A stretch of 64,000 nt of DNA from Nitrospirota bacterium (lineage in GTDB: Bacteria; Nitrospirota; Thermodesulfovibrionia; Thermodesulfovibrionales; SM23-35): positions 1 to 64,000 of the forward strand of contig JBFMCL010000018.1 of assembly GCA_040754395.1 (NCBI GenBank). The letters run 5' to 3'. The position numbers were made by a program, and so were the translations under genes. Below are positions 1-64,000 of this stretch, piece by piece. Position 1 is the stretch's first letter. Every line of letters begins with the position of its first letter. The notes under the pieces were generated by a model. That model saw nothing but the letters and a program-made list of their open reading frames with translations, was not told where the DNA came from and made no database searches.

Positions 1-2
1 AG

Positions 3-380
3 GCGGCCTGGCGTATTGCCGTCGAGGCCTGGCTGAATAAGAAAGGTTTTGTAACCGTGACCCTGAATGGAAAAGTGTTACCCAGTTTTTTCTGATTTCG
101 GTATCATTAACTCATGGCGTGCACAATCTATTCCGGTGCAGTTCTGGTTTTTCCTGCCGGCTGGAAAAAGAAACTTGCCGGCATCTTCATTGGGTTCTTT
201 GTAATCCAGTTTTTCAATATCCTCAGGGTACTGGCACTGGTGTATGCAGAGCAGTATGATAAAAGCCTGTTTGACTATCTCCATATCTATGTGGGGCAGG
301 GCATCATGATCGCTCTGTCTCTCGGCATTTTTTTCCTTTACCTGAACTATGCAAATAAATCTAAAACATCTTTTTCCTAA
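3..380 (+). pseudogene. Broken exosortase (XrtH-like), truncated by window start
   Basis: Exosortases are membrane Cys proteases that process C-terminal sorting signals. The reading frame from base 3 ends at a stop at 93-95. Exosortase-like reading continues in frame 1 (SDFGIIN, 91-111) and returns to the first frame at about 114-120. The rest contains FPAGWKKKLAGI, FNILRVLALVY (the family arginine) and HIYVGQ (the family histidine), with about three hydrophobic segments. Compared with my recollection of XrtH, roughly six residues are missing around the catalytic Cys, so a double frameshift plus small deletion is likely. Assembly error is the alternative. The end overlaps the next gene by 32 bases, as expected for the XrtH pair. 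Confidence 0.6.
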
Positions 381-930
381 GTCCCCAGTCATCAGGGCCG
401 TCCTTATATTTTTTATTTCGTATGTTGTCATCCTAGTATTATGGAAGCAGATTGAAGACTCGTATTCCTACGTTATCACCTTTGTTACACTGAAAGTGGT
501 CACTGCGATGAAGAATACAGAGCTGACGGATATAATGAGACGGGATTCGGTAATTTATATAAAATTCACTCCGCTGACAATGAAAAATGCCCTTCTTTCT
601 GCAAAAGTCGACAAGTCTCATTATACGTTTAATGTTCCCTTAACCCTGTCTGTTCTGGCATCTCTTTTCCCATTCATACAGAGGAGACTGAGAGCCTGTA
701 TTGAGTGCCTTCTCATGCTGTTTACAGTGCATTTTATCTATATTTTTTTTCTTGCCACATTGCTGCTGACGGTGTTGTACATGGACAGGGGGATCGAGGC
801 TGTGAGTGAGTTCCGTCTCGCAGCATACAAATTCCTCTGGGGTTTTTCAGGCAGGATGCTCCTCAGAGTTGCCCCTTTTCTGATTGGGGTGTATATCTTT
901 CTGAGATTCAGAAAGGCTGAATCCCGGTAA
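349..930 (+). CDS. Exosortase H-associated membrane protein
   Basis: A 193-residue integral membrane protein. Hydrophobic segments are visible near residues 14-33, 95-110, 118-143 and 170-185. A polar loop of about 60 residues (roughly 35-95) probably faces the periplasm. It begins inside the 3' end of the exosortase reading frame (32-base overlap), and this position and layout match the membrane partner that follows exosortase H genes. Its biochemical role is unknown in the family. Unlike its neighbour it shows no frameshift. The assignment rests on context and overall topology, not on a diagnostic motif. Confidence 0.6.
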   Translation: MQINLKHLFPKSPVIRAVLIFFISYVVILVLWKQIEDSYSYVITFVTLKVVTAMKNTELTDIMRRDSVIYIKFTPLTMKNALLSAKVDKSHYTFNVPLTLSVLASLFPFIQRRLRACIECLLMLFTVHFIYIFFLATLLLTVLYMDRGIEAVSEFRLAAYKFLWGFSGRMLLRVAPFLIGVYIFLRFRKAESR

Positions 931-1041
931 TCCGCTTTCCCCCTCGGTCGTCGCTCCCCCTACTCCGGTAGGATTGACCTTATCCCAGGCATTTTCAAGA
1001 ATAAAACAAGGATTATTGCTTTCTGCAGCAGAAAGCCTGAT

Positions 1042-1488
1042 ATGGATGAGAGAAGAATTATCCCGGACAGAAGAAGGCAACCGGCGCCGTTTCTGGGCAG
1101 ACATACGTTTCTTTCCGGTCAGAGAAAGACCATCAGGAGAAGAGCGGATCAGAAGAAACATTTTTTTGTTGACCATTACAGCCCCAGTCTTCTCGTAACA
1201 GTTCTGCTCCTGTTGCTCCTGAGCGTTCTTGACGCATATCTGACACTCGAGCTGCTTGATGCAGAAATAATATTCGAGGCAAACCCTGTGATGGCTTCAT
1301 ATCTGGAATACGGAAACGCGACTTTTTACTGTGTAAAGTTCCTTTTCACTTCAGCAGCAATATTGATTTTCTGCGTATTCAGTCATTTCTCTGTCACGCG
1401 CGTTTCACTGGCATTGGCATTATTGCTGTATTTTGGGGTTGTGCTGTATCAGATGAGGATCATGCATCTCTTCTTCCCCCGGTTTTAG
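1042..1488 (+). CDS. DUF5658 domain membrane protein
   Basis: 148 residues. A basic N-terminus rich in RR motifs (RRIIPDRRR, RRRADQ) leads to FFVDHYSP and then a membrane domain with helices near 52-73, 93-112 and 118-140. The signature LSVLDAYLTLELL followed by EANPVMA is what I recognise from DUF5658 proteins. The D and N positions in these helices are characteristic. The function of the family is unknown. No strong ribosome-binding site precedes the ATG at 1042. The overlapping 974-1198 frame was judged a shadow because it lacks the family pattern. Confidence 0.7.
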   Translation: MDERRIIPDRRRQPAPFLGRHTFLSGQRKTIRRRADQKKHFFVDHYSPSLLVTVLLLLLLSVLDAYLTLELLDAEIIFEANPVMASYLEYGNATFYCVKFLFTSAAILIFCVFSHFSVTRVSLALALLLYFGVVLYQMRIMHLFFPRF

Positions 1489-1535
1489 GAAGCAACGGGA
1501 GAAAAAGACGCATTGATTGTACGGAGAGACACTTA

Positions 1536-1805
1536 ATGCAACTGGAAAGAAGAAGGCACCGGCGCAGCAGCATGATTACCACTGTAGAATTTACTCTGGA
1601 ATCATCAACTGCAGATGATACATTCAGTGGCGTTATCACGAACGCCAGCGAGTCAGGTGTTTGCCTTCTCACAAAGCACTATTTGCACAAAGAGCAGAAG
1701 ATAATAATCAATAACGGTGCTTCGCCATTGTCCAGAACCGCAATAGTCCGGTGGGTCGAAAAGTTCAACAGTCACTATTTTGCAGTCGGGCTTGAATTTG
1801 TCTGA
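1536..1805 (+). CDS. PilZ domain protein
   Basis: An 89-residue single-domain protein. The N-terminal arginine cluster (ERRRHRRS, residues 4-11) corresponds to the RxxxR half of the cyclic-di-GMP site. NASESG near residue 47 corresponds to the (D/N)xSxxG half. The rest fits the small beta-barrel (AIVRWVEK, FAVGLEFV). It probably binds cyclic di-GMP in the cytoplasm and modulates a partner, but no partner is evident nearby. It lies about 50 bases after the DUF5658 gene on the same strand and may share its transcript. Confidence 0.85.
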   Translation: MQLERRRHRRSSMITTVEFTLESSTADDTFSGVITNASESGVCLLTKHYLHKEQKIIINNGASPLSRTAIVRWVEKFNSHYFAVGLEFV

Positions 1806-1813
1806 AATCCCTT

Positions 1814-1854
1814 GTGGGTAATGATACCCAACCCCTGGTTGCGTGGTATATAAT
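1814..1854 (+). promoter_or_regulatory. Hairpin followed by a -10 element upstream of OmpA gene
   Basis: TGGGTA-atga-TACCCA forms a six-base-pair hairpin right after the PilZ stop. A perfect TATAAT lies at 1849-1854, 70 bases before the OmpA start. No good -35 is seen. The hairpin lacks a T-run, so it is a weak terminator candidate at best. Confidence 0.3.
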
Positions 1855-1923
1855 TACTGAAAAAGGGCACTCTCGCCTCGATTAATGAATTTAAGGAAAG
1901 TCCGGTAAAGGAGGTATACGTTT

Positions 1924-2766
1924 GTGAAAAACGCGCAAAGGATAGCAGTAGTTCTTTTTCTGGCAGGTGCGTTTCTGATGCTGTATTCCCCTGTCATGGG
2001 CCAGGAAGATGACCGTGGCAGCAAAGATCACCCCATGTTCTCCAGAATGCCGAATACCTATATTGACAGCTATACAGAAAAAGCATTCGACAGGTATGAA
2101 TTCACCGACCAGCAGGGCAAGACAATTCCAGTTGAAGGGCACACATATATCATCAGCTATTGCATTAAAAGTGATGCGCTGGCCCCCAGCGAACTCCAGA
2201 TTATCCGGAATCATACCAATGCGATTAAGAAGATCGGCGGACAGGTGATTCACGAAAATTCCAGTAAGGCCGATATGAAAGTAACGAGAGGGTCCTCGGT
2301 TACCTGGGCGGAGGTCACACCATGGAACGGGGGAGACTGTTATACCCTTGCAATTGTTGAACAGCAGGAAATGGTGCAGGAGGTGGTCGCTGACTCACAG
2401 TCCATGTCCAGGGACATCGGTGAGACGGGAAGGGTTGCGATCTACGGAATCTATTTTGATACGAATAAAGCGGAAATAAAGCCTGAATCCGATTCAACCC
2501 TCAGGGAAATCGCAAAACTCCTTTCGCAGGACCGGAAGATAATGCTTCATGTTGTCGGGCACACCGATAATGCCGGAGAATTCGATTATAATATGAAACT
2601 TTCCCAGGCACGTGCCGATGCAGTGGTTAAAGCGCTTGTGGGCAGGTTCGGGGCTGACGGGAGCAGGCTCAAGCCAAATGGTGTCGGGCCTCTGTCGCCG
2701 GTTGCGTCCAACAATACGGAAGAGGGAAGAGCCAGAAACCGCCGCGTGGAACTGGTAGCCCAGTAA
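1924..2766 (+). CDS. OmpA family outer-membrane protein
   Basis: 280 residues. The first 27 residues form a Sec signal peptide (basic start, hydrophobic core, cleavage near VMGQ-E). Residues 30-165 are an unassigned N-terminal region with two cysteines. Residues 170-280 form an OmpA peptidoglycan-binding domain with IYFDTNKAEI, HVVGHTDNAG, LSQARADAVV and an RARNRRVEL terminus, including the Asp and Arg that hold diaminopimelate. It likely tethers the outer membrane to the cell wall. The start is GTG, preceded by AAAGGAGG at about ten bases. Transcribed alone. Confidence 0.88.
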   Translation: MKNAQRIAVVLFLAGAFLMLYSPVMGQEDDRGSKDHPMFSRMPNTYIDSYTEKAFDRYEFTDQQGKTIPVEGHTYIISYCIKSDALAPSELQIIRNHTNAIKKIGGQVIHENSSKADMKVTRGSSVTWAEVTPWNGGDCYTLAIVEQQEMVQEVVADSQSMSRDIGETGRVAIYGIYFDTNKAEIKPESDSTLREIAKLLSQDRKIMLHVVGHTDNAGEFDYNMKLSQARADAVVKALVGRFGADGSRLKPNGVGPLSPVASNNTEEGRARNRRVELVAQ

Positions 2767-2790
2767 TTCCCTGGCAGCTGGCACGGAAGA

Positions 2791-3095
2791 TCAGGATTTG
2801 TAATAATCCCAGACGTTGATATCACTGCCTGATGATTTCCTGTATTTGCCATCTGCGGTATTGAATACGATCTGGGCAACCTGTTCAGCGGGCCGGCCCT
2901 GAAATCCGGTCATTCTCGTGCTGGTTATGTCAGGGTCATCTTCATAAGCCCTTCCAGGTTAGTCCTTATCTGGTTTTCAATATCAGCAAGACGCTGGTTT
3001 TTCAGCGTTGTCCATACTGCCACCCCGGCAGTATGGATGAGAATATCAATCTTTCCGAAGGTCTTCACGGCTTCATCAACTGCCTTCACGGGAGT
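2791..3095 (-). pseudogene. Degraded short-chain dehydrogenase (SDR) fragment
   Basis: Read on the minus strand, bases 3093-2944 encode AVDEAVKTFGKIDILIH, TAGVAVW (an NAG-like motif with N changed to T) and IRTNLEGLMKMT. This is the central Rossmann part of an SDR enzyme, with the catalytic Ser/Tyr/Lys region missing. After a stop, a second stretch (about 2930-2791) encodes QGRPAEQVAQIVF and KSSGSDINVWDYY, an SDR-like C-terminus. The 5' end carrying the TGxxxGxG motif is absent. It is cut off just before the chrB promoter, suggesting an older rearrangement there. Confidence 0.65.
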
Positions 3096-3105
3096 TCAAT
3101 TTTTC

Positions 3106-3151
3106 TTGACAAAATAAGTAACATATGTTACAAAAATAATATATGTTACTT
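3106..3151 (+). promoter_or_regulatory. chrB promoter with nested palindromic operator
   Basis: TTGACA (3106-3111) and TACAAA (3129-3134) are spaced by 17 bases. The perfect 14-base palindrome GTAACATATGTTAC covers 3118-3131, filling the spacer and touching the -10. A wider 11-base inverted repeat, AAGTAACATAT (3116-3126) with ATATGTTACTT (3141-3151), encloses it. A repressor bound here would block RNA polymerase. ChrB itself is the obvious candidate. Confidence 0.65.
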
Positions 3152-3172
3152 AATACATCAGGATCACAATAT

Positions 3173-4168
3173 ATGGCAAAAGCTCAGTCGGCATCCGAAA
3201 TAAGATGGCTGGTATTCTTCTATACGATTCCCTCTAAGCCTGTAAGAAACAGGGTAACAATCTGGAGAAGACTCCTGAAGGCGGGGGCATTGCTGTTTAA
3301 AGGGTCTGTCTATATTTTGCCGGACACGGAAGATAACTATGAATTTCTCTCATGGCTGATGTCTGAGGTTGCGTCATTGAAGGGAGATGCTGCTTTCTTA
3401 AGAACAGATAAAATTGAAGCATTCGACAATCTGCAGATCATAAAACTTTTCAATGAAAACAGGGGGATCGAGTATCGGCGCATTCTTGAGGACATTGAAG
3501 AAATAGAAAGAAAAATGGCCGGCATAAGGATAGGGGGGGCTTCACAAAACAAGAAAGATATTCCCAAACAAATCAGGAAGTGTCAGAAGTCTTTCGAAGA
3601 CATAAAGAAAACAGACTTCTTTGCCTCTGAAAGAGGGCATCAAATTGAAAAAAGATTGGAGGAAATTCTCACGGGGCTCAACAGTATCACGGGGACTGCA
3701 ATAAAAAATCATGCGGCAAGGCTATCCCCTGCGCACATTGAAGAGTATCAGGGCAAAACATGGGTCACCCGTAAAAAACCATTTGTGGACAGATTTGCGT
3801 CGGCATGGCTTGTGAAGAAATTTATCGACAAAAAACCTTCTTTTGCCTTTATTGACGAACAGGACCTTCAGGCTATGGCACAAGATGTGGTTGCCTTCGA
3901 TATTCGCGGAGGCAGATTTACCCATTCGGGAGACCTGTGCACCTTCGAGGTGCTGATAAAATCGTTCGGTCTGAAAAATAAGGCCCTGAGGAAGATGGCA
4001 GAAATCGTGCATGAGCTGGATATGAAAGATGATAAATTCCGGACTCCTGAAGCAAAGGGGATCGAGGATATTCTCTCAGGGATAAGGAGAACGACAGAGG
4101 ATGACCATGAATCACTGGAAAAAGGAATGGCTATTTTTGAGATGCTTTACGTCTCAAAACATAAATGA
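3173..4168 (+). CDS. chrB: ChrB-type chromate resistance regulator
   Basis: 331 residues from the ATG at 3173, which has AGGA about nine bases upstream; an in-frame ATG at 3143 lies inside the operator and is unlikely. The N-terminal half (WLVFFYTIPSKPVRNRV..WRRLLKAGA) is a PaaX-like ChrB N-domain. The C-terminal half from about residue 195 is the ChrB domain (KTWVTRKKPFVDRFASAWLV, then FDIRGGRFTH and VHELDMKDDKF). ChrB proteins sense chromate and control chrA efflux genes. No chrA follows; the nearest transporter is an MFS pump 1 kb downstream. The operator in its own promoter suggests autoregulation. Confidence 0.85.
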   Translation: MAKAQSASEIRWLVFFYTIPSKPVRNRVTIWRRLLKAGALLFKGSVYILPDTEDNYEFLSWLMSEVASLKGDAAFLRTDKIEAFDNLQIIKLFNENRGIEYRRILEDIEEIERKMAGIRIGGASQNKKDIPKQIRKCQKSFEDIKKTDFFASERGHQIEKRLEEILTGLNSITGTAIKNHAARLSPAHIEEYQGKTWVTRKKPFVDRFASAWLVKKFIDKKPSFAFIDEQDLQAMAQDVVAFDIRGGRFTHSGDLCTFEVLIKSFGLKNKALRKMAEIVHELDMKDDKFRTPEAKGIEDILSGIRRTTEDDHESLEKGMAIFEMLYVSKHK

Positions 4169-4234
4169 CAGGGACATGTGTACATAACGCGGAGAAAGCA
4201 CGTGAGAGTGTTCTTGGATTATGGACGACAACAG

Positions 4235-4261
4235 TTTCAGCAGCATGTGTGCTGACTGAAA
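4235..4261. terminator. Stem-loop after chrB
   Basis: TTTCAGCAGCA, loop TGTG, then TGCTG-a-CTGAAA gives an 11-pair stem with one bulged A. It sits between chrB and the next gene. No T-run follows on the plus strand, so it may be an attenuator or processing site instead of an intrinsic terminator. Confidence 0.4.
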
Positions 4262-4313
4262 AAGCCGAAGAGGGTGCGAACACATCACTCTTGAAAAAGG
4301 AAAGGAGAATACC

Positions 4314-4604
4314 ATGCCACCGGTAGAAAAACATTTGAAAATAAGTGCAGAGAGAACGGGAGAGGACTTCAGGGAGCTTCATCAGTGGATCGACGACCCT
4401 GAAAAAAAGCCAGAACGGCATGACATCACAAAGATTCATGAATATGGAGAGATGATCAGGGCGAAATATGGTGAAAAGGGGCTGCAGGAATATCTCCGGC
4501 ATATTCATGATGATGTGAGAGCGAAGTTCGATCATATCCTTCATGACCTCGAAAAGGCAATGAAGGAGACGCTCGCGTACTTCGGGGTAAAGGAGGAGAA
4601 ATGA
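4314..4604 (+). CDS. Conserved hypothetical small helical protein
   Basis: 96 residues, charged and probably all-helical, with many His/Glu/Lys residues (RTGEDFRELHQWIDD, PERHDITKIHEYG, YLRHIHDDVRAKF). No signal peptide or membrane segment. A strong ribosome-binding site (GGAAAGGAG) precedes the ATG. Its stop overlaps the next start as ATGA, so it is translationally coupled to the HD phosphohydrolase. I do not recognise a functional family. The HxxxD-like spacing of histidines could hint at metal binding, but this is speculation. Confidence 0.7.
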   Translation: MPPVEKHLKISAERTGEDFRELHQWIDDPEKKPERHDITKIHEYGEMIRAKYGEKGLQEYLRHIHDDVRAKFDHILHDLEKAMKETLAYFGVKEEK

Positions 4605-5152
4605 ACTATCGGATTCAGGATTCGGACAAAGATCTCCTGAGGAAAGCAGGGGTGCCTGAGGAAGATATACAACACAGTATCAAGGTCGGGGAAAAGGCGC
4701 TTGAAATTGCCAGAAGAACCGGTCAGAAACTCGACATGGACCTTGTCGGCAGGGGAGCCCTGTTTCATGATCTCGGCAAAGCGGTCACCCATGCCATCGA
4801 ACATGGAAAGATCGGCGCTGAGATGGGCAGGGATCTTGGGCTGCCAAAATCGGTTACCGATATCATGGAGAAACATATAAGGGGAGGACTCACGGAAGAA
4901 GAAGCCAGGGAGCTTGGCCTACCGGTGAAAGATTATGCACTCAAAACACTCGAAGAGAAGATTGTCATCTATGCAGACAGGCTGGTGGATATTATCACTG
5001 AAGGGATCGTGGATATCGGAGGAGATGAACGCGAGGCAGAACGGAGGTTCGAAGAGATACTGAGGGCATATGAAAAATATGGGAAGAATGAGAGGACACT
5101 GAACAGGTATCTCGGCTATCATGCAGAAATACAATCTCTGATAAAAGAATGA
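4601..5152 (+). CDS. HD domain phosphohydrolase (HDIG type)
   Basis: 183 residues with a compact HD fold. H25 (QHSIKVG), the H56-D57 pair in GALFHDLGKA, H64/H68 in HAIEHGK, and a later Asp in IYADRLVDI match the metal ligands of HD hydrolases. The size and HDLGK motif resemble the short HDIG family common in archaea and anaerobes. The substrate is unknown, probably a nucleotide or phosphate ester. It is coupled by ATGA overlaps to both the preceding small protein and the following MFS gene, so the three are probably one operon. Confidence 0.8.
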   Translation: MNYRIQDSDKDLLRKAGVPEEDIQHSIKVGEKALEIARRTGQKLDMDLVGRGALFHDLGKAVTHAIEHGKIGAEMGRDLGLPKSVTDIMEKHIRGGLTEEEARELGLPVKDYALKTLEEKIVIYADRLVDIITEGIVDIGGDEREAERRFEEILRAYEKYGKNERTLNRYLGYHAEIQSLIKE

Positions 5153-6339
5153 TCACCCCGTTCCGGATACTCTGCGCGACCGGTTTCACTGCAATCTTCA
5201 GCGCGGTGATCGCAAAGAGCCCGGTGCTGCCATTGTTTGCGACTCATCTTGGAGGAGACCCCGCCCGTGTTGGTCTGGTGGCTGCGATGTCGGCCTTCAC
5301 GGGTGTGGTATTCAGCATTCCTGCCGGCATACTGGCAGACCGTTTCGGCAAGAGAAGAATGCTTCTTATCTCGTCGCTCATATTCGTCTCGGCTCCGTTT
5401 TCCTATCTTGTGGTCACACACATTTGGCAGCTGGCAATTGTGCGTCTTTACCACGGTCTTGCAACAGCGATTTTTACTCCGATCAGCATGGCCCTTGTTT
5501 CGGAGTTGTTTCAAAAAGAGCGTGGAGAAAAAATGGGTTGGTTTTCAACTGCAACGCTTCTTGGACGTTTTGCTGCTCCGCTTGCCGGGGGCGGTATAAT
5601 AAGCGCAATGGCTGTTTATGGTTCGTTTCAATTCACCGCAGTATACATAGTATGCAGCGTTGCGGGTATTGCGACGTTTCTGATAGCGCTTCATATCCCC
5701 CGGGGAACGGAACAGCATGCCACAGGAAAAAGCTGGCAGGGCTCATGGGAGACGTTTAAAGCGGTGATTACCTCAAGGGCAATCATTATCACCAGCGCTG
5801 TTGAAGCAGCAATACTGTTTCTTTACGGCACATTCGAGACCTTTCTCCCTCTGTATGCGTTAAAATCAGGATTTACTACCGCTGAGGTGGGAATCTTTCT
5901 TTCGGTACAGATTATCACGCTTGCACTGACAAGGCCGTCGATGGGGAGATTCTCTGATATGCATGGCAGAAAACCACAAATTTTTTTCGGGGCCTTGCTC
6001 GGTGCGGTATGTATGGGACTACTTGCTTTTGTGCAGGGGTTTGTATGGTTCCTCACAGTAAGCATTTTCATCGGACTCAGCCTTTCGATTGTCACGGCAG
6101 CAACCTCGGCCCTTATCGCAGACCTCAGCAAAAGCGAAGGACGGGGATCTGCCATGGGCATACTGGGGTCGATCATGGATATCGGACATACGACCGGACC
6201 GATTGTCGCAGGGATTGTGGCGGCGATGTACGGGTTTGAAAAGGCGTTTCTTGTTGCTGCGGCATTGCTCGCAACACTGGCACTGATATTTCTGATGCAT
6301 GCCGGCAGATCAGCCTTGTATGATTTTCAAAAGGGGTAA
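5149..6339 (+). CDS. Major facilitator superfamily transporter
   Basis: 396 residues with 12 predicted membrane helices. A typical motif A follows helix 2 (GILADRFGKRRML, about residues 62-74), with a second copy in the C-half (RFSDMHGRKPQ). Helix 5 carries GRFAAPLAGG. It is likely an inner-membrane drug/proton antiporter-type exporter, with unknown substrate. Its ATG overlaps the HD gene stop (ATGA). Because it lies downstream of chrB, a role in metal or oxyanion stress is possible, but nothing in the sequence shows it. Confidence 0.85.
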   Translation: MITPFRILCATGFTAIFSAVIAKSPVLPLFATHLGGDPARVGLVAAMSAFTGVVFSIPAGILADRFGKRRMLLISSLIFVSAPFSYLVVTHIWQLAIVRLYHGLATAIFTPISMALVSELFQKERGEKMGWFSTATLLGRFAAPLAGGGIISAMAVYGSFQFTAVYIVCSVAGIATFLIALHIPRGTEQHATGKSWQGSWETFKAVITSRAIIITSAVEAAILFLYGTFETFLPLYALKSGFTTAEVGIFLSVQIITLALTRPSMGRFSDMHGRKPQIFFGALLGAVCMGLLAFVQGFVWFLTVSIFIGLSLSIVTAATSALIADLSKSEGRGSAMGILGSIMDIGHTTGPIVAGIVAAMYGFEKAFLVAAALLATLALIFLMHAGRSALYDFQKG

Positions 6340-6403
6340 GAAAAAGAGAGGAAACCGGGTATGCGGCTACTGGCATTTCCGGCAAAAAGCGGAGGGAACA
6401 GGA

Positions 6404-6994
6404 ATGCATAAGGAACAGTTGCAGGAAACGGTTGAAAAAGCAGGAGAGGCTCTTCATTCAATGGAAGAACCGAGTAACGGAAAAGACCATGAAAAATTTC
6501 GCTTTTTTCCATACCTTGCGCTAAGCACAGCAATCCTCGCTGTATTGGGCGCCATAGCGGGCCTCCAAGAAACACTCATGACATCGAAGATGCTTATCGC
6601 AAAAAACGAGGAAATCCTCAATCAAACCCATGCGTCAAATATGTGGAGTTATTATCAGGCGAAGAGCATCAAGGAAAATATTTATCGCGTTGGGGGTGAA
6701 GTTCAGCCAAAGAAAAAAACAGAATATGAAGGGTTCGTCGCAAAATACGAACAACAGCAGGAAGAGATTGCAAAGCAGGCGAAACATTACGAGAACACCG
6801 CCGTCAACAAAAGCAAAGAGAGTTCATACTATTTAAGGAAACACCATATTCTCACCTATAGCGTTACCGCATTTCAGATTGCTATTGCACTCGCTTCAGT
6901 GGCTGCACTTATGAAGAGCGTAAGGTTCTGGATATTTGCGATGGCGGTCGGCAGTACGGGGGCTGCAGTATTTATCTATGGAATGATAGTGTGA
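6404..6994 (+). CDS. DUF4337-like membrane protein
   Basis: 196 residues from the ATG at 6404, chosen because GGAGGGAACAGG precedes it; a longer frame from 6299 overlaps the MFS end and lacks such a site. One membrane helix near 30-50 (PYLALSTAILAVLGAIAGL) is followed by a soluble, helical, Gln/Lys-rich middle section. Two more helices follow near 145-190. The motifs ASNMWSYYQAKSIKE and YEQQQEEIAKQAKHYE match what I know of DUF4337 proteins, whose function is unknown. Confidence 0.75.
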   Translation: MHKEQLQETVEKAGEALHSMEEPSNGKDHEKFRFFPYLALSTAILAVLGAIAGLQETLMTSKMLIAKNEEILNQTHASNMWSYYQAKSIKENIYRVGGEVQPKKKTEYEGFVAKYEQQQEEIAKQAKHYENTAVNKSKESSYYLRKHHILTYSVTAFQIAIALASVAALMKSVRFWIFAMAVGSTGAAVFIYGMIV

Positions 6995-7187
6995 AGGAGA
7001 AGTGTCGTCAGTGCACTACCGGGAGGTCCGGGGCATCCTACCTTATTGACCACGTTATTGTCGTACATATAAAATGAAGCCATATAATTGGGGAACATAA
7101 GGCAGCGATTGACCGGACTGCAAAAAGGCCCGGTTTTCAGATAAGCACAACTCAATTGAGGTCGAGACTTGGATACTAAAAACAATT

Positions 7188-9476
7188 ATGGATGAATCAT
7201 CTTCAAAAAAACTCTTCATACAGCTTTTTAGTGCACGGTCGGAAAACGACGTTCACAGAATTATCGAGTCGGATCCTCTGCTGGCGAACGAAAAAAACTG
7301 GAAACCTTACGGAGGGTATGAAAGCAATTTCAATACAATCAATAATCAGGCAAAAAATCCTATTGCAGCTTTGGCTGAAAAGCCCATAAATTCCATTGAT
7401 GCCCTTCTTCTCAAGGAGTGTAAGCTGCGGGGGATTAACCCTGAAAGCAACAAGGCCCCGAAGACGATGAAGGAGGCAGTAGAACTGTTCTTCGGTATCA
7501 AGAGCGGAAATTTTTCTGATCTTGCAGATAACGAAAGAAGAAGACTTGCCGGGAATATCCATATTATTGCAGAAGGCGAAAGAAAGAGACCAAACCTTCT
7601 CATAGCTGACCGGGGGGAAGGACAACATCCTGACGACTTTGAACACACATTTCTTTCTCTCCACCGAGGCAATAAAAACAAGATTCTCTTTGTTCAGGGG
7701 AAATACAATATGGGCGGCAGCGGTGTATTACCGAATTGCGGAGAATACAACTATCAGCTCATTCTTTCGAGAAGGACTCCGGCATTGCTTGGAAAAGGCC
7801 AGTATGACAGATGGGGATTTGCTCTGGTAAGACTTCACCTTGCAACGAGCAGTGAGTACAAAAATTCATGGTATGAATATTCAGTTAACGATAGTGGCGA
7901 AATAGCATTTTTCCTAGGGGAACCTTTATCGATACTTCCCGAGAATGAATTTCTGGAATCAGGCACTTTAATAAAGCTTTACAATTATTATCTCCCAAGT
8001 CCTTCTCAAATAACTTTGGATTTATGGCGGGAATTGAACAGGGTTTTGCATTTTCCGGTTCTTCCCATCACGCTCCATGAAACAAGAAAATTCAAAGGCC
8101 ACAGCCCTTCCAAGATTCTCGTGGGCAACAGGACAAGGATCATGAAGAATGATAGCCAGAGTATCGAAGACAATTGTCCGCCGATCATCCCGATAATCGC
8201 AGAACTCGGGAAATTCGGGAAAAGGATTATTGAAGTGACTGTCTTCAAGGAAGGTACGGTTAAAGATGAATTTGCTTCTTCTGGTGAAGCGCTCTTTTTT
8301 ACTATAAACGGACAGACGCACGCTACAATAGGCCGTTCTTTTCTAAGAACAAAGGCAAATCTCCATTATCTATCTGATTATATGCTGGTTCATATCGACT
8401 GCACCGATGTCGATACGAATATCAGGGAAAAGATATTCATGCCGTCAAGAGACCGTATGCGGGATACGGAAATGTCCAAGGAGATTGAATTGATATTGGC
8501 AGAGGAACTCAGCAGACACGAGGGACTTAAACAGCTGAATCAATACCGGCGGGAACATCAGATTGCTAAGAATCCGAAGGATGCGAAGTTTCTGGAAGGT
8601 GTCGTCTCCAAGTTAATAAAAAAGAACAAGACAATTCTGCATTACCTTGGGGTTGGAGGCAACATTCAAGACCTGAAAGAAGCAGGCATAACCGACAGAA
8701 AGGAATTTGAAGGCAATGCAATTCCCACGTATTTCAAGATAATCGGTCATGAAAGGAAACAAATGCCTATTAATGCATATTCGAGGGTGTTGTTCGAGAC
8801 CGATGCAGCAAACGACTATTTCAGCAGGGAGGCCGAACGGGGATCTTTTATCATCTATCCCGATGTAATGAAATCCTGTCATTTATGGAATGGGAGAATA
8901 ACCGCAAAAATTATACCGTCAAAAACTGCCCGGGTGGGCGCCATAAGGAAACTAATCGCGCTGCTGACAAGGCCCTATGATGATCCCCTTTTGATTGAAT
9001 TTGAAGTCGAATACATGCCCGAGGTCGAGCCGGAAAAAACCTGGCCACCTGTGAAGAAAACACCAAAAAGAAAAGATTATAAATTGCCAGAACCAATTCT
9101 GGTATACAGGAATAAGCGGGCAGGCTATAGGTCATGGGACGATATAAGAAAAGAGGACGGGACATGCTGGAACGGAGAAGATATTGCCAGGGTCGTACCG
9201 AGTGGGAATGCCGGAGGAGTTGACATTTACATCAATATGGATGCCGATGTGTTGCGTAATTTTCTCAGGCAACAAAAAGTTACCGACCAACGACGGGACT
9301 TTATCAAGCGTTCCTGGGAGACCGGTATTTTTCTGCATTCTATGGTTATTTTCAATGATCTGAAAAAAACTGATCGGGGGGATCTGGTTTCAGATATCAT
9401 GAAGAGTGTTTCAAAAATAATTCTCGATCTTATGTGCAATGACACCTTTCTGAAGGAACTCGAGAAAGGCGATTGA
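7188..9476 (+). CDS. GHKL (Hsp90/MORC-like) ATPase, orphan
   Basis: 762 residues, cytoplasmic. The N-terminal third has the GHKL Bergerat fold: N-box around E64-x3-N68 (EKPINSIDALL), G1 box D141-R-G-E-G145, and a glycine lid G171-KYNMGGSGV180. The middle and C-terminal parts (residues 250-762) have no recognisable enzyme domain and may be transducer and substrate-binding regions, as in Hsp90, MutL or MORC proteins. It stands alone, about 190 bases after DUF4337 and 145 before a HAD gene. Stand-alone GHKL ATPases of this size occur in anti-phage and genome-maintenance loci. That role is inference. No clear ribosome-binding site precedes the ATG. Confidence 0.75.
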   Translation: MDESSSKKLFIQLFSARSENDVHRIIESDPLLANEKNWKPYGGYESNFNTINNQAKNPIAALAEKPINSIDALLLKECKLRGINPESNKAPKTMKEAVELFFGIKSGNFSDLADNERRRLAGNIHIIAEGERKRPNLLIADRGEGQHPDDFEHTFLSLHRGNKNKILFVQGKYNMGGSGVLPNCGEYNYQLILSRRTPALLGKGQYDRWGFALVRLHLATSSEYKNSWYEYSVNDSGEIAFFLGEPLSILPENEFLESGTLIKLYNYYLPSPSQITLDLWRELNRVLHFPVLPITLHETRKFKGHSPSKILVGNRTRIMKNDSQSIEDNCPPIIPIIAELGKFGKRIIEVTVFKEGTVKDEFASSGEALFFTINGQTHATIGRSFLRTKANLHYLSDYMLVHIDCTDVDTNIREKIFMPSRDRMRDTEMSKEIELILAEELSRHEGLKQLNQYRREHQIAKNPKDAKFLEGVVSKLIKKNKTILHYLGVGGNIQDLKEAGITDRKEFEGNAIPTYFKIIGHERKQMPINAYSRVLFETDAANDYFSREAERGSFIIYPDVMKSCHLWNGRITAKIIPSKTARVGAIRKLIALLTRPYDDPLLIEFEVEYMPEVEPEKTWPPVKKTPKRKDYKLPEPILVYRNKRAGYRSWDDIRKEDGTCWNGEDIARVVPSGNAGGVDIYINMDADVLRNFLRQQKVTDQRRDFIKRSWETGIFLHSMVIFNDLKKTDRGDLVSDIMKSVSKIILDLMCNDTFLKELEKGD

Positions 9477-9622
9477 AAAAATGTGCCGGGAGAGGCATGT
9501 CATCCGTCAGATTCTGAAGAATTCCCGGCGCACCCTGCCTGCAGGAATGACATAAAACATTTATCTGCCGGAGAAAAAATGAAAAGGATGAATATTCTTC
9601 GATTTTAAGGGTACAATAATCC

Positions 9623-10291
9623 ATGCGTCTCATACTCTTCGACATAGACAGCACACTGATTGATTCAGGAGGGGCGGGAGTGCGTGCCCTCGATCTTGCG
9701 CTCAGGGAATTGTTCTCAATAGAGAACGGATTTTACGGCATCAGCATGGCCGGAAAAACCGACCCTTCCATCATGCGTGAAGGGCTGATAAAGCACGGGC
9801 TGTCTGCGGACGGCAATCTGGATCTGGTCACAGAAAGCTATCTCAGACATCTCGAGTCGGAGATACAGAATAACCGGAAGACGATCAAACCGGGTATCTG
9901 CGAGACGCTTGAAAAGCTGCGCACGGTGCACGGTATTGCCCTCGGCCTTCTTACCGGCAACATCGAAAGGGGTGCAAGAATAAAACTTGAGCCATTTGGC
10001 CTGAACAGATATTTTCCCTCGGGTGCGTTCGGGAGCGATGATGAGGACAGGAATATGCTCCTGCCCGTTGCAGTCAGCCGCTATCAGGAGTTGACCTCTC
10101 ACACAATTCAGATTGAAGAATGCCTTGTGGTGGGAGATACCCCCCGTGATGTGGAATGTGCGAAGATTCATGGTGCTGCCTGTTTTGCGGTAGCGACTGG
10201 CCCGTATTCTGCTGAAGCGCTGAGGGATGCCGGTGCAGACTATGTTGTGGAGGACCTGTCGGACCAGAATTCACTACTTCAGATCCTGTAA
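9623..10291 (+). CDS. HAD hydrolase, phosphoglycolate phosphatase-like
   Basis: 222 residues. The HAD motifs are all present: D7-x-D9 in FDIDSTLID (nucleophile and acid), LLTGN near 113, a Lys region near RIKLEPFG, and VVGDTPRDVECA near 166 (Mg ligands). A helical cap of the Gph type lies between motifs I and II. It probably dephosphorylates small sugar-phosphate or phosphoglycolate substrates. TACAAT at 9612-9617 is only five bases before the ATG, with no good ribosome-binding site, so the transcript may be leaderless. The 3' end overlaps the convergent acyltransferase fusion by 18 bases. Confidence 0.85.
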   Translation: MRLILFDIDSTLIDSGGAGVRALDLALRELFSIENGFYGISMAGKTDPSIMREGLIKHGLSADGNLDLVTESYLRHLESEIQNNRKTIKPGICETLEKLRTVHGIALGLLTGNIERGARIKLEPFGLNRYFPSGAFGSDDEDRNMLLPVAVSRYQELTSHTIQIEECLVVGDTPRDVECAKIHGAACFAVATGPYSAEALRDAGADYVVEDLSDQNSLLQIL

Positions 10292-12952
10292 CTCTTCGAC
10301 TCTTTTTCTTGCCTCATTGACAAAGAATTGATATGCATCCAGTTGTTCGGGCTTCTTCGTCATATCTAAACTTGAAGCATGAAAAGGCCTCCCGAACATG
10401 ACCTCGATTTTTGTAAACCGTGGCCATACTGCGTTGCGTGGCAAAGCCTCAAACGAACCTTTGATATATGCCGGCACAACAGGGACATTCAATTCGATAG
10501 CAAGTATGCCGACCCCCTTCTTGAACTCCAGCAGTCCCCCGTCGAAGGACCGGCCTCCTTCAGGGAATATCAGGAGCGATTTCCCTTTCCCCAGCACATA
10601 CGACGACATCTGCAGGGCCTTATTGAGGTATAATTCCTGATCAACGGGAATGACATGGGCAAGTCTTGCAAACACCCCTCCTGTTTTGCCGGTGAAGTAT
10701 TTCTGAATACCAAGGGAATAGAGGTCCCGGAATGCCCTGGCAGGGAGCACGGAACCGATGCAGAATGCATCGAGGAAGCTTGCATGATTCGGGGCAATGA
10801 TATACGGTCCCTTTTCAGGCACATTCTCAAGACCCCTGCCTGTCAGCCTGAAACCTGCCTTGGCAAGGAACCGGATAAGCGCAAGTCCGGCTCGTGTAAT
10901 CATCCAGTCCGGGAAGGAATGCTCAAGGCCTGCCTTTTTCTGTTCTTCAATGTCCGGTTCTGTCCGCAGGATATCTCTCCACAGGGGCTTCTCCCGAATG
11001 TCTCGGAGACCTCCTGTCCCGAATTCCTTTATCTTCCTCACAAGCTCTTCGACCGTCTGCACCTCTGCGATCAGGGTTTCAGGGAGTTTCAGGGAAAAAG
11101 CCTTTTCAAGGGTCACTATCAGCTCAATTCTTGCTAAGGAATCAAGCCCGAGATCGAGTTCAAGGTTGTCCGACGACTGAATCCGGACCTTTTCTTTCAG
11201 CAGCGGTGTCAGACATTCGACAACCTTGCTGCCCACGGCATCCTGCATAAGCGTTTTGTCTTCTTCCTTCACTTTCGTTTCTTTTCCCCGCGCCGAAGTC
11301 ATATCTTTAACCATAAACCTCCTGAGCTTTCCCAGAGGGGTCCTTGGCAGAGGGTCAGTCTGGACGGTGTATCCCCTTATCCTCATGTACTGGGGGAGGC
11401 GGAGTGAGATATTGTGAATCTCCCATTTGAGTGTCTCCTGGAGATTCCCGATCTGCGCCTTCTTCGCATATTCAAAGTCCGGGACAATCGCGGCGTGGAG
11501 CGACTCAACGAGCCCTTTCTCCCCAATCCCCATCACACATATCTCTTTTATGAGTGGAACTTTCAGGTACTGTTTTTCAACTTCTTCCGGATAAATGTTC
11601 TTCCCTGAACTCAGGACAATCACTTCTTTCAGTCTTCCGGTGACGAAAATATATCCTTCCTCATCTTTGTATCCGAGGTCGCCGCTTGCAAACCAGCCTT
11701 CTCTGAGCACCTGCGCGGTTGCCTCCGGGTTCTTGTAGTAGCCCTTCATGACCATAGGGCCCTTTATTACTATCTCTCCCTCCTCATGTACCCCCGCCTC
11801 TTCGCCGGTTTCGGGACTGATGATCTTTATTTCGACCGAAGGGAGCTGTTTGCCGATAGACCCGGGTTTTCTCCTGAGGCGGGGACTGTTAAAGGTAACC
11901 ACCGGCGCAGTTTCTGTAAGGCCATAGCCTTCGAGAACGGTGAATCCGAGCGCCTCGAGATCCTGCATCACCTCAGGGTTCAGTTTTGCGCCGCCGGACG
12001 CAAAGAACCTGAACTGGCTGCCGAGCGCCCTGTGCGCGGATTTGAATATCACCTTGCCGGCATTCATTCCCGCTGCTTTTCTGATTCCTCCGCAGAGTTT
12101 CAGCACACGGAGCATTATCCCCGGCAGGGGGCCGGGAAGCTGCCTGATCCTGTTGAGAATGCCATTCCGTATCAGTTCGAGCAACTGGGGTACGCCGACG
12201 AGGATGGTCACCCCCTTTTCCCGAATCGTAGCCAGAAGTTCCGGTCCCTTCAGGCTTGGCGGGAAAGTGACGGTGAGACCCAGAGAAAGAGGCAGGATGA
12301 AGTTCCCCATGAAAGGGTATGTATGGTGGTACGGGAGAATCGCAATGAAGTTGTCGCCGGGCTCGATAATCCCGATCTGACCTATGGCATCTGCATCAGC
12401 AATAAAGTTCTCATGCGTGAGAAGAACTCCTTTTGGTTTGCCGGTCGTGCCGGAAGTATAAATGAGAGAGGCGACATCTTCCCCTGCGATCCCGGGATAT
12501 CCTTCCAGAGGAGAAGTTTTGCATATGTCAATGAAGCGGGCATCATCAAAATTTATCGTGACAGGAGAAAACGGAGCAGGGAGGATATTCAGTGCCCCGA
12601 ACAGGGTATCCTTGGTTTTTGCGCTGTGAAAAACCGCCTTCGATTCTGAATCGGCAAGGAGGGTATGTATCTCCTCAGGGCCGAGCTGGGCATCAATCGG
12701 TACTGCCACGGCGCCTGCAAGGGATGCGGAAAGGTATCCTGTACACCATTCGTGCCTGTTTTCGGAAAGGATCGCAACCCGGTCACCCTTCACGATGCCA
12801 CTCTGCATAAGATGCGATGCGATGCGTTTGGTGTTCTGCATGAGTTCGCCGTAGGTGATTGTCACCCAGCCTTCTTGAAAATAATTGACCGCAGGGGTAT
12901 CCTTTGATTTTTCCGCTGCTTCGCCCAGTAGTTCAGGAATGACTTTCCTCAT
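10274..12952 (-). CDS. Acyl-CoA/acyl-ACP synthetase - ACP - PlsC-type acyltransferase fusion
   Basis: 892 residues in three parts. Residues 1-550 are an AMP-forming acyl-activating enzyme: YTSGTTGKPKG (165-175), YGLTETAP (343-350), SGDLGY (423-428) and the catalytic GKLRR lysine near 542. Residues 575-645 are an acyl-carrier domain with DLGLDSL, whose S605 should carry phosphopantetheine. Residues 675-892 are a PlsC acyltransferase with NHASFLDAF (H723, D728) and FPEGGRSF (796-803). One chain could activate a fatty acid, load it on its own carrier and transfer it to a lysophospholipid. The order differs from E. coli Aas, where the acyltransferase is first. No membrane anchor is obvious. Confidence 0.88.
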   Translation of the reverse strand: MRKVIPELLGEAAEKSKDTPAVNYFQEGWVTITYGELMQNTKRIASHLMQSGIVKGDRVAILSENRHEWCTGYLSASLAGAVAVPIDAQLGPEEIHTLLADSESKAVFHSAKTKDTLFGALNILPAPFSPVTINFDDARFIDICKTSPLEGYPGIAGEDVASLIYTSGTTGKPKGVLLTHENFIADADAIGQIGIIEPGDNFIAILPYHHTYPFMGNFILPLSLGLTVTFPPSLKGPELLATIREKGVTILVGVPQLLELIRNGILNRIRQLPGPLPGIMLRVLKLCGGIRKAAGMNAGKVIFKSAHRALGSQFRFFASGGAKLNPEVMQDLEALGFTVLEGYGLTETAPVVTFNSPRLRRKPGSIGKQLPSVEIKIISPETGEEAGVHEEGEIVIKGPMVMKGYYKNPEATAQVLREGWFASGDLGYKDEEGYIFVTGRLKEVIVLSSGKNIYPEEVEKQYLKVPLIKEICVMGIGEKGLVESLHAAIVPDFEYAKKAQIGNLQETLKWEIHNISLRLPQYMRIRGYTVQTDPLPRTPLGKLRRFMVKDMTSARGKETKVKEEDKTLMQDAVGSKVVECLTPLLKEKVRIQSSDNLELDLGLDSLARIELIVTLEKAFSLKLPETLIAEVQTVEELVRKIKEFGTGGLRDIREKPLWRDILRTEPDIEEQKKAGLEHSFPDWMITRAGLALIRFLAKAGFRLTGRGLENVPEKGPYIIAPNHASFLDAFCIGSVLPARAFRDLYSLGIQKYFTGKTGGVFARLAHVIPVDQELYLNKALQMSSYVLGKGKSLLIFPEGGRSFDGGLLEFKKGVGILAIELNVPVVPAYIKGSFEALPRNAVWPRFTKIEVMFGRPFHASSLDMTKKPEQLDAYQFFVNEARKRVEELQDLK

Positions 12953-13406
12953 CTGTATTCATTATCCGAAAACCTGTCCGAAATAGCAATGCGGCTTTTG
13001 CGTGCCTGTCAGACTGCCAGAAGCCCGGCAATTTCAATCTGTTGCCGTAACCCCGGCGATCTTCTGTGAGAAATGGGATGATTGCTGCGGCTCACTGCGT
13101 ATGTCACCTACTACAGTTGCTTTTCGGGTATCAGCTTCAAAGGCAAAATTTCGAATAACGTGTGAAGCCGCTGCGCCAGATATGAAGATTAGATTAATTC
13201 TCTCGGAGCTTTTCTTATCGAAGTGGATAAGGTGAACGGTGCATCTGCCTTCTTTTAATATATCTGAGGAATGGAAATTTATAGCAAAGCTTAAACAGAA
13301 ACTACATATCCTATTTTAGGTTGAACGCATATCCCAACTGTACAGAAACAAGGCCCGTTGTATTTAAATATGATTTTTGATACTCTCTAAGCTAAAGGGT
13401 ACAGCA
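12953..13406. other. Intergenic region with no supported gene
   Basis: A 454-base divergent gap between the acyltransferase fusion and the CheB-CheR gene. A 77-codon frame at 13002-13235 has no family features, and the opposite strand is equally uninformative. The last 100 bases are AT-rich and probably hold the promoter of the signalling operon, but I cannot place a convincing -35/-10 pair. Confidence 0.4.
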
Positions 13407-16400
13407 ATGGGCAAGAAAAAAGCTGCTTCGGTCAGACAGAGAGTTTCTGTCTCGAAAGGAACTCAGCCTAAGAAGAAATCTGCAAAAGTCAGTCCTTTGA
13501 AACACAGGGAACTGAATGATCGATCAAAATCACAACCCCCTGCATCAAAAGAAACAAAACCAATTTCGGAATTTCCTGTTGTCGGCATAGGCGCCTCAGC
13601 AGGCGGGTTGGAGGCACTGGGAGCTTTTTTTACCCATATGCCGCCGAATGCAGGCATTGCCTTTGTCATTATCCAGCATTTGGATCCGAAGCACAAAAGT
13701 CTCATGGATGAACTTCTGAAAAGGCATACTCCAATGAGGATCCTGCAAGCAGAGGACGGGTTAACACTTGAGCCCAACTCCGTGTATCTGAATCAACCGG
13801 ATAAGGATATCGGAATCTTCAACGGCAAGTTCCATTTAACAGACCCTGTAGAGACTCAGCGGGTCAGGCTGCCGATTAACCACTTTTTCCGCTCTCTGGC
13901 TGAAGATCAGGGCAACAAAGCTATCTGCGTCATCCTTTCCGGGAGCGGATCAGACGGAACCCTGGGGCTCAAGGAGATCAAAGGCACAGGCGGCATGGTT
14001 ATGGTTCAGAGTCCTGAACAGGCACAATATGAAAGTATGCCAAGGAGTGCCATAGAAACCGGCCTTGTGGACTCTGTTCTGCCGGTAGAACAAATGCCGA
14101 AGGAACTGCTCAAATATATAAAACAGCCCTATGTAAGCGGATATAAGATTGGTATCAGCACTGAACACCTGGCTGCTCTTGAGAAAGTACTAATGCTTGT
14201 AAGATCCAGAACCAGCTATGATTTCAGGCATTACAAACAAAGTACCACGCACCGCAGAATAGAACGTCGCATGGCACTTCACAATATCGCCGATATGCGG
14301 AATTATGTCCGGTATCTTCAGGAGACACCTGCCGAAATTGATGCCCTGTTCAAAGACCTGATTATCGAAGTGACCAGTTTTTTCAGGGATCCTGAAGCAT
14401 TTGAAGTCCTTGGGAAAAAGATTATCCCGGCTATTGTAAAAGACAAGAAGCCCGATTCTTCAGTACGGATCTGGGTTCCGGGCTGTGCCACCGGTGAAGA
14501 AGCCTTCTCGCTGGCCATGCTTTTTCAGGAGGCCATGGACAGGCTGAAAAAGCATCTGAATGTCCAGATATTTGCCACAGATATAAACAAAGATACTATC
14601 GAACAAGCCCGTACTGCCCGATTCCCCGAGGGCATCGCAATGGATATGCCCAAAAAGTGGCTGGAACGATACTTTATAAAAGAAGACAAAGCATACAGGG
14701 TCAAGAAAACGATACGCGACATGGTAGTCTTTGCGGTCCAGAACCTCATCTCAGACCCTCCCTTTTCAAAACTTGACCTGGTCAGTTGCAGGAATGTACT
14801 GATCTACATGGATGCAGTGCTCCAGAAAAAGATAATCCCCTTATTCCACTACACCTTAACCCAAAGGGGATATCTTTTCCTGGGTTCTTCAGAAAGCATA
14901 GGGGGATTCAGCGGTTTATTTACATCGGTTGATGTAAAGTGGAAGATATTCCAGCGCAAAGGAATTGCTGCCGGGAAAGTACAGGATTATCTCCATGCGC
15001 TGCCTGAGGAGGCTCATCCGGCATACCTAAAAACGCCGGAAGAGCCTGTGCTCAAAGAGATGAATGTACGGGAGATTGCAGAAAGGCTTGTCCTTGACGA
15101 GTATGCCCCTCCCAGCGTTTTCATCGATGAGAAAAATACTGTCCTCTATTTTCAGGGTGCAACCGATCGTTATCTGACGCCGCCATCCGGTGAGCCAAGC
15201 TTTAACCTTATCGCAATGGCGCGCGAAGGCCTTCGGTACCAGCTCAGTGCAGTGCTCCAGAAAGCCGCCAAGCAAAAAAAGGCAGTCGTCCGCGAAACGC
15301 TCCAGATAAAACAGAAAGAAGGATATCAGACCGTTGAGGTGGTAGTACGTGCAATTCCTCAGTCGACCCTGAAGCAGACAATAAGGATGGTCATATTTGA
15401 AGAAAAAGCGCCTCCTCCAGAAAAGGGTTTAAAGAAGAGAAAGACTGCCGGGGCTTCAAGAATTGACCTGAGGGTGGCAAGCCTCGAAAAAGAGCTTCAG
15501 TCAACAAAAGAGTATCTTCAGGCGACCATTGAGCAGGTGCAGACAACCAACGAAGAACTGAGGTCGGCAAATGAGGAACTGCAGTCTACCAATGAGGAAT
15601 TACAGAGTACCAATGAAGAACTGGCAACCTCCAAGGAGGAGCTGCAATCGACAAACGAGGAACTGGTTACGGTAAACTCAGAACTTCAGGACAAGATAGA
15701 AGCTTTGCTGCAGGCCAACAGCGATATCGACAACCTTCTGGCCAGCACAGACATAGGGACCATCTTCCTGAACAGCGATCTCAGGATAAAGCGGTTCACC
15801 CCTGCTATTACGCAATTCTTTAACCTTGTCCAGACAGATATAGGCCGTCCTATCAGCGATATCACTTCAAAAATCCCTTTGGTCAATATTTCCCAGGACG
15901 TCCGGACAGTGCTGAAGGATTTGCAAAAAAGAGAGTCCGTGCTGCAGACCGAAAACGGCAACTGGTATTCGATGCACATACTACCCTACCGAACGACTGA
16001 GAAAATCATTGACGGAGTTGTGATCACGTTCATGGATATTACAAGGCTCAGGAAGGCAGAGCAGATGAGAGAATCTGCACTGAAGTATACGGAGAGCATC
16101 GTGGATACCGTGCGTGATCCCCTTGTGGTCCTTGATGAAAGGCTGAAAGTAGTATCAGCCAACAAATCCTTCTATAAGAAATTCAGGACCACTCCGGAAG
16201 AGACAGAAAATATCCTTGTCTACAATCTCGGAAACGGCCAATGGAATATGCCAAAGCTTCGCGAACTCCTGGAGGAGGTTGTTCCGAGGGAGAATACATT
16301 CAGTGACTTCAAAGTCGATTACCATTTCCCGGTCATTGGACAGAAGACCATGCTTCTCAATGCACGTATGATCGATCAGGCAGACCAGAGAAAACTTATC

Positions 16401-16454
16401 CTCCTTGCTATTGAGGATATTACAGGAAAAGAACAGACAGAAGTATCGGGATAA
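13407..16454 (+). CDS. CheB-CheR fusion protein with coiled coil and PAS domains
   Basis: 1015 residues from the ATG at 13407 (AAGGG upstream); an in-frame TTG at 13377 is less likely. A basic linker (1-50) precedes a CheB methylesterase domain with GASAGG (S64), IQHLDP (H91) and GSGSDG (Asp near 187). A CheR methyltransferase follows, with VPGCATGEEAFS near 362. Then comes a heptad-rich coiled coil (about 690-770) made of repeated ELQSTNEEL units, then two PAS domains (about 780-880 and 895-1000). It lacks a receiver domain. Such proteins carry out methylation and demethylation in non-canonical signalling. It starts an operon with a histidine kinase and receiver. Confidence 0.92.
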   Translation: MGKKKAASVRQRVSVSKGTQPKKKSAKVSPLKHRELNDRSKSQPPASKETKPISEFPVVGIGASAGGLEALGAFFTHMPPNAGIAFVIIQHLDPKHKSLMDELLKRHTPMRILQAEDGLTLEPNSVYLNQPDKDIGIFNGKFHLTDPVETQRVRLPINHFFRSLAEDQGNKAICVILSGSGSDGTLGLKEIKGTGGMVMVQSPEQAQYESMPRSAIETGLVDSVLPVEQMPKELLKYIKQPYVSGYKIGISTEHLAALEKVLMLVRSRTSYDFRHYKQSTTHRRIERRMALHNIADMRNYVRYLQETPAEIDALFKDLIIEVTSFFRDPEAFEVLGKKIIPAIVKDKKPDSSVRIWVPGCATGEEAFSLAMLFQEAMDRLKKHLNVQIFATDINKDTIEQARTARFPEGIAMDMPKKWLERYFIKEDKAYRVKKTIRDMVVFAVQNLISDPPFSKLDLVSCRNVLIYMDAVLQKKIIPLFHYTLTQRGYLFLGSSESIGGFSGLFTSVDVKWKIFQRKGIAAGKVQDYLHALPEEAHPAYLKTPEEPVLKEMNVREIAERLVLDEYAPPSVFIDEKNTVLYFQGATDRYLTPPSGEPSFNLIAMAREGLRYQLSAVLQKAAKQKKAVVRETLQIKQKEGYQTVEVVVRAIPQSTLKQTIRMVIFEEKAPPPEKGLKKRKTAGASRIDLRVASLEKELQSTKEYLQATIEQVQTTNEELRSANEELQSTNEELQSTNEELATSKEELQSTNEELVTVNSELQDKIEALLQANSDIDNLLASTDIGTIFLNSDLRIKRFTPAITQFFNLVQTDIGRPISDITSKIPLVNISQDVRTVLKDLQKRESVLQTENGNWYSMHILPYRTTEKIIDGVVITFMDITRLRKAEQMRESALKYTESIVDTVRDPLVVLDERLKVVSANKSFYKKFRTTPEETENILVYNLGNGQWNMPKLRELLEEVVPRENTFSDFKVDYHFPVIGQKTMLLNARMIDQADQRKLILLAIEDITGKEQTEVSG
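15488..15700 (+). repeat. Internal heptad repeats coding for the CheB-CheR coiled coil
   Basis: Within the CheB-CheR gene, seven-codon units resembling ELQSTNE are repeated about nine times with small changes (TTNEELR, SANEELQ, STNEELA, TSKEELQ, STNEELV). The DNA repeats with a period of 21 bases. It forms the signalling helix between the CheR and PAS domains. Confidence 0.7.
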
Positions 16455-16477
16455 GAGAGAGAGAAAGAGAACAGGGG

Positions 16478-17824
16478 ATGAAACCAAGAAAATCAGCACA
16501 AAAAGCGGCTGATAACCTTCGCAACCGTGCAGAGAAGAGATTAAAGTCCCAAACAGCCTCCCCCAAGATAATCTCTGAAAAAGGAACCCAAAAGTTAATC
16601 TATGAGCTCCAGGTGCATCAGATTGAACTGGAAATGCAGAACGAAGAGCTTCGCAAGGCACAGGCAGAGCTTGAAGAATCCCGTGCCCGGTATTCTGACC
16701 TCTATGACTTTGCTCCTGTCGGCTACCTTACCTTTGACAGGAACGGGCTGATACTGGAAGCAAACCTTACCGCTGCAAAGGAGTTGGTGAGAGAAAGAAT
16801 CTTGCTAATTAACAAACCATTTCGAACCCATATTGCTCCCGAAGACAGGAATATATTTGATCAACACCTTCGGCAGGTTCTTGCAAGCGAAAACCGGCAG
16901 ACCTGTGAGATAAGGCTCAAGAGAAGAGACGGCACTATGTTTTATGCACAATTGGAAAGTATATCTGCCAATGACTTGAAGGGCAATACTCTCTGCAGGG
17001 CTTCAGTCATCGAAATTAGCGAACGAAAAAAAGCAGAGGAGAAAATCAGGAAATTCAACGAAGAGCTGGAGCAAAAGGTGAGAGATCGCACTGCAGCACT
17101 TGAAGCCTCGGTCAAGGAGCAGCAGGATTTTAGCTATTCTATATCCCATGACCTGCGTGCGCCGCTCCGGCATATCAACAGCTATGCAGAATTACTGAAC
17201 GAAAGCCTTTCCGGTTCTCTTGATGAGAACAGTCAGCGTTACCTCCGGGTAATCTCTGATTCTGCAAAACAGATAGGCGTATTAATGGATGCGCTGCTGG
17301 AATTTGTGCGGATTGGCCGTTCTGAAATGAGAATAACGACAGTCAATCTTGATCAACTTGTAGAAGAAGCCAAAAACTCGCAGGAAGCGGAAATAAAAGC
17401 ACGGGACATTCTCTGGAAGATTGATCAGTTGCCCGAAGTCTACGGCGATCCTGCTATGCTGCGGATTGTCGTTACAACCCTCATCTCCAATTCCCTGAAA
17501 TTTACCCGCAACCGACTACGGGCAAAGATTGAAATTAGATGCATCACTAAGAAAGATGAGCTCATATTCTCCGTAAAGGACAATGGAGTCGGCTTTGACG
17601 TGCAGTATGCGGACAAACTGTTCCGGGTATTTCAGCGCCTCCATCCTGCCAGTGAGTTTGAAGGTATCGGTGTCGGTCTGGCGAACGTCCAGCGCATTAT
17701 CCAGAGGCACAACGGCAGAACCTGGGCAGAGGGAAAAATAGAGAAAGGAGCGACGTTTTACTTTTCGCTGCCGAATATAAAACCGGGAAACAAGGATACC
17801 AGGAGAGAAAATAGTCCTGGCTGA
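16478..17824 (+). CDS. PAS domain sensor histidine kinase (cytoplasmic)
   Basis: 448 residues, no membrane segments. A coiled N-terminus (residues 35-70) leads to a PAS domain (about 72-185: YSDLYDFAPVGYLTFDRNG), a coiled linker, and a HisKA domain whose phospho-His lies in SYSISHDLRAPLRHI near 222. The HATPase has an N-box (LISNSLKF), a G1 box (DNGVGFD) and a G2 box (GIGVGLANV). This layout resembles phytochrome-type or Rcp1-partner kinases. The start is 23 bases after the CheB-CheR stop with GAGAAAGAGA upstream, so they share an operon. The next gene is probably its response regulator. Confidence 0.92.
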   Translation: MKPRKSAQKAADNLRNRAEKRLKSQTASPKIISEKGTQKLIYELQVHQIELEMQNEELRKAQAELEESRARYSDLYDFAPVGYLTFDRNGLILEANLTAAKELVRERILLINKPFRTHIAPEDRNIFDQHLRQVLASENRQTCEIRLKRRDGTMFYAQLESISANDLKGNTLCRASVIEISERKKAEEKIRKFNEELEQKVRDRTAALEASVKEQQDFSYSISHDLRAPLRHINSYAELLNESLSGSLDENSQRYLRVISDSAKQIGVLMDALLEFVRIGRSEMRITTVNLDQLVEEAKNSQEAEIKARDILWKIDQLPEVYGDPAMLRIVVTTLISNSLKFTRNRLRAKIEIRCITKKDELIFSVKDNGVGFDVQYADKLFRVFQRLHPASEFEGIGVGLANVQRIIQRHNGRTWAEGKIEKGATFYFSLPNIKPGNKDTRRENSPG

Positions 17825-17857
17825 AGGCAGAGAGGGGATAGAGAAAAGGTTGTATAT

Positions 17858-18307
17858 ATGACGGAACTGAAACGAATCTTGCTGGTAGAGGATAACCCCA
17901 ATGATGCGGAACTGACATTGATGGGATTGGTTAGACTTAATCTTGCCAACGAGGTAGTGGTAGCCTATGACGGTGTTGAGGCGATTGATTATCTTTATCG
18001 ACAAGGAAAATTCGCTGGCCGACCAGAGGGCAATCCCGCAATTATCCTCCTCGATCTCAAGCTTCCCAAAGTAGATGGTCTTGAGGTGCTGCGGAAAATC
18101 AGAGCAGACGAACAACTGAACCTGGTTCCTGTGGTAGTGCTCACCTCTTCTCGTGAAGAACATGACATTATAGAATGTTACAAGCTTAGAGCGAACGCAT
18201 ATGTTGTGAAGCCAGTCAATTATGACAAATTCATGGATGCAGTAAAGAGTGTGGGATCATTTTGGGCGATTGTGAACGAACCTCCACCGGGGAGTGCAAA
18301 AAAATAG
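17858..18307 (+). CDS. Single-domain response regulator (Rcp1-like)
   Basis: 149 residues forming one receiver domain: acidic pair E11-D12 in LLVEDNPNDAE, phosphoacceptor D66 in IILLDLKLP, switch Thr in VVLTSS, and Lys in YVVKPVN. There is no output domain. The insert KFAGRPEGNP after helix 2 is typical of Rcp1-type receivers that pair with PAS or phytochrome kinases. It follows the kinase gene by 33 bases and is probably phosphorylated by it. Output must be by protein contact, possibly with the CheB-CheR protein. Confidence 0.92.
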   Translation: MTELKRILLVEDNPNDAELTLMGLVRLNLANEVVVAYDGVEAIDYLYRQGKFAGRPEGNPAIILLDLKLPKVDGLEVLRKIRADEQLNLVPVVVLTSSREEHDIIECYKLRANAYVVKPVNYDKFMDAVKSVGSFWAIVNEPPPGSAKK

Positions 18308-18672
18308 GACTGACATGAACCGTTTTTTTATCTTCTGTTTCTGTAACTTGTTCTTATCCTTCTTCCCGCCTTTGTCTCCCATTGTATGTATCCTTTCTTA
18401 TTGTCAGTCAACTTCTCGCCGTGAGGCGTGCTCTTGTGTCGCCAGTTCTGGTTGTGCATATCTTGTTTTCACTTAAGAACAATCAGTGATTACATAGTTC
18501 CCGCATATCTCCAAAAATCTTATCATACTTGATTGTTTTTAAAAGTTTTTTTTGCACGCCTGAGATAAGGAACGCAAAGGAACGTGGAATTTTATGCTTA
18601 GAGAAAATATGACATGAAATGATAATTGTCCTAACGACCAGTTTATGATACCAAGGAATTAGGGAAATAGGG
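18308..18672. other. AT-rich non-coding region
   Basis: About 365 bases between the receiver gene and the IS remnant. No frame with family features was found on either strand, and no clear terminator follows the receiver gene. The AT-rich composition near 18490-18620 differs from neighbouring coding DNA, as is common beside an insertion site. Confidence 0.4.
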
Positions 18673-18924
18673 TGACACTCCAAATTGGGTTAGACGAAAG
18701 GAGTGTCATCGATGGAAGCAGTAGAGAGCATACAGAAGAGTACTCCGAAAAGGAAGTTTCCGGCGCGAAGCAATCGTTACGGAGCAGATTTCAAACTTCA
18801 GACAGTAAAGAAGTACCTTGAGGAGAGCGTTCCTGTTTCGATAATCCGACAGGAATGCGGTGTAGCCAGTAATACGGTAAGGCGCTGGGTAAGTGCCTAT
18901 CGTCGCGTAGGAGAAGCCGGCGAA
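18673..18924 (+). mobile_element. Remnant of an IS3/IS481-like insertion sequence, left end
   Basis: TGACACTCC (18673-18681) begins with TG as IS3-type ends do. Its inverse GGAGTGTCA lies at 18700-18708, so the leader can fold into a hairpin that hides the GGAG ribosome-binding site of the transposase start. After about 70 transposase codons the element stops abruptly. Sequence belonging to the cobO neighbourhood follows, and no right end is found. Confidence 0.55.
18712..18921 (+). pseudogene. Truncated transposase N-terminus (helix-turn-helix)
   Basis: About 70 residues of a transposase-like protein: a basic start, RYGADFKLQTVKKYLEE, VSIIRQECGVASNTVRRW and VSAYRRVGEAG. This is the helix-turn-helix region of IS3/IS481-type transposases. 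The reading frame stays open to 19308, but everything past GEAGE no longer resembles a transposase. It runs antisense into cobO, so the open frame is accidental. ATG 18712 has GGAG eight bases upstream. Confidence 0.65.
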
Positions 18925-19068
18925 TCTTTTCTGGTTGGGGTAGGCAATTCCTTTTGGTCTTTTCAGGCAGAACGTCTTGAAGAGTGGCTGATACCCGGCA
19001 TTCTCTCGATAGCAATCCGTGCCATGATGAAAGAAGCTGTCATCTTATCTCCGACATCGGAAAGTCTC

Positions 19069-19623
19069 TCAGTAATCTATCCCCTTCTGGGGCTCAATGC
19101 CCTGTTTGTAGGCATGCTTCAGCTCTTGCATTTCCGTCACCGTATGCGCCCTCGCGATCACTTCAGGGTGGGCATCTCTGCCGGTCAGGATCAGATGAGC
19201 CAGAGGAGGTTTGCTGTCGATCAGATCCAGCACCTGCGGCAGGTCTACAAGGTTCAGGCTCAGGGCATTACTGATTTCATCGAGGATAACAATATCAAAG
19301 CTCCCTGAAAGCATCTTCTCCCTTGCGAGTGCAAGGGCTTCCTGCGCATGGACCCTGTGCACTTCCAAAGGGCGACAATCTCCCCTGATACGGCAGAATC
19401 CCTTTCCTGTGAGATGAAGTTCCACGTCCGGTGCGAGTCTGGTAATCCCGTCGATCTCCCCTGTGTGCATATCCCCTTTCAGGAATGCGATGAAGCATAC
19501 CTTCATGCGGTATCCGGCGGCCCTCAATGCGATTCCCAGAGCGGCTGTGGTCTTGCCCTTGCCGTTTCCTGTCATGACAAGCACCAATCCGGTCTTCTTT
19601 CTTGGTTCCAGTATTTTCATCAT
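19069..19623 (-). CDS. cobO: Cob(I)alamin/cobyrinate adenosyltransferase, CobO/BtuR type
   Basis: 184 residues, full length for the family. A P-loop G19-NGKGKTT26 sits in TGNGKGKTTAALG, followed by AAGYRMKVCFIAFLKG and VILDEISNAL. The C-terminus GIEPQKGIDY matches the family end. It transfers the adenosyl group of ATP to the cobalt of corrinoids in cobalamin synthesis or salvage. It is isolated from other cob genes and bordered downstream by an IS remnant, so an original cluster may have been disrupted. I saw no cobalamin riboswitch upstream. Confidence 0.92.
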   Translation of the reverse strand: MMKILEPRKKTGLVLVMTGNGKGKTTAALGIALRAAGYRMKVCFIAFLKGDMHTGEIDGITRLAPDVELHLTGKGFCRIRGDCRPLEVHRVHAQEALALAREKMLSGSFDIVILDEISNALSLNLVDLPQVLDLIDSKPPLAHLILTGRDAHPEVIARAHTVTEMQELKHAYKQGIEPQKGIDY

Positions 19624-20022
19624 TTAGTACCCATCGATAGTATTGTCATATGTTGTTCCTGCAGAAAAAAAGAGAATATTTCCTGTGAACAGTCAAAGAC
19701 TGCAACTCTTAACGCATTATATCAGTTTTCTCTTTTTCTGTATCTCCGGTTGACACTCCTGGAACTGCTGGTTTTTCAGGAGAGCGTTTTTAGGGATTTT
19801 TTTAGGTCTTGCCGGGAGATTTTTCCCGCTTATTGGGGTATCCGGATTGTGACGGTTCACTACATTATCGCATGCTACCCGTGCTGCCGGATTCATGCAA
19901 ACGGAAAAACCGCATGCAGCAAAATTGGCAAAATCGGCCTCTTCTTCATCTTGACAAATGCACCTTCGTGTGGTACCTGTTTTAGTAGGGAGAGTAATTC
20001 TGAAGACAAGGGAGGGATTGCA
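19624..20022. other. Intergenic region between cobO and DUF2914 gene
   Basis: About 400 bases without a supported gene. TTGACA at 19752-19757 could be a -35, but I see no good -10 at the right distance. A TGACACTCC copy here (19753-19761) repeats the IS end motif nearby, possibly by chance. No conserved cobalamin-box core was found. Confidence 0.35.
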
Positions 20023-20451
20023 ATGAAAAACTGGCAGAAGGCAGGATGTTTATTTATCACTCTATGCATTATTTTCGTGTGTCTCGGCTCTTCAGCTCAG
20101 GGAGAAGAGCAGGCGCTGAAGCAAGCCGGGTTATTTGCTGTTTCGCGCATCGCAATAGCAGAGGGCATTGACAACAGGGAGCCTGTCGGGACCGGAGAGG
20201 CGTTTCCTGCGTCAGCCGAGAAAGTCTACTGTTTTATTGAAGCAATAGATATTAAGGCAGATACAACTGCCACTTTTGTGTGGTCTTACGGAGGAAAAGA
20301 GGTGCATTCATTGGAGTTGCCGCTACAGGAAGGGTCACGCTGGAGGACGTTTTCCTACAAGAATTTGAGAGGACAGGCCGGAGAATGGAAAGTCGAAATA
20401 CGGGATGCCGAAGGGACAACCGTAAAATCGGTTTCATTTAAAGTGGAATAA
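20023..20451 (+). CDS. DUF2914 domain exported protein
   Basis: 142 residues. A signal peptide (about residues 1-27, cleavage near SSAQG-E) leads to a DUF2914 beta-sandwich: AVSRIAIAEGIDNREPVG, KVYCFIEA, FVWSYGGKEVH and LRGQAGEWKVEIRD. Ribosome-binding site GGAGGG lies seven bases before the ATG. A longer upstream open frame (from 19348) is antisense to cobO and is not coding. The family is periplasmic or surface-associated and of unknown role. It opens a run of envelope genes. Confidence 0.85.
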   Translation: MKNWQKAGCLFITLCIIFVCLGSSAQGEEQALKQAGLFAVSRIAIAEGIDNREPVGTGEAFPASAEKVYCFIEAIDIKADTTATFVWSYGGKEVHSLELPLQEGSRWRTFSYKNLRGQAGEWKVEIRDAEGTTVKSVSFKVE

Positions 20452-20567
20452 TCCGCAGGCCCTTTCGCATCACAGTGGAGTTCCCTGCACGCGTGCGAAG
20501 GTAATGTCTCTGAGAGAAAAAAACGTATTCCGGATAATGTGGTAACCGGGAGGAGGTGAAAAATCCC

Positions 20568-20945
20568 ATGAAACCCTTAACGTGGTGTAGCTGCATATTA
20601 TTATCGTTAAGCATATTGTCTTTTTTGGGGTGTGCATCCAAAGGCGTGGCACATGTGGAAAGCATAGCGGGAGCAGGGCTTGCGATTCGGGAAGCAAAGG
20701 ACAACAATGCGACGACATATGCGCCGCTTGCACTCAGGATAGCCGAGGATAAGCTAATTGCTGCGAAGGCAGCGGCAGAAAAGGAAGAATTTCTGAAAGC
20801 AAAACGTCTTGCGGACGAAGCCATGATGGATGCAAAGCTCGCAGGGGCGCAATCACTTTCTGAAAAAGCCAAGAAACAGGCTCAGGAAATGCGTGACAGT
20901 ATCGACACGCTCCGCCGGGAGATAGAACGGACACAAATGCAATAA
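20568..20945 (+). CDS. DUF4398 domain lipoprotein
   Basis: 126 residues. Lipoprotein signal with lipobox FLGC (Cys near residue 22), followed by a helical DUF4398 domain (AIREAKDNNATTYAPLALRIAEDKL, then Ala/Lys-rich helices AAKAAAEKEEF). AGGAGG precedes at 20551-20556; ATG 20568 is preferred, GTG 20556 is possible. Its domain recurs in the next gene, which carries an added OmpA module. The pair probably forms an envelope structure. The spacing to the next gene is 26 bases. Confidence 0.8.
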   Translation: MKPLTWCSCILLSLSILSFLGCASKGVAHVESIAGAGLAIREAKDNNATTYAPLALRIAEDKLIAAKAAAEKEEFLKAKRLADEAMMDAKLAGAQSLSEKAKKQAQEMRDSIDTLRREIERTQMQ

Positions 20946-20971
20946 CAATGAAAAGGCATGGAGAAAGAGCT

Positions 20972-22195
20972 ATGAAAAGCATTTGCAATATGTTATCTAC
21001 AGCGAAAACAGGCCTTCTCTTGATATCTGCCGTAATAGTGATGATCGCAGGATGTGCGTCGGTTCCGGAAAAAAATGCGGCGCTTGAAAATGCCCGTGCG
21101 GCATATGAAAAGGCCCAGGGCAACCCTGAAATCACAAAGAATGCTCCTGTCGCAATGCATGAAGCTTCCCAGGCACTGAAAAAAGCGGAAAAGGCGGAGG
21201 CTGTTGACGAAATAGAACATCTTGCCTATATCGCAGAGAAAAAGACCAGTATTGCGGTTGCGCAGGCGGAGCAGAAGGTTGCCGAAAAAGAAAGAGAGGA
21301 ACTGGGCAGAGAGAAAGATAAAATTGTGCTCCAGGCCCGTGAACTTGAAACCAAGCGGGCGGTAGGTCTTGCTGAAACCAGAGCGGTTGAAGCGGAGAAA
21401 GCCCGGAAGGAAGCCGAGGCACGGGCGCTCGAAATTGAACGGGCAAAGGGTGAAGCCGAAGCAATGGCAATGCAGGCTGAAAAGGCCCGGAGGGAAGCTG
21501 AGACGCGGGCAGTAGAGATTGAACGTACAAGAAGAGAGGCTGAATCTTTGGCACAGCAGGCTGAAAAGGCACGGAAGGAAGCCGAGGCACGGGCGATTGA
21601 GATCAGGCAGGCAAAGGGAGAGGCTGAGGCACAGGCACTTGAGGCGGAAAAGGCAAGAAAAGAGGCAGAAGTAAAGGCACTTGAGGCGGAAAAGGCAAGA
21701 AAAGAGACAGAAGCCAAAAAGCTTGAGGCAGAGATGTCGCGCATGAAGGCGGAGGAGGCTGTTGCACAGAGGAAGAAACTGGAAGCAGAACTTTCCGAAC
21801 TGAAGGCAATGCAGACTGACAGGGGGGTGATTCTTACCCTTGGTGATATTTTGTTCGAAACCGCAAGAGCCACCCTGATGTCCGGCGCAATGCGTTCCCT
21901 TGACACGCTTGCGGAGTTTCTCAGGAAGTATCCCACGCGGAACGTCCTTATCGAGGGGTTTACCGACAGCACCGGCAGTGAAACCTTTAACCTCGGACTT
22001 TCCCAGCAGCGCGCAAATGCGGTACGGGATTCCCTGGTAGGTAAAGGGATCGCACCTGGAAGAATTCTTACCAAGGGGTATGGCGAACAGTTTCCGCTGG
22101 CAAGCAACGAAACCCAGGCCGGGAGACAGCAGAACCGGCGAGTGGAAATCATTATCCTGGATGAGGGGGTCAACGCCGAAAAAATGCTTCGTTGA
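20972..22195 (+). CDS. DUF4398 - coiled coil - OmpA lipoprotein
   Basis: 407 residues from ATG 20972 (GAAAGAG upstream; ATG 20948 is an alternative). Lipobox MIAGC places the lipid Cys near residue 28. A DUF4398-like region (35-110) is followed by a long continuous coiled coil (about 110-285) built of Ala/Glu/Lys/Arg repeats. A C-terminal OmpA domain has ILFETARATL, IEGFTDSTGS, LSQQRANAV and QNRRVEII. One end would sit in a membrane by its lipid and the other bind peptidoglycan, with a rigid spacer of over 20 nm between. It likely works with the preceding lipoprotein. Confidence 0.85.
   Translation: MKSICNMLSTAKTGLLLISAVIVMIAGCASVPEKNAALENARAAYEKAQGNPEITKNAPVAMHEASQALKKAEKAEAVDEIEHLAYIAEKKTSIAVAQAEQKVAEKEREELGREKDKIVLQARELETKRAVGLAETRAVEAEKARKEAEARALEIERAKGEAEAMAMQAEKARREAETRAVEIERTRREAESLAQQAEKARKEAEARAIEIRQAKGEAEAQALEAEKARKEAEVKALEAEKARKETEAKKLEAEMSRMKAEEAVAQRKKLEAELSELKAMQTDRGVILTLGDILFETARATLMSGAMRSLDTLAEFLRKYPTRNVLIEGFTDSTGSETFNLGLSQQRANAVRDSLVGKGIAPGRILTKGYGEQFPLASNETQAGRQQNRRVEIIILDEGVNAEKMLR
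21386..21733 (+). repeat. 84-base tandem repeats coding for 28-residue coiled-coil units
   Basis: AEKARKEAEARA-type units start at codons 149, 177, 205, 233 and 247, counted from the ATG at 20948. The spacing is exactly 28 residues (four heptads) three times and then 14. At DNA level this is an imperfect 84-base tandem repeat that could expand or contract by recombination. Confidence 0.75.
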
Positions 22196-22445
22196 GATTT
22201 ACTATTGCGGTGATTACGAGATGGTGGATATATCGTATCAGGCAGGGTTGTGTATGACTCTGCCTTTTCTTTCCTGTACAACTCTCAGCAGCGCAGTCTT
22301 GTCATCACAACTGATGCATTGTACGCTTTTTTCTGGTACCGCACCTTCTCTAGCAAGGAGAATGTATGGTTTTTGTGGAACATAAAGATAGTATTTGCTA
22401 TAATTATTATGTTTAATCACTGTGCAGAAACAGATAACTGTTCCC

Positions 22446-22697
22446 ATGGATGTAAAGAAGATTCGGGATATTGCACATAAATATACCCCTGAACAGATAG
22501 AAGGGTGTATTACCCAGCAGATAGAATCAGGGAGCAATATCTGTCTGACGGATGGGAGCAGTGAAAAAATAATAAACGAACTTTCAAAGGCCGAAGTCGT
22601 CAGCGAGCTGATCGATGAGGGAATGAGTCTTGCCGATGCCCTGCGGGAACTTGCGCGGAGAATGAGGCGTGTAGAGGCGGGGTTCACAGAGCTTTAA
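22446..22697 (+). CDS. Conserved hypothetical small protein
   Basis: 83 residues from ATG 22446 (GTG 22422 is in frame and possible). The sequence VKKIRDIAHKYTPEQIEGCI, then QQIESGSNICLTDG and LRELARRMRRVE, looks genuinely protein-like and helical, with two Cys. I do not recognise the function. A TATAAT at 22399-22404 could be its -10, giving a leader of only about 10-35 bases with no ribosome-binding site. Its stop overlaps the start of the next frame as TAATG, suggesting coupling. Confidence 0.6.
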   Translation: MDVKKIRDIAHKYTPEQIEGCITQQIESGSNICLTDGSSEKIINELSKAEVVSELIDEGMSLADALRELARRMRRVEAGFTEL

Positions 22698-22941
22698 TGA
22701 ACACGGGAGAATATGATGAGCTGTTTAGGTCATCGCCCAGCGGATCAATGGCCTCAGGATTCGCAGTCAGCTGAAACAGGTACCGGGCGACAGGGCAGAT
22801 TTATTGAATACTCCGACGAAGAAGCTTGCATATCCGTTCCTGAGCGAATTTGCCTCACGGATAGAGAATTTCCAGGATGCACGTGCTGCTGATGACTGGG
22901 CTTTTCAGGAGATGGAGCGGCTGGGGTTTTTCAGGGAATAA
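22697..22941 (+). pseudogene. Frameshifted small gene coupled to the previous one
   Basis: ATG at 22697 overlaps the previous stop (TAATG). The frame reads MNTGEYDELFR and soon ends, but shifting back one base at about 22729 continues VIAQRINGLRIRSQL, TKKLAYPFLSEFASRI and WAFQEMERLGFFRE to a stop at 22939-22941. The joined product would be about 82 residues. A lost G in AGGT would explain it. Real pseudogene, programmed shift and assembly error cannot be told apart here. I do not recognise the family. Confidence 0.5.
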
Positions 22942-22998
22942 AAGCGTTTCGAGGAAATGCGCAGAAAGTATTCACCATCAATCAAACAGGAGGGAATC

Positions 22999-23577
22999 AT
23001 GGGCTACACAGCAAAGGATTATGCGAAACTCATCGGGATGCAGGGTTTCAGTGAGACACTGTTAAAGAACCATTTCACACTCTACCAGGGATATGTTACC
23101 AATACCAATAAGGTGGTCGATATCCTCGGACAGTTACTCAGGGATGACAAGGCAGGAACGCCCGAGTTTGCAGAACTGAAAAGGCGGCTTGGCTGGGAGT
23201 TCAACGGGATGAGGCTTCATGAATACTATTTTGAGAATCTCGGGGGTAAGAAGGATTTTGAGAAAAACGGAAAGCTCGCAAAAAAACTCGCTGAGGATTT
23301 CGGCAGCTATGAGGCATGGGAGAAAGAATTCAGGGCAACCGGGGCAATGAGGGGCATCGGGTGGGTAATCCTCTATCAGGATGCTACGAACGGAAAACTG
23401 CTGAACTTCTGGATCAACGAGCATGATGCGGGGCATCCTGCGGGATGCAGTCCTGTTTTGGTCATGGATGTGTTTGAACATGCATTCATGCTTGATTACG
23501 GACTCAAGAAGGCGGATTATATCAGTGCGTTCTTCCAGAACGTCGACTGGGCAGCGGTTGATGCAAGACTGCAATAA
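22999..23577 (+). CDS. Fe/Mn superoxide dismutase
   Basis: 192 residues from ATG 22999, preceded by AGGAGGG. The four metal ligands can be placed: His in LLKNHFTLYQGY, His in MRLHEYYFENL, and Asp and His in VMDVFEHAFMLDYG. It disproportionates superoxide in the cytoplasm. The second helix motif LHEYYFENLGG is unlike the usual HSLFWxNM, placing it in a divergent SOD subgroup seen in anaerobes. It is 18 bases before a DJ-1/PfpI gene, forming a stress-response pair. Confidence 0.88.
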   Translation: MGYTAKDYAKLIGMQGFSETLLKNHFTLYQGYVTNTNKVVDILGQLLRDDKAGTPEFAELKRRLGWEFNGMRLHEYYFENLGGKKDFEKNGKLAKKLAEDFGSYEAWEKEFRATGAMRGIGWVILYQDATNGKLLNFWINEHDAGHPAGCSPVLVMDVFEHAFMLDYGLKKADYISAFFQNVDWAAVDARLQ

Positions 23578-23595
23578 TGAAGGAGGCGATACCAA

Positions 23596-24102
23596 ATGAG
23601 AGCCCTTATCATCAGTGCGGACAATTTTGAGGATACGGAACTCCTTGTCCCTCTGTACAGGTTGCAGGAGGAAGGTGTCCAGGTGGATATCGCGTCGTTA
23701 AAAAAAGGACCGATAAAAGGCAAACGCGGGTATGTGGTCGAAGCGAATAAAACACTGAAGGAGATCACGCCCGGGGATTACCGCGTCCTCATCCTCCCTG
23801 GCGGGAAGGCGCCCGGGGTGATAAGAAAGGACAAAGATGCCATTGAGATCGCGAGGCATTTTTTCCGGGTGAACAAGCCGGTGTCTGCCATATGCCATGG
23901 TCCGCAGATTCTCATCACCGCAGGGCTTATAAAAGGGAGACATGCGACGTGTTACAGGTCTGTAGCCAGGGAAATTCAGGATGCAGGCGCGGTGTACGAA
24001 GACAACGAAGTAGTGGTTGACGGAAATCTCGTTACCTCGAGACAGCCTTCGGACCTTCCTGCGTTTATGAAAGAAACCATGAAATTGCTGAAAAAAAAGT
24101 AA
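23596..24102 (+). CDS. DJ-1/PfpI family protein (deglycase/protease-like)
   Basis: 168 residues. Nucleophile Cys in VSAICHGPQ (near residue 102) with the adjacent His, and the Glu of DNFEDTELL near residue 12, form the DJ-1/PfpI active site. LILPGGKAPG supplies the oxyanion loop. The YhbO/PfpI subfamily has been linked to glyoxal detoxification and stress survival. GAGGCGAT precedes the start. It is co-oriented and 18 bases downstream of superoxide dismutase. Confidence 0.88.
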   Translation: MRALIISADNFEDTELLVPLYRLQEEGVQVDIASLKKGPIKGKRGYVVEANKTLKEITPGDYRVLILPGGKAPGVIRKDKDAIEIARHFFRVNKPVSAICHGPQILITAGLIKGRHATCYRSVAREIQDAGAVYEDNEVVVDGNLVTSRQPSDLPAFMKETMKLLKKK

Positions 24103-24151
24103 AAACCGCACACAGGATTTTCACGGGGGAATCTAAGAGGATGTTTTCATC

Positions 24152-26125
24152 ATGAACAGACTGTCAGCGGAAAAATCACCTTATCTCAGACACGCTGCAC
24201 AGCAGAAGATCGACTGGTATCCATGGTCAGATGAGGCATTTGAGGCGGCCAGGAAACAGAACAAGCCGGTCTTTCTCAGTTCGGGTGCCATCTGGTGTCA
24301 CTGGTGTCATGTGATGGCCAAGGAATGCTTCGAAAATGACGACATAGTACGGCTTCTGAATGAAAAATACATCTCGGTAAAGCTTGACAGGGATGAACGG
24401 CCTGATATCGACCGAAGGTATCAGGGTGCCGTGTCTGCAATGGGGTTCGGAGGCGGCTGGCCGCTGAGTGTGTTTCTCACCCCAGAAAGAACCCCTTTTT
24501 TTGGAGGCACCTATTTCCCTCCCGAGGACAGCCTGAACAGACCGGGGTTTATTAAGGTATTAACTGCGGTCGCAGATTTCTATGAAAGCAAAAAAGCGGA
24601 GGTATCTGAATACAGCCGGAAAGTACTGGATTCCCTGAAGCAGAGACCCCGGGCGGGGGGCGCAATCGGCATGTCTGTGGTCAGGGAGGCGGTAACCGAT
24701 ATCCTTTCCCGATTTGATACCCGCAATGGCGGGTTCGGGTCTTCTCCGAAATTTCCGGCTCCGGGTGCTGTCGAATTCCTGCTGAACAGGCATTATTTTC
24801 TTGAGCTCGAGTCTCTCGGATATGCGGCAAGAAAAACACTTGAATCAATGGCAAGGGGCGGATTTCATGACCAGCTTGGCGGCGGATTTCACAGGTATTC
24901 TGTAGATGCTGAGTGGATTGTCCCGCACTTTGAAAAAATGGCAGACGATAATGCGTGGCATTTGAGGAATTATCTTGATGGATATGCGGTTTTCAGGAAC
25001 GTGTATTTCAGGGAAGTGGCGGAAGGAATAATAGGGTTCATCCGCAATGTTCTGTCAGACCCTGAGGGAGGATTCTATGCAAGCCAGGACGCCGATGTCA
25101 CCCCCAATGACGAAGGAGGGTATTTTACCTGGACAGATGATGAATTCAGGCGCATCCTGAGCGATGAGGAATACCGAGTCCTGTCACTGCATCTTTTCGG
25201 TGAAAAAGGCGCCATGCATCATAATGCATCGAAAAAGGTGCTGTGTGTCTCGGCGGATGCGGAACGCATCGCCGGACAGCTTGATCTGGATGTGCGGCTG
25301 GTCGCCGAAATAATCATGAACGGCAAGAAAAAACTGCTGGAGGAGAGGAACAGACGGCAGGCGCCGATCGTTGATACTACTTTTTACACCTCTCTCAACG
25401 GTATGCTGATCACCTCTTATCTGAAAGCGTTCAGGATACTGCAGGACCCCTGGCTGAAGGAATTTGCCCTCAAAAGCCTGCACAGGGTAATGCATGAGAA
25501 TATGGCAGACAATGAGCCGCTGCACACGCGCGGCATCAGGGCGGTTCTTGATGATTACATTCACCTGACAGATGCCCTGATCGCAGCATATGAAGTTGCG
25601 GGTGATGTCCGCTTTCTCAACATGGCGGATAACCTGATGGAGCTGTGCATCAGCAAGTTCTGGGATGAAGACGATGGAGGGTTTTTTGATACAGACAGCG
25701 AAGTGCTCGGAATACGGCTGAAGACGATCGAAGATATCCCGCATCCTTCTGCAAACGCCCTTGGCGTCCTGCTGTTAGTGAAACTCCATTCCATGACAGG
25801 AAAGAAGAAATATCATGCAAGCGCAGAAAGAACACTCAGTGCCTTTGCTGTACAAGCACAACATATGGGTGTCCATGCAGGATATTTTTTTGGTGCCATG
25901 GATGCATTTTTGCACGAACTCAGGCTCACGCTGCACACTGTCCCGGAGAGTACGCTGGCAAGGACAGCCCTTTCCGTATTCAGGCCTTATGTGAGCTTCA
26001 GTTATGCCGAGGATAAAGGCTGCGTGATTCCCTGTCAGGACACGATATGCTATGAACCCTTGCACAGTGCGGAAGCATTGCAGGAATTCCTGAGAGATCA
26101 GCGAGGGAGTAAGTTCAAAATATAG
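24152..26125 (+). CDS. YyaL/SSP411-like protein with thioredoxin domain (DUF255)
   Basis: 657 residues. The N-terminal thioredoxin-like domain has AIWCHWCHVM (C49, C52), followed by VKLDRDERPDID and the GFGGGWPLSVFLTP motif. Residues about 180-600 form an alpha/alpha-barrel related to N-acylglucosamine epimerase and glycosidase folds (HDQLGGGFHRYSVD, WIVPHFEKM). Family members are widespread and poorly characterised; a redox-linked sugar or protein role has been suggested. It ends about 70 bases before a convergent lipoprotein gene. Confidence 0.88.
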   Translation: MNRLSAEKSPYLRHAAQQKIDWYPWSDEAFEAARKQNKPVFLSSGAIWCHWCHVMAKECFENDDIVRLLNEKYISVKLDRDERPDIDRRYQGAVSAMGFGGGWPLSVFLTPERTPFFGGTYFPPEDSLNRPGFIKVLTAVADFYESKKAEVSEYSRKVLDSLKQRPRAGGAIGMSVVREAVTDILSRFDTRNGGFGSSPKFPAPGAVEFLLNRHYFLELESLGYAARKTLESMARGGFHDQLGGGFHRYSVDAEWIVPHFEKMADDNAWHLRNYLDGYAVFRNVYFREVAEGIIGFIRNVLSDPEGGFYASQDADVTPNDEGGYFTWTDDEFRRILSDEEYRVLSLHLFGEKGAMHHNASKKVLCVSADAERIAGQLDLDVRLVAEIIMNGKKKLLEERNRRQAPIVDTTFYTSLNGMLITSYLKAFRILQDPWLKEFALKSLHRVMHENMADNEPLHTRGIRAVLDDYIHLTDALIAAYEVAGDVRFLNMADNLMELCISKFWDEDDGGFFDTDSEVLGIRLKTIEDIPHPSANALGVLLLVKLHSMTGKKKYHASAERTLSAFAVQAQHMGVHAGYFFGAMDAFLHELRLTLHTVPESTLARTALSVFRPYVSFSYAEDKGCVIPCQDTICYEPLHSAEALQEFLRDQRGSKFKI

Positions 26126-26157
26126 TTCAATAGACGGCTGAAAGCGGAAAACTAAAA

Positions 26158-26186
26158 CACTCTGCAGGTGAAATCCCTGCAGAGTG
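26158..26186 (-). terminator. Rho-independent terminator of the glycine-zipper lipoprotein gene
   Basis: A perfect 11-pair stem, CACTCTGCAGG with CCTGCAGAGTG, and a seven-base loop. Read on the minus strand the stem is followed by TTTTAGTTTTCC, so it terminates the minus-strand lipoprotein gene. The stem may also slow transcription arriving from the other side. Confidence 0.8.
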
Positions 26187-26196
26187 TGCAGCTTTG

Positions 26197-26613
26197 CTAA
26201 TATCTTCTTTCGTACTTGTCTCCTTCACACACTTCCCGGATCTGGTCTTTTACCAGTTTCCCTTCCTCCCAGACCCTCTCCTGCACCTTGTGGCATTTTG
26301 TTTGCGCATTGTAATCAACAGGATCAGCCCTGTAGACACCCCGTCCGTCTTCGGTTCTGTATTCAACAGGCCTGTTTGAAGCTGCAGCCTCCTGGGAGGC
26401 CCTCATGGAAATATCTGTGAGCGTTGCTCCTGCCACTCCGCCGATTGCTGCGCCGATGACCCCGCCCCGCCAGGGATTCTTGCGGTCGAGCAGTGCCCCT
26501 GCGATGCCGCCAAGAACACCACCTGCGCCTGCTCCCTGCGCATGATATTGGGTGCAGCCGAAAGATACACTGAGCAAGGATAAGACCAAAAACAGAGATA
26601 TGATTTTCTTCAT
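26197..26613 (-). CDS. Glycine-zipper (2TM) lipoprotein
   Basis: 138 residues. Lipobox VSFGC puts the lipidated Cys near residue 20. A glycine-zipper segment follows (GAGAGGVLGGIAGALL, RGGVIGAAIGGVAGATL), then a charged C-terminus with two Cys (TKCHKVQERVW, REVCEGDKY). It resembles SlyB/YMGG-type outer-membrane lipoproteins, which are often stress-induced. GGAGGATCG lies before the ATG. It has its own terminator. Confidence 0.85.
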   Translation of the reverse strand: MKKIISLFLVLSLLSVSFGCTQYHAQGAGAGGVLGGIAGALLDRKNPWRGGVIGAAIGGVAGATLTDISMRASQEAAASNRPVEYRTEDGRGVYRADPVDYNAQTKCHKVQERVWEEGKLVKDQIREVCEGDKYERRY

Positions 26614-26751
26614 CGATCCTCCTGTGTTCGTTTTTATCGTGTCCCCACTAAGCGGGGAAAAACGCGCCTCTTAATTATTATACCGTACATTTTCCGGAAA
26701 ATATCAACACAGAAAACCGTGCAACGGATGCGGCTGGATATATGATGAAAT

Positions 26752-27042
26752 GTGTTAACATTATTCGTACCCGTGAATATCCCGTTCAAAAAAACAAAAA
26801 GAGGTATAACCTTCAGAGTAAAAGTGGAGCCAAGATCCTCGAAAAAGGGGATATCGGGGCTTCTCGGTGAAGCGGTCAAGATAAAAGTGCACTCCCCTCC
26901 TGTCGGGGGGGCTGCAAACGAGGAACTGAGAGATATCATTGCGGAAGAATTTGGTATCAGGAAGTCCGCAATACGGATCGTGAGCGGACGGTCATCAAAG
27001 GAAAAAACCGTCGAGATCGAGGGGATTGATACGATTCCTTGA
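26752..27042 (+). CDS. DUF167 (YggU) family protein
   Basis: 96 residues from GTG 26752; GTG 26773 is an alternative because neither has a good ribosome-binding site. Family features: RVKVEPRSSKKGISG, VKIKVHSPPVGGAANEEL and IVSGRSSKEKTVEI. The small alpha/beta domain has a conserved PPVxGxAN loop. Its function is unresolved; in many bacteria the gene lies near division or pyrroline-carboxylate reductase genes. Here it stands alone before serS. Confidence 0.85.
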   Translation: MLTLFVPVNIPFKKTKRGITFRVKVEPRSSKKGISGLLGEAVKIKVHSPPVGGAANEELRDIIAEEFGIRKSAIRIVSGRSSKEKTVEIEGIDTIP

Positions 27043-27064
27043 CTTGGGGAACACTTCATAGTAG

Positions 27065-28354
<1,290 letters not shown>

Positions 28355-28364
28355 GCGGCCTGGG

Positions 28365-29423
28365 ATGACCATACGCGAGCAGACAGAGGGCATTGAAAAA
28401 AAAGTTCTTCATCCGAAGGCCTGCAAGAGTTCCGAAAGCAGGGGAAGGGCAACTCCAGAGAGGGAAGGTGAAATACGGACCTGCTTTCAGAGGGACCGTG
28501 ACAGGATTATCCACTCGAAGGCATTCAGACGGCTGAAACACAAGACACAGGTATTCCTTGCACCCCGTGGAGACCATTACAGAACGCGCCTTACCCACGT
28601 GCTTGAGGTGTCACAAATCGCGCGAACGATCGCAAGGGCCCTGAGACTGAATGAGGATCTGACAGAGGCGATTGCGCTCGGTCATGACCTTGGCCATACC
28701 CCTTTCGGACATGCAGGCGAGGATATTCTGCGGGAGATACATCCCGGCGGATTCGATCACTTTCAGCAGAGCCTGCGTGTTGTCGATTTCCTCGAAAAAG
28801 GGGGCAAGGGATTAAACCTTACTTACGAAGTCCGAAATGGTATCGTAAAACACTCAAAGGGGAAGGGGCTCATCATACCCGAAGCAAAGGAGGACCGGGC
28901 AGAAACACTCGAGGGACAGGTTGTGAGGGTATCTGACCTCATCGCATATGTGAATCATGACCTTGACGATGCAATGAGAGCCGGTGTGATCCAGGCAGCA
29001 GATATTCCCGCCGGGATCCTCAGGGTACTCGGGGATTCTCATGCACAAAGGATAGATACCATGGTGAAAGACTTTGTGTATCAGTCACTCAAAACAGACA
29101 TGGAAGAACTCTGCATGAGCGAAATAGTTATGTCCAGCGTCTATTCACTCCGGGATTTTCTTTTTTTGACAGTATATGAAAGCGACAAAATTATCAGGGA
29201 ATTCAGAAAGGCAAAGAGAATCCTCCGTGATTTGTATACGTACTATCTGGAACATATGGATGAGGTCTTTATTGATATCCCGAAACAACAGGAGCCAGAT
29301 ACCGCCGGGATCGAAACATTCCGCCATCAGACAGTGTGTGATTTCATCGCAGGGATGACCGACAGATTCGCGCTTATGACCTACGAAAAACTTTTTTTGC
29401 CCCAGCAATGGGCGGTACTTTAG
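28365..29423 (+). CDS. dgt: dGTP triphosphohydrolase-like HD protein
   Basis: 352 residues of the short Dgt type. The HD metal site is visible as [27 protein letters not shown] and a later Asp in [35 protein letters not shown] is the typical N-terminus. It removes triphosphate from dGTP or other dNTPs, balancing pools; related enzymes restrict phages by dNTP depletion. It follows serS closely. One AGCATATGCT palindrome lies 16 bases after its stop. Confidence 0.93.
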
Positions 29424-29438
29424 GCCCCTGTAAAATCC

Positions 29439-29448
29439 AGCATATGCT
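29439..29448. promoter_or_regulatory. AGCATATGCT palindrome, copy 1
   Basis: Perfect ten-base palindrome about 90 bases upstream of the XRE regulator. The same ten bases recur downstream of that gene (30239-30248) and over the comM start (34011-34020). Candidate operator. Confidence 0.4.
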
Positions 29449-29502
29449 TTAATATTCAGATAGAAAATTGTTATTAAAAATATTTATTTAATCTATTGCT
29501 TA

Positions 29503-29534
29503 TTAATATAATTTATAAAATATATTATAATATA
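29503..29534 (+). promoter_or_regulatory. AT-rich promoter of the XRE regulator with palindrome
   Basis: TATAAT (29526-29531) has TTAATA (29503-29508) 17 bases upstream. The perfect palindrome TATATTATAATATA covers 29521-29534 over the -10. The region from 29461 is almost pure A/T. If this -10 is used, transcription starts about 29538-29540, after the first ATG. Confidence 0.5.
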
Positions 29535-30151
29535 TGCCAGATATGATGTTCGGTGACAAACTCAGAAAGCTTATGAAAGCAAGAGGCATAAAAGCTATAA
29601 CACTTGCTCAACGTATGGGAGTGAGTTGTGCGTATGTCAGTCAGCTGATTACGGGAATCCGGAGACCGGGACGCGAGACACTCTTGAAGCTTTCCAGGGC
29701 ATTGGAAGTTCCGGTTGAATCATTGCTGCTGATAGATTCAGACTCATCCGAAAAGATCCTTCTCTCAAGAAAGATTCCTGTGCTGGATGAAACGAAAATG
29801 GAAGCCTGGGGGGACAGCATTGACCTTGATTATCCCTCTCTGGTTGCGAATACCTTTGAATATGCGACTACCGATGATCACAATGCGTTTTATATCACCC
29901 CCAAGGGACTTCTGACATGCTGCGGTCTTGAGGCATGCGACCTGATTCTGATCGAACCGAACAAGAAAGTCAGCAGCGGAGACACTGTTCTGGCCTGGTT
30001 GCCGGAAGGGTATTCCCTGAGGAAAATCATCATCAAAGACAACATGGTAATTCTGATGGACGAAAAGCAGGAGCCGATTATTTCATCGCAGGACGTATTA
30101 AGCGAAGGCTTGAAGTTCTTCAGAGTAAGCCAATGTATCAGAAAATTCTAA
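29534..30151 (+). CDS. XRE-family regulator with degenerate S24-like C-domain
   Basis: 205 residues. Helix-turn-helix of Cro/CI type at about 8-62 (LAQRMGVSCAYVSQLITGIRRPGRETLLKLSRAL). The C-terminal region (about 105-195) resembles LexA/CI S24 domains (LILIEPNKKVSSGDTVLAWL, YSLRKIIIKDN). The usual GDSM serine motif is replaced by TPKGLLTCCG, so self-cleavage is doubtful. Two adjacent Cys could act as a sensor instead. The start may be ATG 29543 or 29546 because the -10 lies so near. Probably binds the repeated AGCATATGCT palindromes or the AT palindrome at its own promoter. Confidence 0.8.
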   Translation: MPDMMFGDKLRKLMKARGIKAITLAQRMGVSCAYVSQLITGIRRPGRETLLKLSRALEVPVESLLLIDSDSSEKILLSRKIPVLDETKMEAWGDSIDLDYPSLVANTFEYATTDDHNAFYITPKGLLTCCGLEACDLILIEPNKKVSSGDTVLAWLPEGYSLRKIIIKDNMVILMDEKQEPIISSQDVLSEGLKFFRVSQCIRKF

Positions 30152-30238
30152 CCTCTGTCCCGGCCCCACAAGTTTATTTATAGCTTAATAAGTATTTTAA
30201 ATTAGCTCCAGCTCAATTTTTTCTTGCCCAATATATTT

Positions 30239-30248
30239 AGCATATGCT
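30239..30248. promoter_or_regulatory. AGCATATGCT palindrome, copy 2
   Basis: The core lies within a longer perfect palindrome, TTAGCATATGCTAA (30237-30250), about 85 bases after the XRE gene. It matches the copies at 29439 and 34011. Confidence 0.4.
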
Positions 30249-30328
30249 AATATCCAGTAAGGTCTGATAAGCTTAATACCGGACAATTGATTTGTGAGGA
30301 ATACAGGTCTCCAAAACTCCCCCCTTTA

Positions 30329-30365
30329 ATAGTGGCAGGAGTTCTCTTCTGCCACTAACTTTTTC
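30329..30365 (+). terminator. Rho-independent terminator
   Basis: AGTGGCAG (30331-30338) pairs perfectly with CTGCCACT (30349-30356) around a ten-base loop and is followed by AACTTTTTCTC. It ends transcripts about 180 bases past the XRE stop, so the region 30152-30330 may be a long 3' UTR or a separate small RNA. Confidence 0.7.
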
Positions 30366-30475
30366 TCATAAATGTCTGCCGGAGGTTTCCTGCACCTCTA
30401 CTGCAAATATCCGTACCCTGATATAATACACATGTGAACATCAGTGAACGCAGACCGACAGCAGGATGAACCAGC

Positions 30476-31495
30476 ATGCCGGCTAATCTCCCACCGGAAT
30501 ACTTTGAGGCTGAGAAGAGGTACAAGCAGGCCCAGACTCCCGGAGAAAAGAGTATTGCCCTTGAAGACCTTCTGTCAACAATACCGAAACACAAGGGAAC
30601 AGACAAATTAAGGGCTGATCTGCGAAGAAGGCTCTCACAACTCAGAAAAGAAGCGGTGAGCAAGAAGAAAGGGGGAAGAGGGGATCTTTACACGGTACAG
30701 AAAGAAGGAGCATCCCAAATAGCCCTGGTGGGGTTCCCGAATTCCGGCAAGTCTTCCCTGCTTGCGTGCCTCACCAATGCCAATCCGGTCATTGCAGAAT
30801 ATCCCATATCAACGCTTGCTCCCTTACCGGGCATGATGCCGTTTGAAGATATCCAGTTCCAGTTTGTCGATCTTCCGCCGATAGGAAATGAAGCGACTGA
30901 CGGGTGGGTGTCCGGAATCCTGCGCCACGCGGACGCACTTGTGTTTGTCGTGGATCTCGCCGAGGATCCTGATATCCAGGCAGAACTTCTGCTTGAACAG
31001 CTTGAGCGTTGGAATATCATGATTGCGTCTGGCCTCTTTTTTGACAATGAAAACAGGGAGCGAATCTCTGAACCCAGAACAGAGGGCAGGACCGCAGGCA
31101 GGATACTGAAAAAAACCCTCATTGTTGCAAATAAACAGGATCTTGCTGATGCGGCCAGCTTTGCTATGCTCCGGGAAAAATACGCGCAATTATACCGGTG
31201 CCTTCCGATATCTGCCCTGAAGAAAGAAAATCTGGAGGAACTGAAACGGGCGCTTTTCGAACTCTCAGGGATTATCAGGGTGTATTCTAAACCTCCCGGG
31301 AAAGAGCCTGACTTGTCGACGCCGTTTACCGTTCCCCGTGGTTCGACCGTAATTGATCTTGCAAGTTTCATCCATAAGGATTTTCTCTTCAATCTGAAGT
31401 TCGCAAGGGTGTGGGGGTCTGCGAAATTCGACGGTCAGAAGGTGGAGAAAAACTTTGTCCTGAAAGACCGGGATATTGTGGAATTCAATGTCTGA
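30476..31495 (+). CDS. DRG-like GTPase with C-terminal TGS domain
   Basis: 339 residues. An N-terminal helical segment (1-60) precedes the GTPase: G1 GFPNSGKSS (86-94), G3 VDLPPIG (131-137, where Obg proteins have DxPG), G4 ANKQDL and a G5-like ISAL. The last 75 residues form a TGS domain ending in KDRDIVEFNV. This layout matches the DRG/Rbg branch of Obg GTPases, known mainly in archaea and eukaryotes and linked to translation. TATAAT at 30422-30427 is a candidate -10, and AGGA precedes the ATG. Ends 31 bases before convergent gyrA. Confidence 0.88.
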   Translation: MPANLPPEYFEAEKRYKQAQTPGEKSIALEDLLSTIPKHKGTDKLRADLRRRLSQLRKEAVSKKKGGRGDLYTVQKEGASQIALVGFPNSGKSSLLACLTNANPVIAEYPISTLAPLPGMMPFEDIQFQFVDLPPIGNEATDGWVSGILRHADALVFVVDLAEDPDIQAELLLEQLERWNIMIASGLFFDNENRERISEPRTEGRTAGRILKKTLIVANKQDLADAASFAMLREKYAQLYRCLPISALKKENLEELKRALFELSGIIRVYSKPPGKEPDLSTPFTVPRGSTVIDLASFIHKDFLFNLKFARVWGSAKFDGQKVEKNFVLKDRDIVEFNV

Positions 31496-31526
31496 GCGGA
31501 TTGGTTCCGCATATTACCGAAAATCG

Positions 31527-33935
31527 TCAGTCTTTTTCTGCGACCTTTCCGATACTGACTATTTTGTCGTCGCCTTCCACGTCCATCAGCTTCACTCCCT
31601 GAGTGTTTCTGCCGTGAAGAGAGATATTGCCCGCTAAGGTTCTGATCAATTTCCCGGAACTGGTAATAATTACGACCTCGTCTTCATCGCTCACCTGCAT
31701 GAGGCCGACGGCTTTCCCGCCCTTGTTTGTAATCTTGATCGAGATTACCCCTTTGCCGCCGCGTTTCTGTACAGGATAGTCCTCAGTTTTTGTCCGCTTG
31801 CCCTGGCCTTTTTCCGTGACCGTGAGAATTGCCTTTCGTTCCTCGGCAACTTCTGCCGATACGACCCTGTCTCCCTTCATGAGCTTAATTCCGCGCACCC
31901 CTTTTGCCGTTCGTCCCATGTCACGCACATCCTCTTCGTTGAACCTGATCGAAAGGCCGTTCATGGTGCCGATAATCAGGTCGCTTTTCCCGTCAGTTTT
32001 CCTGACGGCGATAAGTTCGTCTCCCTTTTCAAGGGTAATGGCGATGATCCCTTTGCCACGGGGGTTGCTGTATTCCTGCAGCGCGGTCTTCTTCACGGTG
32101 CCGTTCTTGGTAAACATGACGAGAAACTCTTCCTTGAAGTCCCGCACAGGAAGCGCAGTGGTGATCCTTTCCCCTTCTGACAGCGCGAGAAGGTTTACCA
32201 GCGCTTTTCCCTTTGCGGCACGGCCTGCTTCAGGCAACTGATAGGTCTTGAGCCAGTAGAGACGCCCGAGGTTTGAGAAAAAGAGCATGTAGTCATGCGT
32301 TGCACCTATGAACAACTCGTTCACAAAGTCTTCCTCCTTCGTCTCCATGCCGATAAGTCCCTTGCCGCCCCTGCGCTGGCTCCGGTAGGCGCTTAGGGGA
32401 TTTCTCTTGATGTACCCCTGATGGGAGAGAGTGATAACCGTTTCCTCATCAGTAATAAGATCTTCGAGAGTGATTTCCTTTGTTTCGGCCGTAATCTCTG
32501 TCTTTCGCTCATCCGCATATTTGTTCCTCATCTCGATCAGATCATCCTTAATGATCTGAGAGACGAGGGCCTCATTTTCAAGGATCGCCGTCAGCCGTTC
32601 GATCTCTTTCAGGGTGTCTGCATATTCCTTGACGATTTTTTCCCGCTCCAGACCGGTCAGTCTCTGGAGTCGCATGTCAAGAATCGCCTGCGCCTGTATC
32701 TCCGTCAGGGGGTAGCCCCGCATCAGTCCGGTTCTTGCCTCTTCAGGAGTCTTCGATTTTCTTATCAGTGCGATGATCTCATCGAGATGGTCAAGGGCGA
32801 TTTTGAGTCCTTCCAGAATGTGCGCCCGTTCTTCCGCTTTCGTGAGTTCAAAACGGGTTCGTCTCAGCACCACATCACGCCTGTGCTGCAGGAACAGAAT
32901 GAGGAGTCTCTTCAGATTCAGTATCCTCGGCTGTTTATTGACGAGCGCGAGCAGGATTATTCCGAAAGTCGTTTCCATCTGGGTATGTTTGTAGAGGTTG
33001 TTGAGGATGACCTGCGCAATCTCTCCGCGCTTCAGCTCGATGACAATCCTGATGCCTTCCCTGTCGGATTCATCCCGCAGTTCAGATATGCCCTCGACCG
33101 TTTTTTCCCGTGCAAGTTCAGCAATTTTTTCTATCAGTCTTGCCTTATTCACCTGATAGGGAAGCTCAGTAATGATGATATTCTCCCCGCCTCTGTGTTC
33201 CCGCTCAACTCGTGCTTTTGCGCGAACCTTTATCAGTCCTTTTCCTTCCTTATATGCCTGCATGATCCCGTCTACGCCATGGATTATGCCCCCGGTCGGA
33301 AAGTCAGGGCCCTTAATCCTGGACATCAGCTCCTGCAGCGTAGCATCTTGATTCTCAAGAAGCAGCACAAGACCGTCGATGATTTCGCCGAGATTGTGAG
33401 GCGGGATATTGGTAGCCATGCCGACGGCTATTCCGGATGAGCCGTTAATGATGAGGTTCGGTATTCTCGAAGGAAGCACCACCGGTTCTTCGGTTGTCTC
33501 GTCAAAATTCGGGGAGAAGTCAACGGTATTCTTGTCGATATCGGCAAGGAGTTCCTCGGCGATGGCAGCAAGCCTCGCTTCGGTATACCGGTAAGCAGCC
33601 GCAGGGTCTCCGTCGACCGATCCGAAATTCCCCTGGCCGTCAACAAGCTGGTACCGCATATTGAAATCCTGGGCGAGCCTGACCATCGCATCATATACTG
33701 CTGTGTCCCCGTGGGGATGGTATTTCTTGAGAACCTCGCCGACGACACCGGCTGATTTGGAGTATTTCTTTCCCGGAAGCAGCCCCTCCCTGAACATTGC
33801 GTACAGTATCCTCCGCTGAACGGGCTTCAGCCCGTCCCTGACCTCAGGAAGCGCCCTTCCGATGATTACGCTCATTGCGTAATCGAGATAGGAACCCTTC
33901 ATTTCTTCTTCTATGCTTACCGGTACTCTTGCCAT
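31527..33935 (-). CDS. gyrA: DNA gyrase subunit A
   Basis: 802 residues from ATG 33935, chosen because AAGGAG lies just upstream and [12 protein letters not shown] is the usual N-terminus. Catalytic Tyr117 lies in [10 protein letters not shown]. The quinolone pocket reads [10 protein letters not shown] with T78 at the E. coli Ser83 position and D82 at Asp87. The C-terminal beta-pinwheel has the GyrA box QRRGGKG, so it is gyrase and not ParC. It supercoils DNA with GyrB, which is not in the window. Divergent from comM. Confidence 0.97.
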
Positions 33936-33977
33936 ATATTCTCCTTGAAAAAAATAAACGAACATTATTTTACCATA

Positions 33978-34020
33978 TTGCTTTTCTCGGGCGGTTGAAA
34001 ATATAATTTAAGCATATGCT
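33978..34020 (+). promoter_or_regulatory. comM promoter with AGCATATGCT palindrome over the start codon
   Basis: TTGCTT (33978-33983), 18-base spacer, TATAAT (34002-34007). The ATG at 34016 is eight bases later, so the transcript is probably leaderless. AGCATATGCT (34011-34020) covers the expected transcription start, an ideal operator position. Confidence 0.55.
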
Positions 34021-35551
34021 ATCAAAAGTGCTCAGTGCGAGTATTATTGGCATAGAGGCCCATACAGTGGAGGTGGAGGTTGACATCACCTCGCGCGGGC
34101 TTCCGCATTTTTCGATGGTTGGCCTGCCAGATGCGGCGGTAAAGGAATCACGGGACAGGGTGAGGGCAGCGCTCAAGAATATCGGATTCCATTTCCCCCT
34201 CAAGCAGATAACCGTGAATCTGGCACCCGCAGATCTGAAGAAGGAGGGGTCGTCCTTTGACCTTCCGATCGCGATCGGGATTATCGCGTCAGAGGGCATT
34301 CTTGAATCTCCCGCGATTGAGGGCTACCTTCTCACAGGAGAACTTTCCCTGAACGGCACTATTAAGTCTGTGCGGGGCGCGCTCTCGATGGCGATGAAGG
34401 CGAGAGAGCTCGGGTTGAAAGGATTGATCCTGCCGGAGGAGAATGTGCCCGAGGCAGCAGTCGTGAAAGGGGTGCCGGTGTTCGGGATCAAAAACCTTCC
34501 GGACGTCATCGATTTTCTCAGGGACGGGAAGATGCAGGAGCCCTTCACGATAGACGTGCAGAAGGCGATGACGGAGAATTCGCTGTATGAGGACGATTTC
34601 ATCGAAGTGAAGGGACAGGAGCATGCGAAACGTGCGTTTGAGGTTGCTGCTGCCGGGGGGCACAACGTGCTTATGATAGGACCTCCCGGATCCGGCAAGA
34701 CCATGCTGGCAAAGAGGCTGCCGACAATACTCCCCGGCATGACGTTCGATGAGGCGCTGGAGACCACGAGGGTACACAGTGTTGCAGGGCTTCTCAGGGA
34801 CGGCCAGTCACTGCTTGCGGTAAGGCCTTTCCGTTGTCCGCATCATACCATATCCGATGTCGCCCTGATCGGCGGGGGACAGTTTCCGAAGCCCGGTGAG
34901 GTGAGCCTTTCGCACAATGGTGTGCTGTTTCTGGATGAACTGCCGGAATTCAAGAGAAATGTCCTTGAGGTGCTGAGGCAGCCGCTCGAAAACGAAGAAG
35001 TTACCGTATCCCGGGCAGTTGCCTCCATTACCTATCCAGCATCCTTCATGCTGGTAGCCGCGATGAATCCCTGTCCGTGCGGGTACTTTGGGGATACCCG
35101 GCATCAGTGCACCTGCACCCACGGGCAGATACACCGTTACCGGCACAGGGTTTCAGGCCCCCTTCTCGACCGTATCGATATCCATATAGAGGTCCCGGCG
35201 GTTCCCTACAAAGAACTCTCCAACGAATATGCCGGTGAAAAGTCTGAAGAGATACGGAAGCGGGTTGTCGCGGCAAGGGATATCCAGCTTGCACGTTTCA
35301 CGCATGACAGGAAGGTCTATGCAAACGGCCAGATGAAGACAAGGCATATCAGGAAATACTGCGCGCTCCGTCCTGATGCCCGGACGCTGCTTGATACTGC
35401 GATGCAGAAACTCGGCCTCTCGGCACGGGCATATACGAGGATACTGAAATTGTCGCGTACCATCGCAGACCTCGAGGCATCAGAGGACATCCATTCCCCC
35501 CATATCTCGGAGGCGATCCAGTACAGGACACTGGACCGGGGGGTGTTTTGA
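34016..35551 (+). CDS. comM: ComM/YifB-type AAA+ ATPase (Mg-chelatase-like)
   Basis: 511 residues. An N-terminal Lon-protease-like domain (about 1-170: GLPHFSMVGLPDAAVKESRDR) precedes the AAA+ core. Walker A is GPPGSGKTM near 222, Walker B is VLFLDELPEF. A CxCG zinc-like motif (NPCPCGYFGD and CTCTHGQI) and a helical tail (LSRTIADLEAS) complete the family pattern. ComM is a hexameric helicase driving branch migration during natural transformation. No ribosome-binding site precedes the ATG; the -10 is eight bases upstream. No other competence genes are nearby. Confidence 0.95.
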   Translation: MLSKVLSASIIGIEAHTVEVEVDITSRGLPHFSMVGLPDAAVKESRDRVRAALKNIGFHFPLKQITVNLAPADLKKEGSSFDLPIAIGIIASEGILESPAIEGYLLTGELSLNGTIKSVRGALSMAMKARELGLKGLILPEENVPEAAVVKGVPVFGIKNLPDVIDFLRDGKMQEPFTIDVQKAMTENSLYEDDFIEVKGQEHAKRAFEVAAAGGHNVLMIGPPGSGKTMLAKRLPTILPGMTFDEALETTRVHSVAGLLRDGQSLLAVRPFRCPHHTISDVALIGGGQFPKPGEVSLSHNGVLFLDELPEFKRNVLEVLRQPLENEEVTVSRAVASITYPASFMLVAAMNPCPCGYFGDTRHQCTCTHGQIHRYRHRVSGPLLDRIDIHIEVPAVPYKELSNEYAGEKSEEIRKRVVAARDIQLARFTHDRKVYANGQMKTRHIRKYCALRPDARTLLDTAMQKLGLSARAYTRILKLSRTIADLEASEDIHSPHISEAIQYRTLDRGVF

Positions 35552-35581
35552 TAACTTTTGGAGTCTCTATAAGGAGGAAAC

Positions 35582-35755
35582 ATGGAGATTTACGACTTAC
35601 TCTGGAAAAGGCCGGACAGCGAAAAATCAGGGAGAGTTTTTTGGGAAAAAGTTGGAATACTTACAAATAAGAATGGCAAGATGTCTGTGAAAATAGACAT
35701 GATACCAGCCAGAGACTGGGATGGGTGGTTAACGGTCTCTGAGAAAAGAGAATAG
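35582..35755 (+). CDS. Small protein of the DLLW type, intact
   Basis: 57 residues: MEIYDLLWKRPDSE, GRVFWEKVGILTNKNGK, SVKIDMIPARDWDGWL and TVSEKRE. It starts with a strong AAGGAGGAAAC ribosome-binding site 30 bases after comM. Similar small basic proteins (LLWK, then WxKIG, then IPxxxWDGWL) are common in proteobacterial accessory regions and have no known function. A truncated relative lies at 36555. Confidence 0.75.
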   Translation: MEIYDLLWKRPDSEKSGRVFWEKVGILTNKNGKMSVKIDMIPARDWDGWLTVSEKRE

Positions 35756-35769
35756 AAAGGGCTTTTGCC

Positions 35770-36216
35770 TTATTCTTCACCGAGGGCTTCGATATCTGCG
35801 AGATCTTTTTTTCTCCCCAATGACCGCTTATTGAGAATGAACTGTTCACGCCCAATGTAATCGACTTGTACATCACCATATCTGCCCGGGACCCGTTCAT
35901 GAAAAGCACTTTCCCATGATATGCCAGTGAGCGTTGTTACAATATCAACTCTGACAGGCGGAACCCCGAGTTGAATCACATTGTCCGATTGTTCAAAATC
36001 TGCCACTGTCAATCCCACAGACTCGAAACCGAAATCTCTCAGGGCGCTAATGATACGCTGGGCATTCATCGGATCAGAACGGACAAATAAGTCTAAATCC
36101 CCGGTGTAGCGCGGAGCGCCGTGAAAAGCCAGTGCGTAGCCTCCCACAATCAGATATTCAACGTGGTGCTTGTTGAATAATTCGAGTAGTTCTCTGAAGT
36201 CTTCCTGAACTTCCAT
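35770..36216 (-). CDS. Nucleotidyltransferase-fold protein (DUF6036-like)
   Basis: 148 residues. The nucleotidyltransferase core is visible as IVGGYALAFHGAPRYTGDLDLFV, with G25-G26 and the metal-binding D40-x-D42. Later RVDIVTTLTG supplies the third acidic residue. Such proteins act as AbiEii/MNT-like modules and often pair with a small upstream protein, as here. It overlaps the preceding gene by 59 bases. The function could be toxin, antitoxin or tRNA modification; the sequence alone does not decide. Confidence 0.75.
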   Translation of the reverse strand: MEVQEDFRELLELFNKHHVEYLIVGGYALAFHGAPRYTGDLDLFVRSDPMNAQRIISALRDFGFESVGLTVADFEQSDNVIQLGVPPVRVDIVTTLTGISWESAFHERVPGRYGDVQVDYIGREQFILNKRSLGRKKDLADIEALGEE

Positions 36217-36346
36217 GCAGTTGCCTTCTTAAATGTTCTACCGCTTCGACCCTTTCCTCCGGGCTTTTGCTTAACCAGTAGACGAGGGCATCTTTTATCG
36301 AATCAAAACCCTTAACACTGTGTTTCACGACAATTTTCTCAATCAT
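36158..36346 (-). CDS. Small partner protein of the nucleotidyltransferase
   Basis: 62 residues from the second ATG (MIEKIVVKHS). It has SIKDALVYWLSKSPEERVEAVE, then HLRRQLHG and RLQRTTRIIQ, the pattern of small proteins placed ahead of nucleotidyltransferase-like genes (SPEERVEAVEHLRR motif). Helical, no membrane segment. It overlaps the next gene by 59 bases, so translation is coupled. It may be the regulatory or antitoxin half of a two-gene module. Confidence 0.65.
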   Translation of the reverse strand: MIEKIVVKHSVKGFDSIKDALVYWLSKSPEERVEAVEHLRRQLHGSSGRLQRTTRIIQQAPR

Positions 36347-36554
36347 ATGCATAAATTCTACCTCATTCAGGCTGTTTTATGTAGCAAAATCTTTATTTGT
36401 CGGGTGCTTTATCTGTTCCGGCACGCAGTCTTGGTTGAAGACGACAACCTTGTCATATTCACTGACCATGACGGCAGGATAGTTGATTGTTACGAGTTCC
36501 AGAGGTTGTCATTTACAGACAGCCTTAACACTATTTTGAGAAAGGCGGAGAAAG

Positions 36555-36665
36555 ATGAAGCTTTGCGATTTGCTATGGATGTCTGAACCCAATGGAAAGG
36601 CAAGATGGGAGACGATGGGAACACTGATCGGTGAAGGTGGACGGAAAATCATCCTCTCTGCATGA
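36555..36665 (+). pseudogene. Truncated relative of the DLLW small protein
   Basis: The 36-codon frame MKLCDLLWMSEPNG, ARWETMGTLIGEGGRK matches the first half of the 57-residue protein at 35582. It then stops where the IPxxxWDGWL half should follow. Out-of-frame traces (DGV..VVS) lie just beyond, so a frameshift probably cut it. GGCGGAGAAAG precedes the ATG. The two copies bracket the nucleotidyltransferase pair. Confidence 0.5.
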
Positions 36666-36680
36666 GATGGTGTAGCGTAT

Positions 36681-37517
36681 TCAGTGGTCTCTCCTGAAAT
36701 ACCAAATGAGCACCTTTTCGATATTTGCGGCGATACTGTCTTTGGCATTAATGATAAATATTTTGTCCTGTATCTGAAACAGTTCCTTCTCCATCCTTTC
36801 CACCGGCGGGGGGTTCTCATATCGTCTTGCCAGTTCTTCCTCACACATCAGCACGATCTTGTCTTTCATTCTAAGTTCCGTGTCAACGAAGAAGATGCTG
36901 ATTTCAGACAAAAGGTCTCCTGTCCTGTCAAAGAAGGCCGATATCTCGCTCTGGTATATCTGCTTCGGGGGAGAGGATTTGATCTCCATGTATACTATTG
37001 CACCGTCGACTTTCGCGATGAGATCATAATCGCCGCCGACCCGTGGCCTCTTGAACCGCAATCCCCACAACGCTTCTGTTGCAAATTCCTTCTTGAAAAT
37101 CTGGGCAACAAACCATTCCAGCGTCTCGCCGAAACTCTTTATCGGTTCAGAAGAGAGCCGGTATCCGTCATCTGTTTTTACAGCGAGGCCGATATTCTTT
37201 ATGTATTCCAGATATTCACCGGTGACTTCTGCGGTCGCGTACCGGGTTACCTGTTCACGCCTGAAGAAATCCTGATGTTTGATCACGTCTCTCAGGAACA
37301 GCCGGAATGAATATCTCTGCATCATCCCGTAAAAACTTTCGAGAAATGCATCTTCGGGAATCAGCAGGTCGTCCGAAGGCTCTTTTTTGTAAATCCTGAA
37401 CCCTCTCCGTTTCAGCAATGCATCGAGGGGCGGCGTAAGCTTTGCAAGTGATTTTCTCAGCCTTTTGATTTCATCGCGGAGAGACCCGGTCTCATCGGCA
37501 GGCCTGTCACTTATCAT
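36681..37517 (-). CDS. Hypothetical protein with PD-(D/E)XK-like nuclease core
   Basis: 278 residues. A coiled N-terminus (10-30) and a helical middle that may include a winged helix (FFRREQVTRYATAEVTGEYLEYI) lead to GGDYDLIAKVDGAIVYMEIKSS. Here D165, then E178-x-K180, fit a PD-(D/E)XK active site. E132 in ETLEWFV could be the preceding acidic residue. A role in DNA or RNA cleavage, perhaps restriction-like, is inferred. It sits alone at the edge of a small accessory patch. I do not recognise a named family. Confidence 0.65.
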   Translation of the reverse strand: MISDRPADETGSLRDEIKRLRKSLAKLTPPLDALLKRRGFRIYKKEPSDDLLIPEDAFLESFYGMMQRYSFRLFLRDVIKHQDFFRREQVTRYATAEVTGEYLEYIKNIGLAVKTDDGYRLSSEPIKSFGETLEWFVAQIFKKEFATEALWGLRFKRPRVGGDYDLIAKVDGAIVYMEIKSSPPKQIYQSEISAFFDRTGDLLSEISIFFVDTELRMKDKIVLMCEEELARRYENPPPVERMEKELFQIQDKIFIINAKDSIAANIEKVLIWYFRRDH

Positions 37518-37646
37518 CGTGGCGCAGCGTCAGTGACGGAGAAGCGGGAATCTGCCGAGCACACAGAAACAGCATCTTTGCCGTGGTGCATTTGCAATGA
37601 CATGTGTACTGCCGCATGCGGAACATCCATGTGTGACGAATACCCT

Positions 37647-38048
37647 TTAATGAATAAACTTAATCGCAATCCTTCTGTGTCTGGGACCGTCAAACTCACA
37701 GAAAAAAATCGACTGCCAGGTGCCCAAAAGCAGCTTGCCCTCATCGATAATTACATGAACCGATGTCCCGACAATCGTCGATTTGATATGGGCGTCCGCA
37801 TTGCCTTCCCTGTGGAAATATCCCATTTCATGGGGGACAAGCCTGTTCAGTGCGTTCTGGATATCGCGCTGAACGCTCGGGTCTGCGCCTTCGTTTATTG
37901 TGATGCCGGCGGTGGTATGCGGAACGTACAGGAAACAAACCCCTTTCAGAATGTTTGCCTCTTTTGTTACGTCCTGTACCATATCAGTAATATCGATCAG
38001 TTCAACCCGCGATTTGCTTCTGACATTAATGTGTTTGACCATATTCAA
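37647..38048 (-). CDS. YjbQ family protein (UPF0047)
   Basis: 133 residues. Family motifs VCFLYVPHTTAGITINEGADP, HREGNADAHIKSTIVG and LLLGTWQSIFFCEFDGPR are all present, with the conserved His residues of the proposed metal site. Members show weak thiamine-phosphate synthase activity, but the physiological role is unsettled. It follows lpxK by about 180 bases and ends 130 bases from the nuclease-like gene. Confidence 0.92.
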   Translation of the reverse strand: MNMVKHINVRSKSRVELIDITDMVQDVTKEANILKGVCFLYVPHTTAGITINEGADPSVQRDIQNALNRLVPHEMGYFHREGNADAHIKSTIVGTSVHVIIDEGKLLLGTWQSIFFCEFDGPRHRRIAIKFIH

Positions 38049-38227
38049 TCCTCCAGTTCATCCATCTCTGTCATCAGGAGAGTTCTGACCTCCTTCGATA
38101 AGCGTCAGTAGAGCCGTACGATACCATGTTTTGTCCTTTCGCAGGCAGATCCGCCGGGAAGGGGGAAAAGGAAATTTCATGCAAGTCTGTTTTTTTTGCG
38201 GCATTCTCTCTCTTCTCGGGAGTCTGT

Positions 38228-39265
38228 TCACGCATCTGCGGAGTTCGAGTATAGTCCTCTCAAAACTTCGTCATAAAATTTCCCATCAGTGATGAATTCA
38301 ATGGAGAGCGAAACGATCTGTTCCGGCAGATCCAGCCCTCTGAGTCTCATTATATCCTTTTCTGTCGTAACAATCCACTCTGCACCTGTCCTTGCCGCGT
38401 TGCGCGTTACTGTCTGTATGTCTCGCTGCGTATACCGGTGGTGGTCCCTGAAACTTATGATGCCTTTCAGTTCCTTCTTTGCATCCACTGACAGAAAGGT
38501 CTGCCTGAACGACTGCGGATTTCCTATTCCGCAGAAGCCAAAAAACGTTCTGTTTTCTGCCCAGTTGAGCGGAAACGACTCGCCGTGCAGGGTTCTGAAC
38601 GCAACAGGCCGGTGCTCTGCAACAAAAAGAGATGCATGCCCGTTATGCCTTCGTATTTCACTCATCAGTGCATCCTGTGCCTGAGGGCTGCTGCCTGAGG
38701 CACGCTTTGTGAGCACAATGACATCAGCGCGCTTCATCTCCTGCAGCGGTTCCCTGAGTGTCCCGAGAGGAATAAGCCTCCTGTTGCCAAACGGGTTTGC
38801 GCTGTCGATCAGAAGGATATTTTTATCTCTGAAAAGCGACCAGTGCTGAAATCCGTCGTCGAGTATGAAAAGATCGGGCCGGTGTTCGGGTTCCATCTGA
38901 TTGAGGGCAAACATGCCCGATTCGTACCGGTTGCCGCCCTTAACTACAGTTGCCCCGGGGAGTTTTTCTGCCATGAGCACTGCTTCATCTCCCGCCAGCT
39001 TTGCATCCAAAAGGGGTCCTTGGCCCATGCTGACAAGACAGGGGCCTCTGGCCTTCCCCATGTATCCTCTTGTGAGGATGCAGGGTTTTAACCCCCTGCG
39101 CATTACTTCCTTGGCCAGTGCGATCGCTGCAGGTGTTTTTCCAGTTCCCCCGACAGTCATATTGCCGATACTGAGAACTCTGCGCGGGAGTCTCTTCTGA
39201 TTTCTGTGTGCAGCGGTTTTTTTCAGGATGCAGCCGAGATGATACACAAGCTCAAGAACAGTCAT
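38228..39265 (-). CDS. lpxK: Tetraacyldisaccharide 4'-kinase
   Basis: 345 residues. N-terminal membrane-associated helix, then the Walker A motif in SIGNMTVGGTGKTP, the LTRGYMGKARG motif and ILDDGFQHWSL. It phosphorylates the 4' position of the lipid A disaccharide at the inner membrane. Its ATG overlaps the stop of the DUF2062 gene (ATGA). It is the last gene of a lipid A/Kdo series waaA - DUF2062 - lpxK on the minus strand. Confidence 0.95.
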   Translation of the reverse strand: MTVLELVYHLGCILKKTAAHRNQKRLPRRVLSIGNMTVGGTGKTPAAIALAKEVMRRGLKPCILTRGYMGKARGPCLVSMGQGPLLDAKLAGDEAVLMAEKLPGATVVKGGNRYESGMFALNQMEPEHRPDLFILDDGFQHWSLFRDKNILLIDSANPFGNRRLIPLGTLREPLQEMKRADVIVLTKRASGSSPQAQDALMSEIRRHNGHASLFVAEHRPVAFRTLHGESFPLNWAENRTFFGFCGIGNPQSFRQTFLSVDAKKELKGIISFRDHHRYTQRDIQTVTRNAARTGAEWIVTTEKDIMRLRGLDLPEQIVSLSIEFITDGKFYDEVLRGLYSNSADA

Positions 39266-39687
39266 GCCGTGCTATTTCTTCTGTTCAGATACCCTTTCAC
39301 AAAGAGATATGAAAGTCCTGATAACACCACCCCGAGGAAGAGACTCCCTGCAAGTATCGGCCAGATGTAATGGCTGACATAATTTATGTCACCCGAGAAC
39401 GTAATCCGGAGAAAACTTCTATGCAGCAACAGGTTCCCGACCTGGGCGCAGAGAAAAAGTTGGAACGGGTAGGAGACCGGATTGGATATCTGTGTTCCTA
39501 AAAGCACGATCAGGGTATTGACCCTCAGGACGGACGCAAGGAAAATGGCGATTACGGTATGGGTGCCCAGAACAGGCACAAAGGCAACAAAAATGCCAAC
39601 AGCAATCCCGAGCGCTATTTCCTTTGGAGTCAACCCCTTTTTTGTGAATCTTAGAATGTAGTCTTTTATTTTTGAAAAAAGTTTCAT
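39262..39687 (-). CDS. DUF2062 membrane protein
   Basis: 141 residues from the second ATG. The pattern LTPKEIALGIAVGIFVAFVPVLGTH, then ISNPVSYPFQLFL, defines DUF2062. Three membrane helices are visible (about 25-60, 65-85, 108-130). Function unknown, but it often lies among lipid A or glycan genes. It is translationally coupled to lpxK by an ATGA overlap. Confidence 0.88.
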   Translation of the reverse strand: MKLFSKIKDYILRFTKKGLTPKEIALGIAVGIFVAFVPVLGTHTVIAIFLASVLRVNTLIVLLGTQISNPVSYPFQLFLCAQVGNLLLHRSFLRITFSGDINYVSHYIWPILAGSLFLGVVLSGLSYLFVKGYLNRRNSTA

Positions 39688-39844
39688 ATGCAACAAGCTC
39701 TGTTCATTCTTCTGTTGCGTATCCGCTGTTCACTCGGCAATTACGCATGTCCGGTTATTCCGTTCATGACGGACAATGATACAGTTGGATGAAACTAGTT
39801 TACCCTTAAATGAGGTTTTTTGGGAATATCAGGGACAACACTGT

Positions 39845-41131
39845 TCATTTCAGAAAGCCCGCGATAATCTCCATCGCCTTCCCGACAGCACCGGTGTTCG
39901 CGGCATAGAGCTCCCGTGCAGTTATGCCCATCCTGCCCGCTTTTTCCGGAGCAAGGAGCAGCTCCTCGATCTTCGGAAAGAGTGCATCTTCCCGGACTTC
40001 AACTGCTGCGCCTTTTTGGTAGAATTGTGCGATTACCGGGAAATTCTCCATATGAGGGCCGCATACGATGGGCTTGCCCCAGTACGCCGGTTCCAGCGGG
40101 TTCTGTCCCCCGTGCCCCCGGAAACTCTTTCCGATTATTGCGATGTCTGAGACGCTGTATACCGCTGAAAGTTCGCCGACAGTGTCCAGGAGGATAACCA
40201 TTCCCTGAAGGACAGCCGGAGATGAGGCGGGGTCGTCCAATGCGGAACGTTTCATATACGGGATATCCCTTGCCCGGAGCATCTCCTCAACACCCCTGAA
40301 CCTCTCCGGATGTCTCGGGGCAATGATCAGGGTGAGATCCGGAAACTTCTCCTTAAGGGCGCTATACCCGGCTGACAGGAGGTCTTCTTCTCCTTCATGG
40401 GTGCTTCCTGCGGTGACCACCGGCCCCCTGAGTTTGTTCGTCCATTCCGGAATTTTGGCCGGAGGGCTTATGTCGAATTTGAAATTGCCGATCGTAACAA
40501 TACGTTCCCGGCTGGCCCCGAGTTCCCTGATCCTTTCTGCATACTCGTTGTTCTGCATGCCGAAAAAATCCACATGGGCAAGCACCGTTTTCATGAAAAA
40601 CCTGATCTTCCGGTAGCCTTTGAATGATTTTTCTGAAATACGCCCGTTCAGCAGAAGGACAGGGATTCCATGTTCCCGAAAAACTCTGATGAGATTCGGC
40701 CAGAGTTCTGTTTCGATTACGATCAGCAGCTCAGGAGATACTTTCTTTATGACTCTTTTCAGGATAAAAGGGATATCCAGCGGAAGATAGACAACTGCCG
40801 TGCCTCCGGGAGCCCTTTCTCCTGCCACTTTCCGGCCTGTATCGGTAATGGTGGAAAGAATCAGCCTCCTGTCAGGATACCGCTCCTTCAGATTCCCGAG
40901 GAGCGCTGATGCAGCCATGACCTCACCGACGGAAACGGCATGAATCCAGACCGCGCCCCTCGATTTCCTTCCTGCCGGAGGAGCGGTGTGCCCGAAGAGG
41001 ATCGCCGCGTTAAGGTTTCCGAATTTTTCCCTGAGCCATCTCTTCCGGAGTTCTTTCGGTCTCCTGAAATACTCGAACGGCAACAGCACGAGGACGACAA
41101 TCATATAAAGGAGGCTATACACAAAGATCAT
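39845..41131 (-). CDS. waaA: 3-deoxy-D-manno-octulosonic acid (Kdo) transferase
   Basis: 428 residues. An N-terminal membrane helix (MIFVYSLLYMIVVLVLLPF) anchors the enzyme. The KdtA signature WIHAVSVGEV and IETELWPNLI are present, as are the GT-B C-domain motifs APRHPERF and GGQNPLEPAYWGKP. It transfers one or more Kdo units from CMP-Kdo to the lipid A precursor. It lies between lpxB and the DUF2062/lpxK pair. Confidence 0.95.
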   Translation of the reverse strand: MIFVYSLLYMIVVLVLLPFEYFRRPKELRKRWLREKFGNLNAAILFGHTAPPAGRKSRGAVWIHAVSVGEVMAASALLGNLKERYPDRRLILSTITDTGRKVAGERAPGGTAVVYLPLDIPFILKRVIKKVSPELLIVIETELWPNLIRVFREHGIPVLLLNGRISEKSFKGYRKIRFFMKTVLAHVDFFGMQNNEYAERIRELGASRERIVTIGNFKFDISPPAKIPEWTNKLRGPVVTAGSTHEGEEDLLSAGYSALKEKFPDLTLIIAPRHPERFRGVEEMLRARDIPYMKRSALDDPASSPAVLQGMVILLDTVGELSAVYSVSDIAIIGKSFRGHGGQNPLEPAYWGKPIVCGPHMENFPVIAQFYQKGAAVEVREDALFPKIEELLLAPEKAGRMGITARELYAANTGAVGKAMEIIAGFLK

Positions 41132-41176
41132 TGGTGTGGACTCTTTCGGGGGTGCCGTGGTGATCCATGAAGTGCA

Positions 41177-42379
41177 CTATCCTCCTCCGGCAAGCTCTAT
41201 TACCATGCCGGCGACCCTGTCAGAGGGGGTTTTCCCAAGGAATGGTTCTCTCACGTTTCTGAGGCTCTCACGCATGCCTTCCCGGTACTTTGTATCGGAG
41301 ATGATCTTTTTCAGCTCCCCCATGATTGTTTCCGTATCCGCCCGCTCCTGTATGAGCTCGGTTACCACTTCCCTTCCCGAGAGGATATTGACCAGTGAGA
41401 TATGCCTGACATCAAGGATGAGTTTCCCGAGCTGATAGGTAAGGGGAGAGAGCTTGTAGATTACCACCATCGGGACTTCAAGCAGGGCGGTCTGCAGCGT
41501 CGCGGTGCCTGAAGCAACCACCGCAATGTCTGATGCCGCCAGTGTCCTTACTGTTTCGCCTTTGTGAATATGCACCCCTTCGTCCCTGAAGCCTGACAGC
41601 CAAGACGCATATCTTCCCTCATCTGTGTTGGAGGACAGCGGCATGCAAAGCCGATAATGTGCTGTTGCAGGGTCAGTTTTGAACTTTCTGACGACATTGA
41701 GCAGTAAAGGCAGATGCCTTGTAAGCTCGCTCGGCCTGCTGCCGGGCAGAAGAGAGAGAATCGGTGTCTCAGGATCGAGTCCGAGCAAAGACCTGGACTC
41801 CGCACGGATTTGGGGGTTCATTGTGAAGGATTCCCCGAGCGACGAATCCTGAGTGCCGAAGGACTCTTTCCCCAATACTGCACTGATCTCTTCGAGTATC
41901 GGGTGACCGACAAACTCGCAGGATACGCCTGCGGTCCGGTAAATGTCTTCCTCAAAAGGCAGGATGACCGCCATCCTGTCCACAAGCCTTGCGATTTTTT
42001 TTATCCTTCCCTTCCTCCATGCCCATATCTGCGGGCTTACATAATAGAGGATCCGTATGCCGAGAGAGCTGGCTATGCTGCCGACTTTCAGATTGAAATC
42101 AGGATAATCGATAAGGACGAGCACATCAGGCCTGTGTTCCCTGAGCGCTTTTACTGTTCGGCGGAAGGCCTCCCGGATTTTTCCATACGCCGAGACCGCC
42201 TCTGTAAGGCCAAAGGCATCCGAGGTTCGTGCGATAAGTTCCACCCCTGCTTCGCGCATTCTTTCCCCGCCGACGCCGAGCAGACGTACATCAGGCAATG
42301 CGCGCTTCAGGGATCTGGCAAGGAGAGAGCCGTATAATTCTCCTGAACTCTCTCCCGCAATAATCATGACAGTCGACAT
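41177..42379 (-). CDS. lpxB: Lipid-A-disaccharide synthase
   Basis: 400 residues from the ATG at 42379, where MIIAGESSGELYG begins near the expected position; an in-frame ATG at 42409 adds ten residues, and neither has a clear ribosome-binding site. Family motifs: VLIDYPDFNLKVG, YYVSPQIWAWRKGRIKKI, LLPGSRPSEL and VASGTATLQTALLEVPMVVIYK. It joins UDP-diacyl-glucosamine and lipid X. About 45 bases separate it from waaA. Confidence 0.95.
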   Translation of the reverse strand: MSTVMIIAGESSGELYGSLLARSLKRALPDVRLLGVGGERMREAGVELIARTSDAFGLTEAVSAYGKIREAFRRTVKALREHRPDVLVLIDYPDFNLKVGSIASSLGIRILYYVSPQIWAWRKGRIKKIARLVDRMAVILPFEEDIYRTAGVSCEFVGHPILEEISAVLGKESFGTQDSSLGESFTMNPQIRAESRSLLGLDPETPILSLLPGSRPSELTRHLPLLLNVVRKFKTDPATAHYRLCMPLSSNTDEGRYASWLSGFRDEGVHIHKGETVRTLAASDIAVVASGTATLQTALLEVPMVVIYKLSPLTYQLGKLILDVRHISLVNILSGREVVTELIQERADTETIMGELKKIISDTKYREGMRESLRNVREPFLGKTPSDRVAGMVIELAGGG

Positions 42380-42631
42380 CGTATTAACATTCACGAAGGA
42401 TTTGGCCATGCCTGCAAAGCATCCCCCTCATGCGACCATATGCACACTTCATCTGGCCGGACAAAGCTCTCCAGGGGTTTCTTGTCCTGAAAAGAGCAGA
42501 TACGGCATGTGAGCGGATTTCAATGCTTTCGCAGAAACAATTGCCTTTGCAGTCCCTGCGAAACGGAGGGACGGGAATGAATAAAAAGTCCGGTTCTGCT
42601 CTTTGTTTCTCTGTTTTCATGCACCTGAAGG

Positions 42632-43723
42632 CTACGCAACTTCCCTGATCACCTTTGCGATTTTATGTATCGTGCGTTCTCCGAGTTCCGGGTATATCGG
42701 CAGAGACAGTACTTCCCGGGCAGCCTTCTCGGCCACAGGGAAGTCTCCCTTGTAGTATCCGAGAAATTTCAGCGCCTTCTGGAGGTGAAGCGGCACCGGA
42801 TAGTAGACAACTGAGGATATCCCGTTTTCTCTCAGTGTCTGCTGGATTGCGTCCCTCCTGCCGCTCATGACCGTATACTGGTGATAGACATGAAAGGCCC
42901 CCTGTTGCTCGACCGGACATTGTACGCTGTCACCGAGGAGACTGTTGTAGAGAGCCGCATGCGCTCTTCTCTTCCTGTTGTATTCGTCGATATGTCCGAG
43001 CTTAATCAGGAGAATCCCTGCCTGGATTTCATCAAGCCTGCTGTTGAAGCCGACCCTCTCGTGCCGGTATGCACCCTTTGACCCATGATTTCTGAGAGCC
43101 CTCACGGTTTCTGCAACGCGCGGGTTGTCAAGGATAATCATGCCTCCGTCTCCGTATGCACCAAGGTTTTTGCTCGGATAGAAGCTGAAACAGCCCGCAT
43201 CCCCGAAGCTTCCCGCTTTCTTCCCGTGCAATTCAGCGCCGAACGACTGCGCGCAATCTTCTATAACCTTCAGCCGGTATTTCCTCGCGATCTTTCTTAT
43301 GCCTTCCATATCAGCAGGGTGGCCGAAAAGATGTACGGGAAGAATCGCCCTTGTCTTTTTTGTGATATGCGTCTCAAGCTGGCGTACATCGATATTCAGG
43401 GTTTCCGGCTCGATGTCGACAAAAACCGGGGTGGCTCCGGTATACAGTACAGCCTCAACTGTGGCAAAAAAAGTAAAGGGGGTGGTGATGACTTCATGCC
43501 CTTCACCGATTCCGAGGGCATCGAGTGCAAGATGGATCGCATCAGTCCCAGAAGCTACCCCTATGCCCTCTTTTACATGAAAATACTCTGCAGCCTTTTT
43601 TTCGAATTCACCAACCTTCGCCCCGAGTATATAATGACTGCTTTCGAGTATCTCCGTGAGGACAGAGAACACCTCGCCCTTAATGCTCCGGAACTGTTTT
43701 TTCAAATCAACCATTGGAACCAT
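42632..43723 (-). CDS. DegT/DnrJ/EryC1 sugar aminotransferase (GnnB-like)
   Basis: 363 residues, fold-type I PLP enzyme. The PLP lysine lies in FSFYPSKNLGAYGDGG, with the GVASGTDAIHLAL and VIEDCAQSFGA motifs. It converts a ketosugar nucleotide to an aminosugar. It starts 18 bases after a Gfo/Idh oxidoreductase stop and next to lipid A genes. In bacteria with 2,3-diamino-2,3-dideoxyglucose lipid A, GnnA (oxidase) and GnnB (transaminase) form this pair, so a GnnB role is likely. O-antigen aminosugar synthesis (WbpE-type) is the alternative. Confidence 0.85.
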   Translation of the reverse strand: MVPMVDLKKQFRSIKGEVFSVLTEILESSHYILGAKVGEFEKKAAEYFHVKEGIGVASGTDAIHLALDALGIGEGHEVITTPFTFFATVEAVLYTGATPVFVDIEPETLNIDVRQLETHITKKTRAILPVHLFGHPADMEGIRKIARKYRLKVIEDCAQSFGAELHGKKAGSFGDAGCFSFYPSKNLGAYGDGGMIILDNPRVAETVRALRNHGSKGAYRHERVGFNSRLDEIQAGILLIKLGHIDEYNRKRRAHAALYNSLLGDSVQCPVEQQGAFHVYHQYTVMSGRRDAIQQTLRENGISSVVYYPVPLHLQKALKFLGYYKGDFPVAEKAAREVLSLPIYPELGERTIHKIAKVIREVA

Positions 43724-43741
43724 CTTTCTATCCCTCTGTCA

Positions 43742-44653
43742 CTATAGTATGATCTTGTCTGTGATCTTCATGACTACATGCAGGGCGTTTCTGCCCTCGA
43801 CTGCCGATACCTTCGGTTTCTGCCTCCCCTGAACGCACCGGATGAAATCTTTCAGCTCCTCTTTCAGGGGCTCTGTCTTTTCCGGTTTTATGATATCAGA
43901 CGCGATCCCCTCCGCGTTTTTGAAATAACGTCTGACTTCCGAATTCTGGTAATCAACAGCGATATAGGAATCCCTCTGAAACACCTTCAGCCTCCTCAGC
44001 TTTTCCGGCGAAAGCCTGCTTACCGTAGCGAGGGCTGCACATCCGTTCTCGAACTCAATCCAGGCCTTTGCCACATCGATCTTGTCGGTGAGCACCTTAG
44101 CGCCCACAGCCCGTATCTCCTTCACGGGAATGGTTACGAGACTGAGAATGATATCGATATCATGGATCATCAGATCCAGAGTGACATCGACATCAGTCCC
44201 CCTCCCGAGAAAAGGTGAAAAGCGTTCGGATTCTATGAATACCGGCTCGTTGAACATTGCTGAAGCTGCGAGCACCGCAGGATTGTATCGTTCGAGATGC
44301 CCTACCTGGATGATGCAGCCGCTTTTCTCTGATTCACGGATGATCTCATCGGCCTGGGCAATATTTTCGGTTATCGGCTTCTCAATAAGTATATCCTTCT
44401 GCGCACTGAGGCAGTCGATCGCAATCGCATAATGTGATGTTGTAGGCGTTACAATACTCAGGGCGTCGACCTTGCCGAGAATATCCCTGTGGTTGTAATA
44501 CGCCTGGCAACCATACTTCCCGGCAAGCGTGTCAGCTTTTTCCCTGTCGATGTCAACGATCGCGACGAGGTCTGTCTCCGCAAGCTCTGCATAGATTCGG
44601 GCATGATGCTGCCCGAGGTATCCTACCCCGATTACTCCTACCCTGACAGCCAA
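43742..44653 (-). CDS. Gfo/Idh/MocA oxidoreductase (GnnA-like)
   Basis: 303 residues. Rossmann NAD site VGVIGVGYLGQHHARIY, the EKPITEN motif (catalytic Lys region) and DLMIHDIDIIL (active-site Asp/His). The start is TTG with GAGGAGGG five bases upstream. It oxidises a UDP-sugar or related nucleotide sugar. Paired with the aminotransferase it fits the GnnA step of UDP-GlcNAc3N synthesis; similar single Gfo/Idh genes lie in lipid A clusters of related lineages. A gap of about 110 bases separates it from trpD. Confidence 0.83.
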   Translation of the reverse strand: MAVRVGVIGVGYLGQHHARIYAELAETDLVAIVDIDREKADTLAGKYGCQAYYNHRDILGKVDALSIVTPTTSHYAIAIDCLSAQKDILIEKPITENIAQADEIIRESEKSGCIIQVGHLERYNPAVLAASAMFNEPVFIESERFSPFLGRGTDVDVTLDLMIHDIDIILSLVTIPVKEIRAVGAKVLTDKIDVAKAWIEFENGCAALATVSRLSPEKLRRLKVFQRDSYIAVDYQNSEVRRYFKNAEGIASDIIKPEKTEPLKEELKDFIRCVQGRQKPKVSAVEGRNALHVVMKITDKIIL

Positions 44654-44761
44654 AAATCCCTCCTCTGGATATCTCCCTTACCCCAACGGGGAGAAAGAAA
44701 TTGAAGCGTTCTCCTTATCCCCGGCGCACGGCGCTCAACCATCTTTTCATCCGCTTTGTCA

Positions 44762-45772
44762 TCAGAGTGAATTGCTTACTCTTTTTACCTCTTCGAGTTT
44801 TTTCAGTGCCCTGCCTGAATCTATCGAATCAGCGGCCATGCTGAACGCTGTCCTGAAATCCTCAGTCTTCCCTGCAGCGATGAAGGCGACCGCAGAGTTC
44901 ATGAGCACAATGTCCCTTCGTGGTCCTTTTTCGCCTCTCAGGATGGAAAGGGTAATCTCCGCATTTTCCTTCTTGTCCCCTCCGTGGATATGTTCGATGT
45001 CGCTGTTCCATATCCCGAAATCCTCGGGCTGAATATAAAAGGTTTCTACCCGGCCGTCCCTGAACCGCGCAACCTTTGTTTTGCCGGATATGCTCACTTC
45101 GTCGAGACCGCCTTCGCCATGCACGACCATTGCATCTACCGCGCCGAGATTTCCGAGCACCAGTGCGAGGACATCGGTCAGCTTCTCTGCGAATACGCCG
45201 AGTATCTGCCTCTTTGCACCTGCGGGATTCGTGATCGGCCCGAGTATATTGAAAATGGTTCTTATTCCCATTTCACGGCGGGGCCCGATCGCGTATTTCA
45301 TCGCAGGGTGGAACAACGGTGCGAAAAGAAATCCGAATCCTGTCTCAAAAAGGCACTGTTCCACCTTATCTGGCACAAGATCTATTCTGATGCCGAGTGC
45401 TTCGAGCACATCTGCACTGCCTGACTGACTGGAGACAGAACGGTTGCCATGCTTTGCCACCGGCACATCCCCGCCTGACACCACAAAGGCTGTGGTTGTG
45501 GAGATATTGAAGGTATGCGACATGTCGCCTCCGGTCCCGCAGGTATCGAGGACTCCCTCGGGCGCCTTAATGGCAGATGCTTTCTCTCTCATGATTCGTG
45601 CCGCTCCGGTTATTTCCCCGACAGACTCTCCCTTGAGTCTGAGGGCGGTCAGCAAGGCGCCGATCTGTGCATCGGTTGCCTTTCCTTCCATGATCTCCCT
45701 CATGCATTCGGCCATTTCTTCTTCTGAGAGACTGATATTGCCGACGAGCATTTTTATCGCTTCTTTTATCAT
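44762..45772 (-). CDS. trpD: Anthranilate phosphoribosyltransferase
   Basis: 336 residues. The signature LDTCGTGGDMSHTFN (PRPP site), KHGNRSVSSQSGSADVLEALG and NILGPITNPAGA are present. It joins anthranilate to PRPP in tryptophan synthesis. GGAG precedes the ATG by six bases. It follows trpG by 19 bases in a trpE-trpG-trpD operon. No trpC, trpF, trpB or trpA follow here. Confidence 0.97.
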   Translation of the reverse strand: MIKEAIKMLVGNISLSEEEMAECMREIMEGKATDAQIGALLTALRLKGESVGEITGAARIMREKASAIKAPEGVLDTCGTGGDMSHTFNISTTTAFVVSGGDVPVAKHGNRSVSSQSGSADVLEALGIRIDLVPDKVEQCLFETGFGFLFAPLFHPAMKYAIGPRREMGIRTIFNILGPITNPAGAKRQILGVFAEKLTDVLALVLGNLGAVDAMVVHGEGGLDEVSISGKTKVARFRDGRVETFYIQPEDFGIWNSDIEHIHGGDKKENAEITLSILRGEKGPRRDIVLMNSAVAFIAAGKTEDFRTAFSMAADSIDSGRALKKLEEVKRVSNSL

Positions 45773-45791
45773 GAGTCACTCCACATCTTTC

Positions 45792-46364
45792 TTATGAAAT
45801 CCGCAGCTTCAGAAAGTTCTTTAAAAGGTCTTTGCCTGTTTTTGTAAGGATTGATTCAGGGTGAAACTGCACTCCCTCGAGAACGTATTCCTTGTGCCTG
45901 ACGCCCATAATCTCGCCCGCATCTGTCCACGCGGTTATTTCTAGGCAGGCAGGGAGCGTCTCTTTCCTGATCACCAGAGAATGATATCTCGTTGCCTCGA
46001 ACGGATTCGGCAGGGATGCATAGATTGTCCTTCCATCGTGGTGGATGAGAGAAGTCTTTCCGTGCATAAGCCTCGGAGCCCGGATAATCTCACCGCCAAA
46101 CGCCGCTCCTATTGCCTGATGACCGAGACATACCCCGAGAATCGGGATTTTTCCGGCAAAATGCGTGATTACCGCGATCGAGATCCCCGCTTCTTTGGGG
46201 GTGCAGGGTCCGGGCGAAATCACGATCCGCTCAGGCTGCAGATTGCCTATTTCAGACAGGGTAATTCTGTCATTCCGGAACACCCGGATATCTTCACCCA
46301 GTTCCCCGAGATACTGGACGAGGTTATAGGTGAAAGAATCATAATTATCGATCATGAGAAGCAT
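45792..46364 (-). CDS. trpG: Anthranilate synthase glutamine amidotransferase component
   Basis: 190 residues, class I amidotransferase. Nucleophile C79 in [11 protein letters not shown] and the C-terminal His/Glu in [10 protein letters not shown] form the triad. It supplies ammonia to TrpE and may also serve as PabA in folate synthesis. The start is seven bases after the trpE stop, so the two are made together. Confidence 0.96.
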
Positions 46365-46371
46365 ATGGACC

Positions 46372-47904
46372 TCAGCTCAATTCTCTTTCCGCCATGTCGA
46401 CGGCTTTCATCATGCCCATGGCCTTATTGACCGTTTCCATGTATTCACGCGCGGGGACCGAATCGGCAACAATGCCGGCACCCGCTTGGACATACGCCTT
46501 ATTCCCCTTTATTATCAGGGTCCTGATCGTGATACAGGTATCCATGTTCCCTGAATAGCTGATGTACCCGACCGCACCTGCATAAGGCCCCCTTCTGACC
46601 GGTTCGAGTTCCTCGATGATCTCCATCGCCCGGACCTTGGGAGCCCCGGTAACCGTGCCCGCGGGAAAACATGCCTTCAGTACGTCGAATGCGTCGAGGT
46701 TGCTCCTGAGTTCACCTTCGACGTTCGAGACGAGATGCATGACGTGGCTGTAACGTTCGACAGACATCAGCTCCGTCACATTTACAGAACCGGTCTCGGC
46801 AACCCTTCCCACATCGTTTCTCCCGAGGTCAACGAGCATGATATGCTCGGCAATCTCTTTCGGGTCTTTTTTCAGCTCATCCTCAAGGGCGCTGTCTTCT
46901 TCTTCCGTCTCCCCCCTCTTTCGTGTCCCTGCGATAGGCCTCAGGCTTATCTTTTTTCCTTCAAGCCTTACCAGGATCTCGGGAGAAGATCCCACGAGCT
47001 TCGCGTCCCCGGTATCGATATAGTACATATACGGAGACGGGTTGATTACCCGCAGGGCCCTGTAGATGTTGAACGGGTCGATATCAAACTCCCTGTCAAA
47101 CCTCTGGGACAGCACCACCTGGACAATATCGCCGGACATGACATATTCCTTGCTTCTGGCGACTGCATCCTCAAACTTTTCCCTGGTCTGAAAAGAGGAT
47201 TCGTATGCGGAAAGCGAGGGATGTATGCCTACCTGCCCGAGGGTAGCAAATGACAAGTCCCCGGATTGCCTGCCGTTCTGTCTCGACCTGCGCCTGCCAG
47301 GCCGCGAACGTTTCAGTTTGTCGATGATATTCCCGATCTTTTCTTCAGCTTCGCGGTATGCCTCTTCCGGCGATTTGTCGTTGATATGCGCATTCGAGAC
47401 GACCTTAATCTTGCCCTTCAGGTTGTCGAATATCATGACGGTGTCTGTGACCATCAGAAACATGTCGGGGAGCTTCAGGCCGGGCTTTTTCTCATCAGGG
47501 ACCCGTTCAAAAAATCTGACCATGTCGTATCCAATATACCCGACAAGTCCGCCGTAGAATCTCGGCAGGCCCGCTACCTCAACCGGAGTGTATTGCGTTA
47601 TCTCTTTCTTTATCACATCCAGGGGATCCTCTGCCATAAACCTCCGGGATCCCGCAATCTTATCCTTTATTTCTACTTTTTTGCCCCAGCTCCTGATGAT
47701 CCTCGAGGGTTTCGACCCGAGAAAAGAATAGCGTGCCCATTTTTCACCGCCGATCATGCTCTCAAGCAGAAACGAAGGCGCCCCCCCGAGTTTCAGCGTT
47801 GCAGATACAGGAGTTTCTGTATCCGCCAGGATTTCCCTGTATACAGGGATCAGATTGCCCTGTGCTGCGAGAGATTTGAAACTTTCGAGATCAGGAAACA
47901 GCAT
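46372..47904 (-). CDS. trpE: Anthranilate synthase component I
   Basis: 510 residues, chorismate-binding family. The N-terminal regulatory region contains the LLES element for tryptophan feedback ([16 protein letters not shown]). The catalytic domain has [29 protein letters not shown] and [11 protein letters not shown]. It makes anthranilate from chorismate with TrpG. The promoter lies close upstream, with a leader of about 40 bases, too short for a classical trp attenuator. Confidence 0.97.
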
Positions 47905-47951
47905 ATTGACAAAAATTAATCCTTTCTATTAGTATTTTTAGTACAGCGTTC

Positions 47952-47981
47952 ATTATAGCTTATTAATGAACAATAAGTTAA
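47952..47981 (-). promoter_or_regulatory. trpE promoter
   Basis: On the minus strand TTAACT (47981-47976) and TATAAT (47957-47952) are spaced by 18 bases. Transcription would begin about 40 bases before the trpE start. AGAAAGGA precedes the ATG. Confidence 0.55.
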
Positions 47982-48049
47982 GAGTAGCCCGTTCCGGACC
48001 GATGTCAGCGCACTCTTGACTCTTCATTTCCGGTTTAATAATTGAGAAT

Positions 48050-48125
<76 letters not shown>

Positions 48126-48140
48126 TTTGAAACAGCCAGG

Positions 48141-48227
48141 ATGCAGTAAGGAGTAGGGAGTAAGCGCTCAGGAAGTATGATATGCACTCATATCTTTTTC
48201 CTGCTTACTGTTTACTCTTTACTGCAT
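48141..48227. repeat. Long imperfect inverted repeat between two tRNA genes
   Basis: The 25-base arms 48141-48165 and 48203-48227 (ATGCAGTAA..GTAAGC against GCTTAC..TTACTGCAT) pair with about four mismatches. Inner sequence CAGGAA/TTCCTG extends the stem. The arms contain AGTA-type short repeats. It may act in tRNA transcript termination or processing, or be a small mobile repeat. Confidence 0.6.
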
Positions 48228-48242
48228 ACTTTCTTATTACAT

Positions 48243-48318
48243 GGCGGCGTACCCAAGTGGCTAAGGGAGAGGTCTGCAAAACCTTTATGCAGCGGTTCAA
48301 ATCCGCTCGCCGCCTCCA
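48243..48318 (+). tRNA. tRNA-Cys (GCA)
   Basis: A 76-base cloverleaf. Acceptor GGCGGCG/CGCCGCC. Anticodon stem GAGGT/ACCTT with loop CTGCAAA (anticodon GCA). T-loop TTCAAAT. The 3' TCCA is encoded. Confidence 0.94.
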
Positions 48319-48447
48319 ACCATTTGAATTGTAATATAATTTAGCGAATTTCCTGCCGTTCCCTGTCAATTGTGACACCGTTTGTGACACCGGAAAAGGG
48401 GCTTCAGTGATTTATGTATGAAAATTACTGACTAGCATTTTTGCGTC

Positions 48448-48476
48448 TTGACACTTTGCCATCATGATGGTATATT
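48448..48476 (+). promoter_or_regulatory. Toxin-antitoxin promoter with palindromic operator
   Basis: TTGACA (48448-48453), 17-base spacer, TATATT (48471-48476). The perfect palindrome CCATCATGATGG (48459-48470) fills the spacer, as expected for repression by the RHH antitoxin. The antitoxin ATG is at 48483, only six bases past the -10, so this transcript too may be leaderless. Confidence 0.75.
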
Positions 48477-48482
48477 ACATGC

Positions 48483-48716
48483 ATGAAAACAATAACCAAA
48501 AAATCGACAATTTATTTTGATCCTCAGATCCATAAAGCTCTTCGTCTTAAAGCCGCTGAAACTGATAGTTCTGTATCTGATATCGTTAATGAGGCGATCC
48601 GAATCGTCTTCGCGGAAGATGCAGAAGACATTGCTGCATTTAAAGAAAGGGCACATGAGCCCAACCTGTCGTTTGAGGAAGTTCTCAAGGACTTGAAGAG
48701 GCGTGGCAAAATATAA
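48483..48716 (+). CDS. Ribbon-helix-helix antitoxin
   Basis: 77 residues. The N-terminal strand KKSTIYFDPQIHKAL and helix SVSDIVNEAIRIVF form an RHH (CopG/MetJ-type) DNA-binding domain. The acidic C-terminal tail (AEDIAAFKERAHEPNLSF) would wrap the toxin. It overlaps the toxin gene by 14 bases, and its own promoter holds a 12-base palindrome, as in autoregulated RelBE/ParDE modules. Confidence 0.88.
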   Translation: MKTITKKSTIYFDPQIHKALRLKAAETDSSVSDIVNEAIRIVFAEDAEDIAAFKERAHEPNLSFEEVLKDLKRRGKI

Positions 48717-48960
48717 TATCCTTATCAAGCCGTCAGCCGTCAAAGAAATTGAGAACACTCCACGAACAGATCGCTCCCGGATAATTCAAAAGATTCAGAG
48801 CTTGGCAAACACACCCCGATCTCAGGGATGTGAAAAACTCACAGGAGAAAACAGGTACAGAATTCGTCAAGGAGTTTACAGAATAGTCTATTCAGTTTCT
48901 GACAGGGAATTACATATTATCGTTGTTAAAATTGGACATAGACGAGATGTATACAAATAA
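48703..48960 (+). CDS. RelE/ParE-family toxin
   Basis: 85 residues with the compact RelE fold: YNILIKPSAVKEIENTP, LTGENRYRIRQGVYRIVYSV and VVKIGHRRDVYK. The Arg-rich YRIRQGVYRIVY and the GHRRDVYK ending are typical of RelE mRNA interferases. It most likely cleaves mRNA on the ribosome when freed. ParE (gyrase poison) is less likely given the intact basic residues. Confidence 0.88.
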   Translation: MAKYNILIKPSAVKEIENTPRTDRSRIIQKIQSLANTPRSQGCEKLTGENRYRIRQGVYRIVYSVSDRELHIIVVKIGHRRDVYK

Positions 48961-49014
48961 GACACATTACGAATCGCTCAACCCGACCCGGAATGAGTTC
49001 ATTTTGTATTCCCG

Positions 49015-49073
49015 CAGCTGGTAGAGCACAACCTTACAAAGGTTGGGGTTGCGGGTTCGAACCCCGTTTCCCG
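49015..49073 (+). pseudogene. tRNA-Gly-like remnant lacking its 5' acceptor strand
   Basis: CAGCTGGTAGAGCACAACC..GGTTGGGGT and GCGGGTTCGA-CCCCGTTTCCCG repeat the tRNA-Gly at 48050 almost exactly, but the first 13 bases and the 3' CTCCA are gone. The anticodon loop is TTACAAA, so GCC has become ACA. The inverted repeat CCGGAATG/CATTCCGG (48988-48995, 49076-49083) brackets it. It is probably a decayed duplication. Confidence 0.75.
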
Positions 49074-49133
49074 GGCATTCCGGTTGCAGGACAAGAGACG
49101 GGCATCAGCGCAGTACCAGACGTTCATTACTCA

Positions 49134-49724
49134 TTACTCTTCCCTTTTGCACTGCAGTTTCATGAAGAGCAGCGGGATTGAGATAAGGATAAGAAGCACC
49201 CCCTGGGCCATTATCAGAAACTTGACCCCTGCGATGGTAATCAGGTAAAAGGAAGTCAGAAGCGTGCCGACGATGCTTCCGAGCGTTGACAGGGCATAGA
49301 GGGTGCCCACGGTTCTGCCGGAAGTGTGGAGGCTGCAGATGAGAAGTTTTACTGTATATGGACTGACTGCGCCAAGAAAGACAGAAGGGATAAAGAAAAG
49401 AAGCATGGAGGCCAATAGGGGGCTGAGCCTGAGTCCAAGGTCTTTCATGAAAACCCAGTCGGAAACAGGTGCGCCGTACAGCGGGAACGTCACGAGAAGG
49501 ACTGCGGGGGCAATGATGATCAGCCCGAGCTTTTTTGCCGATGGATTGACATCCGCGACTTTCCCGCCGAGATAGTAACCTGCCGAGAGCCCTCCCAGAA
49601 ACACGCTGATAAGGCTTCCCCACACAAAGACAGAATTGCCGAAATTCGGTGCAAGAACCCTGCTGCCCAGAATCTCGAACGACATTACCACCGCCCCGCA
49701 GATGAAGACAATTGCCCTGATCAT
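49134..49724 (-). CDS. Membrane domain of fused spermidine synthase family, as separate protein
   Basis: 196 residues with about six membrane helices. VMSFEILGSRVLAPNFGNSVFV..GSLISVFLGGLSAGYYLGG and GRTVGTLYALSTLGSIVGTLLTSF match the N-terminal membrane half of fused MFS/spermidine-synthase proteins. Here the synthase half is a separate gene just upstream (22 bases) with its own signal peptide. AAAGGAGAAAG precedes the ATG. It may anchor or feed the exported synthase domain. Confidence 0.8.
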   Translation of the reverse strand: MIRAIVFICGAVVMSFEILGSRVLAPNFGNSVFVWGSLISVFLGGLSAGYYLGGKVADVNPSAKKLGLIIIAPAVLLVTFPLYGAPVSDWVFMKDLGLRLSPLLASMLLFFIPSVFLGAVSPYTVKLLICSLHTSGRTVGTLYALSTLGSIVGTLLTSFYLITIAGVKFLIMAQGVLLILISIPLLFMKLQCKREE

Positions 49725-49746
49725 AGACTTTCTCCTTTCCGGCTGA

Positions 49747-50661
49747 TTACTTCACTTCCATGTGCTGGTAGATGTTTACCGGCGCAAAGTCGTCTGTCAG
49801 GAGTTCAGACTTTTTCGCGTATTCTGATGCATACGCATAGGAGGCACTGATCTCAGGGAGACTGAAGTCGAATTTCCGGTAGGACTGGATTTTTTTTGCG
49901 TTCGCTGCGACAGCTTCTTCGGTTTTTCCCGTTTTGTTTCTGGTCGCGACAAAAATGAAATTTTTCGATCTTTTCCCCTTGAATATATAGAGGTGGGGGA
50001 ATGCTTCGGTATAGGTTCTGATCATCGAGTAGAAGAACTTGTTCTTGGTCGGTGAGACAATATTGGATACGACCACTCCCCCGTCCTTCAGGCTCCTGCT
50101 GACCTCCCTGAGGAATTCCACGGTTGTGAGGTGGAAAGGGATAAAATCAGTCTGATAGGCATCGAGAAAAATGATGTCGTATTTCTTTTTTGCCCTTTTG
50201 ATGAACATCCTTCCGTCCGCGATATGCACCCGCATCGCATTTGTCTCCCGGAAGTGAAAGAATCTTTTTGCGACATCAGCGATATCTGGATCGATCTCGA
50301 CCACATCAGCAGTGACGGCAGGGTAAAACCTGTTGAAGTACCGCGGCATTGCGCCGGCGCCGAGACCGATGAAAAGGGCGTCTGCCGGCTCTTTATCGAG
50401 AAAGGCAAGACCGATAAACGCCATCTGTGTGTATTCAAAGAGCAGCTTGTCAGGGGTATCCACATGCATCCCTCCCTGCATATAACTCCTCTTGTTGTTG
50501 AAGATATACCGTTCTTTCTTCTCCAGGTCCTCTATCACCGCGATGTACTGGTAGAGGGACTCTTTCTCATAAAGTTTTTTTTGCGCACTGCTTTCGGCCT
50601 GGACAGCCGGGGGCAACGCAAGCAAAAGGAACATCATGAATATGTGTGTGCGTATTTTCAT
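49747..50661 (-). CDS. Exported spermidine-synthase-like protein
   Basis: 304 residues from ATG 50661 (AGGAAAAG upstream); the longer frame overlaps the previous gene. A clear Sec signal peptide (residues 1-23, KIRTHIFMMFLLLALPPAVQA) is followed by a spermidine-synthase fold. FIGLGAGAMPRYFNRFYP stands at the SAM/dcSAM loop, then VVEIDPDIADVAK and IIFLDAYQTDFIPFHLTT. The fold binds dcSAM or SAM, but those cofactors are cytoplasmic, so an exported catalytic domain is puzzling. It may bind polyamines or act on another substrate. It lies between a dehydrogenase and its membrane partner. Confidence 0.78.
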   Translation of the reverse strand: MKIRTHIFMMFLLLALPPAVQAESSAQKKLYEKESLYQYIAVIEDLEKKERYIFNNKRSYMQGGMHVDTPDKLLFEYTQMAFIGLAFLDKEPADALFIGLGAGAMPRYFNRFYPAVTADVVEIDPDIADVAKRFFHFRETNAMRVHIADGRMFIKRAKKKYDIIFLDAYQTDFIPFHLTTVEFLREVSRSLKDGGVVVSNIVSPTKNKFFYSMIRTYTEAFPHLYIFKGKRSKNFIFVATRNKTGKTEEAVAANAKKIQSYRKFDFSLPEISASYAYASEYAKKSELLTDDFAPVNIYQHMEVK

Positions 50662-50695
50662 ATTGCTTTTCCTATTATATCTATTATAAATCCTC

Positions 50696-52621
50696 TCACG
50701 ATGAAAAACCGAGCACCTGCTTGGCAGCACGTTTGCCTTCCCGTATTGCCCCGGCCCAGTGCTGGTGTCCGTTCAGCTCTGCATGGCAGAAGGCAAGGCG
50801 TCCGAATCCTCTTTTGAGCAGAAGACGCGGCGCTTCCCTGCCCTGCGTTCCGAAATAGAACCCGGGCTGGGGGTTGACATATGCATGTCCCCAGCGGTTC
50901 AGGATAATCCCTGCGATGTCTTTACGGGGGTCAAAACCTGATGCACTGAAAAGATGCGCCATCTGTTCACGTATCATCAGCTCATACTCGGCATAACTTG
51001 TGGAGAGCAGTTCCCTACGCCCCCTCACCCCCTGTTCCCTGATATGAAGACCGGGATAATAAAAAGGTACATAGAAGGTCAGAATCACCGGTTTGCCCGG
51101 ATCAAGGGGAGGCTGGTAATCTCCCATGGTCATGGGCTGACGCAGATTGCAGGAGAACCCGAACCCTTCAAACCACCTGCATGCAGTAACCCCGAGCTTT
51201 TCCAGAAAGCGCCAGTTTTTCAGGCCGATATTCACGACGAGGAAGGGTGAATGATAAAAGGACGAAAGGGCATGACGGTAATCCTCCGGAAGGTCCCGAA
51301 GAAACCGTTTCGCTACCCAGCTCCCTGCAGCCACAATAACGTGCTTTGCCTTCAGTCTGAACATTGTATTGTTTTTAACATATGCTACGGAAACGTATTC
51401 GGATTGTTCAGGATGTGAATCGTGCTGCACCCCCACGACGGTCGATTTCAGCCGGATCTGTACTGGAGTTCCTTTCTGCTCAAGGGCGCTAAACCGGAAG
51501 GGGTTATTCAGGATGTCTTCAAAGACATCCTCTCCCTGAATTGCCTCGGGGAGCATCCGTTTAATGAAATACCGGACGAATCCGTCGGTACCTCCGGGAA
51601 AGGAATGCCATTCGCGCTGATATCGCCGTTCCCTGCCGGTAAAAGAGGTGAACCCGGGCAGTGCTACCTGGTACGCACCATATGCGGATATTGCATCACA
51701 CCCGAGACCCATGCTGCTTGCGAGCACAGGGTCTGCAAATCCCGTAACGGCAGAATTCAGCTTCAGGACATTTTCGAGAAATTCCTTGTAGGTCATCGTA
51801 TCAAACCAGTTCTCATGTCTGTTCTCCCTGTCCCCCTTGCCCATATCATTTTTCCAGAACAACAGGTCACGTTTTGCCTCATCGGAGAACGGAGTTCCCT
51901 TCATCTTCTGATTCCAGATATCAGTAAGCCAGAAAGAACTTCCTTTCCGTGAATCCTGAAAAAAGTGCCCGGTGTGCGCTGCGAGGTCTTTCCAGAACAT
52001 GAACCCGAAATTGGTCTGGTCGAACTGCAATTGTGCGGATGCAGAGGCGGGGTTCTGATATCGAAAGGACCGGGGCATTCCCAGTTCCGAAAAGATATCG
52101 TCAATCACGGAGAAAGAATTTGCTCCCTGGGGGCTGATCATCCGGTAGCCGGCAACAGAGAATTCGTTTCTTTTGGATACCCCGCCAAACACAGGGTGGT
52201 TATCGAGGATGATGCAGCTCCGTTTTTTCCGGGTTGCATTCATAAACGAGAATGCTGCGGCTAGGCCGCTCATTCCCGCGCCGATAATCGCAAGATCAAA
52301 GAATTCGCCTGTGTCGCGCGCATCGGAAGAATGCCGGTGATATTTTCCGTCTCTCAGGTTATGGCCCGCATTGACTATTTCCTCGGTATTGCCATGTGAC
52401 TCCGCATAGTCGCCGATGCCACCGTATCCGTCCCATGAGCCGGATGCTGCGAACGAAAGAGGAATCCTGAAATCGAGCAGTACCGCACCCGTCCCGATCA
52501 GGAGACCGTTCAGGAAATCCCTGCGGGTTACTTGCTGATACAGGCCAAGGTGCCGTTTCTTCTTTTCAGAGACAGGTTTTTTGTTCTCTCTGTCCATGTT
52601 CTGTTCCGGTACATGCTGCAT
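50696..52621 (-). CDS. Tat-exported FAD oxidoreductase, spermidine dehydrogenase-like
   Basis: 641 residues from ATG 52621 (ATG 52597 also possible). Twin-arginine signal VTRRDFLNGLL (R33-R34) followed by a hydrophobic stretch. FAD-binding motif AIIGAGMSGLAAA (G114, G116, G119) and IILDNHPVFGGVSKRNEF match SpdH-type spermidine dehydrogenases. It would oxidise a polyamine in the periplasm, passing electrons to the membrane. It is followed after 34 bases by the exported synthase-like gene, so the two and the membrane protein form one operon. The exact substrate is inferred. Confidence 0.78.
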   Translation of the reverse strand: MQHVPEQNMDRENKKPVSEKKKRHLGLYQQVTRRDFLNGLLIGTGAVLLDFRIPLSFAASGSWDGYGGIGDYAESHGNTEEIVNAGHNLRDGKYHRHSSDARDTGEFFDLAIIGAGMSGLAAAFSFMNATRKKRSCIILDNHPVFGGVSKRNEFSVAGYRMISPQGANSFSVIDDIFSELGMPRSFRYQNPASASAQLQFDQTNFGFMFWKDLAAHTGHFFQDSRKGSSFWLTDIWNQKMKGTPFSDEAKRDLLFWKNDMGKGDRENRHENWFDTMTYKEFLENVLKLNSAVTGFADPVLASSMGLGCDAISAYGAYQVALPGFTSFTGRERRYQREWHSFPGGTDGFVRYFIKRMLPEAIQGEDVFEDILNNPFRFSALEQKGTPVQIRLKSTVVGVQHDSHPEQSEYVSVAYVKNNTMFRLKAKHVIVAAGSWVAKRFLRDLPEDYRHALSSFYHSPFLVVNIGLKNWRFLEKLGVTACRWFEGFGFSCNLRQPMTMGDYQPPLDPGKPVILTFYVPFYYPGLHIREQGVRGRRELLSTSYAEYELMIREQMAHLFSASGFDPRKDIAGIILNRWGHAYVNPQPGFYFGTQGREAPRLLLKRGFGRLAFCHAELNGHQHWAGAIREGKRAAKQVLGFSS

Positions 52622-52661
52622 TCGGCGAGAAGAAAGGTCTCAGTGACATTCCCCCGGAGGT

Positions 52662-54494
52662 TCAACGCTGCTGACTGCCACCGAGGAGAAAGGGCTCAAG
52701 GACTGAGGTGTCGAGCTTTCTTATCTCGAAGTATTCCTTTTCAAGCGTTTCGATATGAAATCTGTCGAGCCCGCTGTTTCCAAGGAAGTCTTCCCGCAGG
52801 GGGAAATCCCTGCGCTCTATAATCAGGGGCAACAAATGATTAAGATAAAACGACTCTTTTCTGAGGTCCAGGAACACCTTATCGAACAGCTTCTTCGGAA
52901 CCTTACCGGTGAAATGCTTTTCCGAGAGCTCTCTTTCTATGTCTTCCCATATCTTATCACGCCCTTTTTTCGTCTCAAGACCCGGGAAAAAACTCCTCAT
53001 TCTTTCTTTCAGCGCGGTATAGACCGAACGATAGAGCTTTTCCTCATCAGCGACGGTTTTGAACTCGGCAATCACATCCTTGAGTGAGGCGTCGCCAGCA
53101 GATATCTTTTTTATTCCCTTTGTGATCGCAATGATCTTTTTCCTGCCGAATGCGGTGATATATTTGTTGCTGAGGATTTCCTTCATGAACACCTCCTCGA
53201 ACAATTTCGGGTCCAGCTGATCGAACTCCCTTTTATTCCCTATAAGGCTCCGCAGGAAATCTTCCGTGAGGTTCACGTTTTCGATGAACGCTATCTGGCT
53301 GAACAAATTGGCAACGTTGTCGTATCTGTCAAAATAGGTGGCGATGTTCGTGAATTCCTCGAAAAGATCGAAATCTTTCGTTTCGCGCGCAATCTCGTCG
53401 CATGCCCTGACAGTATCAAGGAGAATCTGTTCAAAACCCTTGTCTCCTGCTGCATCAGCCGCCTGCTTCGCACGAAGCAGTTTTATGACATCCTCATTGA
53501 TGATATGCCTTTTCAGGGAAAGGTCCCTGAAGAAAAGACTCTGCAGGATTATCCGTGTTTCCCTGAGATATTCGGGTTCTTCTATCTCCTGGATTTTTTT
53601 CCCCTTCAGAAGAAGCTCATCGAGGGTTTCGAACAGTACGCTCGGGATATTGTTCCTGATCCCAAGGGTGCGCAGCCTCCTGAGACGGGCGGAGTCGACC
53701 TGCGGAAGGGTGTCTTTCGCAATGCCGTTGAGGAGGATATCCCGGTATTCATCAACCACCTGTTTGTTGTCAGTATGCCGGTACATAATGTCTATTTTCA
53801 TTCTTTCCTGCTGATACCGGTCGATGTCAAGTTGGAGCACAAGGTCTTCGAGGTAGAGTTCCTCTCCGGCAGTCAATGCCCTTTCCCTGAGATAAAACTC
53901 TGAGAAGGATCTGTAGAACTGCATATTCGCCCTGTGTACCAGCTTGAAGATGAATACGGTTGCATTTTTGTTTTTCAGTTCCGAGAGGAACCCGTCGAGG
54001 AGTTCCGTATCGCGGTCTTCAGCGATGAGGACCGTCCTCTTCAGGAACTTGCCGACCAAACCAAGGATCTGTTTCTGCCTTTTCCTGAAATCCCCGGTGA
54101 AATCCGACGAAACAAAAAAATAATAATTTTTTGCTGCATGCCCCTGCAGGAAGAGACGGTAGAAGGATTCCTTTCCTTCGGTATCATTAGTGAACACAAC
54201 CCTTTCATGTTCATCGAGAAATGCACCGAACATGATCAGCCTGTTTGCAATCGTCCGCTTCATCAGATCCTTTACAGGCTTCTCGACGCCGAACATGTAT
54301 TCGCAGAAACTTCCTCCGGTTCCTTTGTAATGGATTCCCTCGTCCGAAAGGGTAAACTCGTTGCCTCTCGAAAAAAACCTGATGCCCGACGGCGTCTCAT
54401 CATAGAAATAGGTATTGAACGCCGTGGCTCCGCTGACCAGCGCAAAATATTCAACAGGACCGATGCTGCCATGTAATCTGAGATCACGTATCAT
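52662..54494 (-). CDS. Large conserved protein of unknown function
   Basis: 610 residues, soluble, mostly helical after residue 200, without signal peptide. The N-terminus is beta-rich (IRDLRLHGSIGPVEYFALVSGATAFNTYF). Residues 80-200 look alpha/beta (NYYFFVSSDFTG, RTVLIAEDRD, TVFIFKLVHRANM), resembling a Rossmann or response-regulator-like domain. The rest is charged helical repeat. It may belong to the TIGR04442 group of hypothetical proteins known from Geobacter-type bacteria, but I am not sure. It lies about 40 bases upstream of the polyamine operon on the same strand and about 95 after the pseudokinase gene. Confidence 0.65.
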   Translation of the reverse strand: MIRDLRLHGSIGPVEYFALVSGATAFNTYFYDETPSGIRFFSRGNEFTLSDEGIHYKGTGGSFCEYMFGVEKPVKDLMKRTIANRLIMFGAFLDEHERVVFTNDTEGKESFYRLFLQGHAAKNYYFFVSSDFTGDFRKRQKQILGLVGKFLKRTVLIAEDRDTELLDGFLSELKNKNATVFIFKLVHRANMQFYRSFSEFYLRERALTAGEELYLEDLVLQLDIDRYQQERMKIDIMYRHTDNKQVVDEYRDILLNGIAKDTLPQVDSARLRRLRTLGIRNNIPSVLFETLDELLLKGKKIQEIEEPEYLRETRIILQSLFFRDLSLKRHIINEDVIKLLRAKQAADAAGDKGFEQILLDTVRACDEIARETKDFDLFEEFTNIATYFDRYDNVANLFSQIAFIENVNLTEDFLRSLIGNKREFDQLDPKLFEEVFMKEILSNKYITAFGRKKIIAITKGIKKISAGDASLKDVIAEFKTVADEEKLYRSVYTALKERMRSFFPGLETKKGRDKIWEDIERELSEKHFTGKVPKKLFDKVFLDLRKESFYLNHLLPLIIERRDFPLREDFLGNSGLDRFHIETLEKEYFEIRKLDTSVLEPFLLGGSQQR

Positions 54495-54588
54495 GGGAAA
54501 AATATATCACAGGAATTACGCATTATTCCATTAAACCAGCCTTTTGATGAAAAAATCATGATGTTTCTGCACATGTTCCATGACCTTA

Positions 54589-55914
54589 TTATCCTGAAAG
54601 CGCATCAGCGTCTGTTCTTCCCCGGGAGAGATTCATCAGGTCGGTGAATATCTCCTGAATGCTCTGATATCTGTCTTCCCTCACTTTTTTCAGGCATTTC
54701 AGCACAATGTCATCGAGCCATTCCGGCACGTCATCAAGAATATCAATGACCCTTACAGCGCCCAGCCCCTCCAGGTTTCCTGTCATTATTTCGAACAGGA
54801 TGACGCCTGCAGAATAAATGTCGGCTCTTTCGTCAGGAACAAGTTCTTTTGTGATTTCAGGCGGCGCATAGGCGGAAGGCTGCGTTCTTTTCAGAAAGGA
54901 GACATTGTTCTGTGCGTCAATAATGATGTTGTCAGGGCTCAGGAGACCCGGAGGCCAGCCGTTGCGATATGCCTGCTGAAGACCTTTGAGCACCTGGACC
55001 CAGAGTTTGAGGCTGTATTTTGGTTCTGTTCTTCCGCTTTTGATTATGCTTCTTACCGTTGTCATTCCTTCGGGAACAGGCTCTTCCCCGGGTTTCGATG
55101 AAAGGGAGACAAGCCGTTCTCTGACATCTCTGAAGGATGGATCCGCCCTGTCGATATCGCGATACACAGCCGCCGCTTTCTGCACATCCCCGGTCTCCTC
55201 AAGCATACCTGCATAAGTATAAAAATCCTCCATGGTTGCGGTATCCGGTTTTTTGTCATACAGGGAAAACCCGAACATTTCTGCAGCTTCTTTCAGCATC
55301 CCCTCGTCTTTCAGCAGCAGCGCAGCTTTTTTATATTCTCCTGCTTCCCGGTATGCCTTCACCGCATAGATCATTTTCCCTGCTCCCTTCATTACTTTCG
55401 CCACATCAATCTTTTTCCCGGCCCTGTCATACAGGGCTGCTGCCTCATCAAATTCTCCTTCAAGAATTGCGACTTCTGCTGCGTTTTCAAGACTGCCTGC
55501 CTTTATGTACATCTCTTTTGCCTTTTCCGTCATTCCCAGAAGGTCATACAGCATGGCTGCACGGTCGTAATCATGTCCTTTCTCATAGAGGGAAGCTGCC
55601 TTACGCGTATCCTTCAATTTGTTTTCATATACCACTGCAGCAGATACAAAATTCCCTTCATTTTCGAATTTGCGGGCTTCCTTCGCATAGTCCTCTTTGA
55701 GAGTGCTCTTGAGTTTTTTCCCTATGGTGTGGGAATAGACAGATTTCAGGATGAAGAAAAAGATGACCACGACGGGAATAATGATGAGAAGAAATATCGC
55801 AGAAAGTCCCTTTGTCGCTGCTTCAGATGAACCTTTTCCGAAGACAGTCTCTCTCACAAAGGGCGAGCCCAGAAGCAGAATCAGTTCATAAACAGGTAAT
55901 GTGGTGATATGCAC
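54589..55914 (-). CDS. Membrane TPR protein with C-terminal pseudokinase
   Basis: 441 residues. A membrane helix (residues 38-58) precedes TPR-like repeats (about 75-255: KARKFENEGNFVSAAVVYE and similar). The end (285-441) is the C-lobe of a Ser/Thr kinase. LSPDNIII keeps the Asn (N329), but the HRD triad is PGL (322-324), no DFG is found, and the N-lobe with the ATP lysine is missing. The APE (YAPPEI) and DxYSxGVILFEIMTG motifs remain. It is thus a scaffold, not an active kinase. Its tail motif CLKKVREDRYQSIQEI is typical of bacterial PknB-type kinases. Confidence 0.8.
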   Translation of the reverse strand: MHITTLPVYELILLLGSPFVRETVFGKGSSEAATKGLSAIFLLIIIPVVVIFFFILKSVYSHTIGKKLKSTLKEDYAKEARKFENEGNFVSAAVVYENKLKDTRKAASLYEKGHDYDRAAMLYDLLGMTEKAKEMYIKAGSLENAAEVAILEGEFDEAAALYDRAGKKIDVAKVMKGAGKMIYAVKAYREAGEYKKAALLLKDEGMLKEAAEMFGFSLYDKKPDTATMEDFYTYAGMLEETGDVQKAAAVYRDIDRADPSFRDVRERLVSLSSKPGEEPVPEGMTTVRSIIKSGRTEPKYSLKLWVQVLKGLQQAYRNGWPPGLLSPDNIIIDAQNNVSFLKRTQPSAYAPPEITKELVPDERADIYSAGVILFEIMTGNLEGLGAVRVIDILDDVPEWLDDIVLKCLKKVREDRYQSIQEIFTDLMNLSRGRTDADALSG

Positions 55915-56099
55915 CTCCAGGCTGACTGTCCTTGTTGTATCTTATCATAAACCTCTCTGAAAACCGAAAGAAATGTGCCCTGCAGAATGCGCTACCCGTG
56001 TGTTTTTCAGAGATTGCCTGCCCGATTGCATGGAGGGCAGCAGCATCCTCATGTGCTGCAAGGCGGCGGTGTTGCCTTGAACGGAAACAATCGGCTGTA

Positions 56100-56128
56100 T
56101 TGATGTAAGGGGGTATTTCCGTTATGAT
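56100..56128 (+). promoter_or_regulatory. Promoter of lytic transglycosylase gene (leaderless)
   Basis: TTGATG (56100-56105), 17-base spacer, TATGAT (56123-56128). The ATG follows six bases later at 56135, the expected transcription start, and there is no ribosome-binding site. Confidence 0.6.
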
Positions 56129-56134
56129 ATTTTC

Positions 56135-58066
56135 ATGAAGAAGATTTGCAGCATTATTCTATGTGTCCTGATTTTCTTGCCTGCCTATGCCGGCGAATCA
56201 GGCAGGGCATCCCTGAAAAAAGGCAAATCGCTGCTTGACAGCAGAGAGTTTCAAAAAGCAATCAGCAGCCTTTCTGAAGCGGAAAAGGACTATCCACTGC
56301 TGGGGGATTTCGCGCTCTTCTGGCTCTCAGAGGCCTATCATGAATCAGGAAAACACCGGGAAGCCCTGAATGCCGCAAGAAGCCTGCTGAAGGGATATCC
56401 GGAATCGTCATTGGTCAGAAAAGCCCGTATTGCGGAGATTACGGAGGCTCAGGAGACCGGTGAGGAAAACCTCGAAAAATTGTTCGCATCCTATGTCGGT
56501 GACTATCCCCGTGATGCCGAGATGAAATACCTGTTTGCACGATGGCTGAAGCAGCAGGAGAACGAAAAAAAGGCAAAATCCCTGTTCAAGGATCTGTATA
56601 TCGATGCAGGAGCGTTTTCTGTGCAGGCATTCCATGAATTGCGCCCGGCTGATCTCACGGTGCAGGAGAGGATTCGAAGGGCCGGAAACCTCATCAAATT
56701 CATGGAATACGCTCACGCAGAGACCGCACTGAGAACCCTGTTGCATGAAGATGCCGGGGGATTCAGGCAGGAAATCCTCAGAAATCTTGGCCTGAGCCTG
56801 TTCAAACAGAAAAAATATCCGGAGGCGGCGGACGTGTACCGGAAGGCCGGAGAGCGGTACTGGGAGATGCGGTCCCGTTACCGTGCAGGAGAAAAAGACA
56901 CGGTGGAGTCCTCTCTTGAAGAACTCGCAGGGAGTGCGGATTCAAGAATGGCTTCCATCCTTATGGCGGTTGCGTCTGACAGGAGGAGAGAGGGAAAGGC
57001 CGGAGAGGCGGTGAGGCTTTTCCAGGACGTAATGACGAAATTCCCTTCGGAGAAGGAAGATGCCCTGTGGGGGATCGGATGGACGTATTTTCTCGCGGGT
57101 GAATACCAAAAGGCGACAGATGTGTTCACAAGGCTGTATGAAACCTATAGAGATCCGAAATATCTCTACTGGAAGGCCCGCAGCATCGAGGCGGCGGGGG
57201 GAGACGCATCGGCGATGTATCCTGTGGTGGCCCCGAAGGAGCGTTCTTTTTACGGGATCATGTCATACGCGAGAATAAAGAACCGTACCGATCAGCCCGA
57301 CTCCGGCGAGACCGGAAAGATCATCAGCAGGTCAGGTCCTGTCAAAGTCCAGTCACAGAATTCGAGAAAGATCGACCGGGTCGACGCACTGCTTGATATG
57401 GGGTTTTCGGATGAGGCATTGTCAGAGATGATCCATATATCGGGAAACACGGGCTCTCTTGAAGACATTATCTATATATGTACGAAGCTGCTGGACATGG
57501 GGGAGTATAAGCATTCCGTGAGGATGGCGGTAAAAGCCCCCTATATGGAAACGTTGCATCATTTTCTGTATCCCCTTGCCTACTGGAACACGGTTGAGGG
57601 GCTGTCGGAAAAATACGGCATCGATCCCCTGCTGGTTCTCTCGGTCGTGAGGGAGGAAAGCAGGTTTGATGCTGAAGCACGGTCTCCTGCCGGAGCGCTC
57701 GGACTCATGCAGCTCATGCCTCAGACCGCATACCGGCTGAACAGCAGCCTGAAGCTTGGGATGACCGGTCCGCGTGAGATCATGAATGTGAAAAAAAATC
57801 TGCATGCAGGCATCTTTTATCTGAGTCGTTTGGTCAAGGAATTCGATTCTTATGCATATGCCATAGCAGCCTACAATGCAGGGGAGGAGGCGGTAAGAAG
57901 GTGGCGAAAAACCGGTAATTACACCTCCACCGATGAATTCATCGAGGATATCCCGTACGGGGAGACACGGAACTATGTCAAGCGGGTTCTGGCAACCTTT
58001 TTTGAATACAAACGTGCATATCCGGAGAGCGGCGGTACTCTGGCAATTCCGGTAGGAAAGTTGTAG
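56135..58066 (+). CDS. Soluble lytic murein transglycosylase, Slt type
   Basis: 643 residues. Sec signal peptide (1-20, FLPAYAG). A long TPR/alpha-superhelical region (25-470) forms the Slt doughnut. The C-terminal SLT domain has catalytic E508 in REESRFDAEARSPAGALGLMQLMP and AIAAYNAGEEAVRRW. It cleaves peptidoglycan glycan strands with anhydro-muramic ends. Single gene with its own promoter; the zapB-like and zapA genes follow. Confidence 0.93.
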   Translation: MKKICSIILCVLIFLPAYAGESGRASLKKGKSLLDSREFQKAISSLSEAEKDYPLLGDFALFWLSEAYHESGKHREALNAARSLLKGYPESSLVRKARIAEITEAQETGEENLEKLFASYVGDYPRDAEMKYLFARWLKQQENEKKAKSLFKDLYIDAGAFSVQAFHELRPADLTVQERIRRAGNLIKFMEYAHAETALRTLLHEDAGGFRQEILRNLGLSLFKQKKYPEAADVYRKAGERYWEMRSRYRAGEKDTVESSLEELAGSADSRMASILMAVASDRRREGKAGEAVRLFQDVMTKFPSEKEDALWGIGWTYFLAGEYQKATDVFTRLYETYRDPKYLYWKARSIEAAGGDASAMYPVVAPKERSFYGIMSYARIKNRTDQPDSGETGKIISRSGPVKVQSQNSRKIDRVDALLDMGFSDEALSEMIHISGNTGSLEDIIYICTKLLDMGEYKHSVRMAVKAPYMETLHHFLYPLAYWNTVEGLSEKYGIDPLLVLSVVREESRFDAEARSPAGALGLMQLMPQTAYRLNSSLKLGMTGPREIMNVKKNLHAGIFYLSRLVKEFDSYAYAIAAYNAGEEAVRRWRKTGNYTSTDEFIEDIPYGETRNYVKRVLATFFEYKRAYPESGGTLAIPVGKL

Positions 58067-58178
58067 ACTTTCACGCAGCCATAATGGTATGTTAGGAACG
58101 ATGGTTTTCAGGAAGACCCTCTTTGACGACGACCAACTCATGGAGCAACCTAACGATTTAAAGAAGGAGGCAAAGCCA

Positions 58179-58400
58179 TTGGAAAAACTCAAGAACCTTG
58201 AAGATAAAATCACCACAGCGATCGAGAGGGTAAAGACCCTCAAGGAAGAAAAAACCATTCTTGAAAGAAAGATAAAGGAACTCGAAGGACTGCTTGACGA
58301 GAAAAATCAGGAAACAGAGCAGCTCAGAACTGAAAAGAATCTGATTAAGAGCCAGCTTGAGGGCCTCCTCAAAGAAATCGAAACGCTCGACATAGAATAA
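58179..58400 (+). CDS. ZapB-like coiled-coil division protein
   Basis: 73 residues from TTG 58179, chosen because AAGGAGG (58164-58170) lies exactly eight bases before it; the longer frame from ATG 58089 lacks such a site. Nearly the whole chain is a coiled coil (EKLKNLEDKITTAIERV, LEGLLDEKNQETEQL). Small coiled-coil proteins of this type directly ahead of zapA act as ZapB-like partners stabilising the Z ring. It ends four bases before zapA. Confidence 0.75.
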   Translation: MEKLKNLEDKITTAIERVKTLKEEKTILERKIKELEGLLDEKNQETEQLRTEKNLIKSQLEGLLKEIETLDIE

Positions 58401-58404
58401 GGAT

Positions 58405-58671
58405 ATGGGAAGTACCGAGGTCTATATATTAGGCCAGAAATATACCATCAAAGGGGATGCACCTGAGGAATATATCAGGGAACTCGCTTCCTATGTGGAC
58501 AGGAAGCTGAAGGAAGTCTACAGCACCTCGCCCAATATCACCCCCGTGAAGGCCTCTATTCTTGCTGCACTCGACATTGCTGACGAGCTGCACAAGATGA
58601 GAAACCAGCAGGAGGAAATCACACGGCATATCGAAGAAAAGGCCACCAAACTGGCGTCTCTGTTTGAATAA
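58405..58671 (+). CDS. zapA: Cell division protein ZapA
   Basis: 88 residues. VYILGQKYTIKGDAPEEYIRELASYVD is the ZapA head domain and ASILAALDIADELHKMRNQQEE the coiled-coil tail. It bundles FtsZ filaments. It forms a two-gene unit with the ZapB-like protein. Confidence 0.93.
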   Translation: MGSTEVYILGQKYTIKGDAPEEYIRELASYVDRKLKEVYSTSPNITPVKASILAALDIADELHKMRNQQEEITRHIEEKATKLASLFE

Positions 58672-58704
58672 TCGTTGTATCCTCATCGCGCTGCCTTTGT
58701 ATCC

Positions 58705-58733
58705 TTGTCAACCTTTCACTGTCACGTTATAAT
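58705..58733 (+). promoter_or_regulatory. bioW promoter
   Basis: TTGTCA (58705-58710), 17-base spacer, TATAAT (58728-58733). The start codon at 58743 is nine bases downstream, leaving little or no leader and no ribosome-binding site. No BirA-like operator is obvious. Confidence 0.65.
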
Positions 58734-58742
58734 CTCATCTGA

Positions 58743-59573
58743 ATGAAAAACCTCTGGAACATACGAATGCGGGCCTCAAAAAACGCAGGCACGAAGCATA
58801 CTGCAACAGGAGACAGGAAAGAGATGCATATCTCGGGCGCCGAGGGGCTCTATCTGAAAAAAGATATGGTGCAGACTGTGCACCATTACCTTGAACGGGC
58901 GCTGCAACATCCCAAAGGAAAAGCAGATACCATTGTGCTTACGGTCGAACGCATCAAACGAAAACCCAGAGAGATTTCTGCCCTGCCGGTAGCCACAATA
59001 CCCTGCAGCACCCCTTCCGAAGGGAAAAAGGTCGTGACAAACCTGCTGGAATTATTGCCCATATCAGGGAATGCCATCGCTGCCGCCCTGGACATATTGC
59101 AGAAGGGCACGATGAGAGGAGCAGCACTCATCGCTGCGGAAAGTGGAAGACGGCTTGAGCCTGACAACGAGAGAGGAGTAAGGGTATCAAGGCTCGGGAT
59201 CAGCAGACCCGCCTCTGCCCTGCTCTCGTCAGGTCTTTCACGCCTCGGAATCGATACCGAAACGGTAAGGGAAGCCCTTGTGCTCGCCTCGAAAGTGGCA
59301 GCTCACAGGGATGTTATCGCTGAGGTGTGCATATCCGATGATCCTGAGTACACAACCGGATATGTCGCTTCAACGCAGTTCGGCTATGTAAGGATACCGC
59401 ATATCAAATCGCGGAGGAGCAGGAGCGGCGGAAGGGCTTTTTTTGTCAAAGAGAAAAGCGTTGCTGCACGCCTGATTGCGTACCTTGAGAGGGCACCCGT
59501 AATAGTTGCAGGTGTTGCTTCGTTCCGGGAAGCATGTCCGATACATGAAATCACTGATAATCCTCATAAGTAA
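58743..59573 (+). CDS. bioW: 6-carboxyhexanoate-CoA ligase (pimeloyl-CoA synthetase)
   Basis: 276 residues, the BioW family length. Signature pieces: IRMRASKNA, MHISGAEGLY, VERIKRKPREI, RGAALIAAESGRRLEPDNERGVRVSR and GYVASTQFGYVRIPHIK. It activates pimelate to pimeloyl-CoA for biotin synthesis, an alternative to BioC/BioH. No other bio genes lie in the window. The 3' end overlaps the next gene by 29 bases. Confidence 0.93.
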   Translation: MKNLWNIRMRASKNAGTKHTATGDRKEMHISGAEGLYLKKDMVQTVHHYLERALQHPKGKADTIVLTVERIKRKPREISALPVATIPCSTPSEGKKVVTNLLELLPISGNAIAAALDILQKGTMRGAALIAAESGRRLEPDNERGVRVSRLGISRPASALLSSGLSRLGIDTETVREALVLASKVAAHRDVIAEVCISDDPEYTTGYVASTQFGYVRIPHIKSRRSRSGGRAFFVKEKSVAARLIAYLERAPVIVAGVASFREACPIHEITDNPHK

Positions 59574-60429
59574 TCCTGTTGCAAAAGGGTCTTCCGACAG
59601 GAAAGTGGCGATGGCCTCGTATTTCCTTCAGTCAAAGGGATTCAGTGTTGACGTCCTCTTCACCGGAAAGAAGGGGGATGCCGAGCGGTTTGCAGGCGAA
59701 GCCATAAAAAAATCACCGGCGATGATCGTCGCGGCAGGGGGGGATGGCACACTGAATGAGATCGCAAACGGAGTGGCAGGTTCTGATATCCCTGTTGCGG
59801 TGCTTCCGCTTGGCACCACGAATGTGCTTGCGAAAGAACTTGGCATACCTGAAGAGGTAAAAGGCGCGCTGGAAACCGCTGTCAGAGGCGTCCGGAGGAA
59901 AGTCTCTCTCGGCAGGATAACATGTGCGGGGGAACCCGCCGGCATTACCCGGTATTTCTGTTTAATGGCAGGTATCGGCTTTGACGGGGAATCTGTTTTC
60001 AGGATGAATACCGCGTTCAAAAGGATTTCCGGCAAGGGTGCGTACGTATACAGCGGCTTCAGGACTCTCGCCGGATTTGCTCCTGAGAAGCTTGCATTTT
60101 CAATCGACGGCAAGGAATATGCCGGATACTCTGCGATCATCGGCAATATCTCAAAGTACGGAGGGAATTTCCGCATCACCCCTGATGCGAGGATGAGCGA
60201 CCCTTTTTTTTATGTCTGTCTGTTTAAGGGGAAAAAGCGTATTGATCTGGTGAGATATGTGTATGGTATTTTTACAGACCGTCATCTGAAATATCATGAT
60301 GTGGAGTACCTGAAGGCACGGCATATTGAGATCCGGGGCAGCGCACATATACAGACAGACGGTGACTATCTGGGAAAGACCCCCGCGGAAGTGGAGATCG
60401 TGCCGGGCAGCCTTGCACTAGTTTACTGA
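59545..60429 (+). CDS. Diacylglycerol kinase family protein (YegS/DagK-like)
   Basis: 294 residues from ATG 59545, where MKSLIILISNPVAKGSS begins as in the family. The ATP-binding AAGGDGTLNEIANGV and PLGTTNVLAKELGIP motifs are clear. C-terminal beta sandwich with HIQTDGDYLG. It phosphorylates diacylglycerol or a related lipid, or a sphingoid base. The start lies inside the end of bioW (29-base overlap), so translation is coupled. It ends in a seven-base overlap with the convergent HD gene. Confidence 0.9.
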   Translation: MKSLIILISNPVAKGSSDRKVAMASYFLQSKGFSVDVLFTGKKGDAERFAGEAIKKSPAMIVAAGGDGTLNEIANGVAGSDIPVAVLPLGTTNVLAKELGIPEEVKGALETAVRGVRRKVSLGRITCAGEPAGITRYFCLMAGIGFDGESVFRMNTAFKRISGKGAYVYSGFRTLAGFAPEKLAFSIDGKEYAGYSAIIGNISKYGGNFRITPDARMSDPFFYVCLFKGKKRIDLVRYVYGIFTDRHLKYHDVEYLKARHIEIRGSAHIQTDGDYLGKTPAEVEIVPGSLALVY

Positions 60430-61301
60430 AGCGAAAAGGAGCGTTGGATTTTCTTCATATTTTCCTCTATCGCTTCAATGTAGCGGTTGCCGGAATCCTC
60501 AAAATGATATGTCAGATATCTGTACAGTGAGCCCATTTTTTCGAAACGTTTCATGACCTCGGTTGCAAAAAAACCCGGAGTATTCCTGATCAGCTCGTCA
60601 GCGCTCGCAAATATCCTGACTCCTTTCCGCCTCAGTTTCTCCATGCCTTCATAATGATATGCTTCTTCAAATTCACGGTAGAGCAGATGCAGTTTTTCCG
60701 GGTATGCGGCTGAAGACATCTGTCCAAGGAGATCTGCCGTGCCAAGCGCATAGCCGACCAGTTTCTCCTCCTCTGAACGGAAAGGCAGCGTATCACTGCT
60801 GATGAATACGCCGGTACACGTGATGAAATTCCTTATGGTGCTGATACTGTGTTCATCCACCCCAAGTTCCAGAAGATATTTCCCCGAATAATCGATGCTC
60901 CTCTGAATATGCACAAACGTGTATTTTCCACCCGTTCCTTCGTTATCACCTTCAGCCTTAATGTAGCCGGTATCATGCAGCAGGACCGCGATGATTCCCA
61001 GCACGAACAGTTCTTTTGAAACGACGGGGATATCCTTGCTCTTGTTCCGTCCGTCTATGATGCCGAGGAAAGGAGGGAGTACCTGCAGGGTATGCATGAG
61101 GTTGTGATACCCGGTATCGCATTTCTGATACCCTTTCCGTCTGCCCGAAAAAAGATCAATCACATCGTCAAAAACCCCTTCCATGATATCAAGACGGTCT
61201 TCGTGATAATGCGTCCGGGAGACGGTCCTGATCCCCTCAAGAATGTCTGTTCTGGTCAGGGTCATGCTGCCTATATCTTCCCTTTTTTTCATCCCTTCCA
61301 T
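60423..61301 (-). CDS. HD-domain phosphohydrolase resembling PDEase I
   Basis: 292 residues from ATG 61301, whose A is the last base of the mnmA TAA stop (TAATG). The sequence Y65-HNLMHTLQV is the YHNxxHxxxV signature of class I cyclic-nucleotide phosphodiesterases, followed by VLLHDTGYIKAEGDNE (H99-D100) and LGTADLLGQ (second Asp). It is thus a plausible cyclic nucleotide or nucleotide hydrolase. Cytoplasmic. The coupling to mnmA hints at a shared transcript but not a shared pathway. Confidence 0.8.
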   Translation of the reverse strand: MEGMKKREDIGSMTLTRTDILEGIRTVSRTHYHEDRLDIMEGVFDDVIDLFSGRRKGYQKCDTGYHNLMHTLQVLPPFLGIIDGRNKSKDIPVVSKELFVLGIIAVLLHDTGYIKAEGDNEGTGGKYTFVHIQRSIDYSGKYLLELGVDEHSISTIRNFITCTGVFISSDTLPFRSEEEKLVGYALGTADLLGQMSSAAYPEKLHLLYREFEEAYHYEGMEKLRRKGVRIFASADELIRNTPGFFATEVMKRFEKMGSLYRYLTYHFEDSGNRYIEAIEENMKKIQRSFSLQ

Positions 61302-62473
61302 TATATAATAACACCACCGCCAATCACGATATCCCCGTGATAAAAAACCGCCGACTGGCCCGGTGCCGGCGCCCACTGCGGTTCATCGAACACCACACGC
61401 ACTGTTCCGTGTGCGTCGATGTCTGCGATATGAATGACAGCGGGCTGCTCTTTCATGGTTGACCGGACTTTCACAGATGCCCTGAACGTCGTATTCACGG
61501 GTTTTTCTGATGACATGAACCCGTTCCGAACGCCTTCTTCCATTGACCGGATATGCAGGGGATCGATAATCCAGTTGAGGGTGCTGACAAGAAACTCCCG
61601 GCTGGCTGCAGCATCCCGCGGACCTGCGTATATTGTGTTGTTCCGGACATCGATCTGTATGACATAAAGAGGGAAAGGTGACGCTATGCCGAGGCCTTTC
61701 CTCTGCCCGATGGTATAGCCGTATATCCCCCTGTGCGTGCCGATTGCGTTCCCGTGCAGATCCCTGATCGGTCCGGGGTTCCGGGCAACATGCGCGTGTT
61801 TTTCGATGAAAGGAATATACTGTTTGTTTTCAATGAAACAGATCTCCTGGCTTTCGTCCCTTTCCGCTCCGGGCAGATTGATCTCCCTTGCGATTTTCCT
61901 TACCTCCTCCTTTCTGTACCCTCCCAGAGGCAGCATCAGTTTTCCGAGTTCTTCCTGCTTCAGGATATACAAGACATACGACTGGTCTTTTTTCCGGTCA
62001 ACCCCTTTTTCCAGAAAAAGCGCATCATGCAACCGGCTCCCATCGCTGCGCTGCGCTGCCTGATCCCCGCTGATCCCCTGCGGCCGGACCCGGGCATAAT
62101 GCCCGGTTGCAATATATTCAGCTTCCTGCCTGTCTGCCTCTCTTTTCAGTGCAGGGAACTTAATGAACCTGTTGCACAGGACGCAGGGGTTGGGTGTGAG
62201 TCCTGCAAGATATGCAGTGACAAAGGGTTTTGTCACCTTCTGCGAGAATTCTTCCCGCACGTCGATTACCGTATGCTTCACTCCCAAATGATGTGCGTTC
62301 CTTGCGGCTTCCCCGATAGCGCCTGTTGAACAGCAGGCAGGGAGGTTCTGCGCGTTTTCTTCCTCACACATGATCATGGACACCCCTGCCACTTCAAAGC
62401 CCTGTCTTTTCATGAGATGTGCCGTAACCGAAGAATCAATTCCGCCGCTCATTCCCAGGATAACTTTTGCCAT
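61301..62473 (-). CDS. mnmA: tRNA-specific 2-thiouridylase
   Basis: 390 residues from ATG 62473. PP-loop GMSGGIDSSV, catalytic Cys in NPCVLCNRFIKF and the second Cys in SQEICFIENK. It thiolates U34 of tRNA-Lys, tRNA-Glu and tRNA-Gln. The CCSTGAIGEAARNAH segment differs from the more usual CCSxxDxxDAR. TATAGT (minus strand, 62485-62480) lies six bases before the ATG, hinting at another leaderless start. The following HD gene begins on its stop codon. Confidence 0.94.
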   Translation of the reverse strand: MAKVILGMSGGIDSSVTAHLMKRQGFEVAGVSMIMCEEENAQNLPACCSTGAIGEAARNAHHLGVKHTVIDVREEFSQKVTKPFVTAYLAGLTPNPCVLCNRFIKFPALKREADRQEAEYIATGHYARVRPQGISGDQAAQRSDGSRLHDALFLEKGVDRKKDQSYVLYILKQEELGKLMLPLGGYRKEEVRKIAREINLPGAERDESQEICFIENKQYIPFIEKHAHVARNPGPIRDLHGNAIGTHRGIYGYTIGQRKGLGIASPFPLYVIQIDVRNNTIYAGPRDAAASREFLVSTLNWIIDPLHIRSMEEGVRNGFMSSEKPVNTTFRASVKVRSTMKEQPAVIHIADIDAHGTVRVVFDEPQWAPAPGQSAVFYHGDIVIGGGVII

Positions 62474-62527
62474 ATGTACACTATAACAGATTGACCTCAA
62501 CGCCTGTAACTACTACAATATCCTGAC

Positions 62528-62547
62528 GGTCCCGGAATGACGGGACC
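62528..62547. repeat. Hairpin between mnmA and aroK
   Basis: GGTCCCG-gaatga-CGGGACC, a perfect seven-pair stem with a six-base loop, in the divergent promoter region. It may be a REP-like element or a regulator of aroK. Confidence 0.4.
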
Positions 62548-62577
62548 TGTATGGGGGGAAAGGCAATGGGGTCCAGG

Positions 62578-63084
62578 ATGAAAAATATTGTCCTTACCGG
62601 GTTCATGGGAGCAGGCAAGACCGCGGTCGGGAGGGAACTTGCCGGCCTTCTTGATATGAAACTGATCGACATTGACACGGAAATCGAGATATCCGAGAAA
62701 ATGCCGATCAGCGAGATATTCGAAAAATTCGGAGAGGAGAGGTTCAGGGAAATAGAATCGGCAATGGTGAGGCGGATATCAGGCATTCCGAACAGCATTA
62801 TCTCGACAGGAGGGGGTGTGGTCCTGAGAACCGGGAATATGGATGTGCTCAGGAAGCACGGATTCATCGTCTGCCTCATGGCGTCGCCCGAGACCGTCCT
62901 TGCGAGGACCGCCAACAGCAGCGACAGACCATTGCTGCGGGTCGCAGATCCGATCGGGAAGATCAGGGAACTCATGCATATAAGAAGGCCGTTCTACGAG
63001 AAGGCTGATATCGTAATAGACACCGAAGACAAAACTCCGTTGCAGATTGCAGAGGAGATCATGGAAAAGATACGAATGCAATGA
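62578..63084 (+). CDS. aroK: Shikimate kinase
   Basis: 168 residues from ATG 62578, where MKNIVLTGFMGAGKTAVG begins as in the family; ATG 62566 or 62551 are possible. Walker A GFMGAGKT, DIDTEIE (shikimate site), ERFREIES and GGGVVLRTGN are present, as is the lid Arg-rich SSDRPLL. It phosphorylates shikimate in aromatic amino-acid synthesis. aroB follows after about 70 bases. Confidence 0.95.
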   Translation: MKNIVLTGFMGAGKTAVGRELAGLLDMKLIDIDTEIEISEKMPISEIFEKFGEERFREIESAMVRRISGIPNSIISTGGGVVLRTGNMDVLRKHGFIVCLMASPETVLARTANSSDRPLLRVADPIGKIRELMHIRRPFYEKADIVIDTEDKTPLQIAEEIMEKIRMQ

Positions 63085-63155
63085 AATGCCCTGTGCGGAA
63101 TACCGGGACACTGACACGGCAGTTGCGGTATATTTTATTGCAGTGAAGAGGGCAT

Positions 63156-64000
63156 ATGGAAAAAATTTCTGTTGAGCTGGGAGAACGAAGTTACTCTATT
63201 GCGATCGGCAGCAATTGTCTTGACGGGATTGGCAGGGAACTCGCGACATTCGGACTGAGCCCGAAGATCGCGGTAGTGAGTAACCCTACAGTCTATGCGC
63301 TCTGCGGCGAACGGGTAGCCGATTCGCTCAGAAAAGCGGGCTTCGAACTTCTCACCGTCACGATTCCGGATGGCGAGCAGTTCAAGACGCTTTCCACCCT
63401 GAACCAGATCTACGATGAACTTCTGAAGTTCAGACTTGACAGGAAATCCGCGCTTGTTGCCCTCGGAGGGGGGGTAGTCGGGGATATCACCGGTTTTGCC
63501 GCATCGACCTATATGAGAGGGATTGCCTATGTGCAGGTGCCGACCACCCTTCTTGCGCAGGTTGACAGCTCTGTGGGAGGAAAGACCGGCGTTGACCATG
63601 AGCTCGGCAAAAACATGATCGGTGCATTCTGGCAGCCGAGTCTTGTATGGATAGACGTCGAGACATTGACAACACTTCCGGAGAGGGAATTGCTGGCAGG
63701 TCTTGCTGAGGTTATCAAATACGGGGTGATATATGATGAGCACCTGTTTGGGTTCCTTGAGGCAGAAAAGGAAAGAATCGTCAATCTCGACAGAAGCGCA
63801 CTGATACATATCATTAAGCGTTCCTGCGAGATAAAGGCCGACGTTGTCTCCAAGGATGAGCGGGAATCAGGGCTGAGAGCGATACTGAATTACGGACACA
63901 CAATCGGCCATGCAATAGAGACTGTGACAAAATACCGGAGATTCCTGCACGGAGAAGCGGTGGCGATAGGCATGCACCTTGAAGCCCTGCTTGCAGGGAA
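63156..64000 (+). CDS. aroB: 3-dehydroquinate synthase, cut by window end
   Basis: The first 281 residues are present with no stop before the window end. Family motifs: IPDGEQFKTL, ALGGGVVGDITGFAAST, VPTTLLAQVDSSVGGKTGV (substrate and NAD site), LAGLAEVIKYGVI, and the metal-binding NYGHTIGHAIE and HGEAVAIGMH histidines. It makes dehydroquinate from DAHP in the shikimate pathway. Forms a unit with aroK and, more widely, feeds the trp genes of the window. A GAAGAGGG site lies four bases before the ATG. Confidence 0.96.
   Translation, partial: MEKISVELGERSYSIAIGSNCLDGIGRELATFGLSPKIAVVSNPTVYALCGERVADSLRKAGFELLTVTIPDGEQFKTLSTLNQIYDELLKFRLDRKSALVALGGGVVGDITGFAASTYMRGIAYVQVPTTLLAQVDSSVGGKTGVDHELGKNMIGAFWQPSLVWIDVETLTTLPERELLAGLAEVIKYGVIYDEHLFGFLEAEKERIVNLDRSALIHIIKRSCEIKADVVSKDERESGLRAILNYGHTIGHAIETVTKYRRFLHGEAVAIGMHLEALLAG

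Follow-up and report, generated by a model that had tools for sequence, protein, structure and literature searches.

A split SpeE-like protein with a Sec signal, its membrane partner and a Tat-signaled dehydrogenase form a conserved unit in Nitrospirota

The C-terminal domain of METTL13 (METTL13-C) methylates the N terminus of eEF1A, and its residues Glu524 and Asp575 are required (PMC6109062). The fungal protein NHMT (AN4663) joins seven transmembrane (TM) segments to a domain that resembles spermidine synthase (SpdS, or SpeE), in which an isoleucine replaces the aspartate that recognizes decarboxylated SAM (dcSAM); this ER-resident enzyme transfers methyl groups to the N-terminal histidine of secreted LPMOs (PMC10349129). 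For SpeE2 from the ISS locus of Pseudomonas, a role as spermidine synthase has been considered unlikely (PMC7298707). As for the oxidation of polyamines, the spermidine dehydrogenase SpdH carries a Tat signal (PMC11107197), and SpdH from P. aeruginosa contains FAD and a surface heme b, whose ligands are His54 and His562 (PMC12564564).

NCBIfam family NF037959 (fused MFS/spermidine synthase) combines a membrane half and a SpeE-like half in one chain. Such proteins are common in Nitrospirota, and a literature search for NF037959-type names found no reports. Here we describe a locus in which the two halves are encoded by separate genes, next to a gene for a dehydrogenase.

Gene layout and conservation of the locus

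We analyzed a stretch of 64,000 nucleotides from a Nitrospirota genome (contig JBFMCL010000018.1), which we will call the window. As the original prediction had it, three consecutive genes lie on the minus strand. In order, these encode P0003 (50696..52621), a Tat-signaled FAD protein of 641 amino acids; P0001 (49747..50661), which has a SpeE fold and a Sec signal; and P0002 (49134..49724), a membrane protein with six hydrophobic segments. Because the intergenic gaps are just 34 and 22 bp, and because AAGGAG stands ahead of P0002, the three genes likely form one operon. P0001 most likely starts at the ATG at 50661 rather than at the upstream GTG at 50730, which is the start of the longest ORF. 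For these proteins we computed the conservation of the linkage, the split of the fused family, the active-site residues, the heme ligands, and the fold of P0001.

Just downstream of P0002 is a tRNA-like stretch (49008-49085 and 48050-48125 in the window) that was not called by ARAGORN and that is missing the normal 5' part. It is 93% identical over 59 bases to a nearby tRNA-Gly(gcc) and seems to be left over from a duplication. Two small overlapping ORFs of 77 and 85 amino acids (48483-48960, plus strand), situated between this remnant and the tRNA genes, resemble a ribbon-helix-helix antitoxin and a ParE/RelE-type toxin.

We searched 296 genomes of the phylum for homologs of the pair (E <= 1e-60 for P0002; E <= 2e-98 for P0001). 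P0001 (at least 53% identity) and P0002 (at least 73%) were found in the same 19 genomes. Homologs of P0003 (about 50% identity) were found in 15 genomes, all of them among those 19, and in 15 of 15 cases the gene adjoins P0001 and P0002. The association of the three genes is therefore not due to chance, even though P0003 may be co-directional with the pair, convergent or divergent. This search for the trio in other genomes, which had been proposed as a check, establishes that it is a real, conserved and uncharacterized unit, and a split variant of a family that is known but whose function is dark. Among named genomes, a scan yielded about 30 loci with the module, nearly all from Nitrospirota (including Nitrospira), along with one from a Desulfobulbaceae genome and one from a "Proteobacteria" MAG. 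Four genomes (L070-L073) encode P0001 and P0002 without P0003, which means that the unit has the pair as its core and P0003 as a frequent but dispensable partner. Two more distant pairs (L076 and L077) are likewise split and lack P0003.

A split of the fused family, with a synthase-like half predicted outside the cytoplasm

P0002 aligns to positions 2-182 of the NF037959 model (115 bits) and P0001 to positions 191-478 (124 bits), with both scores above the curated cut-off of 40 bits. P0002, which has only sub-threshold matches in Pfam, is thus the membrane half that is normally fused to the synthase-like part, as originally proposed. The one-chain layout with the membrane half first does not apply to P0001 and P0002, which are two genes in the reverse order. 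That description of the pair as split and reversed turned out to be general: P0001 is upstream of P0002 in every pair that we saw, and split relatives of NF037959 proteins are numerous. P0002 is the most conserved of the trio (72-81% identity), and the membrane half is more conserved than the soluble half.

At a looser threshold (E <= 1e-20), relatives of P0001 are found in 144 of the 296 genomes, and many of these are fused proteins. In a phylogenetic tree, the split clade is placed among the fused proteins, with modest deep supports (90/78 and 83/40), which suggests that the split form derives from a fused ancestor. Four relatives of P0001 (from L074, L075, L078, and L079) lack the signal peptide, the membrane partner, and the C-terminal motif T-D-D, and are nested in the exported clade; apparently, signal and partner were lost secondarily, as if these proteins were back in the cytoplasm. 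The genome of the window also encodes a protein of 710 amino acids (L003:526-2658) in which TM segments flank a SpeE-like domain on both sides; this is another membrane layout of the fold.

We judged the export of the trio's proteins by sequence rules. By rule, the N terminus of P0001, MKIRTHIFMMFLLLALPPAVQA followed by ES, is a Sec signal peptide (residues 1-22, at 50596..50661 on the minus strand, with a predicted cut between AQA and ES). In register, this signal peptide coincides with the seventh hydrophobic segment (TM7) of the fused relatives. For instance, TM7 of the fused protein from L080 ends in a signal-like ASA (SLTLVLILSAAGPSFASA, continuing with PETRVLYEKDSLYYH), and the counterpart in P0001 is LALPPAVQA followed by ESSAQKKLYEKESLYQY. 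Fused relatives have seven hydrophobic segments, and in 27 fused proteins the loops have a Lys/Arg content that agrees with an N-in, C-out topology, which puts the SpeE-like domain outside. The SpeE-like domains of split and fused proteins contain just 0.14 and 0.15 cysteines per 100 amino acids, respectively, versus 1.14 for relatives without the signal and the membrane part (canonical SpeE has 0.25, from two sequences only). Furthermore, essentially all split and fused members have a C-terminal T/S-D-D/N motif that is not found in the signal-less, membrane-less relatives or in SpeE. Because of the TM7 register, the loop charges, the low cysteine content, and the C-terminal motif, we predict that the SpeE-like domain is extracytoplasmic across the whole fused family and not just in P0001.

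The fold and active site of P0001

The predicted structure of P0001 (pLDDT 86.5) is a complete aminopropyltransferase fold, including the N-terminal beta domain, and matches 3anx with Z = 26.3 over 264 residues. The fold and the Sec signal both agree with the original prediction. Fold similarity is highest to aminopropyltransferases (Z of about 26); the match to METTL13-C has Z = 22, over a shorter stretch.

To see which active-site residues are retained, we compared 67 family members, including split, fused, and standalone proteins. The Asp/Glu of the GxG(D/E)G motif, which recognizes dcSAM (D104 in SpdS), is Ala102 in P0001; it is A, G, I, S or M in all 67 proteins and D or E in none. The second putrescine-binding Asp (D176 in SpdS) is Gln170 in P0001 and is also lost in 67 of 67. 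The suggested comparison with SpeE thus points to a chemistry other than spermidine synthesis, and it is improbable that P0001 is an aminopropyltransferase. The residues of P0001 that correspond to Glu524, Asp551, Asp575, and Asn647 of METTL13-C are E122, D149, D167, and N200. These are the ribose-binding Glu, the adenine-binding Asp, the catalytic Asp, and an Asn that is absent from SpeE, and they are kept in 65, 66, 66, and 67 of the 67 proteins. Asp577 of METTL13-C is not kept (by alignment, it is Tyr169 in P0001), and this Asp is known for METTL13 only.

When the family profile was compared to PDB, METTL13-C was the best match (1e-26), followed by 3gjy (1e-21); the best established SpdS scored 2e-17. 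As 3gjy, an uncharacterized "spermidine synthase," has the same Ala and Asn as P0001, this set of residues is not proof of methyl transfer. Our literature search found no characterized bacterial member with the residue set of P0001. Given the residue set, the best PDB profile match to METTL13-C, and the precedent of NHMT, we favor an extracytoplasmic amine methyltransferase.

The original prediction held that a SpeE fold outside the cytoplasm has no ready access to its usual cofactor and is likely to have a new chemistry. We agree that the chemistry is not spermidine synthesis, but the argument that cofactor chemistry was lost is weakened, because the nucleoside-binding residues are nearly invariant and because a fungal 7TM SpdS-like enzyme performs SAM chemistry on secreted proteins while in the ER.

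P0003 and the role of the unit

P0003 was described at the outset as an exported dehydrogenase, and indeed it has a Tat motif (TRRDFLNG, residues 32-39, of which TRRDFL does not vary among 18 homologs) and is homologous over its length to SpdH from P. aeruginosa (7d9i, E = 3e-52), its nearest relative in PDB. The equivalents of the heme ligands His54 and His562 are both present. From this homology and the two conserved histidines, P0003 is probably a flavo-heme amine dehydrogenase of the spermidine dehydrogenase superfamily. (The AlphaFold model of P0003 is poor, with a pLDDT of 57, and was left out of the analysis.) Outside the module, all P0003 homologs whose sequence spans the site keep the pair of histidines. 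In one sub-lineage of module P0003 proteins, both ligands were lost together (to Glu, Gln, Lys and others, with Tyr), and in L094 and L141 they are partly or fully lost. One genome has the two types of P0003 in tandem (L028:6358-10323), so that a protein with both histidines and a protein lacking them are encoded side by side. In the tree, the P0003 clade is apart from the clade of the characterized SpdH (branch length 1.68, support 100), so spermidine is not established as its substrate. There is no SpeE-like partner beside the two distant SpdH loci from the phylum that we checked, and we found no recurrent CxxCH neighbor of P0003 that could be a c-type cytochrome partner. P0003 homologs without the pair (in Gammaproteobacteria, Gemmatimonadota, Acidobacteriota, and sphingomonads) have neighbors without a common theme.

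Our preferred reading, to which we assign a probability of about 0.4, is that the trio is an extracytoplasmic amine-modifying unit, with P0001 and P0002 as a SAM-dependent pair of the amine methyltransferase type and P0003 as a flavo-heme amine dehydrogenase. P0001 would leave the cytoplasm through Sec and be anchored to the membrane by P0002, so that together they would amount to a two-chain 7TM-SpdSyn protein. P0001 would most likely be a SAM-dependent methyltransferase of the METTL13-C/NHMT type, acting on an N-terminal or side-chain amine. P0003 would be exported in folded form via Tat and would oxidize an amine, with electrons passing from FAD to the surface heme b and on to the respiratory chain. 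The two enzymes probably share one amine, or else each might use the other's product as its substrate. Export, membrane tethering, methyl transfer, and a shared substrate are the parts of this scheme that we infer. We know of no SAM in the periplasm and would not expect it there, which counts against the methyltransferase; that P0002 carries SAM across the membrane would be a guess. Also counting against the preferred reading are Tyr169 in place of Asp577, the aminopropyltransferase-like fold, the residues of 3gjy, the pairs without P0003, and the sub-lineage of P0003 without heme ligands.

If the trio were instead an extracytoplasmic polyamine unit, P0001 would bind or aminopropylate polyamines outside the cell membrane and P0003 would oxidize spermidine-like polyamines. 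The full aminopropyltransferase fold of P0001 is consistent with this, as is the fact that the nearest PDB entry to P0003 is a spermidine dehydrogenase that is itself Tat-signaled (PMC11107197). However, the dcSAM-recognizing Asp and the second putrescine Asp are missing from all family members, and a long branch separates P0003 from the SpdH clade. Moreover, cytoplasmic polyamine synthesis can do without P0001, since the genome encodes ordinary enzymes for it: SpeD (on contig 34) and two SpeE-type proteins (on contig 8). We consider a polyamine role rather unlikely, and the label "polyamine module" from the original prediction is not supported, given the METTL13-C/NHMT-like active site and the position of P0003 in the tree. 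It is less likely again that P0001 and P0002 are a non-catalytic sensor, carrier or scaffold with a SpeE fold and that P0003 is the sole enzyme. Such a role would remove the puzzle of how a cofactor is supplied outside the cytoplasm and would suit the greater conservation of the membrane half, but split, fused, and standalone members hardly vary in the nucleoside pocket or in the catalytic Asp and Asn, features that would be superfluous for a mere scaffold.

A further possibility is a bacterial extracytoplasmic writer/eraser pair, a counterpart of fungal NHMT: P0001 and P0002 would receive SAM from across the membrane and methylate an exported protein or metabolite on an amine or a histidine, and P0003, as a flavoenzyme of the polyamine-oxidase superfamily, would oxidatively remove or use the methylamine. 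We view this as quite improbable. In 16 loci, the gene directly upstream of the P0001 homolog encodes an exported histidine-rich protein of 126-148 amino acids with the C terminus SGLSPP or SGVSPP (for example, at L024:7942-8322, L029:7963-8370, and L070:1501-1890) and with no Pfam match at threshold. It may be a substrate or bind metal as a partner of the pair, which we regard as a lead only. The pair might modify it during metal or oxyanion stress, perhaps on a histidine as NHMT does, with P0003 as a loosely associated oxidase; genes for CDF exporters, ChrB, a MerR regulator, and a metal ATPase are near some loci. But these metal genes are found at few loci only, and the histidine-rich gene is missing from the window and from about half of the loci, and we think that this is the least likely of the explanations.

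For the family of P0001 and P0002, our analysis offers a concrete reassignment that can be tested: a methyltransferase-like enzyme instead of a synthase. The natural split shows that the SpeE-like half can exist as a protein of its own that begins with a cleavable-type signal peptide, so both its predicted location outside the cytoplasm and its chemistry can be tested directly. If it is true that SAM chemistry occurs there, then bacteria must have a route for SAM across their inner membrane. And P0003, as a partner dehydrogenase, provides a handle on the substrate of the pair.

Compared to known systems, P0001 and P0002 are most like the fused NF037959 proteins in their topology, the T/S-D-D/N motif, and the set of active-site residues, but they are two genes with the synthase-like half first and with TM7 turned into a signal peptide. 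SpeE2 from Pseudomonas also combines TM segments with a SpeE-like domain whose catalytic residues are altered, but it is a fused protein of 847 amino acids with different substitutions (Thr, Glu, and Pro; PMC7298707). P0003 shares the Tat signal, the FAD fold, and both heme-b histidines with SpdH from P. aeruginosa (7d9f-7d9j), but is only about 30% identical to it and lies in a separate clade. The C-terminal domain of human METTL13 (5wcj) is the best profile match to P0001 in PDB and has the same four key residues, but it is not exported, has no membrane half, and has Asp577 where P0001 has Tyr169. Finally, NHMT, like P0001 and P0002, has TM segments and a SpdS-like domain with a SAM-binding Glu and no Asp/Glu in GxG(D/E)G, and according to its published description it acts beyond a secretory membrane; in contrast to the bacterial pair, it is a single fungal chain, and its 7TM part has been reported in fungi only (PMC10349129).
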